64,000 nucleotides of DNA from Gammaproteobacteria bacterium (GCA_007693855.1 RECU01000011.1:1-64000), one strand, 5' to 3'. Positions 1 to 64,000 are shown, numbered from the stretch's first letter. Numbers and translations are program-made. The notes: generated from the letters alone by a model not told the origin.

Positions 1-612
1 TCCGGTCAGCCCGATGGCGGCGCAGCCGCCCCGGGTGCCGGCACAGCTGGCGCCGGTGCAGGCGCGCGCGGTGCCGGGCCGCAAGGCAGTGGTGGGCCGG
101 GTGCCGGGCCAGGTGGGGACGACATCGATTGGGGCAACGGTGGCATGGGTGGCACCGGCCAGGCCGGCAGTGGCCGCGCCGCGGAACTCGATCGCGAACT
201 CCAGCGTGCCCTGGAAGACTTCGACGGCGAGATTCTCGGCGAGCAGGAAGCCCTGGCGCGTGCCGGTGGCGGCCCCGCCGCGGATGCGGGCAGTCGCACC
301 CAAGCGGGCGAGCAGGCCGGTGGCACCGGCGCCGGCGGTGGTCCGCGGGTGATCTCGGGTAATGTGTTCGATGACGATGATGGCGCCGACGGCGCCGTGG
401 CCAGTCGCGGCATGGTCGGTCGCGGGCCCATGCACCCGGGGCTCAGCGATGAAGAGATCGCCCAGCGCACGCCGGAGGATGTCGGCGACGGGCGTGATGA
501 CGATATCGTCGCGCGCCAGCTGCGCGAGGCGGCGATCAATGAATCCGATCCCGAGTTGCGAGAGAAACTCTGGGAGGAGTACCGCGATTATCGCGCCAGC
601 ATCGGACGCTGA
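1..612 (+). CDS. Gly/Ala-rich hypothetical protein, 5'-truncated by window edge
   Basis: The reading frame is open from the first base, so the true start lies upstream of the window. The visible 203 residues begin with a low-complexity Gly/Ala/Pro-rich stretch (about 1-45), continue with acidic and Gly-rich segments, and end in a charged helical tail. No catalytic motif or known domain is recognised. It ends 12 bases before the lipoprotein gene on the same strand, so it probably belongs to the same operon as the kinase, channel and VWA genes. High Gly content suggests a flexible linker or surface-exposed protein, but this is inference. An internal ATG at 145 could be used instead, giving 155 residues. 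Confidence 0.6.
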   Translation, partial: SGQPDGGAAAPGAGTAGAGAGARGAGPQGSGGPGAGPGGDDIDWGNGGMGGTGQAGSGRAAELDRELQRALEDFDGEILGEQEALARAGGGPAADAGSRTQAGEQAGGTGAGGGPRVISGNVFDDDDGADGAVASRGMVGRGPMHPGLSDEEIAQRTPEDVGDGRDDDIVARQLREAAINESDPELREKLWEEYRDYRASIGR

Positions 613-624
613 GCGGGAGGGCTG

Positions 625-1974
625 ATGTCACGGCGAGACTGCGCAAGGGGAACGACGGTACCGCTGCTCGCCATGCTGGCGGGGGTACTGCTTGTGTCCG
701 GGTGTGCGACCCAGCAGGTGACCCGGGTGAACACCACCCCGCTGGAGCAGGCCAGTGAACTGCGACCTGACGAGGCGCTGCTGGATGTCGGCATCGTCGT
801 GTTCGACACCGGGATTCCCGCCGATGATCCCACGGTGGATGTGCCTGGGGCCTTCCCGCGGCTGCGCGAGGCTGAGGCGCGCTTTTTCCCCTATCACCTG
901 AAAGACACGCTGCAGGACACCGGCTACTGGGGCGCCGTGCGCGTGGTGCCGGCGCCCTCGAACAGTTCCGAGCTGCTGGTCTACGGCCAGATCAACCAGT
1001 CTGATGGCGACATGCTGGATCTCCACATCCGCGCGCAGGATGCCACCGGCCGCGAGTGGCTGAACCGACGCTATCGCGAGCGGATCGCCGCGGCGGCCTA
1101 CCGGGGCAGCGCGGATCCTTACCAGGACGTCTTCAACCAGATCGCCAACGACCTCGTCACCGCCCTGCGCGGCCTCGACCAGGCGGAACTGGCCCGCGTG
1201 CGCCAGGTGGCGAAGCTGCGTTTCGCCGCCGAACTCACCCCCGAAGCTTTCGGCGACTACGTGGTGCAGAACCGCCGTGGTCTCTACGAGATTCGCCGAT
1301 TGCCTGCCGAGGATGACCCGATGATGCGGCGGGCCGTGCAGATCCGCCAGCGTGAGCACATGTTCATTGACACGCTCGACAGCTACTACGGGAACTTCTA
1401 CCACGAGGTCAGCGAGGACTATGACCGCTGGCGTCAGTTCGCCCGTGACGAGGCTGAGGCGGTGCGGGAACTGCGCTCCTCGGCGCGCTGGCGTACCGGT
1501 CTCGGTATCGCCGCGATCGTCGGCGCCGTGGTGATGGACAGCAACAGCAGCAGCCGCGGCTATGGCCAGCGGGTGCTGCGCGACGTCGCGGTCTACGGGG
1601 GCATCGAGGCGATCCGCAGCGGTGCCCAGAAGCGTCGCGAGGCGGCCTTCCACGAGGCCGCCATGCAGGAGGTCACCGAAGCCTTCCAGGGGGCCGTACG
1701 CCCCATCCTGATCGACATGCAGGGCGAGACCGTGCGCCTGACCGGTTCGGCGGAAGCGCAGTACGCCGAGTGGCAACGGCTGATGCGCGAGATATACGCC
1801 GCCGAGACGGGCTTCATCGACGACATCGAGATCTACTCAGAGGCGCTCCCCGAGAGTGAACGACTGCCTTCGCTCGAACCGATACTCCTCGAGGAGCTGA
1901 ACGGGGCATCGTCCCGTCAGGATGACGGGCCGGCGGCAGCCGACGCCGATCCGTCCCTCGCCGGCAGCGGCTGA
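625..1974 (+). CDS. Predicted outer-membrane lipoprotein of unknown function
   Basis: The 449-residue product starts with a basic n-region, a hydrophobic core and a lipobox LVSGC (Cys at about residue 27), so it should be lipidated and envelope-anchored. The mature part is mixed alpha/beta. A short stretch around residues 292-306 (RTGLGIAAIVGAVVM) is hydrophobic and is followed by a Ser/Asn-rich segment. No enzyme motif is visible. It lies 12 bases after the Gly-rich gene and 15 bases before the kinase gene on the same strand, and is the only lipoprotein in the first operon. It may supply the outer-membrane end of an envelope complex with the channel and VWA proteins; that role is inferred from position only. 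Confidence 0.85.
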   Translation: MSRRDCARGTTVPLLAMLAGVLLVSGCATQQVTRVNTTPLEQASELRPDEALLDVGIVVFDTGIPADDPTVDVPGAFPRLREAEARFFPYHLKDTLQDTGYWGAVRVVPAPSNSSELLVYGQINQSDGDMLDLHIRAQDATGREWLNRRYRERIAAAAYRGSADPYQDVFNQIANDLVTALRGLDQAELARVRQVAKLRFAAELTPEAFGDYVVQNRRGLYEIRRLPAEDDPMMRRAVQIRQREHMFIDTLDSYYGNFYHEVSEDYDRWRQFARDEAEAVRELRSSARWRTGLGIAAIVGAVVMDSNSSSRGYGQRVLRDVAVYGGIEAIRSGAQKRREAAFHEAAMQEVTEAFQGAVRPILIDMQGETVRLTGSAEAQYAEWQRLMREIYAAETGFIDDIEIYSEALPESERLPSLEPILLEELNGASSRQDDGPAAADADPSLAGSG

Positions 1975-1989
1975 GGCCGCGTCACGACC

Positions 1990-4464
1990 GTGCCGGGGTG
2001 GCTGCCCGGTGCCCGCCTTGCCGACGGGCGCTTCGTGCTGGCACGCGAGCTTGGCCGTGGCGGACTGGGGTCTGTCTGGCTCGCCCAGGACACCGTCAGC
2101 GACCGCCGCGTCGCCCTGAAAATCCTCGCCCCTGCGTTTGCGCGTCATCCCGGCGCGCGCGAGCTGCTGCGCCGCGAATACGCGCGCCAGCAGGCCCTGG
2201 TCCATCCGCACATCCTGCCCGTGCACGCCCTGCTGGAGAGTGACGGCACCCAGCTTCTGGTCATGCAGCACGCGCCGGGCGGCGATGTGCGCCATCTGCG
2301 CGGCACGCCATGGCGTCGGCTGCTGCCGCTGCTGGTGCAGGTGGCCGATGCGCTGGCGCACGCCCACGAGGCCGGTGTGGTGCACCGCGATCTCAAGGCG
2401 GCGAACGTCCTGCTCGATGAGAACGGGATGGCCTGCGTGGCTGACTTCGGTCATGCCGCGCCGGTTGCGGGGGGGGAGGGTGAGGTGCCTGTGGGCGGGG
2501 GCACGGTGGCGACCATGAGCCCGCAGCAGCTCGAGGGGGCGGCGCCCAGTCCTGCCGACGATCTCTATGCGTTTGGTGCGCTGTGCTACGAACTGCTCTC
2601 GGGCAGTCTGCCGCTGGGCGAGGCGCCAGAGGCGGCGACGGTGCGAGTCCGCGTGCCGCCGTCACTGGGTGAGCAGGTGGCGGGGCTGCCGGATGCGCTG
2701 GTCGCGCTGGTGGATGGGCTGCTGGCGAAGTCCCCGACAGCCCGCCCCGGACCGATGGCGCGCGTGCGCGATTGCCTGCAGGCGATCGGGCAGGCCGAAC
2801 AGCAGACCGCCCCACCGACCGCTGCAGGGGGTGCTGCCGCCGGTCACCGCCCCGGCGAGGGCGTTGACGAAGACGAAAATGAAGACGGAGGGGTGGCGAT
2901 CGCGCCCGTGACGCCGCGCCGTCGCCGCGCCGGCCAGGGCGGGCGGGGTGCTGCAGTGGCGGGCAGCGATGACCTGGCAGGCCCGGAGGGGGCGCCGAGG
3001 ACAGCGGGCGGGGCATCGCCGGGGGACCGCGGGGCTGGGGCGACGCGACTGCCGGGCGGGCCGGCGGCATGGACTGCCGCAGCGTTTGTCGTCTTGCTTG
3101 GCCTGCTGCTGTTCACGGTGATCTGGCTGCCGCGCCTGGGCGCGCCTGGCGAGGTGCCGGCCGAGGCGCCGTTGGCAGAAGACGCCGTGCCCGGCGTGAT
3201 CGCACCCCCGCCGGGACGTGAACCGCCGGCCGCCGGGCGCCGCGAGGATGCGGAGGCTGTCCTGGGCGTGCTGGTGAATCTGCAGAATCGCCTGACGCCG
3301 CTGCAGCCGGCCCGCTGGGCTGCCGAGGACTGGGCGCAGGCCGCGGCGCTCGGTGAACGTGGCGATGACCTGTTGCTGGCACGACGCTTCAGCGATGCCG
3401 AGGCGGCCTACAGCGAGGCCGTGTCGCTGCTGCAGGCGATCGAGGCGGCGATTCCGGAAGTGTTTGATGCCGCGATGGCCCGCGGGGACGAGGCGCTGGT
3501 GGCCGGCCGCCAGGCCGAGGCGCGTGCCGCGTTCGAGGAGGCGCTGCTGCTGCGACCTGACAACGAGGCCGCGCAAGCCGCCCTGGCCCGCGCCGAGGCC
3601 CTGGACGCCGTCCTCGCGGCCATGCAGCGCGGCGCGCGCGCCGAGCGCGACGGCGCTTTCGACACGGCACGGGCCGCCTATGCCGAGGCACTCGAGCTCG
3701 ACGGGCAGTGGGCGCCTGCGCGCGAGGCGCTGGCGCGCGTGCGACGCACCCAGGCCGATGCCGGCTTTCAGGCCTTGTTGTCACGGGGCTATGGCTTCAT
3801 CGGCAACGAGCGTTACCGCGAAGCGATGGAGGCCTTCGAGGAGGCGCTCGCCCTCCGGCCGCAAGCCGCCGATGCCCAGGAAGGTCTGGCGCAGGCGGAG
3901 CTTGGGTTCCGGCTGCAGCGGATCCGTCTGGCGCAGCTGCGTGCGACCGCCTTCGAACGCCAGGAGCGCTGGGAGGATGCGCTGGCGCAGTATCGCGAGG
4001 CGCTGGAGATCGACGAGAGCCTGGGCTTCGCGCGCGAGGGCCGTGTGCAGGCAGAAGCTCGCTCGTCGCTGGACGCCAAGCTCGAAGCGCTGAACGCCGC
4101 GCCCGGCAGGCTGTTCGATGCTCGGGTCCTGGCCGAGGCGCAGGCCCTGCTCGGCGAGGCGCGCGAGACGCTGGCAGAGGCCGGGGGACGGCGCCTGGAG
4201 ACGCAGGTCGAACGGCTGGGCCGGCTGATCGAGCTTGCCAGCACCCCCATCGACGTGGTGCTGCGCTCCGATGGACGCACTGAGGTGCGGGTGTTCCGCG
4301 TGGGTCCGATCGGGCGTTTCGAAGAGACCACGTTGCAATTGCGGCCGGGCGATTACACGATCATCGGCAGTCGCGATGGTTTTCGCGACGTGCGCGTGAC
4401 CCTGGCCGTGCGGCCCGGGCAGACGCCGGCGCCAGTCAGCGTCATCTGCACGGAACCGATCTGA
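1990..4464 (+). CDS. Transmembrane Ser/Thr protein kinase with TPR repeats
   Basis: A GTG start gives 824 residues. The N-terminal ~265 residues form a Hanks-type kinase: glycine loop GRGGLGSVW (about 20-28), VALKIL with the ATP-binding Lys near 42, catalytic HRDLKAANVL near 132, DFG near 152, then MSPQQL and the DDLYAFG segment. All key catalytic residues are present, so it is probably active. A Pro/Gly-rich linker leads to one membrane helix near 363-383, placing the kinase inside the cell and the rest outside the inner membrane. Several TPR-like helical pairs follow (about 430-690), then a short beta-rich PEGA-like end. Its natural reader in the operon is the FHA domain encoded at 8053-9435. 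Substrates are unknown; the FHA partner and the VWA proteins are candidates. Confidence 0.92.
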   Translation: MPGWLPGARLADGRFVLARELGRGGLGSVWLAQDTVSDRRVALKILAPAFARHPGARELLRREYARQQALVHPHILPVHALLESDGTQLLVMQHAPGGDVRHLRGTPWRRLLPLLVQVADALAHAHEAGVVHRDLKAANVLLDENGMACVADFGHAAPVAGGEGEVPVGGGTVATMSPQQLEGAAPSPADDLYAFGALCYELLSGSLPLGEAPEAATVRVRVPPSLGEQVAGLPDALVALVDGLLAKSPTARPGPMARVRDCLQAIGQAEQQTAPPTAAGGAAAGHRPGEGVDEDENEDGGVAIAPVTPRRRRAGQGGRGAAVAGSDDLAGPEGAPRTAGGASPGDRGAGATRLPGGPAAWTAAAFVVLLGLLLFTVIWLPRLGAPGEVPAEAPLAEDAVPGVIAPPPGREPPAAGRREDAEAVLGVLVNLQNRLTPLQPARWAAEDWAQAAALGERGDDLLLARRFSDAEAAYSEAVSLLQAIEAAIPEVFDAAMARGDEALVAGRQAEARAAFEEALLLRPDNEAAQAALARAEALDAVLAAMQRGARAERDGAFDTARAAYAEALELDGQWAPAREALARVRRTQADAGFQALLSRGYGFIGNERYREAMEAFEEALALRPQAADAQEGLAQAELGFRLQRIRLAQLRATAFERQERWEDALAQYREALEIDESLGFAREGRVQAEARSSLDAKLEALNAAPGRLFDARVLAEAQALLGEARETLAEAGGRRLETQVERLGRLIELASTPIDVVLRSDGRTEVRVFRVGPIGRFEETTLQLRPGDYTIIGSRDGFRDVRVTLAVRPGQTPAPVSVICTEPI

Positions 4465-4492
4465 GCGCGCCGCGGGCGCGCTGGATGAGGAC

Positions 4493-6961
4493 ATGGACGA
4501 ACACACTGGACAGGATGACCTGCTGATCCTGGACGATGCCGGGCATCGCCAGGCCGCCGCTGCGGAGGAGCTGCCGGCGCTGCTCGGCGGGGGGGCGGAA
4601 GACCTGCTGCGCGTGGCCGGCTGGCCGGCCGGCATCCTGCAGGTCGGGCGCCTGGAAGGACGGTTCTTCGTCTCGCCAACCCGCAAGGACCTGCTCGACT
4701 GCAACGGTGTGCCGCTGCGCGACACGCGCTGGCTCGAGGACGGCGACGTGATCAGCGGACCCGGCCGCCGGTTGCGTTGCAGCCTGGCCGAGGGTCGGCT
4801 GCGCCTCGTCAGCGAGGGGGTCGGGAGCACTGGCGATACCCTGCCACCGGATCTCGAGGCGCTGGCGGCACAGGCCGCGGATGCGACCCCCGCGCCTGGC
4901 CCGGCCGGGCCGCGGGCGGAGACCATTGCCGCAGCCGACTACCGGCGCCGTCATCCGGCAGCCATGGCCCCCGGGCGGCGGCGCCCGGGGGCGCTGGCGA
5001 TCGCCCTCTGGAGCGGCCTTGCCGTGCTGCTGGTGCTCGGGTGGTTCGCGTTCACGGCGAAGTCGGTGCGCCTGGTGATTGAACCTGAGCCGGAGCTGGT
5101 CACGCTGCCCGGGACACTGCTGAAGTTTCGTATCGGCGAGCGCTGGCTGCTGCGCAGCGGCGAGCACCGCGTGCTGGCCGAGCGTGAGGGCTACCGGCGC
5201 CTGGAACAGGTCATCGAGGTTGGCGTGCAACCCGACCAGCAGCTGCGCCTGCGGCTCGAGCGCCTGCCGGGGCGGATTACGCTGCTGACCGAGCCTGCCG
5301 TCGAGGGCCGGGTGCTGATCGACGACGAGCCCGTGGGCGAGCTGCCGCTGCGTGACCACGAGGTCGCCCATGGCGAGCGGCACTTCCGCGTGGAGGCGCC
5401 GCGGTTCCTGCCGGCCGAGACGACGCTCGAGGTCGAGGGCGGCGGCGTGGCCCAGACGCTGGCCCTGGAACTGGTGCCCAACTGGGCGCCGGTGAACGTG
5501 ACCAGCCGGCCTTCCGGGGCAACCATCAGCATCGATGGCGAGCAGGTCGGTGAGACTCCGGCGACGCTGGAACTCGAGGCCGGCGAGCGACGGATCGAGC
5601 TCACGCTCGCCGGGCATAACGCCTGGCGTGACAGCGTGAGTGTGCGTCCCGACGAACCCGTGGATCTCGAGACGGTGGTGCTGCAGCAGGCCGATGGCCG
5701 GGTGCAGCTGGTCAGTCGGCCGGCCGGAGCCCGCGTCACGGTCAATGGTCAATACCAGGGGCAGACGCCGCTCACGGTGACCCTGCGTCCGGCGCGTGAG
5801 CATGAGGTGGTGCTCGCCCTGCCGGGCTATCGCAACGCGCGCCGCACCCTCTCGGTGCAGGCCGACAGTGGGCGACGTCTGGAACTTGAACTCGAACCGC
5901 TGTTCGGCGAGGTGCGCCTGGAGATCGTGCCGGCCGAGGCCGAGGTGGTGGTCGACGGGCGCTCGCTCGGCACCGACCGGGTGCTGACCCTGCAGGCGCT
6001 GCCGCAGACGCTGGAGATCCGCCACCCCGGCTATGCGAGCCAACGGCTGGAGGTCACCCCCCGACCCGGCTTTCCCCAGGAGCTCGAGGTCAGCCTGCTG
6101 ACGGAGGCGGCGGCACGCGAGGCCGCCATCCCGCGCAGCATCGAAACCTCTCTCGGGGGTGAACTGAGGCTGCTTGATGTCGGTCAGTTCACGCTGGGGA
6201 CACCGCGGGGCGAGCAGGGGCGCCGCAGCAACGAGGTGCAGCGTCCGGTGGAACTCACGCGGCGGTTCTATCTGGGCGTCCACGAGGTCACCAACGCGGA
6301 ATTTCGCGCCTTCCGGGCCAGTCACGACTCCGGGCGTTTCGGTGGCCAGTCGCTCAATGGCGATCGCCAGCCGGTGGTCAACGTGAGTTGGGAGGACGCC
6401 GTGGCCTTCCTCAACTGGCTGAGCGCACGCGACGGACTCGAGCCGGCCTACGTGCGTCGGGACGGGCGCTGGGTGCTGAGCGATCCGGTGACCACGGGCT
6501 ATCGCCTGCCGACCGAGGCGGAGTGGGCGTGGGCGGCACGGCATCTCTCGCGCGAACGGCCGGCACGCTTCAGCTGGGGTGATGATCTGCCGCCGCCGGA
6601 TCGCGCCGCCAACCTTGCCGACGTGTCGGCGGCACAACTGCTGCCCTCGACGCTGGTGACCTATAACGACGGCTTTCCGGTGACTGCCCCGGTGGGCAGT
6701 TTCGCGCCCAATCCGGCGGGGATTCACGATCTCGGGGGTAACGTCGCCGAATGGGTACACGACCACTACGCCATCGTGCCGCCGGGCGATACGGGCACCC
6801 GTGTGCAGGACCCGCTTGGGCCGGAGTCCGGGCGCTTCCGGGTGGTGCGCGGCGCGAGCTGGCGTCACGCGAGTATTACGGAACTGCGACTGGGCTACAG
6901 GGACTATAGTGACAGGGCCCGGGACGACCTGGGCTTCCGCATTGCGAGGTATCTTGAATGA
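4493..6961 (+). CDS. Membrane protein with four PEGA repeats and a formylglycine-enzyme-like domain
   Basis: The 822-residue product has a cytoplasmic N-terminus with a degenerate FHA-like beta fold (about 45-105), one membrane helix (about 166-187), four PEGA-type repeats starting near residues 260, 334, 402 and 472, and a C-terminal FGE-sulfatase-fold domain (about 559-822). The last carries hallmarks such as VNVSWEDAVAFLNW, YRLPTEAEWAWAA, GGNVAEW and RVVRGASW. The C-terminal region that holds catalytic cysteines in true formylglycine-generating enzymes has no Cys here, so the domain is probably a binding or structural fold. It follows the kinase gene by 28 bases and overlaps the next start by ATGA, indicating translational coupling. 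It probably binds cell wall or a protein partner in the periplasm (inference). Confidence 0.88.
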   Translation: MDEHTGQDDLLILDDAGHRQAAAAEELPALLGGGAEDLLRVAGWPAGILQVGRLEGRFFVSPTRKDLLDCNGVPLRDTRWLEDGDVISGPGRRLRCSLAEGRLRLVSEGVGSTGDTLPPDLEALAAQAADATPAPGPAGPRAETIAAADYRRRHPAAMAPGRRRPGALAIALWSGLAVLLVLGWFAFTAKSVRLVIEPEPELVTLPGTLLKFRIGERWLLRSGEHRVLAEREGYRRLEQVIEVGVQPDQQLRLRLERLPGRITLLTEPAVEGRVLIDDEPVGELPLRDHEVAHGERHFRVEAPRFLPAETTLEVEGGGVAQTLALELVPNWAPVNVTSRPSGATISIDGEQVGETPATLELEAGERRIELTLAGHNAWRDSVSVRPDEPVDLETVVLQQADGRVQLVSRPAGARVTVNGQYQGQTPLTVTLRPAREHEVVLALPGYRNARRTLSVQADSGRRLELELEPLFGEVRLEIVPAEAEVVVDGRSLGTDRVLTLQALPQTLEIRHPGYASQRLEVTPRPGFPQELEVSLLTEAAAREAAIPRSIETSLGGELRLLDVGQFTLGTPRGEQGRRSNEVQRPVELTRRFYLGVHEVTNAEFRAFRASHDSGRFGGQSLNGDRQPVVNVSWEDAVAFLNWLSARDGLEPAYVRRDGRWVLSDPVTTGYRLPTEAEWAWAARHLSRERPARFSWGDDLPPPDRAANLADVSAAQLLPSTLVTYNDGFPVTAPVGSFAPNPAGIHDLGGNVAEWVHDHYAIVPPGDTGTRVQDPLGPESGRFRVVRGASWRHASITELRLGYRDYSDRARDDLGFRIARYLE

Positions 6962-7212
6962 CGCGCATTGTTGCCGCTACCGCCGTCGCGACGGTCGCGG
7001 GCCTGGTTTTCCTGATGTTTGCGGTGCCTCAGGGTGCGTCTGCCCAGGCCAGCGACGAGGAGCGCGCGCCCCCGCCGGCACGCACCGAGACCGATGAGCG
7101 CGATGCGGACGCCGCGGTGGAGTCGCCGCCGCCCGCCGCGTCCGGCGACCAGTTCACGCCGACCGAGCGCCTGCGTCACGACCAGGAAGTCGACTTCCCG
7201 GTCGATATCTGA
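6958..7212 (+). CDS. Small exported protein of unknown function
   Basis: This 84-residue protein has a clear signal sequence: a basic start, a hydrophobic core over about residues 5-25, and a likely cleavage after GASAQA. The mature 50 or so residues are Pro/Glu/Asp-rich and probably disordered. The start overlaps the stop of the FGE-like gene (ATGA), and the ExbB-like gene follows after 30 bases. No domain is recognised. A comparably placed small exported protein (60574-61050) precedes the TolQ gene in the second machine-like operon, so both may be small periplasmic accessories of the adjacent channel. That parallel is positional only. Confidence 0.75.
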   Translation: MTRIVAATAVATVAGLVFLMFAVPQGASAQASDEERAPPPARTETDERDADAAVESPPPAASGDQFTPTERLRHDQEVDFPVDI

Positions 7213-7242
7213 GCACAACATCCAGAGATCCCGAGGTACGCC

Positions 7243-8040
7243 ATGAAGCGCCGCTTCCCCGTCGAATTCGTCTACCAGGTGTTTGCGCTGATCATCGTGA
7301 TCATCGTGATCCATGCCATCTACGTGACCTACGTCCGACCGACCGCCTTCTCGGTGCTGGAAGCGCAGGAGATCAGCATGGGTCAGGACCCCTTCTACAT
7401 CCCCGAGCGCTCACTGGTCGTGTTGATCCGGGACTTCGAGCAGCAGGCCTGTTTCATCCTGATGTTCTGGGCCTTCGCCATCATGGGCTTCAAGGCGGTC
7501 ACCACGCTGCGCGAGCGTGCGCTGCTCGATCGCGATCTGGTCAACGTGCCGGAAGGCTTGCGTATCCTGCCCGAGGACACCCGCGAGTACTCACGCAACC
7601 TCCAGGCCCTGCCCGAGCGCCAGCGCCAGCTGTTCCTGCCGCGGGTGCTGCTTTCCTCGCTGGAGCGCTTCGGCTCCTCGCGCAATGTCCAGGACGTGGC
7701 GTCCGCGGCACGCGATGCCTGCGATTCCGAGGCCGAGCGGATGGAGTCGGAGCTCTCGATGATCCGCTACATCGCCTGGGCGATTCCGTCGGTGGGCTTC
7801 ATCGGGACGGTGCGCGGCATCGGTGAGGCCCTGGCCCAGGCCCACCTCGCCGTGGAAGGGGATATCAGTGGCGTGACCCAGAGCCTGGGTGTGGCCTTCA
7901 ACTCGACCTTCATCGCGCTGCTCATCAGCATCGTGGTGATGTTCCTCGTCCACCAGCTGCAGCTGTTGCAGGAGCGGCTGGTCTTCGACGCCCAGACCTA
8001 CGTGGACCACAATCTCGTGCGCCACATGAAGGCGGCCTGA
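7243..8040 (+). CDS. MotA/TolQ/ExbB-family proton channel subunit
   Basis: The 265-residue product has about four hydrophobic segments: residues 9-31, about 66-86, about 170-192 and about 218-242. The third carries the family signature AIPSVGFIGTVRGIGEAL and the fourth NSTFIALLISIVVM, matching the paired pore-lining helices of TolQ, ExbB and MotA. In those families a pentamer conducts protons with two stator subunits (TolR, ExbD or MotB). No ExbD or MotB gene is present in this operon. The two VWA proteins downstream have an N-terminal Asp-containing helix and are the probable replacements. The Shine-Dalgarno-like CGAGGT lies just upstream. It lacks the long cytoplasmic tail of ZorA, so it is not a Zorya component. 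Confidence 0.9.
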   Translation: MKRRFPVEFVYQVFALIIVIIVIHAIYVTYVRPTAFSVLEAQEISMGQDPFYIPERSLVVLIRDFEQQACFILMFWAFAIMGFKAVTTLRERALLDRDLVNVPEGLRILPEDTREYSRNLQALPERQRQLFLPRVLLSSLERFGSSRNVQDVASAARDACDSEAERMESELSMIRYIAWAIPSVGFIGTVRGIGEALAQAHLAVEGDISGVTQSLGVAFNSTFIALLISIVVMFLVHQLQLLQERLVFDAQTYVDHNLVRHMKAA

Positions 8041-8052
8041 CGGGTCGGTGGC

Positions 8053-9435
8053 ATGACGGCGCTCGCGCTGGAAATCGCCGGTGACGGGCTGACCCTGCTG
8101 CGGGAGGGCGGGGCGCTGGTGCTCGAGCCCGCCTACGCGCTGCTCGAGGGCGCCACGGTGACCACGGGCGAGCCGGCGCGGCGCCAGTACCGGATCCGGC
8201 CCCGGCATGTGCAGCGGCGGTTCTGGGACCAGCTGGGAGAGGAGGAAATCCCCGGCACCGGACTCACCCAGGCGGATCTTGCCCACGCACAGCTGGAGGC
8301 GGCCTGGCAGGCGCACGGCGAAGGCGTGGAGGCGGTCTATCTGGTGGTCCCGGATGGCTACACCCGGGAGCAGCTCGGGCTGGTGCTGGGGCTTGCCCAG
8401 GAGTGCGGGCTGCCGGTGGCGGGGCTGGTGCCCACGGCGCTCGCGGCCAGCACCCGGGCGGTCCCGGATCGCCAGCGCCTGCACCTGGATGCCGGGCTGG
8501 GCAGTTTCACGGTCACCGAGATCGTCGCTGGCGAGCGGCTGCGCTGGCTGCGCCAGCAGCGCCTGGACAGTGTCGGTCTGGATACCCTGCGCGATCGCTG
8601 GACCCGCCTGATCGGCGAGGGCTTTCTCGCCAGCACCCGTTTCGACGCGTTGCACGATGCGCAGAGCGAGCAGGCCCTGTTCGAGGCCCTGCCGCGCTGG
8701 CTCGCGGCAGTGCGCGAGGGACCGGTCAGCCTGACACTCGACCACCAGGACAAGCGCTTCGAGACGCAGCTCGAGGCGACGGCCTTTACCGGGGCTGTCG
8801 AGGGCGCGTACCGGGCGCTGCAGCAGCTGGTGGCCGCGCTGCGCGAGCCGGGCCAGCCGCTCACGCTGCAGCTCGGCGAGCGCGCCGCGTCGCTCCCTGG
8901 GCTGGCCGCCGCGCTCGCCCGTCTGGGCGAGACGCGCGTCGTGCCCCTGGCGCAGGGACACGCCGCGGCTGGCGCGCTGGCGCGGCGGGCCGCGTTCGCG
9001 CGTGGGGAGGGGGCCACGATCGTGCTGACCCGGGTATTGCCGGTGCTCGAGACGGCCGAAGACCCTGCGCTGCAGGCGCCATCGGTGGAGGCCGCCCCGA
9101 GGCCTTCGTCCGAGGCGGCTGACGGCACGCGTGCGACGCATGTGGTGTGGCGTGGCGTGGCCCATCCGCTCACGGCCGATGCGCTGATCGTCGGCACGGC
9201 GGTTGCGGATGCCCCACCTGGGCGGGGCCTGGCGTTGCCGGCGGGCAGCGCGGGCGTCTCCTCGCGCCATTGCGAACTGCGGCTGCTCGAAGATGGCGCG
9301 CTGTTGACCGATCTCAGTCGCTACGGGACGTTTGTCAACGGCAGCCGCGCCGGTACCGAGACCCGCGTGCAGCCCGGCGACGTGATCCGCGTCGGCACCC
9401 CTGGCGAGGACCTGCTGATGATCAGGATGGCCTGA
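8053..9435 (+). CDS. Actin-fold-like protein fused to a C-terminal FHA domain
   Basis: The 460-residue protein has two parts. Residues 1-310 look like an actin/Hsp70-type fold: an opening ALEIAGDGLTLL strand pair, a central AVYLVVPDGY followed by ECGLPVAGLVPTALAA, and a HLDAGLGSFTVTEI phosphate-loop-like segment. Residues ~367-460 form an FHA domain with SSRHCELR near 402 and LSRYGTFVNGSRAG, which holds the Arg, Ser and Asn positions that bind phosphothreonine. No signal peptide or membrane helix is seen, so it acts in the cytoplasm. It sits 12 bases after the channel gene and directly before the first VWA gene. A plausible role is reading kinase-made phosphothreonines and gating assembly of the membrane complex. 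The ASKHA-fold call is from pattern only. Confidence 0.78.
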   Translation: MTALALEIAGDGLTLLREGGALVLEPAYALLEGATVTTGEPARRQYRIRPRHVQRRFWDQLGEEEIPGTGLTQADLAHAQLEAAWQAHGEGVEAVYLVVPDGYTREQLGLVLGLAQECGLPVAGLVPTALAASTRAVPDRQRLHLDAGLGSFTVTEIVAGERLRWLRQQRLDSVGLDTLRDRWTRLIGEGFLASTRFDALHDAQSEQALFEALPRWLAAVREGPVSLTLDHQDKRFETQLEATAFTGAVEGAYRALQQLVAALREPGQPLTLQLGERAASLPGLAAALARLGETRVVPLAQGHAAAGALARRAAFARGEGATIVLTRVLPVLETAEDPALQAPSVEAAPRPSSEAADGTRATHVVWRGVAHPLTADALIVGTAVADAPPGRGLALPAGSAGVSSRHCELRLLEDGALLTDLSRYGTFVNGSRAGTETRVQPGDVIRVGTPGEDLLMIRMA

Positions 9436-9437
9436 GC

Positions 9438-10541
9438 ATGACCCGCCGCAAGCGCCGCGCCTTCAACGTCTTCAACCTGTCCTTTCTGGACATCATGAGC
9501 TGTGGCTTTGGCGCGGTGATCCTGTTTTTCATGATCATCAGCGCGCAGATCTCGCTGGACAACCAGGAGCGCCTCAAGGAGAGCATCTCAGAGATCGAGC
9601 GGCTCGAGGCCCGGGTCAGCGCCGGGGAGCGTCAGCTGGCGTCGCTGCGCGACGCGGTCAGCGACAATCTCACCGAGCGCGCGGCCACCGGCGCGATGGC
9701 CGAGGAGCTGGCCGCGGCGGTCCGCGAGGCCCGGGCCCGGCTCACCGACCGCGAACGTCTGGCGATGATGCGTCGCGAGGAAATCGAGCGCCTGCAGGCC
9801 GAGTTGCGGGAACTCGAAGCCGAATCCGAACGCCTCGCCCGCGAGAGCGTGACGACTGAGGACGCCGGGCGCCAGATTCGCGCCGTGCGCGGCGAGGGCG
9901 AGCGCGCCTACCTCACCGGCATGCGCATGGGGGGCGAGCGGGTGCTGATCCTGGTCGACGTGTCGGCGAGCATGCTCGATACGACCATCGTCAATGTCAT
10001 CCGCCGGCGGAACATGCCGTTCGAGCGCAAGGTCACCGCACCCAAGTGGCAACGGGTCATGGCGACGGTGGACTGGCTGTCGGCGCAGATTCCCCAGGAC
10101 AGCGAGTTCCAGATCTACCTGTTCAACACGCGCGCCTGGCCACTGGTCGAGGGCAGCGACCGACAGTGGCTGTCGGCCTCTGCCGATGTGGGGCGGCTGG
10201 ATGAAGCCATCCGGCTGCTGCGGGAGGTCGATCCGGGAGACGGCAGCAGCCTGCACCGTGCCTTCGAGGTGGTGCGCGAGATGAATCCGCGCCCTGACAA
10301 CGTCTACCTGATTACCGACAGCCTGCCGACGCAGGGGGCGAGTGCGCCGGCGCGCCGGACGGTGAGCGGCGCGGAGCGTGCGCGGCACTTCGAGCGCGCC
10401 TTCCGGATCCTGCCCACCAACGTGCCGATCAACGTCATCCTGTTCCCGCTGGAGGGTGATCCGCGCGCCGCACCCAATTACTGGGAGCTCACGCTGCGCA
10501 CTGGCGGGACCTTCATGGCGCCGACCGAGGACTGGCCATGA
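9438..10541 (+). CDS. Membrane-anchored VWA protein with TolR/ExbD-like N-terminal helix (first of two)
   Basis: The start at 9438 lies two bases after the upstream stop and gives 367 residues. Residues 12-34 form one membrane helix opening NLSFLDIMSCGFGAVIL with Asp at residue 18, two residues into the helix, the position where TolR and ExbD carry their proton-linked Asp. A long charged coiled coil (about 40-145) follows, then a VWA domain from about 165 with the metal-site motif DVSASM near 172, a DGSS loop and a later TDS. The topology places coiled coil and VWA domain in the periplasm. Its stop overlaps the start of its paralogue (ATGA). The open frame extends further upstream, but those codons overlap the FHA gene. 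Confidence 0.9.
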   Translation: MTRRKRRAFNVFNLSFLDIMSCGFGAVILFFMIISAQISLDNQERLKESISEIERLEARVSAGERQLASLRDAVSDNLTERAATGAMAEELAAAVREARARLTDRERLAMMRREEIERLQAELRELEAESERLARESVTTEDAGRQIRAVRGEGERAYLTGMRMGGERVLILVDVSASMLDTTIVNVIRRRNMPFERKVTAPKWQRVMATVDWLSAQIPQDSEFQIYLFNTRAWPLVEGSDRQWLSASADVGRLDEAIRLLREVDPGDGSSLHRAFEVVREMNPRPDNVYLITDSLPTQGASAPARRTVSGAERARHFERAFRILPTNVPINVILFPLEGDPRAAPNYWELTLRTGGTFMAPTEDWP

Positions 10542-11551
10542 GACGACGGCGCAGGCGCGATACCGACACGCTCAGCCTGTCGTTCCTGGACGCGATCTGC
10601 TGCGGTTTCGGGGCGATCATCCTGCTGATCGTGATCACCAAGATCTTCGAGCCGAGGCTTCGCGAAGAGACCACTGATGATGTCGAAGCGCGGTTGACCT
10701 TCCTCAACCAGAGGCTCGAGGACATCGCCATCGACAGCGAGCGGGCCGCCAACCAGCTGAGCATCACCGAGGCCGAACTCGCCCGCGAGCGCCAGCGCAT
10801 CGAGACACTGCGCCGCGAGCTCGCGCGAATCGAATCCAGTCAGACCGACGCCACCGCTGCCGCCAGAATCGCCGAGGAACTCGAGGGTCGTCTGAACCGC
10901 GCCCGCCAGCGGCTGACCGAAGAAATGCAGCGCCTGCTCGCGGATTTCCGGCGCCGCCCCGAGGACTCGCCCGTCGGCGGCATCCCCATCGACAGCGAGT
11001 ACATCATCTTCGTCATCGACACCTCGCCGAGCATGACCGAGTACACCTGGCCCCGGATGATGCGGATCATGGAGGAGATCCTCGACACCTATCCGGAGGT
11101 CAAGGGCATGCAGGTGATGAACGACATGGGCACCTACCTGTTCACCCGCTATGCCGGGGAGTGGATCGCGGATACGCCAGCGCTGCGCCGCGCGGTGATG
11201 GACGGGCTTCGCAACTGGCGGCCGTTCTCCAATTCCAGCCCGGTCGAGGGTGTCGTCCGCGCAGTGCAGACTTTCGCCACGCGCCAGCGCGGTGTGAGCA
11301 TCTACTACCTGGGTGATGAGATGCACGGGCACAACCTGCACCACGCCGCGGAGCAGGTGCGTCGGGCGAACACCGGCCCTGACGGACAGCCGATGGCGCG
11401 GATCCACTCGATCGGCTTTCCGGTCATCTACGACTACACTGGCAGCGTGCAGGCCACCGGTCTTCGTTTTGCGGTGCTGATGCGCATCATCACCGAGCAG
11501 AACAACGGGACTTTCGTGGCGCTGCACAGCGGCAGAGGCCGTGACCGCTAA
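10538..11551 (+). CDS. Membrane-anchored VWA protein with TolR/ExbD-like N-terminal helix (second of two)
   Basis: This 337-residue paralogue of the preceding protein has the same architecture: six basic residues, one membrane helix opening SLSFLDAICCGFGAIIL with Asp again at residue 18, a charged coiled coil (about 45-135), and a VWA domain with FVIDTSPSM near 155-163. The NSSP loop and GDEM later in the domain occupy the other metal-site positions. Start overlap ATGA with its neighbour suggests equal synthesis, fitting a heterodimer. In TolQR, ExbBD and MotAB the stator is a dimer within a channel pentamer, so two VWA stators per channel is a reasonable model. The operon appears to end here; the next gene is convergent. 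Confidence 0.9.
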   Translation: MRRRRRRDTDTLSLSFLDAICCGFGAIILLIVITKIFEPRLREETTDDVEARLTFLNQRLEDIAIDSERAANQLSITEAELARERQRIETLRRELARIESSQTDATAAARIAEELEGRLNRARQRLTEEMQRLLADFRRRPEDSPVGGIPIDSEYIIFVIDTSPSMTEYTWPRMMRIMEEILDTYPEVKGMQVMNDMGTYLFTRYAGEWIADTPALRRAVMDGLRNWRPFSNSSPVEGVVRAVQTFATRQRGVSIYYLGDEMHGHNLHHAAEQVRRANTGPDGQPMARIHSIGFPVIYDYTGSVQATGLRFAVLMRIITEQNNGTFVALHSGRGRDR

Positions 11552-11609
11552 CCTGATCACCCGGTTCGAGCAACAGGACACCTGGCGCTGACACCGGTCG
11601 ACCGGGAGG

Positions 11610-12287
11610 TCAGAAGCCGATGCTGACGCCGGCGAGCGCTTCGAACTGCAGCAGACTATTGCCCGAATAGCGTGCTGCGCAGCCCGCCTGTTCGGGCGGT
11701 GCCGAGAGGCAGAAGATTTCCTCGTCGCCATCGGTGAGGGTGAGATAGCCGCGGGTTTCGAGTCTGAGGGCGAGGTGTCGATTGAACGGTATCCTCAGGC
11801 CGAGACCGAGCGATATGGACGGGCGCGTCCGGCTCCCGGCCGGGCCGCGCGGGTCCAGGCGTGTTGCGCCAAGCGTGCCGGTGATGAAGGACTCGAAGCG
11901 ATGCCGCGGCCAGGTCAGCATGCCGCCAACATGCAGGTACTCGATATCGAGTTTCAGCGGCTCGCCACCGGCGCGGGCGAAGCTGCTTTGCTGACGGCTG
12001 TAGAGTGCCTCGTAGTGGCGGCCCGGTGCCTGCTTGAGATTCAGTGCCAGGGCGAATGAGCTCGCGTCGTCGAGGCTGCGGCGGTCATGGGTATCAACGA
12101 CGTCGAGACGCCCGCCTGCGCGCCATCCGAGCATTGGCGTGACGCTGAAACTGGGTTCCGCGGCGCTTGCCCGTTCGCCTGCCTGTGCGTTTTTGACGCC
12201 CGTGATGCACAGCAGGCACAGTGCCGCGGCGACGAGCGTGCTTAGGTGTCTTGAGTGAGACGGCTGGCGACGGACGGCTGTCATCAT
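11610..12287 (-). CDS. Outer-membrane beta-barrel-like protein
   Basis: The start at 12287 (225 residues) is preferred because an AGGT element lies just upstream and it avoids overlapping the transporter gene; a longer frame runs to 12341. The product has a signal sequence ending near NAQA and a mature part with alternating hydrophobic residues. It ends in Phe, as many outer-membrane barrels do. Two Cys near the C-terminus (FCLSAPPEQAGCAA) could form a disulfide. The length suits an eight-stranded barrel. It begins 7 bases after the Na/Pi transporter gene, so the two are likely cotranscribed. The exact function is not recognised. Confidence 0.72.
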   Translation of the reverse strand: MMTAVRRQPSHSRHLSTLVAAALCLLCITGVKNAQAGERASAAEPSFSVTPMLGWRAGGRLDVVDTHDRRSLDDASSFALALNLKQAPGRHYEALYSRQQSSFARAGGEPLKLDIEYLHVGGMLTWPRHRFESFITGTLGATRLDPRGPAGSRTRPSISLGLGLRIPFNRHLALRLETRGYLTLTDGDEEIFCLSAPPEQAGCAARYSGNSLLQFEALAGVSIGF

Positions 12288-12294
12288 GGTGTAC

Positions 12295-13890
12295 CTACGT
12301 GTCCAGCGATTCGATCTGCGGCTCATGACGGCAATACACATAGGCGACCCCGCTCAAGCGCCGGTTGATCTGTTGAAAGTCGTCCAGGATCTCCCAGGCA
12401 GGATACGGCAGGCCAGCCTGTGTGCGCTTCGCCTGGATCAGCCAGCTGCTGTTCTCCTGCTTGCGCTCCAGAATCTTGCGGCCAAGCTCCGGGCGTTCAC
12501 GCATCAGCATACGCGTCACCGTATTCATCTGCTGGGATAAACGGGCCGCGGCTTCGATCAGCAGCGGCCGCGCTGACTCTAGCGCTTCGGGGTGGTTGCG
12601 CAGCAGCCGCGTGACCTCACCATACAGCTCAGGTCCGAGCGCGCGCACGATGATCGGGAGCTCACGCATGAAATCATCCAGCGTCTCCTTCATGAGTTCG
12701 TCGTCTTCGTCGAGCGAGTCGTCCGGGATCGCGTCAAGGAACTCTACCAGCTCATCGCAAACCGCGAGGATGTGCCGCCGCCTGTGCTCGGTCTCCCCCT
12801 TCAGGCCGCCAGGTACTTCGCCTTGTGATAACGCCAGCATGATTTTTTCCCGCATCAGGTGGAGCTGATCGAAGACCTGGAGTGTCTCGCGCAGTACGGC
12901 GTTGAGTGCGAGCGCCGGGTTCTGCAGCAGCAGGGGATCCATGCTTGTCGCCCGGGTCGAGCCCGGTTCTGCCGGCTCAGCTACCAGCACACGCACCAGG
13001 CGACCCAGTGTGGCCGCGAACAGGATCGCGGCACAGGCGGCCAGATTGAACAGCGTATGGCCCCACGCGGCTTGCTGCGGCAGCGCGCCGGGCAGGCTCT
13101 CCAGCCACGGCAGCGGGGCGCTCAGGATCAGTGCGGCCAGCGCCATGGCCAGAGGCAGCTTGATGAACAGATTCGCCAGACCCAGGCGCCGCCCCTGAAG
13201 GTCACTCCAGCCGGCCAGCAGGACCGTGAGGGACAAACCGATGTTTGCCCCAAGCACCCACAGCAGCAACATGGTGAGGCTGACCTGGCCGCTGGCCACC
13301 AGTGCCAATGCCAGTGCAATCGAGGCGGTGGCGCTTTGCATCAGCAGTGTCAGGAGGGCGGCTGCGATCAGAAAGAGCAGCGGGAGCTGGCCCAGCGCCG
13401 CGAACAGATTGCTGACGGCCGGATCGCTCCCGAGCGCGCGTGCGGCATCGCCCAGCAGGCCCATGCCCAGCAGCATGAAACCGAAAGCCAGCAACGCCTG
13501 ACCGATCCCACGCGGCCGCTGTTCTTCGACGTACAGGAACAGCGCCGCGCCTGCGGCGATGAACAGACCCGCGTAGGCCCGGAGATCGAAGGACAGCACC
13601 TGGATGAGTGCCGTGGTGCCCAGCTGCGCGCCCAGCAGGACCGCCAGGACGTTCTCCCAGGTGACGTTCCCGCGTCGGGTCATCTGCACCGACAGCAGGG
13701 CGGCGGCGGTCGAGGAGGGCATCACCACGCCGCCTGCGACTCCCCCGGCCCAGGCACGGCTGCGCGTGCGGGTAAAGTCCTGCAGCCAGTCGATCATGTC
13801 GCCGCCCATCACACGGGCGAAGCCCTTGCGCAGGAAACGCAGCCCGAACAGGATCAGCAGAACCCCTGCGCCAAGATTGATCATGTCCAT
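12295..13890 (-). CDS. Na/Pi cotransporter family protein with PhoU-like C-terminal domain
   Basis: A strong Shine-Dalgarno element (GGAGGTGGAG) four bases upstream fixes the start at 13890 and gives 531 residues. The first ~310 residues carry two related sets of hydrophobic helices, the inverted repeat of NptA/YjbB-type phosphate symporters. The second repeat has the QSATAS motif near its re-entrant loop; the matching motif in the first repeat reads MPSSTAA, so Gln is replaced by Pro. The C-terminal ~200 residues are charged and helical, like PhoU domains, and probably cytoplasmic. The beta-barrel gene follows after 7 bases. Phosphate as substrate is the family default. Confidence 0.88.
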   Translation of the reverse strand: MDMINLGAGVLLILFGLRFLRKGFARVMGGDMIDWLQDFTRTRSRAWAGGVAGGVVMPSSTAAALLSVQMTRRGNVTWENVLAVLLGAQLGTTALIQVLSFDLRAYAGLFIAAGAALFLYVEEQRPRGIGQALLAFGFMLLGMGLLGDAARALGSDPAVSNLFAALGQLPLLFLIAAALLTLLMQSATASIALALALVASGQVSLTMLLLWVLGANIGLSLTVLLAGWSDLQGRRLGLANLFIKLPLAMALAALILSAPLPWLESLPGALPQQAAWGHTLFNLAACAAILFAATLGRLVRVLVAEPAEPGSTRATSMDPLLLQNPALALNAVLRETLQVFDQLHLMREKIMLALSQGEVPGGLKGETEHRRRHILAVCDELVEFLDAIPDDSLDEDDELMKETLDDFMRELPIIVRALGPELYGEVTRLLRNHPEALESARPLLIEAAARLSQQMNTVTRMLMRERPELGRKILERKQENSSWLIQAKRTQAGLPYPAWEILDDFQQINRRLSGVAYVYCRHEPQIESLDT

Positions 13891-14331
13891 TACTCCACCT
13901 CCGGAGTCGCGCCTGCTTACAGTTTCGCAGGTCCAGTCGCACAGCATCGTGACCACATCGGAGATGCAGGGACGATGCGAAGCGTGGTGGCAGGTCTGAA
14001 ACGTATGGCAGCTGTAGCCGTGCCGCCTGAGCCACGGTCCAACTGTTGTGCAGGGGAGTGGGTACTTCCTGCATGCCGTGGGTGAGGTCGCGGCGCGCAG
14101 GGAACAGTGCGGGGACCGCTAGATGAACTGAGTCCCAGGGGCTTCCCGACGCGACAGGACACACACCTGTTTCAGGCCGCTACCGGCCTTGTCATGTGTA
14201 GGTCGACTACTGTCGCAGTCCATCGAACTTGGCCTCTATTGCCTTCGGTAAATTCCCAGCGCGCCGGGAACGCATCCAAGTATATATCCCTGTACCCAGA
14301 AAAAAGAACCGGGTTCTGCTGCCTGGTGCCG
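13891..14331. other. 441-base intergenic stretch with no supported gene
   Basis: This gap between two minus-strand genes shows no open frame with coding character. It contains the upstream region of the Na/Pi transporter gene, a near-perfect 18-base palindrome (TTCCCAGCG followed by CGCCGGGAA, 14253-14270) that could be a regulator site, and a short hairpin followed by a T-run on the minus strand (14300-14317) that fits termination of the DUF1838 gene. Nothing else was identified. Confidence 0.6.
14300..14317 (-). terminator. Putative intrinsic terminator of the DUF1838 gene
   Basis: Read on the minus strand, AGAAC and GTTCT form a 5-bp stem around a 3-base loop and are followed by a run of Ts. 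It lies about 15 bases after the stop of the 14332-15228 gene. The stem is short, so termination may be partial. Confidence 0.5.
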
Positions 14332-15228
14332 TCAGTCCGGCAGGAATTCACTGTCTTCGAAGACGAATTCCGTCCAGCTTTCCGTATCCAGGATTTCGGG
14401 TACATGACGCTCGAACCCGTCCAGGACCCCGGGGGGCAGGGCGTCGAAACCGGTCACCTTGCTGCCAAAACCGCGGGCCACCGTGCCCCCCGGCTGGCCT
14501 GCCATGTCCATCCATGGCGCCCAGTGGTTGAAGTTCTGCAGCTGCATATGCACCGGCAGGGAGGTCACCTCCGCATCGAGCACGCTGGCCAATGGTGCCG
14601 AGTAGGTCATGAAGGAATTTACGTAGTTGGTGGCGCCGGGTTCGAGCATGCTTGGCATGGATTCAAGCGACTGGGTGGCGAGAAACACGCGATCACCGAT
14701 CACCTCGATCGGCAGGGGATTGGGGTTGTAACTCATGACCACATAGCCGTCGGGTGAGTACAGACGAGGCACCGGGCCAAGGCGGAAGTTGTGGATCGGC
14801 AGCGTCTGACCGGTGACGGGGTTGACGAATTCCTCCAGCGGCTCGCGACCGTCGATGGCGGTGTAGATGCCAGCCTCGAACTTGGTCATCTGGTACTCGT
14901 CATCACCCAGAGGCTCCCAGTGATCGACCAGCAGGTTGTTCATGGTGAACATCGGCAGGAAGTTGCCCTCGCCCGTGTAGGCGTAGATGTTCAGCCGCAT
15001 GAACGAGATGACGGTCTCGCGCGCCACGCTGCCGACCAGGCGGACATGCGTGCGCACATTGATCCGTGGATCGCTGAAATCGGGCAGTGTCGCGCCCGTG
15101 GCGGCGTGGGCGGGCGTGGTGGCGGTCAGGCTGGCAGCCGCGAAACCGCCAAGGGCGATGCCGGCGCTGCCGCCGAGCAGTGCACGCCGGTTCAGTTGCG
15201 GTGCGAATTGGTTCTGATCACTGCTCAT
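14332..15228 (-). CDS. DUF1838 family protein, Tat-exported
   Basis: The start at 15228 follows a GGGGAGCG ribosome-binding site and gives 298 residues. The N-terminus holds a twin-arginine signal (LNRRALLGGSAGIALGG) ending near AHA, so the protein is probably folded, perhaps cofactor-bound, before export. The mature part matches the DUF1838 family: repeated Trp/Tyr-rich strands such as NFNHWAPWMDM and a conserved VRLVGSVARETV opening. Its function is unknown. It follows the TMEM165/GDT1 gene by 37 bases on the same strand. A second member of the family lies at 19180-20097 beside a TonB-dependent receptor. Confidence 0.85.
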   Translation of the reverse strand: MSSDQNQFAPQLNRRALLGGSAGIALGGFAAASLTATTPAHAATGATLPDFSDPRINVRTHVRLVGSVARETVISFMRLNIYAYTGEGNFLPMFTMNNLLVDHWEPLGDDEYQMTKFEAGIYTAIDGREPLEEFVNPVTGQTLPIHNFRLGPVPRLYSPDGYVVMSYNPNPLPIEVIGDRVFLATQSLESMPSMLEPGATNYVNSFMTYSAPLASVLDAEVTSLPVHMQLQNFNHWAPWMDMAGQPGGTVARGFGSKVTGFDALPPGVLDGFERHVPEILDTESWTEFVFEDSEFLPD

Positions 15229-15265
15229 CGGACGCGCTCCCCAGGATTGTGATGGCCAGTGAACG

Positions 15266-15889
15266 CTACCCGGCTTCTCCCAGTCCGTCCAGCAATCGCG
15301 CGGGAGAAGGCAGGCCGATGTCCGGCAGACGGTCGAGGCCATCGAGAACGAGCCATAGTCCCAGCAGGGCAAACAGCGCAGCCGCCATCAGACGCAGCGC
15401 GCGCATCGGCAGCGCAGCCGCGAACCGCCAGCCCAGCAGCAACGCCGGCGTGGTCACCAGCAGGATGCCGATGGTGGCACCGAACACCACCGGCCAGACA
15501 CTGCCGCCAGCCCCAGCGAGGGTGACCACGGCGAGCTGCGTCTTGTCGGCCATCTCGAGGATGAAGAACGCCAGCGCGGAGGTCAGAAAAATACTTCGCG
15601 CCGTGAGTTTCTCGGCCTTGCTCTCGTCTTCAGGGAACAGCACCCATACCGCCATTGCCAGAAACACCGCGCCGACCAGCAGTCCGTGCCACTCGGCTGG
15701 GAGTACGGCGAACAGCCAGACCCCTGCGAAGGCCGAGAGCAGCTGATTGATGAACAGGCCCGTGACCATGCCCCAGAAGACCGGCCACAGTCGGCGGAAA
15801 CGCACGCCGAGCAGGATGGCAAGAAACAGGGAGCGGTCGCCGAGCTCGGCGACCGCAACAGTGAGGATGGTGAGATAAAAGAGTTCCAT
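15266..15889 (-). CDS. TMEM165/GDT1 family cation transporter
   Basis: The 207-residue product has six or seven hydrophobic helices and both signature motifs of the UPF0016/GDT1 family: AELGDRS in the first helix and EMADKTQ in the fourth. These acidic motifs line the ion path; members move Mn2+ or Ca2+, usually exporting Mn2+ in bacteria. The start at 15889 is preferred over the longer frame because it begins right at the first helix; no strong ribosome-binding site is seen. It lies upstream of the DUF1838 gene (37-base gap). The substrate is inferred from the family. Confidence 0.9.
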   Translation of the reverse strand: MELFYLTILTVAVAELGDRSLFLAILLGVRFRRLWPVFWGMVTGLFINQLLSAFAGVWLFAVLPAEWHGLLVGAVFLAMAVWVLFPEDESKAEKLTARSIFLTSALAFFILEMADKTQLAVVTLAGAGGSVWPVVFGATIGILLVTTPALLLGWRFAAALPMRALRLMAAALFALLGLWLVLDGLDRLPDIGLPSPARLLDGLGEAG

Positions 15890-16014
15890 GACGGGGACTG
15901 CTTTCGCGCGCCAGACTGTGCGGGGCGACGACTCCCCTGAGACGGCGCAAGTAGACAACACGCCCGCGAGGCAGTCAAATGCACCGCCACAGCTTGCCTT
16001 GACACGGAGTCCTC

Positions 16015-16755
16015 ATGGCGAGAAACCAACGCAGTCGTCGTGTGGTCTACGCGCGCAATCGCGGACTGCGCTTTCCGCAGCTGCTGCTGTTTCTTGTCGG
16101 CATGCCGGTGAAATTGCGTGGTGCGGTGATCCACCGTACGCCCTGGGCGACCTGGACGCTGGCGGTACTGATCGCGGTCTGCTCGGTGGCGGCCTGGATG
16201 TTCGAACCGCTGCAACCGGTCGCGCTGCAGCTGGCGTTCTGGCCGGAGCTTGGACTGCCGGCGGCCCTGCCAGGCGCGCTGCTGCACGTGTTTCTGCATG
16301 GTGGCTGGCTGCACCTGATCGGCAATCTGTATTTTCTGCTGCTGTTCGGGCGCAACGTCGAGTGTGCGTTCGGTCGGCGGCGGATGCTGGGGCTGTTCTT
16401 TCTCTCCGCGCTGCTCGGTGCCTTGCTGCACGGCCTGTTCACCGATGCCGGCTTGATCGGTGCCAGTGGTGGTGTGTTCGGTATTCTCGTGTTCTACGTG
16501 TGCCAGTTCCCGCAGGCGCGCGTGATCTGGGCGCCGGGTTTGCTGCTCCGCGGTGCGCTGCTGCTGTGGGCGCGGCGTTTTCTGGATCGGGGCTTCCCGG
16601 TGACGATCTACTTCGCCATTTATGCGGGTCTGCAGCTGCTGGTGCTCAACGAGCAGCTGTTCCATGACGGCCAGGTCTCGGCACTGGCCCATCTCGGCGG
16701 CGGTCTGGCGGGGCTGGTGATCTGGGCTGCGTGGCGCGCGCGGATATTGCCGTGA
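16015..16755 (+). CDS. Rhomboid family intramembrane serine protease
   Basis: The 246-residue protein has six or so membrane helices after a basic, Arg-rich N-terminus. Catalytic residues are in place: GASGGVFG with the nucleophile Ser near 151, AHLGGGLAG with His near 226, and HGGWLHLIGNLYFLLLFG carrying the conserved His/Asn oxyanion region. It would cleave membrane-spanning substrates in the inner membrane. It is divergent from the TMEM165 gene (125-base gap) and no partner is obvious. Substrates cannot be told from sequence. Confidence 0.93.
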   Translation: MARNQRSRRVVYARNRGLRFPQLLLFLVGMPVKLRGAVIHRTPWATWTLAVLIAVCSVAAWMFEPLQPVALQLAFWPELGLPAALPGALLHVFLHGGWLHLIGNLYFLLLFGRNVECAFGRRRMLGLFFLSALLGALLHGLFTDAGLIGASGGVFGILVFYVCQFPQARVIWAPGLLLRGALLLWARRFLDRGFPVTIYFAIYAGLQLLVLNEQLFHDGQVSALAHLGGGLAGLVIWAAWRARILP

Positions 16756-16850
16756 CTTACGGCCGGAAATGAAGATTCAACGGGTTTGCAGTGTATTCGT
16801 CGCTCTGCACTGTGCTGCTGCGGATCGAGATGTGAGCTGGGATTTCAGAT

Positions 16851-17201
16851 ATGAAGCAGACAGGAACTCTCCCTTGCATCGGGCTGTCGCTGTTGCCGCT
16901 CGTCGCCTGGTCGGCGGGCGGCCACTATCCCGTGGATGATGCCGGGATCACAGCGCCGGGCGATATCCAGATCGAATCATGGATCACACGCGTCAATAGC
17001 GACAACGTCGAATTCGGCTTCCTGCCTGCGGCGACGGTCCGCGACCGCCTGGAACTGACCGCCGGTGTCTACCGGATCGAGACCGGCGCCGGAGATTTCA
17101 TGCGCTTCGAGCCGGCGGCCAAACTCGCGTTGCCGGTCAGCGGTATGCCCGGGGTCTCGCTGGCGGCTTCTCTCGCGTTGGGGGTGGCGTTTACCTTCTG
17201 A
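16851..17201 (+). CDS. Short exported beta-strand protein, possibly a truncated outer-membrane protein
   Basis: The 116-residue product has a signal sequence ending near AWSAGG and then beta-strand-like repeats (IQIESWITRVN, RLELTAGVYRIE, VSLAASLALGVAFTF). The mature opening, in which a polar N-terminus is followed by strands ending in aromatic residues, looks like the first third of a larger barrel. The frame stops abruptly after ALGVAFTF. It may be a remnant of a full-length barrel gene or a genuine small protein. No continuation in another frame was recognised in the 150 bases before the OmpA-like gene. Confidence 0.55.
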   Translation: MKQTGTLPCIGLSLLPLVAWSAGGHYPVDDAGITAPGDIQIESWITRVNSDNVEFGFLPAATVRDRLELTAGVYRIETGAGDFMRFEPAAKLALPVSGMPGVSLAASLALGVAFTF

Positions 17202-17348
17202 AGCCCCGGGGCGACCTGGTCAAGGCTGTGTCTGGTGCGTCATCTTTCGTCATGATTGGCCTCACGGATGCCCGATTTCATCCCGCCGCCAACATCGCCG
17301 AGCGTTGCAATGGATCCCGCACACCCCGTGCTTATGGAGGATCCAGAC

Positions 17349-18083
17349 ATGAAGACAGTATGCACGCTCATCACCACCCTGATGCTTGGCGGCCTGGCCG
17401 CAGGCCCCGCGCTGGCGGATAGCGATGCCCCGCCGCGGGCGAGCAAGCAGGAATCGATCGGCATCGGCGGCGGACTCGTGGTCGGTGCACTCGCTGCCGG
17501 GCCGGTGGGCGCCATTCTCGGGGCCGCCACCGGCGCGCTGCTGGGTGATCGTATGCACCGCGACCAGGTGGCCATGACCGGACTCGAGTCCGCGCTCGCC
17601 GAGGCGCAGACCCGCGAAGGACATCTCGATGCCCGGGTGGCCGCGCTGCGCGACGAACTCGGTGTCCGCGAGCGGATGTTGCGGGATCTCGAGCAGACCA
17701 CCGCACGGATCGGCGAGACGGTGCAGTTCAGCGTGCCGTTTCGCACCAGTGAGGCGAGTCTGCCGCCCGAGGTGGTGAATCGGCTTGCCCGCCTTGGTCG
17801 GGTGCTCGTTGAACTCGGGGATGTCGAGATCCAGGTCGAGGGCCATGCCGATGCGCGCGGCGAGGAGCGTGTGAATCTCGCGCTCTCGGCGGCGCGCGCC
17901 GAGACCGTGCGTGCGGTGCTGCTGGATGCCGGCCTGGCCGGTGAGCAGGTCCAGACCATCGCGCACGGTTCCGCAGAAGCGCGTGCCGCGGCCGATGACC
18001 CTGACGGGCTGGCCTTCGATCGCCGTGTGGATATCCGCCTGGTGCTGGATCCGACCACCGGCCGATTCGCGCGGCGCGACTGA
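17349..18083 (+). CDS. OmpA-family peptidoglycan-binding outer-membrane protein
   Basis: A GGAGG element 8 bases upstream sets the start at 17349 and gives 244 residues. The order is signal peptide (to about 24, ALADS), a Gly/Ala-rich glycine-zipper-like segment (about 35-58, GGGLVVGALAAGPVGAILGAA), a coiled-coil linker (about 70-112), and an OmpA-like domain (about 118-240). The last has the peptidoglycan-contact motif VEGHADARGEERVNLALSAARA, containing the conserved Asp and Arg. It anchors the outer membrane to the cell wall. It stands alone and is followed by a hairpin shared with the convergent DUF1295 gene. Confidence 0.9.
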   Translation: MKTVCTLITTLMLGGLAAGPALADSDAPPRASKQESIGIGGGLVVGALAAGPVGAILGAATGALLGDRMHRDQVAMTGLESALAEAQTREGHLDARVAALRDELGVRERMLRDLEQTTARIGETVQFSVPFRTSEASLPPEVVNRLARLGRVLVELGDVEIQVEGHADARGEERVNLALSAARAETVRAVLLDAGLAGEQVQTIAHGSAEARAAADDPDGLAFDRRVDIRLVLDPTTGRFARRD

Positions 18084-18097
18084 GCAGGGCGCAACAC

Positions 18098-18143
18098 CCC
18101 CGGCGCCTTCCCCGTCAGTCTGTGGTCGGGGTCGGCGCCGGGG
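18098..18143. terminator. Bidirectional hairpin between convergent genes
   Basis: CCCCGGCGCC (18098-18107) pairs with GGCGCCGGGG (18134-18143), and an inner CCCCG (18110-18114) pairs with CGGGG (18127-18131), giving a long stem with one 2x2 internal loop. It sits between the stops of the OmpA-like gene (+) and the DUF1295 gene (-). T-runs are weak on both sides, so it may block convergent transcription rather than act as a classic terminator. Confidence 0.55.
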
Positions 18144-18151
18144 TCTTGCAG

Positions 18152-18946
18152 TCAGTCCTTGCGTGGCGGCATCGGGATGAAGGCCGAAGTGCGGCGCACG
18201 TAGTCGCGGTACTTCGGCTTGGTGTCGGTCAGCGAGCGCTCGAGCAGCGAGACGCCAGACACCCGCAACAGGAAGTAGGTCATCAGCACCGGACCGATGA
18301 AGGTCCACCAGGCCGTACCGGTCTCCAGGGCCACCAACCAGATCCCCCACCACAGGCAGGCATTGCCGAAGTAATTGGGGTGGCGGGTGTAGCGCCACAG
18401 GCCACGGTCCATGACCTCGCCGCGATTGGCCGGGTCCGCCTTGAAGCGGCGCAGCTGTTCATCCCCGATGGCCTCGAAGCCGAACCCGATCAGCCAGACC
18501 AGCGTACCGACGATCGCCAGCGCGCCCAGCGCCTGCGGCGTGGCCACCGCATGGCCGACCTGCACGGGCAGCGAGACGATCCACATCACCACGCCTTGCA
18601 GCACGAAGACGATCAGCAGGCTGGAGATGGCGAAGTTGCCGCCACGGTCGTCGACGCGCTTGCGGATCGCCGCATAGCGCGCATCCTCTCCATGGCCGAC
18701 GTTGCGCACCGCGAGATACAGGCCCAGCCGCAGGCCCCAGAGCGACACCAGCAGCGTCAGCAGCCACTGGCGCGGCGGGTGGCCGTCGGCCAGCCAGAGG
18801 CAGACCAGGGCGATGACCACGAAGCCTGGCCCCCAGAAGATGTCGACGATGCTGACGTTTTTCAGCGGCAGGCTGAGCAGCCATAGCGCGAACATGCAGG
18901 CGAGGGTGACGCCCAGCGTGACGGGTAGCAGTGAGGACAACTCCAT
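18152..18946 (-). CDS. DUF1295 membrane protein, steroid 5-alpha-reductase-like
   Basis: The start at 18946 has GGAG six bases upstream and yields 264 residues with six or so membrane helices. The C-terminal segment DRGLWRYTRHPNYFGNACLWWG is the family hallmark shared with steroid 5-alpha reductases and isoprenylcysteine methyltransferases, where it binds the cofactor. An earlier NVSIVDIFWGPGF stretch is also typical of DUF1295. These proteins are thought to reduce or modify lipid-like substrates using NADPH; the substrate here is unknown. It is convergent with the OmpA-like gene. Confidence 0.88.
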   Translation of the reverse strand: MELSSLLPVTLGVTLACMFALWLLSLPLKNVSIVDIFWGPGFVVIALVCLWLADGHPPRQWLLTLLVSLWGLRLGLYLAVRNVGHGEDARYAAIRKRVDDRGGNFAISSLLIVFVLQGVVMWIVSLPVQVGHAVATPQALGALAIVGTLVWLIGFGFEAIGDEQLRRFKADPANRGEVMDRGLWRYTRHPNYFGNACLWWGIWLVALETGTAWWTFIGPVLMTYFLLRVSGVSLLERSLTDTKPKYRDYVRRTSAFIPMPPRKD

Positions 18947-19179
18947 GGGGGACTCCGGTTGGCATTCAGGGGAATGACAACAGGTACGGCGGCGAGGTGC
19001 AATCGGCTTCGGGACAGCGCGAACGTCGCCAGCCTCAGGATCGAGCAGGGGCGACCGGTGGGCACTGGGCACGTGCTACCCTGATCAAGGCCTCGCTTGC
19101 GCTTCGGCCAGCCGACGATCGGCTTGGCATGGGTCGCGCGGTGCCACATCACACCCTTTCATTCACGAGGAGACCATCC

Positions 19180-20097
19180 ATGGGCCTTCAAACCATCACC
19201 GCGCCGCTAGGCGCCCTGGCCGCTGCTGGCCTGCTGGCTGGCAGTCTGGTCTCGGCGCCGCTGGCCGCCGAGGCGCGGATCGACCTGGCCACCCCGGAAG
19301 GGGCGATCGCGGCCATGCGCAAGATCAACTGTTCCCTGAACGACGCTGAACCTGTGACGTTTTTCTGGAACGGTTACATGTTCTCCCGGGTGCAGGGCGA
19401 GCCTGACCGACGGCTGTTTTACGTCGAGGGCATGAACATCCGCCAGTGTGTCACCATTGAGGACGAGGTGCGTGGCACGGGTTATCGCATGGTCAGTCGG
19501 GAGATCCTGCTGTACATGGATCCCGAGACCCGTGAAGTGCTGGACGAGTGGGAAAACCCCTGGACCGGCGAGACCGTCGAGGTGCTGCACATCGACAACG
19601 ATCCGGTGAACATGCGCCCGTCCTTCCCCTATGACGAGAATGGTGAACCGGTGGCGCGCTTCCGCGGCGAGGTGGTGGGCGATCACTGGTGGCTGACCAC
19701 CACGGTGCCGCTGTTCTACAACAACCCGTTGGGCGGGGAGTACCAGCAGTACGTCGGCAACATCTATCACGCCACCGAGATGTTCAATTTCATGGGCAGC
19801 GTCGAGGAGCTGACAGACGCCAGTGCACCGGTCAGCTATCCACACGTCGGCTGGGTGCGTGTATCCGACTGGCTGCCGTGGATGAAGATGCGCGGGCGGG
19901 TCGGCATGCCGTACTTCCATACCGCAGGGCGCAAGCTCGAGCGCTTCGAGGATCTGTCGGAGACCCTGCTCGAGGCCATCGAGACGCGCTTCCCGCAGTA
20001 TGTCGAGCCCCCGCCGGTCGATGATGCGCGGCCCAACGAGACCAGCTGGACGTACTTCCAGAAGCTGATCGACGCCCGTCGCGCCGAGCAGCCGTAA
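19180..20097 (+). CDS. DUF1838 family protein, Sec-exported
   Basis: The start at 19180 follows CGAGGAGACC and gives 305 residues with a Sec signal ending near LAAEA. The mature protein has the DUF1838 pattern: AAMRKINCSLND, a central Trp-rich strand GDHWWLTTTVPLF, a YPHVGWVRVSDWLPWMKM segment and a C-terminal NETSWTYFQKLI. It is a diverged paralogue of the Tat-exported protein at 14332-15228. It is convergent with a TonB-dependent receptor gene 64 bases away, a neighbourhood that suggests processing of a ligand taken up across the outer membrane. No catalytic residues are known for the family. Confidence 0.85.
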   Translation: MGLQTITAPLGALAAAGLLAGSLVSAPLAAEARIDLATPEGAIAAMRKINCSLNDAEPVTFFWNGYMFSRVQGEPDRRLFYVEGMNIRQCVTIEDEVRGTGYRMVSREILLYMDPETREVLDEWENPWTGETVEVLHIDNDPVNMRPSFPYDENGEPVARFRGEVVGDHWWLTTTVPLFYNNPLGGEYQQYVGNIYHATEMFNFMGSVEELTDASAPVSYPHVGWVRVSDWLPWMKMRGRVGMPYFHTAGRKLERFEDLSETLLEAIETRFPQYVEPPPVDDARPNETSWTYFQKLIDARRAEQP

Positions 20098-20105
20098 GCC
20101 AGCAC

Positions 20106-20140
20106 AAAAAAATGAGGGCGGCCCGATCGGGGCCGCCCTC
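20106..20140 (-). terminator. Strong intrinsic terminator of the TonB-dependent receptor gene
   Basis: On the minus strand a perfect 11-bp GC-rich stem (GAGGGCGGCCC type, arms 20114-20124 and 20130-20140) with a 5-base loop is followed by one A and seven Ts. It lies 22 bases past the receptor stop codon. The stem could also slow plus-strand transcripts, but the T-run serves only the minus strand. Confidence 0.9.
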
Positions 20141-20161
20141 CGGTGCTGCGACAGCTTCGCC

Positions 20162-22600
20162 TCAGAAGTTGATGCGCAGCGTTCCCCCCCAGGTACGCGG
20201 TTCGGCCAGGAACGAGTTGAACGTCTGGGTGCCTGTCGCGACACTGCCCTGCAGCGGCGCGTTGAACGCCACCTGCTGGTACTCCTTGTCGAACAGGTTG
20301 CGGCCCCAGAGCTCGAACTGCCAGCGGTTGTCCGGCGTGCTCACGCCCACCCGCGCGTTCCAGACCGTGAACCCGCCCTGCTCCTTCTGGGGCAGCAGAT
20401 CCGAGCCTGAGTTCACGCTGCTGGTGTAGCGCATGTCGACATGCAGCAAACCGTTGAGGTTGCCGGTCAGAGGCCGTTCCATGGTGGCCGCAAGATTCGT
20501 GCTCCACAGTGGCGCGTTGGTCAGCCGCTGGCCGGCCAGCGGGACCGGGCTGCCCGGCGGGCTGGTGATGCTCCCGCCGTAGCGTGCGTCGCTGTAGGTC
20601 ACCCCGCCCATAAGCGTCAGCTCGTCGCTGACGAAGGCCATGAAGTCGGCCTCGATGCCCTTGGTGGTGGCCTTGTCGACATTGCTGACGATGAAGTTGA
20701 TGCCAGTGAAGGTGTTCAGCTGGAAGTCGTTGAACTCGCTGTAGAACGCGGCGAGGTTCAGGTTGATCAGGTTGTCAAACAGCTGGCTCTTCAGGCCGGC
20801 CTCGAAGGCATCGACGGTCTCGGCACCGAACTCCAGGTCGCTGGTGGTCGGCTGCGTTGGCGGCGCGAGTCCCAGCAGCCCAGGAATCGGGTTGGCCAGG
20901 CCGGCGCGGTCGAGGTTGTAGCCGCCCGCCTTGTAACCCCGGCCGAAGGACAGATAGCCGTTCATGTTGTCGGTCAGGGCGTAGGCCAGGTTGATGGTGC
21001 CGGTCCACTCCTTGTCGGTGCGCTGGCCACGGTAGACGCCATCGACCAGCGGGTTGAAGAACGGCAGACAGATGAGCCCCAGGCCCTGCTGCAGGCTCGC
21101 CACCGGCAGGACGCCTACCAGGTTGGGCGCGTTCTGCAGGGCGGCGAAGCAGGCGTTGTTGCGCGAGATCAGGGAAGAGAAGAACTTCTTCTTCTCTTCG
21201 GTGTAGCGCACGCCTACGGTCACATCCATGCGATCGGTCAGGCGCGCCGTGTTGTGGGTGAACAGCGCCCAGCTCTCGGCATCCTGGCGGAAGTTGTCGG
21301 CCTGGCCGCCGTCGCCGTCGGCGAAGTTGCCGCCCAGTGGAATTCCGGTGAACAGTGGCAGCACGGCAGGATTACCGGTGAGTACCCCGCCGAGCAGTCC
21401 GTCCGCGTACAGCTCCCAGTCGCTGCCGACGCGGATGGCGTCGGTCAGGCGCAGGTTCTCATCAGCGAAGAAGCCGCCGATCATCCAGTCGATCCGATCG
21501 GTGGAGCCGGCGATGCGCAGCTCCTGGGTAAAGGTCTCGAAGCGCTGCAGATAGCCGTCGCCCGGCGGACGATAGAGGATGTCGGCGTCGGTGTAGTCGA
21601 TGTCCTGTGAGCGGTCCAGCCGCCAGACCCGATGAGCCGTGATGGAGGTGACCGAGAAGTTGTCGAAATCCCAGTTCAGCTCGCCGGACAGGCCCCATTC
21701 CTCGACATCCTGCTGGAAGCCGCGCTCGGGGTTGATCGAGCCCAGACGCGCGTACGGGTCGGGCGGGGAGACGACGTTACCGCCAAGGCCCTGGATCAGG
21801 AAGCGTGTGGGGCCTTCGACCAGGGTTACCGCGGCGCAGCAGGTCTCTTTCCGGTCAGCCCAGTCGGCGATCACGCGGGCGCTGAAGTTATCGGTGGGCT
21901 CGAAGCGCAACTGACCGCGCAGCAATACGCGATCACGGTCGTTGTAGTCGTCACCGGTCACGAGATCGCGGATGAAGCCGTCACGCTGCATGAAATTGCC
22001 GTCGATACGGAACGCGAGCTGGTCTTCGATCAGCGGTGCGGTGATCCCCGCGCCAGCGCGGGCGAAGCCGTAATTGCCGCCGCTCAGGTTGACGTAGCCA
22101 CTGGTCTCGAACTCCGGCTGCTTGGTGATCACGTTGATCAGGCCTGCCGAGGCGTTCTTGCCGAACAGGGTGCCCTGTGGGCCGCGCAGCACTTCAATCC
22201 GCTCGATCTGCCCGAGGTCGGTGAGCGCGACACTGTTGCGGTTGCGATACACGCCGTCGATGAACACGGCGACCGAGGATTCCAGGCCGGCATTGTCGCC
22301 GGTGGTGCCGATGCCGCGGATACGCGCCACGGCGCCGGCAGCCTCGCCCGCGGAGCTCGTGAGCATCAGGCTTGGCGACAAGGCCATCAGGTCGCGGATG
22401 TCGGCGACGCCTGCGCGCTCGAGCTGGGTGGCGCTGAACGCCGACACGGCGATCGGCACTTCCTGCAGGGTCTGCTCGCGCTTCTGCGCGGTGACGATGA
22501 TTTCCTCGACGATACGCTCACCCTGCGCCATGGCGGCGGGGGTGGCGAGGACCGCAGCAACGGCGGCGGCGACACTCAGCTGACGAGTGTTTGGGTTCAC
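20162..22600 (-). CDS. TonB-dependent outer-membrane receptor
   Basis: The 812-residue protein has a signal peptide ending AAMAQ, a TonB box region (EEIIVTAQKREQTLQEVPIA), a plug domain with IRGIGTTG and RIEVLRGPQGTLFGKNASAGLINVIT, and a long beta-barrel ending in Phe. The plug sequence is of the broad proteobacterial type common in sphingomonads and marine gammaproteobacteria, so the ligand need not be a siderophore. The DUF1838 gene is convergent next door. A pair of GATTCGAACC inverted repeats lies in its upstream region. TonB itself is not encoded nearby, and the TonB-like protein at 62799 belongs to another operon. Confidence 0.93.
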   Translation of the reverse strand: MNPNTRQLSVAAAVAAVLATPAAMAQGERIVEEIIVTAQKREQTLQEVPIAVSAFSATQLERAGVADIRDLMALSPSLMLTSSAGEAAGAVARIRGIGTTGDNAGLESSVAVFIDGVYRNRNSVALTDLGQIERIEVLRGPQGTLFGKNASAGLINVITKQPEFETSGYVNLSGGNYGFARAGAGITAPLIEDQLAFRIDGNFMQRDGFIRDLVTGDDYNDRDRVLLRGQLRFEPTDNFSARVIADWADRKETCCAAVTLVEGPTRFLIQGLGGNVVSPPDPYARLGSINPERGFQQDVEEWGLSGELNWDFDNFSVTSITAHRVWRLDRSQDIDYTDADILYRPPGDGYLQRFETFTQELRIAGSTDRIDWMIGGFFADENLRLTDAIRVGSDWELYADGLLGGVLTGNPAVLPLFTGIPLGGNFADGDGGQADNFRQDAESWALFTHNTARLTDRMDVTVGVRYTEEKKKFFSSLISRNNACFAALQNAPNLVGVLPVASLQQGLGLICLPFFNPLVDGVYRGQRTDKEWTGTINLAYALTDNMNGYLSFGRGYKAGGYNLDRAGLANPIPGLLGLAPPTQPTTSDLEFGAETVDAFEAGLKSQLFDNLINLNLAAFYSEFNDFQLNTFTGINFIVSNVDKATTKGIEADFMAFVSDELTLMGGVTYSDARYGGSITSPPGSPVPLAGQRLTNAPLWSTNLAATMERPLTGNLNGLLHVDMRYTSSVNSGSDLLPQKEQGGFTVWNARVGVSTPDNRWQFELWGRNLFDKEYQQVAFNAPLQGSVATGTQTFNSFLAEPRTWGGTLRINF

Positions 22601-22613
22601 GGCGTGCTCTCCC

Positions 22614-22718
22614 GATTCGAACCACGTTCATCCCGAAGTGTCGCAGTATTGCAACGACTACGGGTCCAGTCGCCGCACGTTACCTCACTGCGACGAAACT
22701 GGCAATCGGGTTCGAATC
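22614..22718. promoter_or_regulatory. Two inverted copies of GATTCGAACC upstream of the receptor gene
   Basis: GATTCGAACC at 22614-22623 and its exact reverse complement at 22709-22718 flank the upstream region of the TonB-dependent receptor gene; each contains a TTCGAA palindrome. They may be regulator sites. The T-loop-like look of GGTTCGAATC is not supported by pairing arms, so no tRNA is called. Confidence 0.35.
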
Positions 22719-22813
22719 AGACGTAACTACGCTGCGCCGCAACAATTTTTCTGTGGCAACGTGGATCGGAGGGGTGCCTCTCGGGACAGGTTTGCCGCTG
22801 TGGCGCTCCCGCC

Positions 22814-24586
22814 TCAGGCGCGCACGTAACTGCCCGGGGCATCTTCGATGACTTTCATGCCACCTGAGCCTGGCTGGCGTGCAGGCACCCGCTCACCAAG
22901 TTGCGGGGCCGCCCAGGCGTGCCAGTCCGGCCACCAGGAGCCAGGCTGTTCGACACTGCCTGACAGCCACTCGTCGAGATCGCTGGGCGCGGACTCGTTG
23001 ATCCAGTGACAGTATTTCTCCGCGGCCGGCGGGTTGATCACCCCGGCAATGTGGCCCGAGCCGGCAAGCACGAACCGGACGGGGCCACTGTAGAGCTTGG
23101 TCGCCTTGAACACCGAGGTGAAGGGCGCGATGTGGTCCTCCCGGCTGGCCTGCAGATAGATCGGGATCTCGACCCGCCCGAGGTCTACCGGCGTGCCGTT
23201 CAGCGTGATGCCGCCGGGCTGGGCCAGGCGGTTGTGGCCGTACATCTCGCGCAGGTAGAACATGTGCAGCGCCCGGGGCATGCGGGTGCTGTCGGCGTTC
23301 CAGTAGAGCAGGTCGAACGGGTAGGGCGCCTTGCCCATCAGGTAATTGTTGATCACGAACGTCCAGATGAGGTCGTTGGCCCGGAGCATGTTGAACGTCG
23401 TGCTCATGGCCGAGCCCTCGAGGAAGCCCTGCTCCGACATCATGGTGTCGAGGCTGGCGAGCTGTTTCTCGTCGATGAAGACCTCGAGGTCGCCGGGCTC
23501 CGAGAAGTCCACCTGGGCGGCGAAGAAGGTGGCGAGCTTGACACGTTTGTCTTCGGCGGCGGCCATGTGGGCGAGACCGGATGCGAGCAGGGTGCCACCG
23601 ATGCAGTAGCCGATCGCATGCACCTGGTCATGGCCCGCCGCTTTCAGCGTGGCATCGATAGCCGCGGAGATGCCCTCATTGTAGTAATCCTCCCAGGTTT
23701 TCTCGGCCAGGCGCGCGTCCGGATTGACCCAGGAGACGACGAATACGCTGTGGCCCTGGTCGAGTGCCCAGCGAATGAAGGAGTTCTGTGGCTTGAGATC
23801 GAGGATGTAGTACTTGTTGATCCACGGCGGGAAGATCAGCAGCGGCACCTGGTACTGGGTCTCGGTGCTGGGCTCGAACTGCAGCAGCTGGAAGACGTCG
23901 TTCTGGAAGACGACCTTGCCGGGCGCCGTAGCCACGTTCCGGCCGACCTCGAAGGCACTCTTGTCGGTCATGCTGATGTTCAGCCGGCCGGTCTTCTCGT
24001 CGAGATCGTTCAGCAGGTTGCGCAGACCGCGCACCAGGTTGGCCCCGCGGCTCTCGAGGGTTTCGCGCAACACTTCGGGGTTGGTCAGCAGGGAGTTGGT
24101 CGGTGACATCGCATCGAGATACTGGCGGGTGTAGAACCGCACTTTCTTGCGGTGTGCCTCGTCCAGGCCCTCGGTGCGCTCGACCTGGTCCTGCACCCAA
24201 CGGCAGGTGAGCAGATACGACTGCTTGAGGTAATCGAACGCCGGGTTCTCGCTCCAGTCGCTGTGGCGGAAGCGCCGATCGCCCGGCTCGGGACGGATCA
24301 CCGGCTCTGCGGGCAGGCCCATCGATCGCTGCAGACCGTACTGCCACAGCCGCGTGTAGTCCTGTGCGAGCTGGACCTGGGAGAGGTAGAGCTGCATCGG
24401 GCTGGCGTTCAGCGCCTGGCCGAGCTCGGCGAACGCCTCACCGATGTTCAGTGGATCCAGGGCCTCCGGCGATACGGCTTTCATCAAGCCCTGGACGAAC
24501 TCGTGCTGCTGCGCAGGCATGCGCAGGAACAGTTCGCCGAGCTCGATCGGGCCCAGCTTGTCTTGATCTTTGTTCTGTTCGCTCAT
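22814..24586 (-). CDS. phaC: Class I poly(R)-hydroxyalkanoate synthase
   Basis: The 590-residue enzyme polymerises 3-hydroxyacyl-CoA into PHA on granule surfaces. The alpha/beta-hydrolase core carries the lipase-like box AIGYCIGGT with catalytic Cys near 328, the Asp of SREDHIAPF and the His of SGHIAGVINPP. The N-terminal ~200 residues, including FDYLKQSYLLTCRWV, are the conserved PhaC N-domain. Length matches class I synthases, and no phaE is present. The start at 24586 (MSEQNK) is chosen over a longer frame because it removes a non-conserved leader. The MaoC hydratase gene is divergent 110 bases away and the phasin gene follows it, forming a PHA group without phaA or phaB here. Confidence 0.95.
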   Translation of the reverse strand: MSEQNKDQDKLGPIELGELFLRMPAQQHEFVQGLMKAVSPEALDPLNIGEAFAELGQALNASPMQLYLSQVQLAQDYTRLWQYGLQRSMGLPAEPVIRPEPGDRRFRHSDWSENPAFDYLKQSYLLTCRWVQDQVERTEGLDEAHRKKVRFYTRQYLDAMSPTNSLLTNPEVLRETLESRGANLVRGLRNLLNDLDEKTGRLNISMTDKSAFEVGRNVATAPGKVVFQNDVFQLLQFEPSTETQYQVPLLIFPPWINKYYILDLKPQNSFIRWALDQGHSVFVVSWVNPDARLAEKTWEDYYNEGISAAIDATLKAAGHDQVHAIGYCIGGTLLASGLAHMAAAEDKRVKLATFFAAQVDFSEPGDLEVFIDEKQLASLDTMMSEQGFLEGSAMSTTFNMLRANDLIWTFVINNYLMGKAPYPFDLLYWNADSTRMPRALHMFYLREMYGHNRLAQPGGITLNGTPVDLGRVEIPIYLQASREDHIAPFTSVFKATKLYSGPVRFVLAGSGHIAGVINPPAAEKYCHWINESAPSDLDEWLSGSVEQPGSWWPDWHAWAAPQLGERVPARQPGSGGMKVIEDAPGSYVRA

Positions 24587-24696
24587 TGGTCTACCCCAAG
24601 ACTGATGCGTCGCTGGCGGCCAGGCTGCATGCTGGCCAAGCCCTGGCGACTCTTCCATACTAACCGGCTTTCATCCATCCGACAGGAGCGCGTTCC

Positions 24697-25164
24697 ATGA
24701 GCCAGCATGACCTGCTTGCCGATCTTCAGGCCCGCGTGGGCCAGACGCTGATGACCAGCGACTGGCTCGAGATCGACCAGGCCCGCGTCAACGCCTTTGC
24801 CGAGGCCACCGGGGATTTCCAGTGGATCCACGTCGACGCCGAGCGGGCCCGACGCGAATCTCCCTATGGGGCCCCGATCGCCCATGGCTATCTCACGCTC
24901 TCTCTCTACCCGTTCCTGCGCAACCTCGTGAACGAGGACAACCCGGCCTATCCGGGGGTCCGGAACATCATCAACTACGGTCTCAACAAGCTGCGGTTTC
25001 CAAACGCCGTGCGGGTCGGCGACCGCGTTCGCGGACATTTCAAGCTTGCCGAGGTCAACGAGATCACCGGTGGTCTGCAGGTGGTGGAACTCTTCACCGC
25101 CGAGGTCGAAGGTCAGGAGAAACCGGCCTGCATCGCCGAGGGGATCTTCCGTCTGTATTTCTAG
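24697..25164 (+). CDS. MaoC-family (R)-specific enoyl-CoA hydratase-like protein
   Basis: The 155-residue hot-dog protein carries the hydratase motif AEATGDFQWIHVD with catalytic Asp40 and His45, followed by SPYGAPIAHGYLTLSLYPF, which forms the active-site roof. Proteins of this type hydrate enoyl-CoA to (R)-3-hydroxyacyl-CoA, feeding PHA synthase from fatty-acid oxidation. Position between phaC and the phasin gene supports that role. The sequence resembles the NodN-like branch rather than short PhaJ, so the exact substrate is open. A PhaR-like motif lies just after its stop. Confidence 0.88.
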   Translation: MSQHDLLADLQARVGQTLMTSDWLEIDQARVNAFAEATGDFQWIHVDAERARRESPYGAPIAHGYLTLSLYPFLRNLVNEDNPAYPGVRNIINYGLNKLRFPNAVRVGDRVRGHFKLAEVNEITGGLQVVELFTAEVEGQEKPACIAEGIFRLYF

Positions 25165-25170
25165 CATTAT

Positions 25171-25179
25171 TGCATCGCA
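25171..25179. promoter_or_regulatory. TGCN3GCA motif, candidate PHA-regulator site
   Basis: TGCATCGCA lies 7 bases after the MaoC stop codon and about 120 bases upstream of a matching motif in the phasin promoter. TGC-N3-GCA is the core recognised by PhaR-type repressors. The distance would suit a looped or auxiliary operator. Confidence 0.45.
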
Positions 25180-25290
25180 GCAGAAAAAGGAACAGCCTCC
25201 GGGGAAATGTTCGTACAGGAGAGCTGGTTTCGCTGCATGTCATTGAGTTGTCATGATCCCGTGGCCTGATCTGCGTGGCGGAGCGGTATA

Positions 25291-25326
25291 TTGCATTGCA
25301 CAAAAAAGCTGTTATACTGCACCGCA
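25291..25326 (+). promoter_or_regulatory. Phasin promoter overlapped by two PhaR-like operators
   Basis: TTGCAT (25291-25296) and TATACT (25313-25318), spaced by 16 bases, look like a sigma-70 promoter. TGCATTGCA (25292-25300) covers the -35 element and TGCACCGCA (25318-25326) begins at the end of the -10 element, with centres 26 bases apart. Both fit TGC-N3-GCA. A repressor bound here would block polymerase, and PhaR is known to leave such sites when it binds PHA granules. Confidence 0.72.
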
Positions 25327-25369
25327 ACATAAGCGCAAACCCCTGCCCCAAGACCACGGAGATTCGATC

Positions 25370-25747
25370 ATGACCAACGTTCAGAGCATTCAGACTTTCG
25401 TCGACGCCGCCCAGGAGGCCATGGCGCCGATGAGCAAGTACAACGATTTCGCCGCCAAGGCCATGGAGCGCGTACTGCGCAAGCAGTGGGAAGTGGCCGG
25501 CGCCTGCTTCGAACTCGGCATCGAGGAGCTGCACGCCATCGCCAAGATGAAGGACGTGCAGGGCACGATGAGCACCCAGCAGGACATCATCGCGCGCATG
25601 ACCGACACCCTGACCCGCGGCTCGACCGAACTGATGGAGATTGTCCGCGAGAACCAGGCCGAGGCGATCGACCTGTTCACCAAGCAGGCCCAGGAGGCCG
25701 GTGACAAGGTGAGCAAGGCCACCAAGGCGGCCCAGAAGGCAGCCTGA
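25370..25747 (+). CDS. phaP: Phasin family granule-associated protein
   Basis: The 125-residue protein is almost entirely amphipathic helix, as phasins are, with features such as YNDFAAKAMERVLRKQWEVAG and a C-terminal Ala/Lys-rich tail (SKATKAAQKAA). It coats PHA granules and limits their size. GGAG upstream sets the start at 25370; the longer open frame reads through the promoter and is not used. Regulation is suggested by TGCN3GCA sites on its promoter, and a strong terminator follows, so it is transcribed alone. Confidence 0.9.
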   Translation: MTNVQSIQTFVDAAQEAMAPMSKYNDFAAKAMERVLRKQWEVAGACFELGIEELHAIAKMKDVQGTMSTQQDIIARMTDTLTRGSTELMEIVRENQAEAIDLFTKQAQEAGDKVSKATKAAQKAA

Positions 25748-25773
25748 CCCTCATCTCCAGAGGGGTTGATGCA

Positions 25774-25805
25774 GGCGGCGGCCAGGGATGGCCGTCGCCT
25801 TTTTT
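25774..25805 (+). terminator. Intrinsic terminator of the phasin gene
   Basis: A 10-bp stem (arms 25774-25783 and 25790-25799, one G-U pair) with a 6-base loop is followed by six Ts. It sits 26 bases past the phasin stop codon. Confidence 0.92.
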
Positions 25806-25900
25806 GTGCGCGCGAGAATGTACCTGACGGTTGTTGGTCCTGCCCGGGCGGTGTGACTGCACTAGAATACGTCGCAGACGCCATCACCAGGAGGACATCG

Positions 25901-27334
25901 ATGGGCAGAGCCATGCACGCGCGCAACCCGCGGACGGGCGCACTCGACTACGCTTTTACCGCCGCCGACGAGGCAGACGTCGCCGCCGCCTGCCAGGCCC
26001 TGCGCCAGGCACAGCCCGCCTGGGCGGCGCTTGGCGTCGAGGCGCGCTTCGCGGTGCTCGAGCGCTTCGCCGACGCCATCGAACGGCACCAAGATGCGCT
26101 CGCTCAGGCGGTCTCTGCCGACACCGGACGCTGGTTGATGGCGCTGTCCGAGACCCGCAACGTGCGCCCCGCACTGGCCCGCTGGCGTCGCTACGCGCCG
26201 GAGGTGCTGGCCGAGACCCGGGCCCAGTCCCAGGCCATTCCCAGCATCCATTACGCGCAGCAGCTGGTCCCCTTTCCGGTGGTGGGGGTGATCAGTCCCT
26301 GGAATTTCCCGCTGCTGCTGTCGTTGATCGACGCCCTGCCGGCACTGGTGGCCGGGTGCAGCGTGGCGATCAAGCCCAGCGAGGTGACCCCGCGATTCGC
26401 CGAGCCGCTGGCCCGCGCGATTTCGGAGGTGCCGGAACTCGCCGGCGTGCTGACGCTCCTGCCAGGTGACGGCCGGACCGGCGCAGCGCTGGTTGAGCAG
26501 GTCGACCTGATCTGCTTCACCGGCAGCGTCGCCACCGGGCGGAAGGTGGGCGAAGCCTGCGCCCGAGCCTTCATTCCAGCCTTCCTCGAGCTGGGCGGTA
26601 AGGATCCGGCCATCGTGCTGGCTTCGGCCGACCCGCAGCGCGCCGCCGAGACGGTGCTGCGCGCTTCGGTGCTGGCGACCGGTCAGGCCTGCCAGTCGCT
26701 GGAGCGGGTCTATGTGCACACGTCACTGTATCAGCCGTTCGTCGAGCATCTCGTGGCGCAGGCCCGGCAGGTCGAGCTCAGCTATCCGGACATCCATCGG
26801 GGTATCGTTGGGCCGCTGATTTTCGAGCGCCAGGCGGAGATCATCGCCGGACAGCTGGCAGATGCGGTCGCCCGCGGGGCCGAAATCCGCTGTGGCGGCG
26901 AGATCGAGCACCATGGCGGCGGCCTGTGGATTCGCCCCACGGTACTGACCGGGGTGACTCACGAGATGCAGATCATGACCGAAGAGACCTTCGGGCCCAT
27001 CATGCCGGTGATGGCGTTTGACAGCGAGGAGCAGGCCGTCCGTCTTGCCAACGACAGCCTCTATGGCCTGTCGGCCGCCGTGTTTGCCGGCAGCGTGGAG
27101 GAAGGTGAACGCATCGGGCGACAGCTCGAAGTCGGCGGCGTCAGCATCAACGACGGGTCGCTGACTGCGCAGGTCTTCGAGGCGGAAAAACACTCCTTCC
27201 GCCTCTCGGGGCTGGGCGGCTCACGCATGGGGCCTGCGGGGCTGGCGCGGTTCTTCCGCAAGAAGGCGCTGTTTCTCCAGACCGGCGAGCCCCTGCCGAT
27301 CGGTGCATTCGCCGAGGAGCAGGCGGTCTCCTGA
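25901..27334 (+). CDS. NAD(P)-dependent aldehyde dehydrogenase family protein
   Basis: The start at 25901 has a strong CCAGGAGG site upstream and gives 477 residues. Family residues are present: SPWNFP in the cofactor site, IKPSE, FTGSVATGR, the general-base Glu near 230 in LELGGKDPAIV, and the nucleophile Cys near 264 in GQACQSLERVYV. The enzyme oxidises an aldehyde to an acid in the cytoplasm. Coniferyl- or succinate-semialdehyde-type relatives look similar, so the substrate is not assignable. The gene begins about 95 bases after the phasin terminator and ends 3 bases before the stop of the convergent ilvB. Confidence 0.92.
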   Translation: MGRAMHARNPRTGALDYAFTAADEADVAAACQALRQAQPAWAALGVEARFAVLERFADAIERHQDALAQAVSADTGRWLMALSETRNVRPALARWRRYAPEVLAETRAQSQAIPSIHYAQQLVPFPVVGVISPWNFPLLLSLIDALPALVAGCSVAIKPSEVTPRFAEPLARAISEVPELAGVLTLLPGDGRTGAALVEQVDLICFTGSVATGRKVGEACARAFIPAFLELGGKDPAIVLASADPQRAAETVLRASVLATGQACQSLERVYVHTSLYQPFVEHLVAQARQVELSYPDIHRGIVGPLIFERQAEIIAGQLADAVARGAEIRCGGEIEHHGGGLWIRPTVLTGVTHEMQIMTEETFGPIMPVMAFDSEEQAVRLANDSLYGLSAAVFAGSVEEGERIGRQLEVGGVSINDGSLTAQVFEAEKHSFRLSGLGGSRMGPAGLARFFRKKALFLQTGEPLPIGAFAEEQAVS

Positions 27335-27337
27335 GCC

Positions 27338-29188
27338 CTAGAACATGCCGGTCGGGTCGACCGGGCCCTCGTCGCGCTTCGTCCCCTCTCGCGTGGGGAT
27401 GAAGTCGCCGGTGATCATCTGTTCGTAGGACTGCCCGGGCCCGACCATCGGGTAGACGCCCGCGTCCGGGTCGATGATGACTTCCAGGAACGCCGGGCCC
27501 TTGAACTCGATGAACTCCCGGATCACCTGCTCGACGTCGCGCTTGTCATCCAGACGCCGCGCCCAGGGGAAGCCGTCGGCTTCTGCGGCCTTGATGAAGT
27601 CCTTCTTGTGCAGCGACTTGTCGCTGGCCGACATGCGGCCCATGAAGTAGAGCTTCTGCCACTGCTTGACCATGCCGTCGCCGAAGTTGTTCAGCACCAC
27701 CACCTTCACCGGCAGGTCGTAGGTGGTGACGGTCTCCAGTTCGCCGAGGTTCATGCGGATGCTGGCGTCGCCGTCGATGTCGATGACCAGCCTCTCCGGG
27801 CAGGCGAACTGCGCGCCGATCGCCGCCGGCAGTCCGAAGCCCATGGTGCCCATGCTGCCTGACGTCAGCCACAGTCGCGGCGAGCGGAAATCGAAATACT
27901 GGGCGGCCCACATCTGGTGCTGCCCCACACCCGTGGCGATGATCGCCTCGCCCCCGGTCAGGTGATTGATGCATTCGATCACGTGCTGTGGCTGGATCAT
28001 CCGGCTGTCGCGGTCGTAGTTGAAACCGTGCACACGCCGCAGCTCGTCGACCTCGGCGAGCCATGGGTCGAACTCACCGCGGAAGCGCCGGTTGCGCCCG
28101 TGGCGGGTCAACCGGGTCAAGGCGTCGGTGAGCTCACCCACGTGATGCCAGTCGACCCGCTTGACCTTGTGGATCTCCGAGGAGTCGACGTCGAAATGCG
28201 CAATGCGCTGGGCGTTGCGGGCGAACTTTTCCGGGACGCCGGCGACGCGGTCATCGAAGCGCGCACCCATGGCGATCAGGAAGTCGCAGTCCTCGACGGC
28301 GTAGTTCGCGTGGGCGCCGCCGTGCATGCCGAGCATCTGCAGGGAGAGTTCGTCGGTGGTGTCCACCGCGCCAATGCCCATCAGCGTAGTCACCACCGGA
28401 ATGCGGAAGGTGTTTACAAACTGGCGCAGAGCCTCGGCCGCACCCGCATTGATCACGCCGCCACCGGCATACACCAATGGCCGTCGTGCGGTCGCCAGCA
28501 TGGCGAAGAATTCGTCGCAGCTCGCCTCATCGAGGCGGTTGGCTGCCACCTGTTCCAGGCGATGCCGGTAGCCGGGGATGGGCAGGCCACCGGCGCCCTG
28601 GAAGACGCCTTCCCAGTTCTGCACATCCTTGGGGACGTCCACCACGACGGGCCCAGGCCGGCCGCTGCGCGCGATTTCGAAGGCGCTGCGCATGGTGGCT
28701 TCCAGCCGCGTCGGGTCGGTGACCAGGAACACGTGTTTCGCCACCGAGCCCATGATCGAGGACACCGGTGCCTCCTGGAAGGCGTCGGTGCCGATCGCAT
28801 GGGTCGGCACCTGGCCGGTGATGACCACGATGGGCACAGAGTCGGCCATGCAGTCGCGGACCGGTGTGACGGTGTTGGTGGCGCCAGGCCCGGAGGTCAC
28901 CAGCACGACACCGACCTTGCCGGAGGCCCGTGCGTAGCCGGCGGCCATGAAGCCGGCGCCCTGTTCGTTGGCAGGCACGATCAGCGGCATGGGCTGGTGG
29001 CCGTCATCGCTGCGGGTCTCGTTGTACCGAAACACGGCGTCGTAGGTCGGCAGGATGGCACCCCCCGAGTAGCCGAAAATGGTCTCTACGCCCTCGTCGG
29101 CGAGCACCTGTACGATCATCTCCGCACCGGTCATGCGTGTGCCGGTCAGGGGGTGCGGGGTCTCGGTGGTGGCCTCGGGCGCTGCCAT
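27338..29188 (-). CDS. ilvB: Acetolactate synthase large subunit
   Basis: The 616-residue thiamine-diphosphate enzyme condenses pyruvate (or pyruvate with 2-ketobutyrate) in branched-chain amino acid synthesis. Motifs include the catalytic-Glu region GVETIFGYSGGAILPTYDA, ARASGKVGVVLVTSGPGATN, the FAD-binding middle domain, and the ThDP-Mg segment DIDGDASIRMNLGELETV. The start at 29188 has AAGGAG nine bases upstream; the start at 29197 would have it too close. The usual partner ilvN is not downstream but divergent (29350). It is convergent with the aldehyde dehydrogenase gene. Confidence 0.95.
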   Translation of the reverse strand: MAAPEATTETPHPLTGTRMTGAEMIVQVLADEGVETIFGYSGGAILPTYDAVFRYNETRSDDGHQPMPLIVPANEQGAGFMAAGYARASGKVGVVLVTSGPGATNTVTPVRDCMADSVPIVVITGQVPTHAIGTDAFQEAPVSSIMGSVAKHVFLVTDPTRLEATMRSAFEIARSGRPGPVVVDVPKDVQNWEGVFQGAGGLPIPGYRHRLEQVAANRLDEASCDEFFAMLATARRPLVYAGGGVINAGAAEALRQFVNTFRIPVVTTLMGIGAVDTTDELSLQMLGMHGGAHANYAVEDCDFLIAMGARFDDRVAGVPEKFARNAQRIAHFDVDSSEIHKVKRVDWHHVGELTDALTRLTRHGRNRRFRGEFDPWLAEVDELRRVHGFNYDRDSRMIQPQHVIECINHLTGGEAIIATGVGQHQMWAAQYFDFRSPRLWLTSGSMGTMGFGLPAAIGAQFACPERLVIDIDGDASIRMNLGELETVTTYDLPVKVVVLNNFGDGMVKQWQKLYFMGRMSASDKSLHKKDFIKAAEADGFPWARRLDDKRDVEQVIREFIEFKGPAFLEVIIDPDAGVYPMVGPGQSYEQMITGDFIPTREGTKRDEGPVDPTGMF

Positions 29189-29244
29189 GGCAGGCATCTC
29201 CTTGGAAATCTGGGGGCGGGAGGACGCCCGGCGTGCGCTGGACG

Positions 29245-29270
29245 CAATTCCCCGGAGTGTCGGGGAATTG
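29245..29270. promoter_or_regulatory. Perfect 10-bp inverted repeat in the ilvB-ilvN divergent region
   Basis: CAATTCCCCG (29245-29254) and CGGGGAATTG (29261-29270) with a 6-base spacer form a perfect inverted repeat between the two divergent acetolactate synthase genes. It lies 57 bases upstream of the ilvB start codon. A TGCATTGCA motif follows at 29275-29283. It could be an operator shared by both genes or an RNA hairpin in the ilvB leader. Confidence 0.55.
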
Positions 29271-29349
29271 ATTTTGCATTGCAATAGTGCAGGCGTTGCG
29301 CGAGTATCTGGGCCCCGCTCACTGCGCCATCTCACCTTGGACCGGCTTC

Positions 29350-29859
29350 ATGCGTCACGTCATCTCGATCCTGCTGCAGAACGAAAGCGGCGCGCTTGCG
29401 CGCGTCGCTGCGATGTTCGCCAACCGTGGTTTCAATATCGAATCGCTCAGCGTTGCGCCGACAGACCAGGAAACCGTCTCGCGGCTGACCCTGGTGACCT
29501 CGGGCCCGGATGATGTCATCAGCCAGATCAACAAGCAGCTCGCCAAGCTCGTCGATGTCGTTGGCATGGTCGACATGACTGCCGGCGACCACATCGAGCG
29601 CGAATTGGGACTGCTGAAACTGCGGGTGGCCGCGCAAGGCCTGGCGGAGCTTCGCCAGCGTGCCGACAATTTCGGTGCCCGGGTGCTCGACGACCGGCCC
29701 GAACATTTCACGCTCGAACTCACCGGCAGCGAGCAGCAGCTCGACAGCTTCGTCGAGACCCTCCCGGCGGGTGTTCAGTTGCTGGCGGTTGTGCGCAGTG
29801 GCCCGATGGCGATCTCGCGCGGCGCGCAACAGCTGGTCTCCCCCCGTCCCGCGGGCTGA
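29350..29859 (+). CDS. ilvN: Acetolactate synthase small (regulatory) subunit
   Basis: The 169-residue product opens with an ACT domain (RHVISILLQNESGALARVA and FNIESLSVAPT), which binds valine for feedback control, and continues with the C-terminal domain that contacts the large subunit. Length fits the longer IlvH/IlvN type. The start at 29350 fits the family N-terminus; no strong ribosome-binding site is seen. It runs divergently from its partner ilvB and is followed by proB after 11 bases, so it may be cotranscribed with proline genes, which is unusual. Confidence 0.93.
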   Translation: MRHVISILLQNESGALARVAAMFANRGFNIESLSVAPTDQETVSRLTLVTSGPDDVISQINKQLAKLVDVVGMVDMTAGDHIERELGLLKLRVAAQGLAELRQRADNFGARVLDDRPEHFTLELTGSEQQLDSFVETLPAGVQLLAVVRSGPMAISRGAQQLVSPRPAG

Positions 29860-29870
29860 GCCGGGCCGGC

Positions 29871-31046
29871 GTGGAACTCCCCGGCTGGAGTCCGGCACTC
29901 GCCGAGGCCTCCAGAACGCGGCTGCAGTCGGCGCGCCGCGTGGTCCTCAAGGTTGGCTCGGCGCTGCTGGTGGATGCCGATACGGGCGCACTCGACGAGG
30001 CCTGGCTGGTGGCGCTGGCGGCCGATATCGCCCGGCTTCGCGCGCGGGGCCAGCAGGTCATCGTCGTGTCCTCGGGTGCGATCGCACTCGGCAGTCGGCG
30101 CCTTGGTCTGACCGTCCGGCGCAACCGTCTCGACGAAAGCCAGGCCGCTGCGGCAGTCGGTCAGATCCAGCTGGCGCGCGCCTGGCGCAACGTATTGGGC
30201 GAGCATGGCCTCGAGGTGGCACAGATTCTGCTGACACTCGATGACAGCGATGATCGCCGCCGTTTCATCAATGCACGCAATACGCTGGAGACCCTGCTGC
30301 GGCTTGGCTGCGTTCCGGTGGTGAATGAAAACGATACTGTCGCGACTGCGGAAATCCGCTATGGCGACAACGATCGCCTGGCCGCGCGGGTGGCACAGAT
30401 GATCTCTGCCGACAGTCTGGTCCTGCTGTCCGACGTCGAAGGGCTCTACAGTGCCGACCCCAGGCTCGATCCCACGGCGCAATTCATCGCTGAAGTGGCG
30501 CGTATCGATGAACGGATCACTGCAGTGGCGGGCGGCGCCTCGACCCCGTTTGGCTCCGGTGGGATGGCCACCAAGGTGGCCGCCGCGCAGATCGCGACGG
30601 CCGCGGGCTGCGCGATGGTCATCGGTCTGGGTCGGCGTGAAGCCCCGGTCGCTGCGCTGGAGCAGGGTCAGCCGTGCACCTGGTTTCTGGCCGATGCCTC
30701 GCCGGTGGCTGCACGCAAGCACTGGCTGGCCGGCATGCTCAAGCCGGCGGGGACACTGGTGGTCGATGCCGGCGCGGCGCGCGCGCTGGCGGCCGGCAGC
30801 AGTCTGCTGCCGGCCGGTGTGCTGCGGGTCGAGGGCGAGTTTGCCCGGGGCGCTGTGGTGCGCCTGGTCGAGGTCGATGGCCGGGAGCTCGGTCGTGGCC
30901 TGGTCGGCTATCCGGCGGAGGAGGCGCGGCGGCTCGCCGGCCACCACAGTCGTGAGATTCCCGATTTGCTAGGCTATCGCGGGCGTGATGCGCTGGTGCA
31001 TCGCGATGACATGGTGCTGGTCAAGGATTTTCCGGAACCCCGATGA
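29871..31046 (+). CDS. proB: Glutamate 5-kinase with PUA domain
   Basis: The GTG-started 391-residue enzyme phosphorylates glutamate in the first step of proline synthesis. The amino-acid-kinase domain (about 20-275) has [28 protein letters not shown] and [16 protein letters not shown] segments ([12 protein letters not shown]). The C-terminal PUA domain is at about 290-385. Overlap ATGA with proA shows coupling. Feedback by proline is expected for the family. Confidence 0.96.
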
Positions 31047-32332
31047 ACGCGAACACGACTCCTCTTGCCACGGCCTCGCTGGCCGAGAGCATGGCTGCGC
31101 TGGGGCGCGCCGCACGCGATGCTGCCGGCGTGCTGGCGCGCTGCACTGGTGAACAGCGCAACCAGGTGCTGACCGATGCCGCCGCGGCACTGCGCGCGCG
31201 CTGTGCCGACATCCTCGCCGCCAATGCCCTCGATCTCGACGCCGCCGATCGCAACGCCATCGCCCCGGCGATGCGCGACCGGCTGCTGCTGGACGAGACA
31301 CGCGTCGAGGCCATGGCCGTCGCCCTGGAACAGATCCGCGCGCTGCCCGACCCGCTCGGTGCGGTGCTGGCGGACTGGACACGGCCGAACGGGCTGCGGA
31401 TCCAGCGCGTGCGCGTGCCGCTGGGCGTGATTGGCATCATTTATGAAAGCCGGCCGAACGTCACTGCCGATGCCGGGGCGCTGTGCCTGAAGTCGGGCAA
31501 TGCCGTGATCCTGCGTGGCGGCTCCGAAAGCTGGCATTCCAGCCGGGCCATCCACGACTGCCTGGTCGCCGCGCTGCGCGCCAATGGCTTGCCGGAGGCG
31601 GCCATCCAGATGGTGCCGACGCCGGATCGCGCCGCCGTAGGCCACCTGCTCTCGGGCCTCGGGGGCACGGTCGACGTGATCGTGCCGCGCGGCGGCAAGA
31701 ACCTCATCGCCCGGGTGCAGCAGGACGCCCGGGTGCCCGTGATCGGTCACCTCGAGGGCCTCTGCCACGTCTATGTGCATGCCGCCGCCGATCCGGAGAT
31801 GGCGCGCGAGGTGGTGTTCAATGCCAAGATGCGCCGTACGGGCATCTGCGGGGCGGCGGAGACGCTGCTGATCGACGCGGGCTGCGCGCCGGCCCTGTTG
31901 CCGTCGATCGCCGCACGGCTGCAGGCCGCCGGCTGCGAGCTGCGCGGCGATGCCGAGGCCCGTGCCCTCGTGCCCGGGATGGCGGTGGCCTCCGCTGAAG
32001 ATTGGCGCACCGAGTATCTCGACGCGGTGCTCGCGGTGCGCGTGGTGCGCGATCTCGACGAGGGCCTGGCCCATATTCGCGAGTATGGCTCCGGGCACAC
32101 CGAATCGATCATCACCGCCGATCCGGCCGCCGCCGAGCGTTTCCTCAACGAACTCGACAGCGCCATCCTGCTGCACAACGCCTCCACCCAGTTCGCCGAT
32201 GGCGGTGAATTCGGCATGGGCGCCGAGATCGGCATCGCCACCGGGCGTATCCATGCCCGCGGGCCGGTTGGCGTCGAGCAGTTGACGAGCTTCAAGTACC
32301 TGGTGCGCGGCTCGGGTCAGACCCGTCCATGA
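31043..32332 (+). CDS. proA: Gamma-glutamyl phosphate reductase
   Basis: The 429-residue enzyme reduces gamma-glutamyl phosphate to the semialdehyde using NADPH. It has the aldehyde-dehydrogenase fold, with [29 protein letters not shown] and the catalytic Cys near 269 in [15 protein letters not shown]. It overlaps proB by ATGA and the following lipoprotein gene by ATGA as well, so four genes (proB, proA and two small envelope genes) are translationally linked. Confidence 0.96.
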
Positions 32333-32772
32333 TGGCAGTCGCCCCGCAGGCTGCGCCAAAGCGAACGGCGCTGGCGCTTGCAGCGCTGCTGGCGCTTGCC
32401 GGCTGCGGTACGGGTGAGCCTGAGATCGCCGACGCCGGCCTGCTGCCCGCCGAGCCCGAGGCGCGCGCGCTGCACTGCTATCTGGTGCTGACGCTGACCA
32501 TCGACCAACTCACCCAGTTCGAGGGGACCGGGCCGCAGGACGGATTTCTGGCCCGGCGGAGCACCGAGGAACTGCGCCAGGCGCGCAATCGTACTGCCGC
32601 CGACCTGCCGGAAGGGCTGCTGGCGGACCTGCGCCGGCAGCCCGGCCCCTGGCTCGACGAACTGCTCGAGGGCTTCGATCAGGATGGTGACGGGGCACTC
32701 GTCACCCGCGAGGAGGTCGAAACCTTCAATGCCCATGTTGCGGCCTGCAGCCGCTATCGGAGTGCCCCATGA
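32329..32772 (+). CDS. Small lipoprotein with an EF-hand-like loop
   Basis: The 147-residue product has a signal with lipobox ALAGC (Cys near 26). The mature part is helical and ends with an EF-hand-like Ca2+-binding loop [14 protein letters not shown] near 115-128. Only one loop is clear. It overlaps both proA and the next gene by ATGA. No link to proline synthesis is known; it may simply be cotranscribed. Confidence 0.78.
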
Positions 32773-33212
32773 TTCGTTCCATCCTGATCGCGCTCGTGCT
32801 GCTGGTGCTCGCTGTGCCTGCCCATGCCGGTCTCGAGATCACGCTGCGGGAATTTCGTGGCATCGGGCACAGCGATACCGAGGCCTTTTCCGCGTCCGCC
32901 CCCTGGGTGATCGAGTGGTGGAGCCGGCCGCCGACGGCGATCGATCATGATCCCGCCCATCTCGAGGTCTACCTCTACGACGCGATGACCGGCGAGTTCC
33001 TCGGCCGCGTGGTCAAGCACGCCGGCGTGGGCCGGGGCGACATGCTGATCGAGCGCGGCGGGCGGTTTCGGTTCCGCGTTCAGGGCCAGGCGACGCGCTG
33101 GGAGCTGCGCGTGCTGCAGATCGACGAAGAGTATGCCGAGCGCCTGCGCGAGACCCATCGGCCCCGCGGCAGTTCACCGCGCCGCCCGCTGCTGCCCGGG
33201 CGTGCACCGTGA
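32769..33212 (+). CDS. Small exported protein of unknown function
   Basis: The 147-residue product has a clear Sec signal ending AHA near residue 20. The mature part is beta-rich and alternates aromatic and charged residues (APWVIEWWSRPP, FLGRVVKHAGVGRG), ending in a basic Pro/Arg-rich tail. No domain is recognised. Its last 39 bases overlap the convergent amidase gene. It is the last member of the proBA-linked set. Confidence 0.7.
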   Translation: MIRSILIALVLLVLAVPAHAGLEITLREFRGIGHSDTEAFSASAPWVIEWWSRPPTAIDHDPAHLEVYLYDAMTGEFLGRVVKHAGVGRGDMLIERGGRFRFRVQGQATRWELRVLQIDEEYAERLRETHRPRGSSPRRPLLPGRAP

Positions 33213-34880
33213 CCAGTCGGTCACGGTCTCGTAGGCCGCGCCGGTTCTCAGCAGCGTGGCTTCGGCGAACGGGCGGCCGATCAGCTGGAAGCCTGCCGGC
33301 AGGCCATTGCGCGTGAACCCGGCCGGCACCGACAACGCCGGCAGCCCCAGATAGTTCACTGGCCCGGTGCAGTGCACCAGCTTGGCAATGATCTCCCACA
33401 TCGCCGCACCGGCGCCCACGTCCGTCTCCTCGATGGTCGGCACCGGAATGGCCAGCGTCGGCGCATGCAGCACATCGCAGCTGTCGAACACCTCTGCGAC
33501 GAAACGCCTGAGCAGACGCGGACGCAACTGCAGGGCCTGCACGTAGCTCATTGCCGGAATGGCCAGGCCGGTCGCGGCCCGGGCGCGGACCTGTGGGGAG
33601 TAGCCTTCCCAGTGATGCTGCAGCCAGTGGGCATGGCGGGCGGTGGCCTCCGCGTAGATCACCGTGCGACCCAGCTCGGTGAGCGGTTCCGGGTCGGGCA
33701 GGGTGACCGGGACCAGGCGTGCACCCAGTGCCTCCAGCGCGCCGAGGCTGGCCTCCATCAGCGCGGCCACCTCGTCCGTCAGGTGCCTGTCGAAGTAGTT
33801 CTGCGGTACGCCGATGCGCAGGCCCTCGATGCCCTGAAAGCACGCCGCCTCGAACGCCGGCACCGGGCGTGGCGCCAGGTGCGGGTCGCGGCCGTCGTCA
33901 CCGGCGATGACGCCAAGCACGCGGGCACAGTCGCGGGCGTTACGGGCAAAGACGCCGGCCACGTCCACCGACTGTGACAGGCCCATCAGGCCATAGCGGC
34001 TGACCCGGCCCCAGGTCGGTTTGATGCCCACCACGCCGCAGATTGCGGCCGGCAGGCGTACCGAGCCCCCGGTATCCGAGCCGAGACTGGCGGGCACGAG
34101 TCCTGCCGCCACCGCCACCGCCGATCCGCTGGAGGAGCCGCCGGAGATGTATGCCGGGTTCCAGGGGTTTCGGCATGGCCCGTAGTGTGCGTTGTGGCCG
34201 GTCGGCCCCAGTGCGAACTCCGCCATGTGCAGCGCGGCGATGTCGAGCGCGCCGGCGGCATCCAGGCGCTCGAGCACTGTCGCGGTTACCGGCGCCTGCC
34301 AGTTGGCGCGGATCAGGCTGCCGCAGCTCGAGACTTCGCCCCGGCGGTAGAACATGTCCTTGTGCGCGAGGGCGACACCGTGCAGCACTCCCGGCGGCTC
34401 GCCGCGTCGCCAGGCCTCGTCTGCGGCCGCCGCCGCGGTCAGCGCGCGCTCACGGTGGACGCGCAGCACACAGTTCAGTGGCGGGGCGAGGGTCTCGAGA
34501 CGGGCCAGGCGTTCACGCACATGCGCCTGCGCCGAGAGCTGGCCGGCGGCCAGCGCGTCGACAAGCTCGCACAGCGTGGGCTCACTGCGCACGCTGCCGG
34601 CGGCAGCAGCGTCCTTCGGTGCGGGGCGCGGCGCGGGGCGCGCGGCGTCGGCGGCGTCCCCATGCTCCGGCTGCGTCGGGCGATCGGCCAGTTGTTCCTC
34701 GGCCAGTTGTTCCAGGGTGCTGAGGAAGTTGCCCGGTTCTATATCGAACAGCGAGTCCCGGGATGCGCTGCTCACCGCAGCCACGGCGTTGGCCGCTCCG
34801 GCCGCGATGCGCGCATAGGTTTCCGCATCGTCCGCGGGCCAGCCAAGCTGCCGGGCAAGCTGCTGCAGTGCCTCGCTCAT
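33174..34880 (-). CDS. Amidase-signature enzyme with N-terminal AtzG-like extension
   Basis: The 568-residue enzyme has the Ser-cisSer-Lys triad of amidases: Lys near 174 in VALAHKDMF, the cis-Ser in SGGSSSGSA near 250, and nucleophile Ser near 273 in GSDTGGSVRLPAA. Relatives hydrolyse amides such as allophanate, biuret derivatives or aryl amides. The first ~65 residues form a helical module (LGWPADDAETYARIAAGAAN, then SLFDIEPGNF) reminiscent of the small AtzG/DUF4089 proteins that partner some amidases, followed by an Ala/Pro-rich linker. The start at 34880 is the best guess; no strong ribosome-binding site is seen. It overlaps the convergent gene by 39 bases. Confidence 0.88.
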   Translation of the reverse strand: MSEALQQLARQLGWPADDAETYARIAAGAANAVAAVSSASRDSLFDIEPGNFLSTLEQLAEEQLADRPTQPEHGDAADAARPAPRPAPKDAAAAGSVRSEPTLCELVDALAAGQLSAQAHVRERLARLETLAPPLNCVLRVHRERALTAAAAADEAWRRGEPPGVLHGVALAHKDMFYRRGEVSSCGSLIRANWQAPVTATVLERLDAAGALDIAALHMAEFALGPTGHNAHYGPCRNPWNPAYISGGSSSGSAVAVAAGLVPASLGSDTGGSVRLPAAICGVVGIKPTWGRVSRYGLMGLSQSVDVAGVFARNARDCARVLGVIAGDDGRDPHLAPRPVPAFEAACFQGIEGLRIGVPQNYFDRHLTDEVAALMEASLGALEALGARLVPVTLPDPEPLTELGRTVIYAEATARHAHWLQHHWEGYSPQVRARAATGLAIPAMSYVQALQLRPRLLRRFVAEVFDSCDVLHAPTLAIPVPTIEETDVGAGAAMWEIIAKLVHCTGPVNYLGLPALSVPAGFTRNGLPAGFQLIGRPFAEATLLRTGAAYETVTDWSRCTPGQQRAAR

Positions 34881-35055
34881 GATGGCAAGCGGCGAAACAG
34901 CTGTATGCGACAGGGGGATAGTGGGTTCATCGACATCCTCGTCTCGCCGCTTACGGGCCGGGGTTCGGCGGGTCGGCGCGCGCAAGAGCATGCCGTGCCG
35001 GCGTCGCGACGGCAACCGGATTGCCATCGCGGCCGCATGGCTTTAGGGTGCCGGC

Positions 35056-35946
35056 ATGCACGATCACCCCTCGCCCTTTCAGGTGTCGCTACAGCCGCCA
35101 CGGCCGCTGCCGCCAGTACTGGTCAGCGCCCGCGCCAACGTCCTGCTGTTTCTTGCCGTGACGTTTGGCTGGAGCTGGTCTTGGCTGCTGCTTGGGGGGC
35201 AGGGCGCGGCGCATGCGGGGGAGGGCCCGTGGCTGTTCATTGCCCTGCTGGGGCCCGCTGTTGGCGGGTTCACTGCGGTCATCAGTGAACAGGGCAGGCG
35301 CGGTGCGGGCCTGCTGTTGCGGCGGCTGGCACCCCTGGATCTCGGTTGGGGGATGTGGCTGCTGGCACTGTATGCGGTCGTGCCTCTGGCGGTGCTGATG
35401 GTGCTTGTCGCCAGCCCAGGGCATACCCGCGATGCGATTGGCAGCGCCTCGCTGCTGTTTTTCCTGCCGCTGGTGGCCGCGTTCTCGCTGCTGCCACGGC
35501 CGATCGGGGTCGAGTTCGGCTTTCGCGGCGTGCTGCTGCCGCTGTGCCTGACGCGCTATCCTCCGCTGCTTGCCGCCCTCTGGGTCGGCCTGCTGTGGAC
35601 GCTCTGGTTCGCGCCCCTGTGGCGCGTGGGCGCTGGCGATGCGGGGATGCCCTCGCTGTCGCTGTTTCTGACCGTGCACGCCGTGGCACTGATCTCGATG
35701 TCCATCGTCCTGACGCTGCTCTACCTGCGCACCGGCGGCAGCCTCGGTCTCTCGATCATGGTGCACGCCGCGCTCAATGCCGCCGTGCTGCCGTTCCAGG
35801 CGCTGGCCAATCGCGAGCTGCTGGCCCTGCCACCGGTAATGCCCCATGCGCTGGCGCTGGCCCTGACCGCGCTCGCGCTGTGGCTGTTCTTCCGCTGGCG
35901 CGATCGCCGTGCCGCGCCGCTCAGCCCTGAGGCGTCAGCACACTAA
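35056..35946 (+). CDS. CPBP-family membrane protein with degenerate protease motifs
   Basis: The 296-residue protein has seven or eight hydrophobic helices in the arrangement of CPBP/Abi intramembrane proteases. The first motif normally has EExxxR but here reads VEFGFR (152-157), losing the first Glu. The second normally has a His after Trp but here reads LWFAPLW (Phe185). The third, with His237 and Asn241 (VHAALN), is kept. Loss of two of the key residues suggests a non-catalytic scaffold or altered mechanism. Its last 26 bases overlap the convergent APH/P-loop gene. Confidence 0.75.
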   Translation: MHDHPSPFQVSLQPPRPLPPVLVSARANVLLFLAVTFGWSWSWLLLGGQGAAHAGEGPWLFIALLGPAVGGFTAVISEQGRRGAGLLLRRLAPLDLGWGMWLLALYAVVPLAVLMVLVASPGHTRDAIGSASLLFFLPLVAAFSLLPRPIGVEFGFRGVLLPLCLTRYPPLLAALWVGLLWTLWFAPLWRVGAGDAGMPSLSLFLTVHAVALISMSIVLTLLYLRTGGSLGLSIMVHAALNAAVLPFQALANRELLALPPVMPHALALALTALALWLFFRWRDRRAAPLSPEASAH

Positions 35947-37480
35947 GGCCAAGCCGCGCGGCCAGCGCCGCCCCGTCCGGTGGCTGGCAGGTATCGACGG
36001 TGACGGCCAACGCCTGTTCCCCGGGGTCGAGCGGGTCACGCTCGCGCTGCTGCTGCCGCAGCACGCGCAGGTCGGCTTCGGAGGCATCGTCGCCGTGGCG
36101 ATGGCGCGTCTCGATGCGGGCCTGCAGGACCTCCTCTGGCGCCTGGCAGTCGAGGATGCGTACGGCCACACCCAGGCGGCGGCCGAGGTCGACAAAGACC
36201 TGGCGTTCGGCGCGCCTGAGGAAGGTGGCGTCCGCGATGGCCGGTCGTCCCGCCGCGATCACCTGGCGACAGGCCGCCGCCACCCGAGCATAGGTGCGTG
36301 CGGTCCATTCGGCCGTGTAGCCGGCGTCGCTGCCCAGCAGTCCGGGGGCCTGCTCGGTCAGCAGCCGACGGCGTTCCACGTCCGTGCGCACCCGCACCGC
36401 GCCGCAGGCGCCCACCAGGGTGGCCGCCAGGGTGCTCTTGCCGGAGCCGGACAGGCCATGGGTGAGGATCAGCGTCCCCGGTCGGACCCTGAGCGCCGCC
36501 TGGGCCAGCGCCAGGTACTCGCTCAGTTGGCGCCGGGCGTCGCGACCCTCGCCCAGTGCGGCGACCTTGGCGCGCACCATCGCGCGATAGGCGATGAACA
36601 GAGGCAGCAGCGGCAAGGCGGCGTAGTCGCCGCAGCGCTCCAGCCAGGCGTCCAGCAGTTCGGCGGCCAGCCCGGGGTGCCCCCGGGCCGTGAAATCCAT
36701 CAGCGCGAAGGCCAGCTCGTTCAGCACGTCGTTGGTGCGCAGGGCTTCGCTGAATTCGATGCAGTCGAACACGCGCACGCGGCCGTCCAGCAGCAGCAGG
36801 TTGCCGGCGTGCAGGTCGCCATGCCCGCGGCGCAGCCGGCCGGCGCGCTGGCGGGCGTCGAGCAGTCCGGCGTACCGGGCGAGCTGGCCACGCGTGGCCG
36901 CCGCGACTGCGCCGATGGCAATGCGATGCCGAGCCTCGGGTGCACACTGTTGGATCGCCGTGAAATTGTCCTCACACTGGCGAGTGAGTGCCCGCGCTGC
37001 ACCGCCGCCGGTGACCACGGCGTCGCAGTCGGCCTGGAAGTCCGCCAGTTCCTGTCCCAGGCGCCGGATCATTGCAGCGTCGACCCGCCCCTCGGTCAGC
37101 GCCTGCGGCAACTCGGCGCCGGCGGGGAAGCGTCGCATGTGCACGCATACCTCGATGGCGGGCAGGGCATCCAGCCGGGGAGCCTCCTGTGTCCCGCCGA
37201 TGCGGCGCACGCCGAGGTAGAACTCGGGCAGCAGCCGCCGGTTGAGCTCGACCTCGCGCGCACAGGCGGTCTCACGCTGGGACAGGCTGCTGAAGTCGAG
37301 GAAGCCCAGGTCGACGGGTTTCTTGAACTTCCAGGCCTCGCGCTCGCCCAGCACGATGATCGAGATGTGGGTTTCGATCGGTGTCGCCACCGTGGCCGGC
37401 GGGCCGAAGCTGCCTGCGGCTACCAGCCGCGCGATCAACTCGCGCAGCGCAGCGACAGCTACGGGCTCAGGTTCTGACAT
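35921..37480 (-). CDS. Bifunctional aminoglycoside-phosphotransferase-like and P-loop kinase protein
   Basis: GGAGG five bases upstream fixes the ATG at 37480 and gives 519 residues. The N-terminal half has the APH-like kinase signature GHGDLHAGNLLLLDGR and VFDCIEF, with the ATP-site Lys in WKFKKPVDLGF. The C-terminal third carries a Walker A motif GLSGSGKST and a zeta-toxin/gluconate-kinase-like nucleotide fold. This fusion occurs in many proteobacteria, and its substrates are unknown. It overlaps the CPBP gene by 26 bases on the opposite strand and is divergent from the DUF1622 gene. Confidence 0.88.
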   Translation of the reverse strand: MSEPEPVAVAALRELIARLVAAGSFGPPATVATPIETHISIIVLGEREAWKFKKPVDLGFLDFSSLSQRETACAREVELNRRLLPEFYLGVRRIGGTQEAPRLDALPAIEVCVHMRRFPAGAELPQALTEGRVDAAMIRRLGQELADFQADCDAVVTGGGAARALTRQCEDNFTAIQQCAPEARHRIAIGAVAAATRGQLARYAGLLDARQRAGRLRRGHGDLHAGNLLLLDGRVRVFDCIEFSEALRTNDVLNELAFALMDFTARGHPGLAAELLDAWLERCGDYAALPLLPLFIAYRAMVRAKVAALGEGRDARRQLSEYLALAQAALRVRPGTLILTHGLSGSGKSTLAATLVGACGAVRVRTDVERRRLLTEQAPGLLGSDAGYTAEWTARTYARVAAACRQVIAAGRPAIADATFLRRAERQVFVDLGRRLGVAVRILDCQAPEEVLQARIETRHRHGDDASEADLRVLRQQQRERDPLDPGEQALAVTVDTCQPPDGAALAARLGLSVLTPQG

Positions 37481-37534
37481 GCTCACCTCCGCTGTTCTAC
37501 CATGCAGGCCTGTCGTCGACTACCGGAGAGTACC

Positions 37535-37924
37535 GTGGACGCTTTCAGGGAATTCATGGGCGCCGTGGGGCTGCTGATCGAGGCTTTCGGCGTACTCTTG
37601 ATCCTCATCGGCATGCTCATCGCGACTGCGCGATTTCTGTTTCGTCGCCAGGCCACGCACGCCGAAAGCTACCAGTGCTATCGACAGGATGTCGGCCGGT
37701 CGATTCTGCTGGGGCTGGAGTTCCTCATTGCCGGTGACATCATCCACACCGTCGCGGTGAGGCCCACACTGGAGAGTGTGGCGGTGCTCGGGTTCATCGT
37801 GCTGATCCGCGTGCTGCTCGGGATTGCCCTGCACCTGGAAATCGAGGGACGCTGGCCCTGGCAGCCGCCCCATGGCGAGCCACTGCTGACCCCACCGACC
37901 GCCGAAGACACGCGCAAGCCCTGA
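37535..37924 (+). CDS. DUF1622 membrane protein
   Basis: A GTG start at 37535 preceded by CGGAGAG gives 129 residues; an ATG start at 37502 lacks this site. Three hydrophobic segments (about 10-32, 58-74 and 84-102) and the conserved LGLEFLIAGDIIHTV stretch match DUF1622. These are small inner-membrane proteins of unknown function. It ends 15 bases from the stop of the convergent uup. Confidence 0.85.
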   Translation: MDAFREFMGAVGLLIEAFGVLLILIGMLIATARFLFRRQATHAESYQCYRQDVGRSILLGLEFLIAGDIIHTVAVRPTLESVAVLGFIVLIRVLLGIALHLEIEGRWPWQPPHGEPLLTPPTAEDTRKP

Positions 37925-37939
37925 CGGCCTGCCTGCGCC

Positions 37940-39871
<1,932 letters not shown>

Positions 39872-39976
39872 GGCCTGTGGATTATAGCGCCGGTCTTCCG
39901 GCGATCCCGGGAATCCGGCATGGTGACGGTTCGAGCCACCGGATGTTCAGGCCACGCGATGACAGGATACGAGTGA

Positions 39977-41014
39977 ATGAACGAGGCGACACTGATCTGG
40001 CTGGGGATTGTGCTTTGTGTGAGCCAGTCGGCAACGCTCTCCGGGCTCAATCTCGCCGTCTTTTCCATCAGTCGTCTGCGCCTGGAGGTGGGCGCCAGCC
40101 AGGGTGACCGGCGAGCGCTGCGCGTGCTCGCGCTGCGGGAAAATGCCAATTTCACGCTGGTCACGATTCTCTGGGGCAACGTTGCCGTCAATGTGCTGCT
40201 GACCCTGCTGGCCGAGTCGGTACTTGCCGGGGTGGCGGCCTTCCTGTTCTCCACGGTGGTCATCACCTTTGTCGGTGAGATCATCCCGCAGGCCTATTTC
40301 ACGCGCCATGCCCTGCGGGTGGCCTCGCTGCTGTCGCCGGTGCTGCGCGTCTATCAGTGCCTGCTATGGCCGGTGGCGTGGCCGGTGGCAAAGGTGCTCG
40401 ACCGCCTGATCGGGCCGGAGGGCATCCCCTGGCTGCGCGAGCGCGAGCTTCGCGACCTGCTGCGCCAGCACGCCGAGGCCGGCACCGAGGTCGGTCCCGT
40501 GGAGGCTCGAGGGGCGATCAATTTTCTCGCGCTCGATGATGTTCCTGCTGTGCGCGAGGGCGAACCGTTGGCCCCTGACAGCGTCATCGAACTGCCGTTC
40601 GTGGCCGGTCGGCCGGTGTTCCCGGCGTTCTCGCGTGATCCGGACGATCCGTTCCTGAGGCGGCTCGCCGCCTCCGGCAAGAAGTGGCTGGTACTGGTTG
40701 ACGAGACCGCTCGCCCGCGCTTCGTACTCAACAGTCATCGGGCATTGCGCGAAGCGCTGCTCGCTGACCAGCCGCCAGACCTGGCCAGGTTGATCCATCG
40801 GGCTCTGGTCATCGACGACCCGGCCGAGCCGCTGGGCCGTGCGCTCACCCGGCTCAGCGTGCGCCCGGAACACGCTGAGGACAACGTCATCGACGAGGAT
40901 CTGATTGTGCTGTGGAGCGAGGGGGAGCGGCGGATCATCACCGGCTCCGACATCCTCGGGCGCCTGTTGCACGGCATCGTGCGCCAGGCGGCGCCAGCGC
41001 CGGGTCAGCTGTAG
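39977..41014 (+). CDS. DUF21 (CNNM/CorB-like) membrane protein with CBS-like C-terminal part
   Basis: The 345-residue product has an N-terminal DUF21 domain of four helices; the third is flanked by FVGEIIPQAYFTRHA, the conserved Pro/Glu segment of CNNM and CorB Mg2+ exporters. The C-terminal half (about 180-335) is weakly like a CBS pair (PVFPAFSRDP, LVLVDETARPRFVL). The family moves Mg2+ or Co2+ and is inner-membrane. The last 10 bases overlap aceK, which is convergent. Confidence 0.85.
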   Translation: MNEATLIWLGIVLCVSQSATLSGLNLAVFSISRLRLEVGASQGDRRALRVLALRENANFTLVTILWGNVAVNVLLTLLAESVLAGVAAFLFSTVVITFVGEIIPQAYFTRHALRVASLLSPVLRVYQCLLWPVAWPVAKVLDRLIGPEGIPWLRERELRDLLRQHAEAGTEVGPVEARGAINFLALDDVPAVREGEPLAPDSVIELPFVAGRPVFPAFSRDPDDPFLRRLAASGKKWLVLVDETARPRFVLNSHRALREALLADQPPDLARLIHRALVIDDPAEPLGRALTRLSVRPEHAEDNVIDEDLIVLWSEGERRIITGSDILGRLLHGIVRQAAPAPGQL

Positions 41015-42804
41015 CGTGAGGGTGGCGGCCCCTCAGGGCGCCGGGGGAGCCGCGGGGCGTAGAGGTCCGGGCCACGGTGTTCGACCCATGAGCGCGGCTG
41101 ATACGGCAGGACCTCGGGCATCTCGCCCGCGAGCAGGCTTGCCTTGAGCGTGCGCCAGTATTCGGCGGTCAGCAGATCGCCATGGTGTTCCATGAACGCC
41201 TCGCGATGGCTGTCGCGAAACCCAAGAAATTCCACAAACTGCTCAGGGAAGACGTCGTTGGGCCCGACGTAGAACCAGGCCTCGGCGCGCATCTCGTCCT
41301 CGAGCGAGCTTGCCACCGGAAGATCGCGGAACTTGCATTCGGTCACCAGGCAGAGTTCGTCGTAGTCGTAGAAGATCACCCGGCCATGCCGGGTGACGCC
41401 GAAGTTCTTGAGCAGCAGGTCGCCGGCGAAAATGTTGGTGCGCGAGAGGTCGCGGATGGCCTGTCCGTAGTCGATCGCCGCCAGCCGGCCCTGCGCCTCG
41501 TCCACCTCCTGCAGATAGAGATTCAAGGGGCGCAGCTGTCGTTCGATGTAGAGGTGATCGATGACCAACGTGTCGCCTTCCAGTCGGCAGGTTTGACCGG
41601 CGTTCTCCAGCAGGTCCTCCAGCAGTTCCGGGGCGAAGCGATCGCGCGCGAATTCCAGGCGGCGGAACTCCTGGGCATCGACCAGTCGCCCGGCGCGGTC
41701 ATGGCGGAACACCAGCTGGTATTTCCCCTTGACCTCCTCGCGGGTCATGGACTTCGGATAGGCGAAGCGGTCGCGGATGACCTTGAACACCACATCGTAA
41801 GAGGGCAGGGTGAAGACGATCATCACCATGCCGACATCGCCTGCGGCATGCACGTAGCGATCCGAGGAGGTCTCGGCATGGCGGACCAGCGAGCGGTAGC
41901 GCTCCGTCTTGCCCTGTTTGGCCCGCCCCAGCACCGTGTAGATCTCGTCGATGGGCTTGCGCGGCAGCAGCCGCTTGAGAAACACCACCGCGGCGCCCAC
42001 GGTCTTGAGATCGACGTGGAAATAGGAGCGGGTAAAGGAGAACAGCATGCTCACATCGTTCTCCGACATGATCACGGCATCCACCACGATGCCCTCGTCG
42101 CTGTTCTTCAGGGCGAGCACCAGTGGATAAAGAAATCCCCGCCCGGTCATGCAGCCGACCAGATAGGCCCGCGTCGGCTGGTAGAACACCGGCTTCAGCA
42201 GTTCGATGCTCTCGATGCGACGGGTTTCCCCCATCGCGCCGAGAAAGGCCTCGATCTCCGCGCTGATATAGCGCACGCTGCGGTCGGTGTTGCGATAGGG
42301 TACGCGGAAGCGGAAGTCGCCCAGCACCTCGTCGAACAGGTGCTGCAGCGAGCCGCGGTTCAGGTAGACATGCTTGGCGACCGGTGTACGGGCACTGCGC
42401 GTCGGCTCCACTTCGCGGGCCACGAATTCAACTTCAGGGTCGACGCCGATGGTTTCGAACAGTCGGCGCGTGATGGAGTTGAAAAACGTCTTGAAGAACT
42501 CGCTGTCGGGATAGTTTTCGATGGCGTCGCTGTAGAGATTGCGGATCCGCGTCCATAGCGGCTTGTCCTGGGCGTGCTCCCCGAGCATGCCCATCAGTGT
42601 CGCCCGCGCACGCTTCACGCAGACGTCATAGAGCTCGATGCGTTCGACATTGTCGCGCTGCTGGCCGATGGGGTCGCGTTGTTCGAAGCGGTTGGCGGCG
42701 CGCCGGGTGATCGTGCTGAAGTGCTGGTCGTAATCGATGAAAGCCTCCATGGCAGCGCGGGCGCACCGTTGCGCCAGCCGTTCCATGGAGGCCTCCAAAG
42801 TCAT
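41005..42804 (-). CDS. aceK: Isocitrate dehydrogenase kinase/phosphatase
   Basis: The 599-residue enzyme switches isocitrate dehydrogenase on and off by phosphorylating and dephosphorylating one serine, directing isocitrate into the glyoxylate bypass. Family features are present: the N-terminal regulatory domain (about 1-300), VFKVIRDRFAYPKS with the ATP-binding Lys, DLSRTNIFAGDLLLKNFGVT and FYDYDELCLVTECKFR in the kinase core. It lies 21 bases downstream of icd on the same strand, an icd-aceK order unlike the aceBAK operon of enterics. No aceA or aceB is in the window. Confidence 0.96.
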   Translation of the reverse strand: MTLEASMERLAQRCARAAMEAFIDYDQHFSTITRRAANRFEQRDPIGQQRDNVERIELYDVCVKRARATLMGMLGEHAQDKPLWTRIRNLYSDAIENYPDSEFFKTFFNSITRRLFETIGVDPEVEFVAREVEPTRSARTPVAKHVYLNRGSLQHLFDEVLGDFRFRVPYRNTDRSVRYISAEIEAFLGAMGETRRIESIELLKPVFYQPTRAYLVGCMTGRGFLYPLVLALKNSDEGIVVDAVIMSENDVSMLFSFTRSYFHVDLKTVGAAVVFLKRLLPRKPIDEIYTVLGRAKQGKTERYRSLVRHAETSSDRYVHAAGDVGMVMIVFTLPSYDVVFKVIRDRFAYPKSMTREEVKGKYQLVFRHDRAGRLVDAQEFRRLEFARDRFAPELLEDLLENAGQTCRLEGDTLVIDHLYIERQLRPLNLYLQEVDEAQGRLAAIDYGQAIRDLSRTNIFAGDLLLKNFGVTRHGRVIFYDYDELCLVTECKFRDLPVASSLEDEMRAEAWFYVGPNDVFPEQFVEFLGFRDSHREAFMEHHGDLLTAEYWRTLKASLLAGEMPEVLPYQPRSWVEHRGPDLYAPRLPRRPEGPPPSRYS

Positions 42805-42825
42805 CCGCCTGCGCTGCCGCCGGGG

Positions 42826-44127
42826 CTAGAGCCTGTCGATCATGTGATCGGCGAACTCCGAGCACTTGACCTCGGTGGCGCCTTCCATCAGGCGGGCGAA
42901 GTCGTAGGTGACGAGCTTGCTGCCGATGGTGGCATCCATCGCCGCGATGATGCGGTCTGCCGCCTCGTCCCAGCCCAGGTGCCGGAGCATCATCTCGCCG
43001 GAGAGGATGAGCGAGCCCGGGTTGACCTTGTCCAGGTTGGCGTACTTCGGCGCGGTACCGTGGGTGGCCTCGAACACGGCGTGGCCGGTCATGTAGTTGG
43101 CATTGCCACCGGGAGCAATACCGATACCGCCGACCTGTGCGGCCAGGGCGTCCGAGAGGTAGTCACCATTGAGGTTCATGGTCGCGATGACATCGAATTC
43201 CTCGGGACGGGTCAGCACCTGCTGCAGCGTGATGTCTGCGATGGCGTCCTTGACGAGTACACGTCCGGCATCGATGGCCGCCTGCTGCTCCTCATTGGCG
43301 GCCTGGCCACCCTTGTCGGCGCGTGTCCGCTCCCACTGATCCCAGGTGTAGGTATGCTCGGCAAACTCGGTTTCCGCCAGCTGATAGCCCCAGTTGCGGA
43401 ACGCGCCCTCGGTGAACTTCATGATGTTGCCCTTGTGCACGAAGGTCACGCTCTTGCGCTTGTTGACGATCGCGTACTCGATCGCCGCCCGCACCAGCCG
43501 CTCCGTGCCCTCGCGCGACACCGGCTTCAGCCCGATACCGGAAGTCTCCGGGAAGCGGATCTTGCTGTACTCCCTGGGGAAGTGCTCCTTGAAGAGTTCC
43601 AGAAAACGCTTGTTATCGGCGCTGCCTTCCTCGAACTCGATGCCGGCGTAGATGTCCTCGGTATTCTCCCGGAAGATCACCATGTCGACGCCGCCGGGAT
43701 TGCGCACGGGCGAGGGCACGCCCTTGAACCAGCGCACCGGGCGCAGGCAGACGTAGAGGTCGAGCAGCTGGCGCAGCGCGACGTTCAGGGAACGGATGCC
43801 GCCACCGATCGGGGTCGTCAACGGCCCCTTGATCGACACCAGGTACTCGCGGCATGCGGCCACGGACTCATCCGGCAGCCAGGTGTTGAAGTGATCGTAA
43901 GCTTTCTGGCCGGCATAGATCTCCATCCAGTGGATACGCCGCTTGCCGTCGTAGGCTTTCTCCACTGCGGCGTCCAGCACCCGCACCGTGGCGCGCCAGA
44001 TGTCCGGGCCCGTGCCATCGCCCTCGATGAACGGGATGATGGGGTTGTCCGGCACCTTGAGGACCCCGTCCTCGATGGTGATCCTGGCACCGCCTTCGGG
44101 TACCTGCAGCCGGGGAGTGTCTGCCAT
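42826..44127 (-). CDS. icd: NADP-dependent isocitrate dehydrogenase
   Basis: The 433-residue enzyme converts isocitrate to 2-oxoglutarate in the TCA cycle. It has the E. coli-type sequence, with [25 protein letters not shown] where Ser113 matches the AceK-phosphorylated serine of E. coli, and [25 protein letters not shown]. Length and numbering agree with the enteric enzyme. AGGAG lies upstream of the ATG at 44127. It is followed by its own kinase/phosphatase aceK. Confidence 0.97.
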
Positions 44128-44267
44128 GGCATGCTCCTGCTTGGTCGTTCTTATGGGTGAATGGCCCCGTCGTCGTGACCCTGTCGCGGGGTGATCTCGA
44201 TATTATCCGTCGTGCCGCTGCTCGCGACAACGCGATGCGTTGCGGCGAGAGGGGGCAGTGACGGGTT

Positions 44268-44528
44268 TCAGGCCGCGGCGGCGCTGTCGCGCTCGATTTT
44301 CTCGAAGACCACGGTAGGTCTATCACCACGACGCGAATAGTCGTGACGCCGTTGCATGTCGGCGAGGGCGCGATCACGCTCGGCTTCGGTGAAAAACCAG
44401 TGCAACTGCGCCCAATCGGTCCCCAGGACTCGGGCGAAGCTGTCTTCAGCAGGCAAGGTCACCCGGATGCCGTAGCGGCGCTCGGTATCGTAGGCACGAT
44501 TTAGATTATGGGGGTGGCAGATGTCCAT
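44268..44528 (-). CDS. Small protein of unknown function
   Basis: An ATG at 44528 gives 86 residues: MDICHPHNLNRAY, a middle YGIRVTLPAEDSFARVLG and a helical EAERDRALADMQRRHDYSR ending with a KIERDSAAAA tail. Composition and length suggest a real cytoplasmic protein. The open frame continues far upstream but there is antisense to the 1348-residue gene and not coding. No domain is recognised. It is divergent from that gene. Confidence 0.65.
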   Translation of the reverse strand: MDICHPHNLNRAYDTERRYGIRVTLPAEDSFARVLGTDWAQLHWFFTEAERDRALADMQRRHDYSRRGDRPTVVFEKIERDSAAAA

Positions 44529-44675
44529 ATACGGCCCTCGGCCAGGTCTTCTGGCGATGCTCGGCGCGGTCCAGCCGACAAGTATAGCAGTGCAGGCAGG
44601 GTGCGTCGGGCTGGTCGTCGCCGTCATCGCCGCCCAGAATAGGCAGCCCCGAGTTCTGGGTAGGTGGAGTCGAAC

Positions 44676-47600
44676 TTGAGTCGAGAGCTGTCTCCGGAAG
44701 AGTATTTCGTCGCTGGCGCGCCGCTCGCACCGGGGCGCCCCGGCTACGTCACTCGTCCCGCAGACCGTCGGCTGATCCAGGCGTTGCGCGAGGGACGCTC
44801 CTGCCATGTCTTCGCCCCGCGGCTGATGGGCAAGACCAGCCTGATGCTGCACGCCCTGCCGCAATTGCGCGAGAGCGGACGCGCGGCGATCGTGCTGGAG
44901 TTGGGGCAGCTCGGTGGGCGAGAGGGCGGCGGCGATTCCGGTCGCTGGTTCTACACCTTTGCGCATCGGGTGCTGCGCGAACTGCGGATCAAGCTGCCGC
45001 TGCAGCAGTGGTGGCAGGATCGGGTGGGCCTGACGGCGACGCAGCGGCTGGTCGAGTTTTTCCGCGAGCTGGTACTGGCCGAGACCACCGGGCAGCTGGT
45101 CGTGTTCATCGATGATCTCGAGGTGCTCGAAGGGCTGGGCTTTGCGGGCGATTTCCTCCTCAGCCTGCGCAGCTGTCTTGCCGCCGCCAGTACCGATCCG
45201 GAGTTCCGTCGCCTGAGTTTCGTGTTGCTCGGGGTGACGACACCCGCGCGCCTGACGCCTGATCCTGCGCTGGGGCCGTTCGAATTCAGCGAGTCCATCC
45301 CGCTGGAGGACTTTACCCTGGCCGAGACGGCGGCCCTGGCGGCGGGACTGCCGGTGGCTGATACGCATGCAAGAGTGCTGCTGGAGCGGGTGCACTACTG
45401 GACGTCCGGCCAGCCTTACCTGACGCAGAAGCTTTGCCGCGCACTGGCCCGCAGCGAGCTGCTCGGAAGTGGCGAAGAGGAGGTCGATCGCCTGGTGGCT
45501 GGCCGCCTGCTGAACCCCGCGGTGCTGCGCAGTGAGCCGTTGCTCGGTCACGTGGCGACGCGCCTGCAGGATCGCGCGCGCCGCCGGGCACAACTGCTCT
45601 CGCTGTACGGCCGGGTGCGCAAGGGGCTGCGGGTCCCGGTCGATCCGATGTCGCCGCTGCAGGACCGTCTGTGGCTGCTCGGTCTCGCGGTCGATGATGG
45701 TCGTGGCCGCCTCAGGCTGCGCAACCGTGTCTTCGCCGCAGCCTTTACCACACGCTGGGTGAACCAGCAGCTGCCGCTGGACTTTCGTGGCGTGGCGGCG
45801 GCGGCCGTGGTGCTCGCGCTGCTGGTTGGCATGCCCCTCTGGTACACCCAGGGGGTGCCCACGCCCCACATGGCCGTGCTGGAAGACCCCGGCGCGAGCG
45901 AGGCGGCCCTGCTGCGCCACCATCGCCGGCTACGCCGCTGGCCGGGGTACGCAGCCACCGCTGACCGTCTGCTGGCCGCTGGGCTCGAGCGCATCAGTGA
46001 GGCGAGCGATTACATCAGCGCTGTCCTCGCCGCGCGGGACACACTGCTGACGCTGCCCGGCTATACGCCATTGGCCGATGCGCTGCCCAGAAGGCATTGG
46101 CGGGGGCGGCTCGAGCATCGCATGGCGGCGGAGGATCGCGACGGCGCGCTGCTCGTGGCCTTGCAGGCGATGCTCTGGGGGGATGACGGTGCGGCAACGA
46201 CGGCGGCGCGTCTGCTCGGTGAGGATTACCCGCTGCTGCAGGCCACCCTGGTCCCTCGCGGTGGCGTGGATCAGGTCACATTCGGCAGTGAGCGCGAACT
46301 TGTCATCACCCGTCGCGGTGGCCGCGAGGTTGAGGTGTTTCGCCTGCAGGACGAGGGACCGGTCGGGATCGCCCGTCTGCAGCCGACCGGGCTGCTGCAC
46401 GAGTGGCTGGAAGAGCGTGTGCGTGTCGATCGACAGGCGCCCGCCGGCGAGATGCGGGTGCAGCTCGACGGCGTCGCGGGCGCGCCGGAGGGATGGCAGG
46501 GCTGGCTTGTCGGGCCGACGGGCGTCGAATGGCCTCTGGAGTTCTCGAGACGACCCCGGGATGAGGTCGCGCCGACTGCGGGCCCCACTGCGACTCGCCC
46601 GGTCACGGACCGCTGGGAGGCGCGCGTCGACGCCGGGACGCTGGATCGTCGTGGGGAATGGCGATTGCGGCTTGCCGGCTCGCAGCCGGGCGAGTCGGCG
46701 GGTTTCATGCAATGGCGACTGGAGTTCGGCGATGGCCGGGCGATTTCCCGGGGCTCGATGACCGATGAAGGCGCCGGGGCGCAGCCTGAGTTCGCGCCAG
46801 AGTTCACTCTGCCGCCCGTGCGCGCGACCGGTGAGGTCACTCTGCTGATGGCGCCTGGCCGGGTGGTCGCGATTCCCGATGGCCCTGGCGCACAGGGCAG
46901 CGCTGTCGTCTGGTCACTGGTCACTGGCGAGGTTCTGCAGCGCCTGGAGCTTCCGGGGGACGTGGTGCAGAGCGGTCTTGGCGCCAGCGGGCGCCGGCTG
47001 CTGCTGCGGACCCCGTTGGAACTCGTGGTGTTCGACCTCGAGCATGGCCGTAGACTGATGCGCGTGCCGATGCCGTCCGATCGGCTGGTGGCGGAGCCCG
47101 TACTCGGCACGGAGTCGACGCAAGTCGCGTGGCTGACGGGCAGCGGCGGTGGGCTGGCGCTCAGTATCCTGTCGCTGGAGGACGGCGAGCAGCTGCTCGA
47201 CGCGCTCCCGCTGGGTGCCCGGCGGACGGGACAGCCGCGCCTGGCGATCGGCCCCGGAGGCGCGACCGCCGTCGTCGCCGAAGGCCGCCGACTGCGTGTC
47301 TGGCAGTTGCCGGACGGTCGGCTGCGCGGTGATCAGGAACTCGCGTATCTGCCCGTCATGCTGGCGATCGATCCGCGTGGGGACTGGTTGGCGACTGCAG
47401 CGGCGGATGGCAGCGCGGCCTGGTATCGCTTACCCGAGCTCGGCGAAGCCCGTCAGCGGGTACGTATTGCGCCGGCCGCGCAGTGGCGCGAGCCCCCGAT
47501 GATTCTCGATGCTGCGGGTCGATCGGCCGTCGCCGCCGGCGCTGGCAGCGCGAGACTGTTGCGCCTTGCCGATGGCGCGGCACTTACGCCGGCCCTGCAC

Positions 47601-48722
47601 CACGGGGGGCACATGCTGGGTCTGGTGCTGTCTCCGGATGGTCGCTTACTGGCGACCCACGATGGAGAGCGGGTGCGCGTGTGGCAGACCGAAACGGTCG
47701 CGCCTGCCATCCGGGATACGCGCTGGGCGGTCGTCGACCTTGACCGGGACGGCCGCGACGCACTGCTGGGTAACTGGGCGGGCGGTCTGCGCATCCTGCC
47801 CGCCGCAGAGCTGCGGGACGGCGCACCTGCCCTGACGGGTGGTATAGATTATCTCGGACACACGGCACCGGTGACTGCATTGAGCATGAGCCCCGATCGC
47901 ACCCGGGTGGCCAGTGGCAGCGCGGATGGCGTGATTCGTCTGTGGGACACCCTGACAGGCGCACCGTTGCCGCGGTTCCTGCGGCACGGCGATGGCGCGG
48001 TGCGCGGTCTTCATTTCAGTCCGGATGGAGAAGTCCTGCTCTCCTTGGGCCAGCGGGGCGTCGAACGCTGGCGGGTGTCGGATGGGCAGCGGCTTGGCGG
48101 CTGGCCGACGGCAGGCCGCCCGTCCGCGGCGTTGTTCCTGCCCCTGGACAGTCCGCAGGTCCTGATCGGCGATACGGCGGGTAACCTCGCGGTGTGGCCG
48201 CTGGAGGGCGATGCCCCGCTGGCCTTGTGGCGTGCCGACAGTGCGGTGACCGCCCTGGCGTGGCTGCCGCGGGAGGGTCGGGTGGCGAGCGGCGATCTGG
48301 GCGGGCGTGTGCAGTTATGGGCACCCGAAACCGGTGAGCGGATCGGCGCAGCGGTCCAGCTGGCCTCGGCGGTTGGTGGGCTGGTGTCGGACGCCGACGG
48401 GGAGCACCTGCAGGTGGCCACGGACCGCTGGGTCCATCGCTTCGAGCTGGCGACCGGCGGTCTGAACCACCGGGCCGCGGAATTCCCCGTACGGCCTGTC
48501 GACCCCACCACCTTGCGGGCCACCGGTCCTGGCGCAGGGCCTGTCGCCCTGGGTGGAGCGATGGACGTCGTCCTGCGCGAAGTGGGGGCGGTCGGCCCGC
48601 GCGCACCCAGCCCTGCGGAGTCCTGGGCGGTGCGCCTCGGGCTGACGCTGCAACCGGATGGCCGGGTCGCCAACCGCCTGCTCGATGCACCCTCTGGCGC
48701 GCCAGAGGACGCGAGACAGTGA
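44676..48722 (+). CDS. Large P-loop NTPase with membrane helix, P-domain and WD40 propeller
   Basis: A TTG start at 44676 with GGTGGAG six bases upstream is preferred (1348 residues); a GTG at 44664 has a weaker site. Residues ~1-330 form an AAA-like/STAND NTPase of the SPEEYFVAG type with P-loop PRLMGKTSL near 45 and Walker B VVFIDDLEVLEG near 142. One membrane helix follows near 372-391. A region near 580-690 with GEWRLRLAGSQPGESAGF resembles the proprotein-convertase P-domain, and the C-terminal ~600 residues are WD40-like, clearest at SASGSADGVIRLWD-type repeats (VASGSADGVIRLWD). Cytoplasmic NTPase and periplasmic propeller would be joined by the helix. Function is unknown; sensing or signalling is plausible. 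Confidence 0.85.
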   Translation: MSRELSPEEYFVAGAPLAPGRPGYVTRPADRRLIQALREGRSCHVFAPRLMGKTSLMLHALPQLRESGRAAIVLELGQLGGREGGGDSGRWFYTFAHRVLRELRIKLPLQQWWQDRVGLTATQRLVEFFRELVLAETTGQLVVFIDDLEVLEGLGFAGDFLLSLRSCLAAASTDPEFRRLSFVLLGVTTPARLTPDPALGPFEFSESIPLEDFTLAETAALAAGLPVADTHARVLLERVHYWTSGQPYLTQKLCRALARSELLGSGEEEVDRLVAGRLLNPAVLRSEPLLGHVATRLQDRARRRAQLLSLYGRVRKGLRVPVDPMSPLQDRLWLLGLAVDDGRGRLRLRNRVFAAAFTTRWVNQQLPLDFRGVAAAAVVLALLVGMPLWYTQGVPTPHMAVLEDPGASEAALLRHHRRLRRWPGYAATADRLLAAGLERISEASDYISAVLAARDTLLTLPGYTPLADALPRRHWRGRLEHRMAAEDRDGALLVALQAMLWGDDGAATTAARLLGEDYPLLQATLVPRGGVDQVTFGSERELVITRRGGREVEVFRLQDEGPVGIARLQPTGLLHEWLEERVRVDRQAPAGEMRVQLDGVAGAPEGWQGWLVGPTGVEWPLEFSRRPRDEVAPTAGPTATRPVTDRWEARVDAGTLDRRGEWRLRLAGSQPGESAGFMQWRLEFGDGRAISRGSMTDEGAGAQPEFAPEFTLPPVRATGEVTLLMAPGRVVAIPDGPGAQGSAVVWSLVTGEVLQRLELPGDVVQSGLGASGRRLLLRTPLELVVFDLEHGRRLMRVPMPSDRLVAEPVLGTESTQVAWLTGSGGGLALSILSLEDGEQLLDALPLGARRTGQPRLAIGPGGATAVVAEGRRLRVWQLPDGRLRGDQELAYLPVMLAIDPRGDWLATAAADGSAAWYRLPELGEARQRVRIAPAAQWREPPMILDAAGRSAVAAGAGSARLLRLADGAALTPALHHGGHMLGLVLSPDGRLLATHDGERVRVWQTETVAPAIRDTRWAVVDLDRDGRDALLGNWAGGLRILPAAELRDGAPALTGGIDYLGHTAPVTALSMSPDRTRVASGSADGVIRLWDTLTGAPLPRFLRHGDGAVRGLHFSPDGEVLLSLGQRGVERWRVSDGQRLGGWPTAGRPSAALFLPLDSPQVLIGDTAGNLAVWPLEGDAPLALWRADSAVTALAWLPREGRVASGDLGGRVQLWAPETGERIGAAVQLASAVGGLVSDADGEHLQVATDRWVHRFELATGGLNHRAAEFPVRPVDPTTLRATGPGAGPVALGGAMDVVLREVGAVGPRAPSPAESWAVRLGLTLQPDGRVANRLLDAPSGAPEDARQ

Positions 48723-48745
48723 CAGGCGTTGGCGAAGCACGCCTG
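48723..48745 (+). terminator. Weak hairpin after the WD40 gene
   Basis: CAGGCGT (48723-48729) and ACGCCTG (48739-48745) form a 7-bp stem immediately after the stop codon. No T-run follows, so termination is doubtful. Confidence 0.3.
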
Positions 48746-48799
48746 GCATGCGTGACGCAGGTCCTCTGCGAACGCGGCAACTGAGCTAGCATATGGGGT

Positions 48800-49348
48800 A
48801 TGACCATGGGACTCCGACAGCTCAAGTGGCTCTGCCTTGCCGCGATACTGCCGCTGGCCGCCTGCGGCGAGCCGCCGCCGCGGACCCTGCAGGAGTTCCT
48901 GAACGATCCAGTCCTGCTTGAAGCGACTCTGCTGCGCTGTCGGCAGGAGGGGGATGCCGCGCGTAGCGACCCGAATTGCGAGAATGCCCGGCGAGCCGCT
49001 GCGCGCCTCGCCGCCGAGGCCGAGGCGACGCGACGGGCCGAACGCGAGGCGGCCTCTCAGAGGGTCCGCGAGGAGCGTCGGCGGCGGGAAGAAGCCGAGG
49101 CCGAAGCCCGTCGGCGCGCCGAGGACGCGGCGCGGCGCGCCGACGAGGAGGCCTACGAGGCCAGCTGGATACTGCCCGACGCGCCAGAAGCACGTCCGGA
49201 TGCCGCCGTGCCACGACCCTCTGGTGATACGACGCCGCCGCGCGCGCCGGCACCCGAAGAGGCGGGTAGAACGCCGGTCGGCGAGGCCGCCAATGATCAG
49301 GCCGCCGAGCCCTTGCCGGCGGAACCTCCCCCCGGCGAGGCGGGTTAG
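48800..49348 (+). CDS. EexN-like lipoprotein with charged coiled-coil tail
   Basis: The 182-residue protein has a lipobox LAAC (Cys near 22) and then RTLQEFLNDPVLLEATLLRC with a later DPNCENARRAA. The paired Cys and Asn/Ala pattern resembles EexN, the entry-exclusion lipoprotein family. Residues ~70-118 are an Arg/Glu/Ala-rich coiled coil, and the end is Pro/Ala-rich. EexN family members occur on chromosomes outside plasmids, so no conjugation role is implied. An alternative start is ATG 48806. Its stop overlaps the SYLF gene stop by 4 bases on the other strand. Confidence 0.72.
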   Translation: MTMGLRQLKWLCLAAILPLAACGEPPPRTLQEFLNDPVLLEATLLRCRQEGDAARSDPNCENARRAAARLAAEAEATRRAEREAASQRVREERRRREEAEAEARRRAEDAARRADEEAYEASWILPDAPEARPDAAVPRPSGDTTPPRAPAPEEAGRTPVGEAANDQAAEPLPAEPPPGEAG

Positions 49349-50151
49349 AAGTCGTCGATCGGGAAAATTCTCGCCTCTTCCTCCGCTTCTGCAACCTCGG
49401 CGGCCGGGTCCACGCCAGGCTGGTCATTTCGTCGCGCAGGCGCGGGCGACGGGCGGGAACGCGGTGCCATGGCCGTCAACTTGTCGAGAAAGCCCTGCGC
49501 CGCGGTGGGTGAGCGCAGTGCCGGATCCCCGAGGATGTCTTCCGCCGTGATCGCATCGTTACGATAGAAATCCCTGGCCGCCTCGTTGTCGATCTGGATG
49601 GCCGCGCCGTCCAGCGATACGCCCAGAAAAAGTCCACGGCTGCGCGAGTACGAGTAGACCTCGGCGCCAAAAGTGATGTCCGTAGCGGCGGCCGTCTGCC
49701 GACCGACCGGACCGGCGGCGGCTGCGGCATCGACGCCGAGGGTGAACTTGCCACTGGTGATGCCCTCGACACTACGGCTGCTCTTGAAGACCAGCACCAC
49801 ATCGGTGGACTGGCCACCGACCTGCCAGCCCAGGCTGCCCCCGGTCAGGGTGATGAACACCGGGTTGCTCCAGCTGCCGTCCTCCTGGCGCACTACCAGC
49901 ACACCGCGACCGCGGCGCGCGCCGACCACGAAGCCCACCTTGATGACCGCCGGGATGACGGCCACCCCGTGGGCGCGTTCAAGGAGGGCCGAGGGGATGG
50001 CATTTTCGGGGATGGCGGAAAACGCCTCGAGGACCTCGGTCGCCTGGCCGAGGCGACGGGACTGGGTGTCGTCGGCGGCGTGAACAGTGTGGCCTGGCAG
50101 GACGCTGAGGGTGAGCGCGCAGCAGGCGACGAGCGCAAATCTGAAGTGCAC
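49345..50151 (-). CDS. SYLF-domain lipid-binding protein, exported
   Basis: The 268-residue protein has a Sec signal ending HAA near 25, then a SYLF (Ysc84-like) domain: AIPENAIPSALLERAHGVAV, KVGFVVGARRGRGVLVVR and GGSLGWQVGGQSTDVVLVF, with Gly-rich LGVDAAAAAGPVGR later. SYLF domains bind phosphoinositides in eukaryotes and appear in many bacterial envelope proteins of unknown role. A charged C-terminal tail (about 225-268) is specific to this protein. It lies 65 bases after the M48 gene on the same strand. Confidence 0.88.
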   Translation of the reverse strand: MHFRFALVACCALTLSVLPGHTVHAADDTQSRRLGQATEVLEAFSAIPENAIPSALLERAHGVAVIPAVIKVGFVVGARRGRGVLVVRQEDGSWSNPVFITLTGGSLGWQVGGQSTDVVLVFKSSRSVEGITSGKFTLGVDAAAAAGPVGRQTAAATDITFGAEVYSYSRSRGLFLGVSLDGAAIQIDNEAARDFYRNDAITAEDILGDPALRSPTAAQGFLDKLTAMAPRSRPSPAPARRNDQPGVDPAAEVAEAEEEARIFPIDDF

Positions 50152-50216
50152 GGCAGAGACTCCTGTGCAAAGGGTGGGCGCCTGACGGCGACACCGGATA
50201 GGTTCAGCGGGTTATG

Positions 50217-52151
50217 TTACCTGCTGAACGGTCCCGCGGGCAGAACCGGGGGCAGAGGGCTGTCCAATGCTGCGCAGACCACTCGCAGCAGCTGGAGTTC
50301 CGAGTCCCCCGTGCGCCCGTCGTGGGCGATCACTGCCGCCAGTGCAGCGACCGTGGCCCGGCGCTTGTTGCCAGACAGTGCGGCGGCGCCCGCAAGCGCC
50401 TGGTCGAGACGTGGCTGCCAGTCCTCGATGGCGCGATGGGCGGGCAAGGTGACGGCCCGGGCGCCCAGCGCTTCGGCAAATGCCGCGCGCCCGGCGTCGT
50501 ACGCGCCGACCGGGTCGGCCTGTCCGTGCGCCGCCACGATGGCGAGCAGCTCGCTGATGGCGGTCACGCCGGCGGCCGCGGGACCGCCGACCGCGACCGT
50601 GCGGGCCGGACTCTCGGCCTGCGCCAGGTAGATCTCCACGAGCTTGAGCAGGCAGTATTCGAACAGCTCGACTTCGCCGCTGCTCTGCGCCAGCCGTTCC
50701 GCGACATCGATATAGAAGTTCAGCTCGATGGCGGGCCGTTCCTTCAGCGCCGGGAAGGCGATTTCCAGCAGCGGCAATCGCTGCGCGCGTGGACCGGCGG
50801 CCCCCTGCGCCGCGAGGTCCGCAACCCGTCTGCAACGCGCGTCCCCAAGGCGCTCCCCGAGCAGCGTCAGCTGCCGCGTACGGATGCGTTCGTCGTCATG
50901 CAACAGCAAAGCGAGCAGCAGCAGTGGTGCGGCTTCGCGTGAATGTGCGGCATCCAGCAGGATGGCGGGCAGGGCGTCGCGCAACGCACCGGCATAGGCC
51001 ACCGCCGAGGCGTCAAACTGACCTACGGCGGCACTGACATGGCCTGGGGCAAAGCCAGCTGTCACACCGCCCGCGCGCGTGCGCTCCATGCCGCCCGCAG
51101 GTTGCACAGCCGCCCCCGGTTCGACCGGTTCGCCGAGTGCCGCCAGGCGGTCGGCAAGCGGCGGATGGGTGGCGAGCAGCGAACGAAACGCGCTGCTGCC
51201 ACGTGCGAACAGCATATGGCCGACTTCTTCGGAGTCCGTGGCCGCCAGGTGCGAGCCCGCATCCAGGCCACCGATCTTGCGCAGGGCGCCAGCGATACCG
51301 CGGTTGTTGCGGGTGAACTGGACCGCGGAGGCGTCCGCCAGGAACTCCCGCTGGCGTGAGAGGCCCGCGCGGATCAGCCGGCCGAACAGGACCCCGATAC
51401 TGCCGATCAGGGTCAGCGCCAGTCCTGCGGCAAGGATTACCAGCACGGCGGCGCCGCCACCGCCCGAGCGGTTGCCACCCCCTACCCGCACCCGCATGGC
51501 GCCGACCCGCGTCCCGCGCAGCATGATGCGCCCGAGCATGCCGATCACCAGGATGCCAAACAACACCCCCATGAGTCGGATGTTGAGCCGCATGTCACCG
51601 TTCAGGATGTGGCTGAACTCATGCGCGATCACGCCCTGGAGTTCTTCGCGGTTGAGCTGTTCCAGGCAGCCCCGGGTGACCGCGACAGCCGCATCACCGG
51701 GTGTGTAGCCTGCGGCGAAGGCATTGATCCCGGGTTCGTTCTCGAGCACATAGATTTCCGGGACCGGCACGCCCGAGGCAATGGCCATCTCCTCGACGAC
51801 GTTGCGCAGGCGCGCGCGCTGTGGATCCTGTGTGTCGGGGGCGACCTCGGTGCCGCCGAGCGCACGGGCAATCTCGCCGCCGCCCTGCGAGAGCCGGGTG
51901 GTGCGCCAGGTGCTGGCCAGGCCGATGATCGCCAGCGTCGCCGTGGCGGTGACGATCAGCAGCGTGGCGTGGGCCTGCAGCCAGCGCCCTGGGGCGGCGA
52001 GGAAGGCCTCGATGGACCCGTCCAGCACGGCGGCCAGGGCGGCGACGACCAGGACCACCGCGGCGGTGATCAGCAGGCAGGCGAGCGCGAAGATCAGCAG
52101 CAGCCGGCGACTGCGCCTGAGCGATGCCTCCTGCGCGGCAAAAAAGTCCAT
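50217..52151 (-). CDS. M48-family membrane zinc metallopeptidase
   Basis: The 644-residue protein has two N-terminal membrane helices (about 17-43 and 62-80) and the zinc motif HEFSH at 177-181 within GVIAHEFSHILNGDMRLN, followed by more helices and RAGLSRQREFLADASAV, where the third zinc ligand Glu is expected. It resembles HtpX-type quality-control proteases but is much longer, with a ~300-residue helical C-terminal part of unknown role. It follows the LemA gene by 13 bases, a pairing that recurs in many bacteria. Confidence 0.9.
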   Translation of the reverse strand: MDFFAAQEASLRRSRRLLLIFALACLLITAAVVLVVAALAAVLDGSIEAFLAAPGRWLQAHATLLIVTATATLAIIGLASTWRTTRLSQGGGEIARALGGTEVAPDTQDPQRARLRNVVEEMAIASGVPVPEIYVLENEPGINAFAAGYTPGDAAVAVTRGCLEQLNREELQGVIAHEFSHILNGDMRLNIRLMGVLFGILVIGMLGRIMLRGTRVGAMRVRVGGGNRSGGGGAAVLVILAAGLALTLIGSIGVLFGRLIRAGLSRQREFLADASAVQFTRNNRGIAGALRKIGGLDAGSHLAATDSEEVGHMLFARGSSAFRSLLATHPPLADRLAALGEPVEPGAAVQPAGGMERTRAGGVTAGFAPGHVSAAVGQFDASAVAYAGALRDALPAILLDAAHSREAAPLLLLALLLHDDERIRTRQLTLLGERLGDARCRRVADLAAQGAAGPRAQRLPLLEIAFPALKERPAIELNFYIDVAERLAQSSGEVELFEYCLLKLVEIYLAQAESPARTVAVGGPAAAGVTAISELLAIVAAHGQADPVGAYDAGRAAFAEALGARAVTLPAHRAIEDWQPRLDQALAGAAALSGNKRRATVAALAAVIAHDGRTGDSELQLLRVVCAALDSPLPPVLPAGPFSR

Positions 52152-52164
52152 CGCGGAAACAGCC

Positions 52165-52752
52165 TCAGGTGAACGAGACCTTCGGGACCTCGCGTTTCTC
52201 CGGAGCCTCGATTTCGAGGAAGGCCGCTTCGCTGAAGCCGAAGGTGTTGGCCACCAGGTTGCTCGGGAATTGCTGGGTCGCGATGTTGTAGCGCATCACC
52301 GAATCGTTGAAGCCCTGCCGCGAAAAGGCCACGCGGTTTTCCGTGGTGGCCAGTTCTTCCTGGAGGCTCTGCATGTTCTGGCTGGCCTTGAGGTCCGGGT
52401 AGGCCTCGACCAGGGCGAACAGCCGGCCCAGCGCCCCGCCCAGCGCGGCCTCGGCACCGACCAGATCCCGCATGGCCGAGGCGTTGGCCGGGTCGGCTTC
52501 CACCGACTTGAGCCCCGCGACCGCCTGATTGCGTGCCTGGACCACTGCTTCCAGTGTTTCGCGTTCATGTTTCATGTAGCCCTTGACCGCTTCGACCAGA
52601 TTGGGGATCAGGTCGTAACGACGGGTGAGCTGCACGTCGATCTGGGCGAAGGCATTGCGTACGGCGTTACGCAGGCTGACCAGCCGGTTGTAGATCGAGA
52701 TCGCATAGATCACGATGACCAGCAGGACGCCGATGACGATCCAGGTTTCCAT
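52165..52752 (-). CDS. LemA family protein
   Basis: The start at 52752 is preceded by GGGGAG and gives 195 residues: an N-terminal membrane helix (about 4-22) and a long four-helix domain with RNAVRNAFAQIDVQLTRRYD and RYDLIPNLVEAVKGYM, both LemA hallmarks. LemA proteins sit at the inner membrane with a cytoplasmic N-tail; their function is unclear. Pairing with the M48 protease suggests they work together. Confidence 0.93.
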   Translation of the reverse strand: METWIVIGVLLVIVIYAISIYNRLVSLRNAVRNAFAQIDVQLTRRYDLIPNLVEAVKGYMKHERETLEAVVQARNQAVAGLKSVEADPANASAMRDLVGAEAALGGALGRLFALVEAYPDLKASQNMQSLQEELATTENRVAFSRQGFNDSVMRYNIATQQFPSNLVANTFGFSEAAFLEIEAPEKREVPKVSFT

Positions 52753-52920
52753 TCGAGAACTCCCCAGGGAAGGCAACGAGGCCCGCCGAGAATACGCCGC
52801 TGAGGCGGACTGGGCCAGTCAAGAGGTGAATTTCTGCGACCTGCGTCAGGGGCGGCCCGCGGCTGGCCCGGCATGATGACGCGGGCAATGAGGCGGGCCC
52901 GTGCCACGGAGAGTGACAGG

Positions 52921-53907
52921 ATGAGATCGCAGGTTGGGGTGTTGCTCATGGTCGGGCTGGCCCTGTTCGCCCTGGCTGCCGCGCCCGCTGCGGCGGAATG
53001 GCACCGCGAGGAGGCTCCGTTGATGGGGACTTCCGTGTCGGTCGAGCTCTGGCACGAAGATGCCGAGACCGGTCGGGCGGCTGCACGCGCGGTAATGGCC
53101 GAGTATCACCGGATCAATGCGCGCATGAGCACCTATCGCGAGGACAGCGAGATCTCGCATGTCAATCGTGTCGCGTATGCGGCACCGGTGACCGTCAGCG
53201 AGGAATTGTTCGGTCTGCTGGCCCGGGCACTCGAGATTTCACGGCTGAGTGACGGTGCGTTCGATATCACCTTCGACAGCGTCGGCCAGCACTATGATTT
53301 CCGCAGCGGCCAGCGGCCGGATGCAGCGACGCTGGCGAGCGAGCTCGAGGTGCTGGACTATCGCCTGGTCGAACTGGACGAGGCGACCCGAAGCGTTCGC
53401 TTTCTGGCCGAAGGCGTGCGGCTGAATCTTGGCGGGATCGGCAAGGGTTACGCGGTCGAGCGTGGCGCGGAGATTCTTCGCGAGCGCGGCATCGCCCATG
53501 CCCTGCTCAATGCGGGTGGTGACAGCCGGGTCATCGGTGATCGCCGCGGCCAGCCATGGTGGACGGGTATTCGCGACCCCCGCGACGCCGACCAGGTGGT
53601 GGTGCGTCTGCCCCTGCAGGATGAGGCCGTCTCCACCTCCGGTGATTACGAGCGTTATTTCGAAGCCGAGGGTGTGCGTTACCACCATATCCTTGATCCG
53701 GCCAGCGGCCTGCCGGTAGGCAGCCTGCGCAGTGCCACCGTGATTGGCCCGGATGCGGTACTCACGGATGCCTTGTCCACCACGGTGTTCGTTCTCGGCG
53801 TCGAGCAGGGCATGGCCCTGATCGCGCGGCTGCCGGCCTACGAGGCCGTGCTGATCGATCACGAGGGGCGCATGGCAGTCTCCTCCGGGCTGGCCCCGCC
53901 GCCTTAG
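52921..53907 (+). CDS. apbE: FAD:protein FMN transferase
   Basis: An ATG at 52921 with GGAGAG upstream gives 328 residues with a Sec signal ending AAAPAAA near 25. The ApbE fold is evident: EAPLMGTSVSVE, MSTYREDSEISHVN, LNLGGIGKGYAVERGAEIL, LLNAGGDSRVIG and the metal site DALSTTVFVLG. It attaches FMN to threonines of exported flavoproteins such as RnfG or NqrC subunits; no such substrate is in the window. A weak hairpin follows, then the riboswitch-led operon. Confidence 0.93.
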   Translation: MRSQVGVLLMVGLALFALAAAPAAAEWHREEAPLMGTSVSVELWHEDAETGRAAARAVMAEYHRINARMSTYREDSEISHVNRVAYAAPVTVSEELFGLLARALEISRLSDGAFDITFDSVGQHYDFRSGQRPDAATLASELEVLDYRLVELDEATRSVRFLAEGVRLNLGGIGKGYAVERGAEILRERGIAHALLNAGGDSRVIGDRRGQPWWTGIRDPRDADQVVVRLPLQDEAVSTSGDYERYFEAEGVRYHHILDPASGLPVGSLRSATVIGPDAVLTDALSTTVFVLGVEQGMALIARLPAYEAVLIDHEGRMAVSSGLAPPP

Positions 53908-53927
53908 TGCCACGACCGGGCGCATCG

Positions 53928-53958
53928 CCGCCTGTCGTGTGGGCCGCCCCCCAGGCGG
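53928..53958 (+). terminator. Weak hairpin after apbE
   Basis: CCGCCTG (53928-53934) and CAGGCGG (53952-53958) form a perfect 7-bp stem with a 17-base loop, 20 bases past the apbE stop. No T-run follows; it may separate apbE from the riboswitch-controlled operon. Confidence 0.35.
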
Positions 53959-54012
53959 GAAACTTGTGACGACGGTCACTGCCCGGCCACCGGGTGAGCC
54001 GCACTATGTCAT

Positions 54013-54101
54013 CCACTGACAAGGGCAAACCCGTCGAAGGGCGGGGACGCAAAACCACCGGTCTAAGGGCCAGCGCCTAGGACAGCGGGGATGCCAGTTG
54101 C
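54013..54101 (+). ncRNA. Cyclic-di-GMP-I (GEMM-I) riboswitch aptamer
   Basis: The sequence follows the GEMM-I consensus in order: AAGGGCAAACC (54020-54031 region), a P2 hairpin (CCCGUC loop GGCGGG), the invariant GACGCAAA at 54046-54053, then CCACCGGUCUAAGG and CCUAGGACAGCGGGG forming P3 with the tetraloop-receptor-like CUAAG/CCUAGGA, and AUGCCAGU closing P1 against ACUG. It is close to the Vibrio cholerae Vc2 aptamer. The P2 loop reads GAAG rather than perfect GNRA. A following TGCCGG/CCGGCA stem (54099-54115) overlaps the P1 3' strand and could be the switching hairpin. The thioredoxin start codon lies 86 bases downstream. A CACTAT -10-like box at 54002-54007 fits transcription starting at the aptamer. 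Confidence 0.92.
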
Positions 54102-54186
54102 CGGAACGGCCGGCATGGGCCGTGGCGCCCGGGCACTCCCTCTGCTGCCTTCCAGGTGTCGGTACGACGGCCGAAAGGGCGGACGG

Positions 54187-54714
54187 ATGATGGCGGCGAA
54201 TGCAAAGCGATGGGATGTGGCGATGCTCGCCGGTCTCGCAATGGCCACGTTTCTGCTCGGCGCGGGCTCTGCCAGCCGCGCGGGCGAGACCGGCGCCGAC
54301 GCGGCCCCCGACTTCGCACTGAAGGCCTTCGATGGCCGTAACCACCGGCTCTCCGAACTCCGCGGCCAGGTCGTGCTGATCAATTTCTGGACCAGCCGGT
54401 GTGGCCCCTGCCGCGCCCAGATGTCCGAGCTCGCCGAGCTGCACGCGGAACTGTCAGGCGCGGGCGTAGGGGTGCTCAGCGTCAACTTCGACAGCGATCC
54501 GGAACGGGCACGCGAGTTCATCACCACCCACGGCATCGCCTTCCCGGTGCTGCGCGATGACGGCCGTGAGGTGTCTCGCCGCTATGGCGTCCGCGGCATT
54601 CCGCGGCTCGTGATGATCGATCGCGAGGGTCTGATCCGCCATGTCTACAACGACCACCGTACCGGGCAGACCCGTGAGTACCGGGCCCTGGTGCTCGATC
54701 TGCTGGAGGAGTAA
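54187..54714 (+). CDS. TlpA/ResA-like thioredoxin-fold protein, membrane-anchored or exported
   Basis: An ATG at 54187 (or 54190) follows AAAGGGCGGA and gives 175 residues. A hydrophobic segment (about 13-31) leads to a thioredoxin fold with redox motif CGPC in NFWTSRCGPCRAQM, a FDSDPERAREF insertion and the cis-Pro segment GIPRLVMID. It should act in the periplasm on disulfides. As first gene after the c-di-GMP riboswitch, it may mature cysteines in the envelope complex, although few Cys are seen there. Four bases separate it from the next gene. Confidence 0.9.
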   Translation: MMAANAKRWDVAMLAGLAMATFLLGAGSASRAGETGADAAPDFALKAFDGRNHRLSELRGQVVLINFWTSRCGPCRAQMSELAELHAELSGAGVGVLSVNFDSDPERAREFITTHGIAFPVLRDDGREVSRRYGVRGIPRLVMIDREGLIRHVYNDHRTGQTREYRALVLDLLEE

Positions 54715-54717
54715 GCG

Positions 54718-55290
54718 ATGTTCCCCATGAAGTTTTTCCGGTCCACGGGCGCGCGCGCAGCCGCCCGGGCTGCACCGCGTCGGGCGGGCTGGTTGGCCAT
54801 GCTGGCGGGCTGCGGTGCGGTGGGCCTGGTCTCGGCCGAGGAGTTCTCGGCCATTGACCGGGACGTCGAGGCGCTGAAGCAGGAGGTGCTGGCGCTTAAT
54901 CGCGATCTCTTCCTGCTGGAAGAGGAGCTGCTGTTTCCGGCGAATACCCAGGTCGCCGTGTTCGTCTCCATGGATGTCGGTGAGTTCTTCGCCCTGGACG
55001 CGGTCAGCCTGCGGCTGAACGGCCGCGAAGTCGCCAACTACCTGTACACCGAACGCGAGGTCGAGGCGCTGCTGCGCGGTGGTGTGCATCGGCTCTACAT
55101 GGGCAACGTCCGCGCCGGCGAGCATGAGCTGGTTGCCGTGTTTACCGGCATCGGTCCGCATGGGCGCGAGTACCGGCGAGGTGCCGAGTTGAGCTTTGCC
55201 AAGGGGATCGGCCCGAAGTATGTCGAGCTGCGCATCAGTGACGTCGAGCGTCGCCTGCAGCCTGAATTCGTCGTGCGCAAGTGGGAGTGA
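54718..55290 (+). CDS. Exported coiled-coil protein of unknown function
   Basis: GGAGGAG seven bases upstream sets the start at 54718 (190 residues). A basic N-terminus and a hydrophobic stretch (about 20-40, ending GLVSAEE) indicate export. A coiled coil (about 45-70) follows, then a beta-rich domain (about 80-185) containing FALDAVSLRLNGREVANYLY and GNVRAGEHELVAVFTGIG, reminiscent of a carbohydrate-binding or immunoglobulin-like fold. No family is recognised. It lies in the riboswitch operon between thioredoxin and the TPR genes. Confidence 0.82.
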   Translation: MFPMKFFRSTGARAAARAAPRRAGWLAMLAGCGAVGLVSAEEFSAIDRDVEALKQEVLALNRDLFLLEEELLFPANTQVAVFVSMDVGEFFALDAVSLRLNGREVANYLYTEREVEALLRGGVHRLYMGNVRAGEHELVAVFTGIGPHGREYRRGAELSFAKGIGPKYVELRISDVERRLQPEFVVRKWE

Positions 55291-55294
55291 GCCC

Positions 55295-57166
55295 TTGAGT
55301 CCAGCGCTTCGTATCACCGCCCTGCTGTTGCTGTGCTCCACGGCGTGGAGTGCCAGCCGGGCGGAGACCACCGTAGTGCGTGAACCGCACTACGGCGAGG
55401 TGCTGTTCCATTTCTATGTCGGTCAACCTTTTGAGGCGATTACGCGTATCGAGGCCGGACGCGTTGCCGGTCATATTGAATTCCATGACGAGGAAGCCGA
55501 GCTGCTGCTCGGGGGCATGCTGCTCGACTGGGGCCAGCACCGCGAGGCTGCGCGCATCTTCGTCGGCCTGCTCGAGACCACCCGAAGCGCGGAGGTGCGG
55601 GATCGCGCATGGCTGGAGCTTGCGCGCCTGTCATGGCAGCGGGGTGCACTCGCCCAGGCCCAGACCGCGCTGGCGCGCATCGGCGATACGCTCTCGCCAG
55701 GCCGCGCGGCCGAGAGGGCGATGATCGAAGCCCAACTCCTGATGGCCATCGGCCAGTACGCTCAGGCCTCGGAGCGACTGGCGCGTTGGGACGGCCCCGC
55801 GGACTGGCGCGCTTACGCTCAGTTCAACCATGGCGTGGCCTTGGTGCGCCAGGGGCGTCTGGAAGAAGGTCTTCGCACCCTGGAGACCGTCGGCGCCCGT
55901 CCGGGGCGCAGCCCTGAGCTGCGGGCACTCGCCGACCGTGCCAACGTCGCGCTTGGCTTTACCCTGCTGGAGCATGGCCGCCCCGACGACGCGCGCGCGG
56001 CCCTCGAGCGGGTCCGACTGCATGGGCCGCACTCCAGTGAGGCGCTGCTGGGGTTCGGCTGGGCGGAATCGGCGCTTGGACGACACCGCGAGTCGCTCAC
56101 GCCCTGGCTGACCCTGCGCGAGCGCGACCTGCTCGATCCGGCCGTTCAGGAATCGTTGCTCGCTATTCCGCATGCCTTCGCCAGCCTGTCAGCCTATGGC
56201 CAGGCGGCAGAGGCCTATCTCGCTGCGATCGATACCCTGGACACGGAACTCGGGCGCATCGAGCGCGCCATCACCGCCATCCGCGATGGCGCGCTGGTGC
56301 CCGCATTGCTGGCGCGCGACGACCAGGAACAGCTGGGTTGGCACTGGCAGCTCGACGCGCTGCCTGACAGCCTGGAAAGCCGGTATCTCGCCGAGGTGAT
56401 CGCCACCCACGAATTCCAGGAAGGACTCAAGAATACTCGTGATCTCGCGTTCGTCCGGAGCGTGCTGCTCGAGTGGGGCGAGAGCCTCGGTGCATTCGCC
56501 GACATGGTCGCCACGCAGCAGCTGGCCTGGCAGTCGCGCGCGCCACGTGCCGAGGCACTGATGGCGCGCAGTGACGTGGCCGGCATGCAGGCCCGGCGTG
56601 ACGCGCTCGCCAGCACGCTCGAACGCGCAGTCCAGCATCGCGACACCCTGGCGCTGGCCGGTCGCGACGAGCAGCTGCAGTTCGAGGAACTCGACGAGGT
56701 GGCCGGGCGGCTCGCGCCACTCGACCAGACGGACCCGGACGTGGCAGAGCTTGTCGTGCGCGAGCGGGTGATGCGCGGGGTACTGCTGTGGCAGCTCAAC
56801 GCCGAGTTCCCTGCGCGCGTGTGGCAGCAGACCCGCGAACTCAGGGACCTTGAACCCGTGCTCGACGAGATGGCCGCCCGCGAGGCGCGCATCGAGACGC
56901 TGCGCGACGGGGCCGAGGCGGCCTTCGAAGACCAGGCCAGGCGTATCGTCGCACTCGGGCCCCGCGTGGCGGCGTTGCTGGAGGCCAGCGATGCGGCCAG
57001 CGTCCGCCAGCGCGCCCACCTCGAGAACCTCGCGGTGGCCAGCCTCGAGCGCCAGGCCTCCCGCCTGCGCAGCCACCAGGTCCAGGCACGTTTCGCGCTG
57101 GCGCGGATCTACGACCGCGCGGCCGCTGGCGAGGTCGCGGCCACTCGACCGGAGGGGTCGCGATGA
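55295..57166 (+). CDS. Exported TPR-repeat protein (first)
   Basis: A TTG start at 55295 with GGGAG upstream gives 623 residues and exposes a normal Sec signal (LSPALRITALLLLCSTAW, then SRAE); the longer frame from 55196 overlaps the preceding gene and lacks a signal. The mature part has several TPR-like pairs (about 60-330), for example RVAGHIEFHDEEAELLLGGM and YGQAAEAYLAAID, and a coiled-coil C-terminus. No enzyme motif is seen. It is a likely periplasmic or outer-membrane scaffold of the TolQR-linked complex. Overlaps the next gene by ATGA. Confidence 0.87.
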   Translation: MSPALRITALLLLCSTAWSASRAETTVVREPHYGEVLFHFYVGQPFEAITRIEAGRVAGHIEFHDEEAELLLGGMLLDWGQHREAARIFVGLLETTRSAEVRDRAWLELARLSWQRGALAQAQTALARIGDTLSPGRAAERAMIEAQLLMAIGQYAQASERLARWDGPADWRAYAQFNHGVALVRQGRLEEGLRTLETVGARPGRSPELRALADRANVALGFTLLEHGRPDDARAALERVRLHGPHSSEALLGFGWAESALGRHRESLTPWLTLRERDLLDPAVQESLLAIPHAFASLSAYGQAAEAYLAAIDTLDTELGRIERAITAIRDGALVPALLARDDQEQLGWHWQLDALPDSLESRYLAEVIATHEFQEGLKNTRDLAFVRSVLLEWGESLGAFADMVATQQLAWQSRAPRAEALMARSDVAGMQARRDALASTLERAVQHRDTLALAGRDEQLQFEELDEVAGRLAPLDQTDPDVAELVVRERVMRGVLLWQLNAEFPARVWQQTRELRDLEPVLDEMAAREARIETLRDGAEAAFEDQARRIVALGPRVAALLEASDAASVRQRAHLENLAVASLERQASRLRSHQVQARFALARIYDRAAAGEVAATRPEGSR

Positions 57167-59958
57167 GTGTGCCTGCGGTGGCCGTGGTGGTGATCGCGGC
57201 ATCGCTCTGGCCTTTCGGTCGGGGCGGCGAGGAGCGTCGCGCCGAACCGACGCTGCGATCGCTGGAGGCGCCCGCGATCGAGATCCGTGAGGATCAACCC
57301 CTGCCCGAGGCGGGGGAGGCCGCACGCGAGCAGTACCGGCGGTTTCTGGCGCTCGGCGAAGGCGACGAGGCGATGACCGCCGAGGCGCTGCGACGGCTTG
57401 GCGATCTCGCGCTGGAACTCGAGGAAGAGATTGCCCTGGGGCTGTTGAGCGAGGCGCTCGACGGCGAAGGCCATGCCGAGGCGATCGCGCTATACCGGGA
57501 GCGCCTCAGCCGTTTCCCTGCACATCCGGACAACGACATCGTGCGCTACCAGCTGGCGCGGGCGCAGGAACTGGGCGGTGATCGCCTGGCCGCACTGGCG
57601 ACGCTGGATGAGCTGATCCTGCGCCACCCCGACTCCACACTCGCCGACGAGGTGCAGTTCCGTCGCGGCGAACTGCTGTTTTCGCGTGGGCGCTACCGGG
57701 ATGCAGAGCTCGCCTATGCCGCAGTGCTGGCGACTACGCCAGCGAGCGAATTCGCCGTGCAGGCCGCCTACAAACACGGCTGGGCATTGTTCAAGCAGGG
57801 GCTGCTGCCGGAGTCGCTGCAGGCGTTTTTCGGGCTACTGGTGGACCGCAGCGAGGCCGGTGTAGACGCGCTCGATGCCCTCGCACGCCAGCAGCGGGAA
57901 CTCCTCGAGGATGTGCTGCGTGTGATGGCCCTGTCGCTGGCCGGGCTCGAAGGGGTCGAGACCCTGCATGCACTGCTTGCCGCGGTGCCGGCGCGTGAGC
58001 CCTGGGCGGCCGAGACGCATCGGGCGCTGGGCACGCTCTACCTTGAGCAGGAACGCTATACCGATACTGCGGCCGTGATGACGGCCTTTGTCGACTGGGA
58101 TCCACTGCATGCCGAGGCCCCGGCACTGGCACTCGAGGGGATGGATGCACTGCGTCGTGGTGGCTTCGCTGGCCCGCTGCTCGCGGCCAAGCAAGACTTC
58201 GTCGAAGGGTTCGGCCTCGATACACCTTACTGGGTCCGTCACCGACCTGCGGACCAGCCGAACACGGTCGCGGCGCTTGGCGGGGCACTGACCACCCTGG
58301 CGCAGCATGCGCATGCCCAATCGCAGTTGCCGGCGCCGCCGGCAGGCGCGCTCGCCGATGCCATCCGCTGGTATCGCCTGCTGCTCCAGTACTTCCCTGA
58401 GGACGAGGCGGCACCGACCCATCACTTCCTGTTCGCGGAGCTGCTGCTCGAGGCGGGCGACGTCGACGGGGCCATCCAGGCCTTCGAGGCGACCGCCTAC
58501 GGTTACGCGATGCATCCGCGCAGTGCAGAAGCCGCCTACGCCGGGCTGCTGGCCCGCGACCGTGCGGCCGATGCACTCACGCCGGCACCGCTGCCCATGG
58601 CCCAAGACCGGATCGCTGCCGCCGAACGTTTCAGCAGCGTGTTTCCCGAGCATCCCCAGGCGCTCGACGTGCTGACCGATGCCGCGGAACGAGCCTTCGC
58701 GCTAGACGACGCGCCGGTGGCGCTGCGCCTGGCCCGCGAAGTCACTGGTGTCGAGCCGGCTCCGCCCGCGCATCTGGCCCGTGTCGCATGGCGCATCCAG
58801 GGCCACGTGTTGTTCGACCTGATGGCGTACGCCGAGGCCGAGTCGGCCTACTGGGCGGTGCACGGCCTGCTCGCCGTGGACGACCTGGAGGGACGCGACG
58901 ACATCGAGGCGCGACTGGCTGCGAGCATTTACCGACAGGGCGAGGCGGCGCGCGACCGGGCCGATCACGCGGTGGCGGCTGGGCATTTCCTGCGGGTCGG
59001 TGAGCGTCTGCCGGGCGCCGAGATCCGTCCGGTGGCCGAGTTCGATGCGGCGATCGCCTATCTCGCGGCGACCGACTGGCAGGCGGCCGTCGAGGTCTTG
59101 ACCGACTTCCGCACACGCTACCCGGATCATCCGCTGGCCAGTCAGGTGGAAATCAACCTCGCCAGCGCCTACGAGTCGCTGGGCGATCCCGCTGCCGCGG
59201 CCACGGAGTACCGTCGGATGGCGGCGCGGCTGCCTCGCAACGACGAGCAGCGCGGCCTGCTCTGGCGCGCCAGTGAACTGCTGGAGGCGGCGGGCGATAT
59301 CCCCGCCACCGAGGCGGTCCTGGTGCAGATCACCCGGGATCATGCGGGGGCCTTCGAGGAGGCGGTGGAAGCCCATCAGCAGCTCATCGAGCTGGCTGAT
59401 ACGCGTGGCGACGACGCGGCGGCACTGGCGCGTTCGGGACAGCTGGTGGCGTTCGAAGCGGGCGGGCCGACAACTGTCCGTACGCGCACGCTGGCAGCGC
59501 GGGCAGCCCTGCGTCTGGCCGACGTCGATGCCGCCGCCTTTCACGCCACGCCGCTGGTGATGCCCCTGGCTGACAGCCTCAGGGTAAAGCGCCGGCGTAT
59601 GGAGGCCGCGCTGGAGGGGTATGCACGCGCCTCGGGCTATGCCGTCGATGAGGTGGTGACCGCAGCCACGTTCGCCACGGCCGAGCTCTATCACGGGCTG
59701 GCGCGGGCGCTGATGGACTCGCCGCGCCCGCCGGAGCTCGACGCGCTGGCACTGGATCAATACGAGATGCTGCTTGAGGAGCAGGCCTTCCCCTTCGAGG
59801 AGCAGGCTATCGAAATCCATGAGCGCAACGCCCGGCGCACGCTCGATGGACTCTACGACCGCTGGATATCCGCGAGCTTCGCCCAGCTGGCGCAGTTGAT
59901 GCCCGGGCGCTATGCCAAAGCCGAACAGGGAGAGACCCATGTCGCACGCCTGTATTGA
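57163..59958 (+). CDS. Exported TPR-repeat protein (second), 931 residues
   Basis: The ATG overlaps the previous stop (ATGA). A short hydrophobic N-terminus (AVAVVVIAASLWPF) suggests an exported or membrane-anchored protein. The rest is many TPR or TPR-like helix pairs, for example EAIALYRERLSRFPAHPDND, RGRYRDAELAYAAVL and QVEINLASAYESLGDPAAAATEYRRM. The size and repeat content match a periplasmic scaffold. The next gene overlaps it by 20 bases. In Glt/Agl systems large TPR proteins connect the inner-membrane motor with the outer membrane; that parallel is inferred from gene content. Confidence 0.9.
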   Translation: MSVPAVAVVVIAASLWPFGRGGEERRAEPTLRSLEAPAIEIREDQPLPEAGEAAREQYRRFLALGEGDEAMTAEALRRLGDLALELEEEIALGLLSEALDGEGHAEAIALYRERLSRFPAHPDNDIVRYQLARAQELGGDRLAALATLDELILRHPDSTLADEVQFRRGELLFSRGRYRDAELAYAAVLATTPASEFAVQAAYKHGWALFKQGLLPESLQAFFGLLVDRSEAGVDALDALARQQRELLEDVLRVMALSLAGLEGVETLHALLAAVPAREPWAAETHRALGTLYLEQERYTDTAAVMTAFVDWDPLHAEAPALALEGMDALRRGGFAGPLLAAKQDFVEGFGLDTPYWVRHRPADQPNTVAALGGALTTLAQHAHAQSQLPAPPAGALADAIRWYRLLLQYFPEDEAAPTHHFLFAELLLEAGDVDGAIQAFEATAYGYAMHPRSAEAAYAGLLARDRAADALTPAPLPMAQDRIAAAERFSSVFPEHPQALDVLTDAAERAFALDDAPVALRLAREVTGVEPAPPAHLARVAWRIQGHVLFDLMAYAEAESAYWAVHGLLAVDDLEGRDDIEARLAASIYRQGEAARDRADHAVAAGHFLRVGERLPGAEIRPVAEFDAAIAYLAATDWQAAVEVLTDFRTRYPDHPLASQVEINLASAYESLGDPAAAATEYRRMAARLPRNDEQRGLLWRASELLEAAGDIPATEAVLVQITRDHAGAFEEAVEAHQQLIELADTRGDDAAALARSGQLVAFEAGGPTTVRTRTLAARAALRLADVDAAAFHATPLVMPLADSLRVKRRRMEAALEGYARASGYAVDEVVTAATFATAELYHGLARALMDSPRPPELDALALDQYEMLLEEQAFPFEEQAIEIHERNARRTLDGLYDRWISASFAQLAQLMPGRYAKAEQGETHVARLY

Positions 59959-60577
59959 CATCATCAGGCACCGCATCGCACTGTCGCTTCTGCTGGTGGC
60001 CATCGGCCTGGCGGGCTGTGCTGCGCCGGGCCAGCGTCCGGTCGCCGAAGCCCCTGAAGTCACCGAGGCAGCCCGCCTCGACTTCGCCGCGGCGCTGGCC
60101 GACATGCAGGCGGGTCAACTGGCCTCGGCTGAACGACGGCTGCGGGCCTTGCAGGCACGCCAGCCCGCGCTGCCAGGGCCACAGGTGAATCTGGCGATCG
60201 TGCTGCGCGAGCGCGGGCAGGTCGATGACGCCCGCGCGCTGCTCGAGACCGTGGTACGCGAGCATCCCGAGTTCGCCCCAGCGCATCACCAGCTGGGACT
60301 GATGCTGCGCGAGCACGGGCGCTTCGAAGCCGCCGACGCGGCCTATGCCAACGCGCTCGCGGCCGATCCCCACTATGCCCTCGCACATTTCAACCGCGCC
60401 GTGCTGAACGATCTGTATCTGGCCCGGCCGGCGGTCGCCCTGCTGCACTTCGAGCGTTATCAGGACATCGCCGGCGCCGACCCGGAGGGCGAGGTCGCCC
60501 GCTGGATCGTCGAACTGCGGCGGCGGGTCGATGCCGAGGCGGCGCTGCGGGTGGCTGACCGGGGAGCAGGCGCATGA
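59939..60577 (+). CDS. TPR lipoprotein
   Basis: GGGAGAG upstream sets the start at 59939 (212 residues). A lipobox IGLAGC (Cys near 27) follows a hydrophobic core, so it should be outer-membrane anchored. The mature part is TPR repeats: AALADMQAGQLASAERRLRAL, QVNLAIVLRERGQVDDARAL and LGLMLREHGRFEAADAAYAN. It overlaps the next gene by ATGA. A TPR lipoprotein in this position recalls GltE of Myxococcus gliding machinery. Confidence 0.9.
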   Translation: MSHACIDIIRHRIALSLLLVAIGLAGCAAPGQRPVAEAPEVTEAARLDFAAALADMQAGQLASAERRLRALQARQPALPGPQVNLAIVLRERGQVDDARALLETVVREHPEFAPAHHQLGLMLREHGRFEAADAAYANALAADPHYALAHFNRAVLNDLYLARPAVALLHFERYQDIAGADPEGEVARWIVELRRRVDAEAALRVADRGAGA

Positions 60578-61050
60578 AGCCTGCGACACACAGGACGATG
60601 GCGCGGGCGGCTCTGCTGGCGACCCTGGTCACAGGCCTGGCGGCCACCGCCGCCGCCGATGTGCCGGCGGCGACCACGGTGCCTGCCGAGCCGCGCGAGA
60701 CGACCCGCGAATCGTCGCCGCCCGCCGCGACGCCACGTGATGCCGCGGCCAGCGCGCGCGCGGTACCTGAGGACCGTGTTGCGGCGGCGCCGGGGCGCGC
60801 CAGCGAGGACGCGGTGCTGGCCCGCCGGCTGGTCGATGAGCTGGAGCTCGACGCCATCGCCATCACCGGCAACGACGAGCTGCCGAGCATCATGCACATC
60901 GTGCCCTGGAAATCCGCCCAGCCGGGTGAAGTTCCGGGCCGACCTGCCGATTCCCTGATCAACGACATCGTCGCGCCGCTGGACCGGCGGGAGTACCGCC
61001 GCCAGCTGCGCTATCGCGAGGCACTGGCCGAGAGCTCATCTGATCGCTAG
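60574..61050 (+). CDS. Small exported protein of unknown function
   Basis: The 158-residue product has a signal (ALLATLVTGLAATAAADV) and a Pro/Ala/Glu/Thr-rich linker (about 30-80) before a charged helical end (DRREYRRQLRYREALAES). No domain is recognised. It sits directly before the TolQ gene, as does the small exported protein at 6958-7212 in the first operon. Confidence 0.72.
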   Translation: MKPATHRTMARAALLATLVTGLAATAAADVPAATTVPAEPRETTRESSPPAATPRDAAASARAVPEDRVAAAPGRASEDAVLARRLVDELELDAIAITGNDELPSIMHIVPWKSAQPGEVPGRPADSLINDIVAPLDRREYRRQLRYREALAESSSDR

Positions 61051-61075
61051 CTGATTCCCCTGGAGGAGACCCGAG

Positions 61076-61762
61076 ATGGACATGTACACAAGCGTAGTGC
61101 GCTTTTTCCAGGATGGCGGGGTGTTCATGTACCCCATCGTCCTGGTGCTGGCGCTGGGAGTGGCCATCGCCATCGAGCGGTGGCTGTACCTGCAGTCGAC
61201 CGAGAGCCGCAACCGCGCCCTGTGGAAGCGCATCGCCCCCCAGCTGCAGGCCGGGAATTTCCAGGCTGCCGCCCAGGAGGCGGGCAAGTCGAAGGCGGCG
61301 ATCGGCAACGTACTGAGCTACGGTTTCGCCCGCATCCGCTCGGCTGGCCGACGTGACGACATCGAGAAGGCCATGGAAGAGAGCCTGATGGAGGTCATGC
61401 CGCGGCTGGAGAAGCGCACCCACTATCTGGCGACCTTCGCCAATGTCGCCACCCTGCTGGGCCTGCTGGGCACGATTATCGGCCTGATCCGCGCGTTCAC
61501 GGCGGTGGCGGGCGCCAACCCCGCCGACAAGGCGGACCTGCTCTCGGCGAGTATCTCGGTGGCCATGAACACCACGGCGTTCGGCCTGATGGCGGCGATT
61601 CCAATGCTGCTGATGCACACGCTGCTGCAGACCAAGACCTCGGAGATCATCGACGGGCTCGAGATGGCCTCGGTGAAGTTCCTGAATGCCATCACCGAGC
61701 GACGTGATCCTGCCCCGCAGCCGGGCAAGGCCCAGGTCAAGGCGCAGGCGGCCGCGGCATGA
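61076..61762 (+). CDS. TolQ/ExbB/MotA-family proton channel subunit
   Basis: The 228-residue product has an N-terminal helix (GVFMYPIVLVLALGVAIAIER), a cytoplasmic loop and two more helices with TFANVATLLGLLGTIIGLIRAF and TTAFGLMAAIPMLLMHTLL. These match the pore helices of TolQ, and Thr in the third helix faces the proton path in the family. The likely partners are the two TolR-like proteins downstream. AglR of Myxococcus has the same role. Overlaps the next gene by ATGA. Confidence 0.94.
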   Translation: MDMYTSVVRFFQDGGVFMYPIVLVLALGVAIAIERWLYLQSTESRNRALWKRIAPQLQAGNFQAAAQEAGKSKAAIGNVLSYGFARIRSAGRRDDIEKAMEESLMEVMPRLEKRTHYLATFANVATLLGLLGTIIGLIRAFTAVAGANPADKADLLSASISVAMNTTAFGLMAAIPMLLMHTLLQTKTSEIIDGLEMASVKFLNAITERRDPAPQPGKAQVKAQAAAA

Positions 61763-62283
61763 AATCCCGCCGCCTGCGGGCACGGCGGTCCAAGGATCCC
61801 GCCGAGCTCAACATCACCGCCTTCATGAACCTGATGGTGGTGCTGGTGCCGTTCCTGCTGATCACTGCGGTGTTCTCGCGGCTTGCGGTGCTTGAGCTGA
61901 ACCTGCCGGCGCCCGGTGAAGGTGGCGAAGACGACGACCAGCCGGCACTCGCGCTGGAGGTGACGGTGCGTGACGACCGCCTGGAACTTGGCGACCGCAA
62001 TCGTGGTTCGCTGGCAGTCATCACCCGCGAGGACGACGACCGCGCAGCACTTCTCGAGCTTTCGGAGCGCTTGCAGGACCTCAAGGCCCAGCACCCGGAC
62101 ACGCTGGCCGCGACGCTGCTGCTGGAGCCGGATATCCAATATGACCTGCTCGTGCAGGTCATGGACACCGTGCGGGTGGTCGAGCACGCGGGCAACGGCG
62201 AGCTGGAACAGTTGGAGCTGTTCCCGGATATCTCGATCGGCGATGCGCCGATACTGGCGTCTGCCGAGGGGACAGGACGATGA
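61759..62283 (+). CDS. TolR/ExbD-family protein lacking the membrane Asp
   Basis: The 174-residue product has a single membrane helix (about 21-42) and a periplasmic alpha/beta domain. In TolR and ExbD the helix begins with an invariant Asp (for example ITPLIDV) needed for proton coupling; here it reads NITAFMNLMVVLVPF, with Asn24 in that place. The fold is otherwise intact. It overlaps the second TolR-like gene by ATGA, so the pair probably forms a mixed dimer. The substitution could not be checked against relatives here. Confidence 0.88.
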   Translation: MKSRRLRARRSKDPAELNITAFMNLMVVLVPFLLITAVFSRLAVLELNLPAPGEGGEDDDQPALALEVTVRDDRLELGDRNRGSLAVITREDDDRAALLELSERLQDLKAQHPDTLAATLLLEPDIQYDLLVQVMDTVRVVEHAGNGELEQLELFPDISIGDAPILASAEGTGR

Positions 62284-62786
62284 GCGATCGCGTCACGCGC
62301 ATGCAGCGCCACCATCAGCGCCATCGCAAGGGCGGTGGCCTGAACCTCGTGTCGCTGATGGACATCTTCACCATCCTGGTGTTCTTCCTGCTGGTGAACT
62401 CGACAGAGGTCGAGACCCTGCCGAGCGATCGGGATCTCACTTTGCCCGACTCGGTGTCGCGGGAACTGCCGCGGGAGACGGTGGTGGTGGCGGTGACGCT
62501 GGATGACATCCTGGTGCAGGGTCGGCGGGTCGCCTCCGTGGCCGAGATCCTGGCCGAGGAGGGCGGGACGGTGATCGAGCCGCTGGCCGAGGCCCTGCGT
62601 GCCCAGCATGCCCGTGCTCTGCGCGCCAGCGAAGAGGGCGCCGAGGTCACGATCATGGGCGATCGCGAGCTGCCCTATCGACTGCTCCGCCGGATCATGG
62701 CGACCTGCACCGAGGCCGACTTTACGCGCCTGTCACTTGCCGTGAACCAGCGGGTGACTGAGCCGCAGGTAGCGCAGCTGCGCTGA
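62280..62786 (+). CDS. TolR/ExbD-family protein with conserved membrane Asp
   Basis: The 168-residue product has a membrane helix reading LNLVSLMDIFTILVFFLLV with Asp28 at the conserved position, followed by a periplasmic domain ending in NQRVTEPQVAQLR. It is the protonatable partner of the Asn-bearing paralogue. In Myxococcus, AglQ and AglS likewise form a pair with AglR. Twelve bases separate it from the TonB-like gene. Confidence 0.92.
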   Translation: MSDRVTRMQRHHQRHRKGGGLNLVSLMDIFTILVFFLLVNSTEVETLPSDRDLTLPDSVSRELPRETVVVAVTLDDILVQGRRVASVAEILAEEGGTVIEPLAEALRAQHARALRASEEGAEVTIMGDRELPYRLLRRIMATCTEADFTRLSLAVNQRVTEPQVAQLR

Positions 62787-62798
62787 CGGAGGACGATC

Positions 62799-63758
62799 AT
62801 GACCGCTGTGGCTGCAAGCAATCCGTACTACCGCAGTTTCGAGCTGCCCGGCAGCGCCGGTGGCGAGCAGGAGACGCGGTTTCGCCGGCTCACCTGGAAG
62901 GTCCTGCTGGTGCTGCTGGTGTGCTCGCTGGTGATGCCGTGGCTGCCGGTGCCCGAGCGTGCCGCCGACCGCGTCGAGGATATCCCACCGCGCCTGGCGC
63001 GGTTTGTTCTGGAGCGCGAGCCGCCGCCTCCGCCGCCGGTGGTCAGGGAGGAGCCTCGTCCGGTGGAGCCCGAGGTCGCTGTGGTCGAGCCGACGCGCGA
63101 GGTGCCGCCCCCTGAGCCTGCGCCGCAGCCGCGTCCGGAGGCCCGCGTCGAGGAGGCGCGTGAGCGCGCGGCAACCGCCGGCGTCATGCCGATGGCCGCG
63201 GAGCTGGCGGCACTGCGCGAGAGTGCCGCGCTGGCGAGTGTCCTGGACGCGAACACGGTGTCGAGCGCGGCCCAGGCCTCGCGTGCCGAGCGTGCGCTGA
63301 TCACCTCGCGTGCCGGTGAGGCCTCGAGCGGGATCACCACCGCCGAGCTCAGCCGCGGCACCGGCGGCGGCGGACTCGCCGAGCGCACCGCCACCACGGT
63401 GGACTCACCGGTCGCGGGCCTGGTGGCTGAGGAGACCGACCGCCGCGGCGGCGGTGACGCGGGGGTCGGTTCCCGCAGTCGCGAAGAGATCGAAATGGTC
63501 TTCGATCAGCACAAGGGCGCGATCTACGCACTCTACAGCCGAGCGCTGCGTGCCGACCCCACCCTGCAGGGCAAGGTGGTGCTGCGCCTGACCATCGCGC
63601 CGAACGGCGCGGTCACGGACTGTGAGATTGTTTCGAGCGAGCTCGGCGACGCCGAACTCGAGCGCCGGCTGGTGCAGCGGGTAATGATGTTCCGCTTCGA
63701 GGACCGCGACGTCGCACCGGTGACCACCACCAAGCCGATTGAGTTTTTTCCGGCGTAA
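62799..63758 (+). CDS. TonB-like protein with AgmX/PglI C-terminal domain
   Basis: The 319-residue product has an N-terminal membrane helix (about 32-51), a Pro/Glu-rich rigid stretch (about 65-115), an Ala/Thr-rich linker and a C-terminal domain with FDQHKGAIYALYSRALRADP and KVVLRLTIAPNGAVTDCEIV. That C-terminal pattern is the AgmX/PglI family, close to TonB. It would carry energy from the TolQR complex to periplasmic or outer-membrane parts. AgmX (GltJ) is a gliding-machinery protein in Myxococcus. This is the last gene of the riboswitch-led operon. Confidence 0.9.
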   Translation: MTAVAASNPYYRSFELPGSAGGEQETRFRRLTWKVLLVLLVCSLVMPWLPVPERAADRVEDIPPRLARFVLEREPPPPPPVVREEPRPVEPEVAVVEPTREVPPPEPAPQPRPEARVEEARERAATAGVMPMAAELAALRESAALASVLDANTVSSAAQASRAERALITSRAGEASSGITTAELSRGTGGGGLAERTATTVDSPVAGLVAEETDRRGGGDAGVGSRSREEIEMVFDQHKGAIYALYSRALRADPTLQGKVVLRLTIAPNGAVTDCEIVSSELGDAELERRLVQRVMMFRFEDRDVAPVTTTKPIEFFPA

Positions 63759-63918
63759 GCTCAAGACAGGCGCCAGGTCCTGTTGGTCGGGGTCAACCTT
63801 GCCTGGGCTTGATGCGTTGCAAACGCCGGGCGTCGCCCAAGCTGCGCCGCCGCAGCGCCGCGTGTTCGATTGACTCGATTGGTCGGCTGCTTGAGGGTGA
63901 CGCTCCCTTGGAGTATTA

Positions 63919-63938
63919 TGTGTGACTGTGTGCACACA
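63919..63938. promoter_or_regulatory. Inverted repeat upstream of the antitoxin-like gene
   Basis: TGTGTG (63919-63924) and CACACA (63933-63938) form a 6-bp inverted repeat 10 bases before the ATG of the antitoxin-like gene. Ribbon-helix-helix antitoxins often repress their own promoter through such a site. Confidence 0.4.
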
Positions 63939-63948
63939 AAGATTTATT

Positions 63949-64000
63949 ATGAAAAACATTACGTTGTCGGCCGACGAGACCCTGATCGAGGCGGCAAGAC
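63949..64000 (+). CDS. Start of a ribbon-helix-helix antitoxin-like protein, cut by window edge
   Basis: Only 17 residues are visible: MKNITLSADETLIEAAR. The beta-strand opening followed by a helix with a small-residue pattern matches VapB- or DUF2191-type ribbon-helix-helix antitoxins. The toxin gene would lie beyond the window. The bases upstream are AT-richer than the rest, consistent with a recently acquired module, but the sample is small. Confidence 0.55.
   Translation, partial: MKNITLSADETLIEAAR

Follow-up and report, generated by a model that had tools for sequence, protein, structure and literature searches.

The signal molecule c-di-GMP usually governs the switch from motile to sessile life. 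When an RNA sensor for this molecule stands in front of genes for a proton-driven envelope machine, the question arises which machine is encoded and whether its expression follows the signal. Here, we analysed a 64-kb stretch of gammaproteobacterial DNA (the window), for which a sequence-only reading had placed a GEMM-I (c-di-GMP-I) aptamer at 54013-54101 at the head of ten co-directional genes, and had regarded a c-di-GMP link to their machine, which it left unnamed, as new. This link turned out to be supported and to recur across families. We consider it probable that a CRP-type promoter and a c-di-GMP-I riboswitch leader govern an operon of ten genes encoding an Agl-Glt-type core machine, a view that builds on the aptamer, the gene order, the recurrent pairing and the promoter signature, all of which were found by computation.

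An Rfam scan of the entire window yielded RF01051 as the sole family above its cut-off, with a c-di-GMP-I aptamer on the + strand at 54014-54098. The match is full length (model positions 1-87) and scores 74.3 bits, more than twice the cut-off of 35 (E = 1e-12). The covariance search, which the sequence-only reading had named as a check of its aptamer, thus bears out the claim with slightly refined boundaries. With R1, an order-specific covariance model built from 19 GEMM-I sequences of the order (the window copy being one of the 19), the aptamer scores 96.5 bits. Its sequence includes GGGCAAA, GACGCAAA and UGCC, which we take to be the equivalents of the ligand contacts G20, A47 and C92 of Vc2. 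The tetraloop reads GAAG and thereby departs from the GNRA form for receptor docking, which is found as GAAA in the related loci L144 and L145. This exchange might weaken tertiary docking; it alters a single base in a tertiary contact of accessory character and lowers our confidence in full function, though the curated cut-off is clearly passed.

A conserved promoter signature sits upstream of the aptamer. It consists of a CRP-like box, TGTGACGACGGTCACT (53965-53980, + strand), agreeing with the consensus at 9 of 10 positions, and a probable -10 region, CACTATGTC (54002-54010, + strand), conserved as CACTATGTC/CACCATGTC in three congeners. Taken alone, TGTGACGACGGTCACT is not a significant CRP match in the 64-kb window, and the case for it comes from recurrence: boxes with a score of at least 9/10 are present at 19 of 30 riboswitch heads, compared to 0.66% of 150-mers drawn at random from these loci. 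The box is centred at 53972.5, which is 41.5 bp upstream of 54014, and CACTATGTC lies in between. This layout corresponds to that of a class II CRP promoter and would put the transcription start at approximately 54014, the first base of the aptamer. The genome from which the window originates encodes 16 GGDEF domains and a CRP that scores 316 bits and thus passes the equivalog cut-off of 266.

To place the arrangement in a wider context, we used the TolQ-like protein to collect 80 related loci, most of the sequences being metagenome assemblies. Among loci whose contig extends far enough, most retain the gene order apbE-g1-g2-...-g10. Scanning with R1 showed that an aptamer separates apbE from gene 1 in the window and in L004, L005, L014, L015, L016, L025, L035 and L055. 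Of 34 related genomes that cover the relevant stretch, 15 have a riboswitch at the head of the operon, while 0.25 would be expected under uniform random aptamer placement per genome (P = 4e-24, a value that ignores relatedness); counted by family under the same assumption, six of the order's 12 families show the pairing (P = 2e-10). Outside the order, the aptamer is absent from all 40 loci examined, which represent other families of the class. In a FastTree phylogeny of five concatenated genes, which has long branches and includes paralogous copies, the starred branches force at least nine changes of riboswitch state, be they gains or losses. One group has a longer operon, in which the riboswitch is followed by a hydrazine-synthase-alpha-like cytochrome lipoprotein, SH3/barrel proteins, TlpA, DUF3570 and then gene 2. 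The cytochrome/SH3/TlpA/DUF3570 module is also present in the window's own genome, as a separate cluster on another contig. In the open-licence literature, we found no report of a c-di-GMP riboswitch on an operon for an Agl-Glt or gliding-type motor. Its recurrence in at least six related families links the machine to the motile-to-attached lifestyle switch.

Most loci lacking the riboswitch, chiefly of the Woeseiaceae type, have the same CRP-like box before gene 1, here as TGTGACGATTATCACG, along with a CTGTCACCATTC motif that is likewise conserved. Their leader is mostly too short to hold an aptamer, and an Rfam scan of seven such loci gave no other RNA family. The riboswitch is not essential to the machine, given that some 40 Woeseiaceae-type loci lack it while retaining promoter and operon. 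Families that have no riboswitch still possess box and operon, which makes the RNA a swappable module: promoter and operon form the stable unit, between the parts of which the riboswitch is gained or lost. In L161 and L053, a degenerate 5' half of a GEMM-I aptamer follows the box at the same place, and this half-decayed copy can be read as an intermediate between presence and absence of the riboswitch.

Such fossils lead to the best surviving alternative, namely that the aptamer of the window strain is genuine but decaying or weakly functional, with the operon mainly set by the CRP-type promoter. Besides the fossil copy and the many relatives without an aptamer, the GAAG tetraloop speaks for it, and so does the fact that we found no expression platform in this genus. 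The sequence-only reading had proposed as such a platform a TGCCGG/CCGGCA stem overlapping the 3' strand of P1. A hairpin TGCCGG-AACGG-CCGGCA does exist directly 3' of the aptamer (54099-54115, + strand), and its outer T-A pair is C-G in L144, a compensatory change that amounts to covariation within the genus. Its arms (54099-54104 and 54110-54115), however, do not overlap the P1 3' strand (54092-54095), and the two nearest relatives do not preserve the P1-competing pairing between AUGCC (54091-54095) and GGCAU (54112-54116), so that the stem finds no support as expression platform. Likewise, no intrinsic terminator with a U-run was found 3' of the aptamer in the window leader, duplexes between leader and ribosome binding site (RBS) were no better than in shuffled sequences (z = -0.6), and free versus aptamer-forced folding revealed no consistent switch. 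Against decay stand the score at more than twice the family cut-off and the pattern among three congeners, which show few differences across the aptamer while the leader just 3' of it diverges freely. We regard this alternative as unlikely.

A functional aptamer may still have another ligand. A G at the position of G20 in Vc2 favours c-di-GMP, and an A favours cGAMP; the equivalent nucleotide is G in the window and in the operon heads listed. This makes it quite improbable that the riboswitch senses 3',3'-cGAMP or several dinucleotides instead of c-di-GMP, even though GEMM-I aptamers of Geobacter sense cGAMP (PMC8835794) and G20 of Vc2 is a selectivity factor rather than a hard filter (PMC9262584).

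Which machine is then placed behind the c-di-GMP riboswitch? Ten open reading frames follow the aptamer, all on the + strand and overlapping or closely spaced, as had been noticed before; no gap is longer than 25 nt. Pfam and NCBIfam matches agree with the TolQR/TPR/TonB-like content that the sequence-only reading had assigned to them. Their conserved upstream neighbour on the same strand is apbE, coding for an FAD:protein FMN transferase (52873-53907; PF02424, 279 bits), which precedes gene 1 in nearly every locus where the two occur together. Gene 1 (54190-54714) encodes an exported TlpA/ResA-like thioredoxin (PF00578, PF08534); an ATG is also present at 54187, and 54190 is the probable start, given that the codon corresponding to 54187 is ATT in the nearest relative. 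The product of gene 2 (54718-55290), an exported coiled coil with a beta-sandwich, is conserved class-wide (71-row alignment). It gave no Pfam or NCBIfam match and belongs to no named family; its AlphaFold model has a pLDDT of 81, and a fold search against the PDB returned no match at E ≤ 0.001. Three TPR proteins follow: an exported one at the GltC-like position (gene 3, 55295-57166; TPR_19), starting with TTG at 55295 right after gene 2, a large, likewise exported one with YbgF/BamD-like repeats at the GltD-like position (gene 4, 57163-59958; TIGR02795, 91.3 bits; TPR_6) and a lipoprotein with matches to TPR families at the GltE-like position (gene 5, 59912-60577; alternative start 59939). 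Gene 6 (60574-61050) codes for a small exported protein with a GNxELPkvLYIVPWK-type motif (60-row alignment), no Pfam or NCBIfam family and a structure model of low confidence. Gene 7 (61076-61762; PF01618, 101 bits) encodes a TolQ/ExbB/AglR-like proton channel with TolQ 8odt as closest solved relative, and genes 8 (61759-62283; PF02472, 57 bits) and 9 (62280-62786; PF02472, 56 bits) encode ExbD/TolR-like subunits. The operon ends with gene 10 (62799-63758) for a TonB-like, GltG-like transducer with an AgmX/PglI C-terminal domain (NF033768; 66.1 bits, cut-off 40), whose C-terminus reaches 40.6 bits against the GltG model NF033760, below that model's cut-off of 650.

Luciano et al. described in 2011 that aglRQS and gltC, gltD, gltE and gltG are clustered in gammaproteobacteria together with an additional gene; the function of this Agl-Glt core complex was called unknown by its definers, and their text mentions neither riboswitches nor c-di-GMP (PMC3169522). 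In the window, genes 7, 8 and 9 provide an AglR-like channel and two TolR-like subunits corresponding to AglQ and AglS, gene 10 the GltG-like TonB-type transducer and genes 3 to 5 the three TPR proteins. The gltC, gltD and gltE assignments rest on position and TPR content because the equivalog models miss their cut-offs: gene 5 scores 33 bits against the GltE model NF033758 (cut-off 225), and none of the operon's TPR proteins matches a GltC or GltD model. Judged by the match of motor and tail, the machine would best be described as a gammaproteobacterial Agl-Glt core complex. The TolQ, ExbD and TonB_C Pfam matches would also suit an ordinary Tol-Pal or ExbBD-TonB system standing behind a riboswitch by chance. 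This reading is hardly credible, as the equivalog scores for TolQ (68 vs 221 bits), TolR (24 vs 127 bits) and ExbB/ExbD are far below the cut-offs, neither TolB nor Pal is encoded among the ten genes, and the transducer passes the AgmX/PglI cut-off.

The two TolR-like subunits are unlike each other at the proton-Asp position. Asn24 of gene 8 aligns with the proton-carrying Asp of ExbD and with Asp28 of gene 9. Gene 8 has the Asn in 158 loci where the motif was read (some being the same genome fetched twice), gene 9 has the Asp in 159, and a few divergent loci (L181, L182) keep the Asp in gene 8. In Myxococcus, AglQ and AglS are both described with the Asp (PMC9389320), and the exchange D28N in AglQ abolished proton conductance and paralysed the machine (PMC3858216). 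Given Asn in gene 8 and Asp in gene 9, the motor may run on one active subunit of two.

First hints on the target of the machine come from a paralogous version of the operon, the TolQ-like protein of which is 55-59% identical. There, four genomes from a single family have a GEMM-I aptamer in front of gene 2, and in about 11 genomes another one stands just after gene 10. Where readable, the gene behind the latter aptamer encodes a secreted protein of approximately 1,700-2,200 residues; a domain scan of one of these proteins showed DUF11 and SdrD_B. This riboswitch-headed giant surface protein is our best hint of the target and a candidate cargo. Several leaders of the paralogous cluster carry a CRP-like box, and helices sequestering the RBS were found in the leaders of L191 (z = -4.4), L194 (z = -2.6) and L202 (z = -2.0) as well as in the L194 leader before the giant gene (z = -3.6). 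Between L191 and L197, matching changes occur on both sides of the helix (GGGCUGCC/GGGCAGCC and GGGCUACC/GGGUAGCC); the other paralogous-cluster leaders checked lack such helices. Their presence in some leaders makes translational control likely in the paralogous cluster and possible in the window operon. Tentatively, and with a little less than even confidence, we suggest that the Agl-Glt core of this order belongs, together with giant surface proteins, to a regulon governed by c-di-GMP and CRP, and acts as a sessile-phase device for their display, movement or anchoring, with a motor of one proton-active and one naturally Asp-to-Asn exchanged TolR-like subunit.

In the mechanism that we propose, the operon would be transcribed from the CRP-type promoter with a leader of about 175 nt that opens with the riboswitch, making expression of the whole ten-gene unit dependent on c-di-GMP. 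Binding of c-di-GMP would change expression, with a slight preference on our side for an increase during surface attachment, and, as the leader has no intrinsic terminator, control would be exerted at translation or through Rho. The TolQ-like channel and the two TolR-like subunits would power the TonB/GltG-like transducer, which would in turn act on the cell surface by way of the TPR proteins in the periplasm and the outer membrane. New in this study are the recurrent riboswitch pairing, the CRP-like promoter, the doubly riboswitch-headed paralogous cluster and the Asn-bearing TolR-like subunit. The recurrent riboswitch offers a direct experimental handle on a stand-alone Agl-Glt core complex and predicts the timing of machine production along with a role in the attached lifestyle, while the paralogous cluster supplies the neighbouring giant protein as candidate cargo.

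Compared with known c-di-GMP-I riboswitches of RF01051, the window RNA shares the whole consensus over the full length, the G at the G20-equivalent position and its place in a same-strand operon leader, but differs in the GAAG tetraloop of the window strain, in lacking an identifiable expression platform and in having an Agl-Glt-class operon as target, for which we could find no earlier report. With the Agl-Glt gliding and Agl-Nfs spore-coat machines of Myxococcus xanthus, the operon probably shares the architecture of motor and transducer, and it shares a GltG/AgmX-type C-terminus; in contrast to them, it carries a c-di-GMP riboswitch, and no Group A glt gene was recognised among its ten genes. 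It is closest to the gammaproteobacterial Agl-Glt core (PMC3169522), with which it has in common a single cluster of one TolQ-like, two TolR-like and one GltG-like TonB-type protein, TPR proteins and additional genes, whereas the TlpA-like gene, the unnamed genes 2 and 6, the apbE neighbour, the Asp-to-Asn exchange in one TolR-like subunit and the control by a riboswitch set it apart.

Besides the aptamer of the operon, the window's genome contains two c-di-GMP-I riboswitches. One (L001:1501-1589) lies upstream of a gene that we named by eye as a repeat-rich lipoprotein gene, and the other (L002:1501-1586, minus strand) precedes an M23-peptidase-like gene, which is flanked by lpxC-like and secA-like genes (all three likewise named by eye). 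In a related locus, a half-decayed GEMM-I aptamer was found 3' of the operon's CRP-like promoter (L161:8931-8979, the same site as L053:2931-2979).

GEMM-I aptamers border the paralogous motor cluster (L198, L191, L194, L197 and L201-L207), and the second aptamer heads a gene for a surface protein of 1,700-2,200 residues. Tandem aptamers spaced by about 240 bp were observed upstream of lipoproteins with the motif GDGPI(V/I)GAR in L085, L087 and L088, and similar spacing occurs in several further genomes. Genome G009 yielded about 20 GEMM-I matches (e.g. C58:59-172 and C22:34901-35014), many of which are about 114 nt long, score alike and are spread over different contigs; their carrier is possibly a repeated element.

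Within the operon, the TolR-like genes 8 (61759-62283) and 9 (62280-62786) stand in tandem; the proton-Asp position is Asn in the first in nearly all loci and retains Asp in the second. A hairpin lies 3' of gene 10 (63919-63950), and beyond it begins an ORF that by eye looks antitoxin-like (MKNITLSADETLIEAA). At the other end, genes for a hydrazine-synthase-alpha-like cytochrome lipoprotein, SH3/barrel proteins, TlpA and DUF3570 are joined to the operon front in some families (L177:2789-9695); in the window's genome, they form a cluster of their own (L209).
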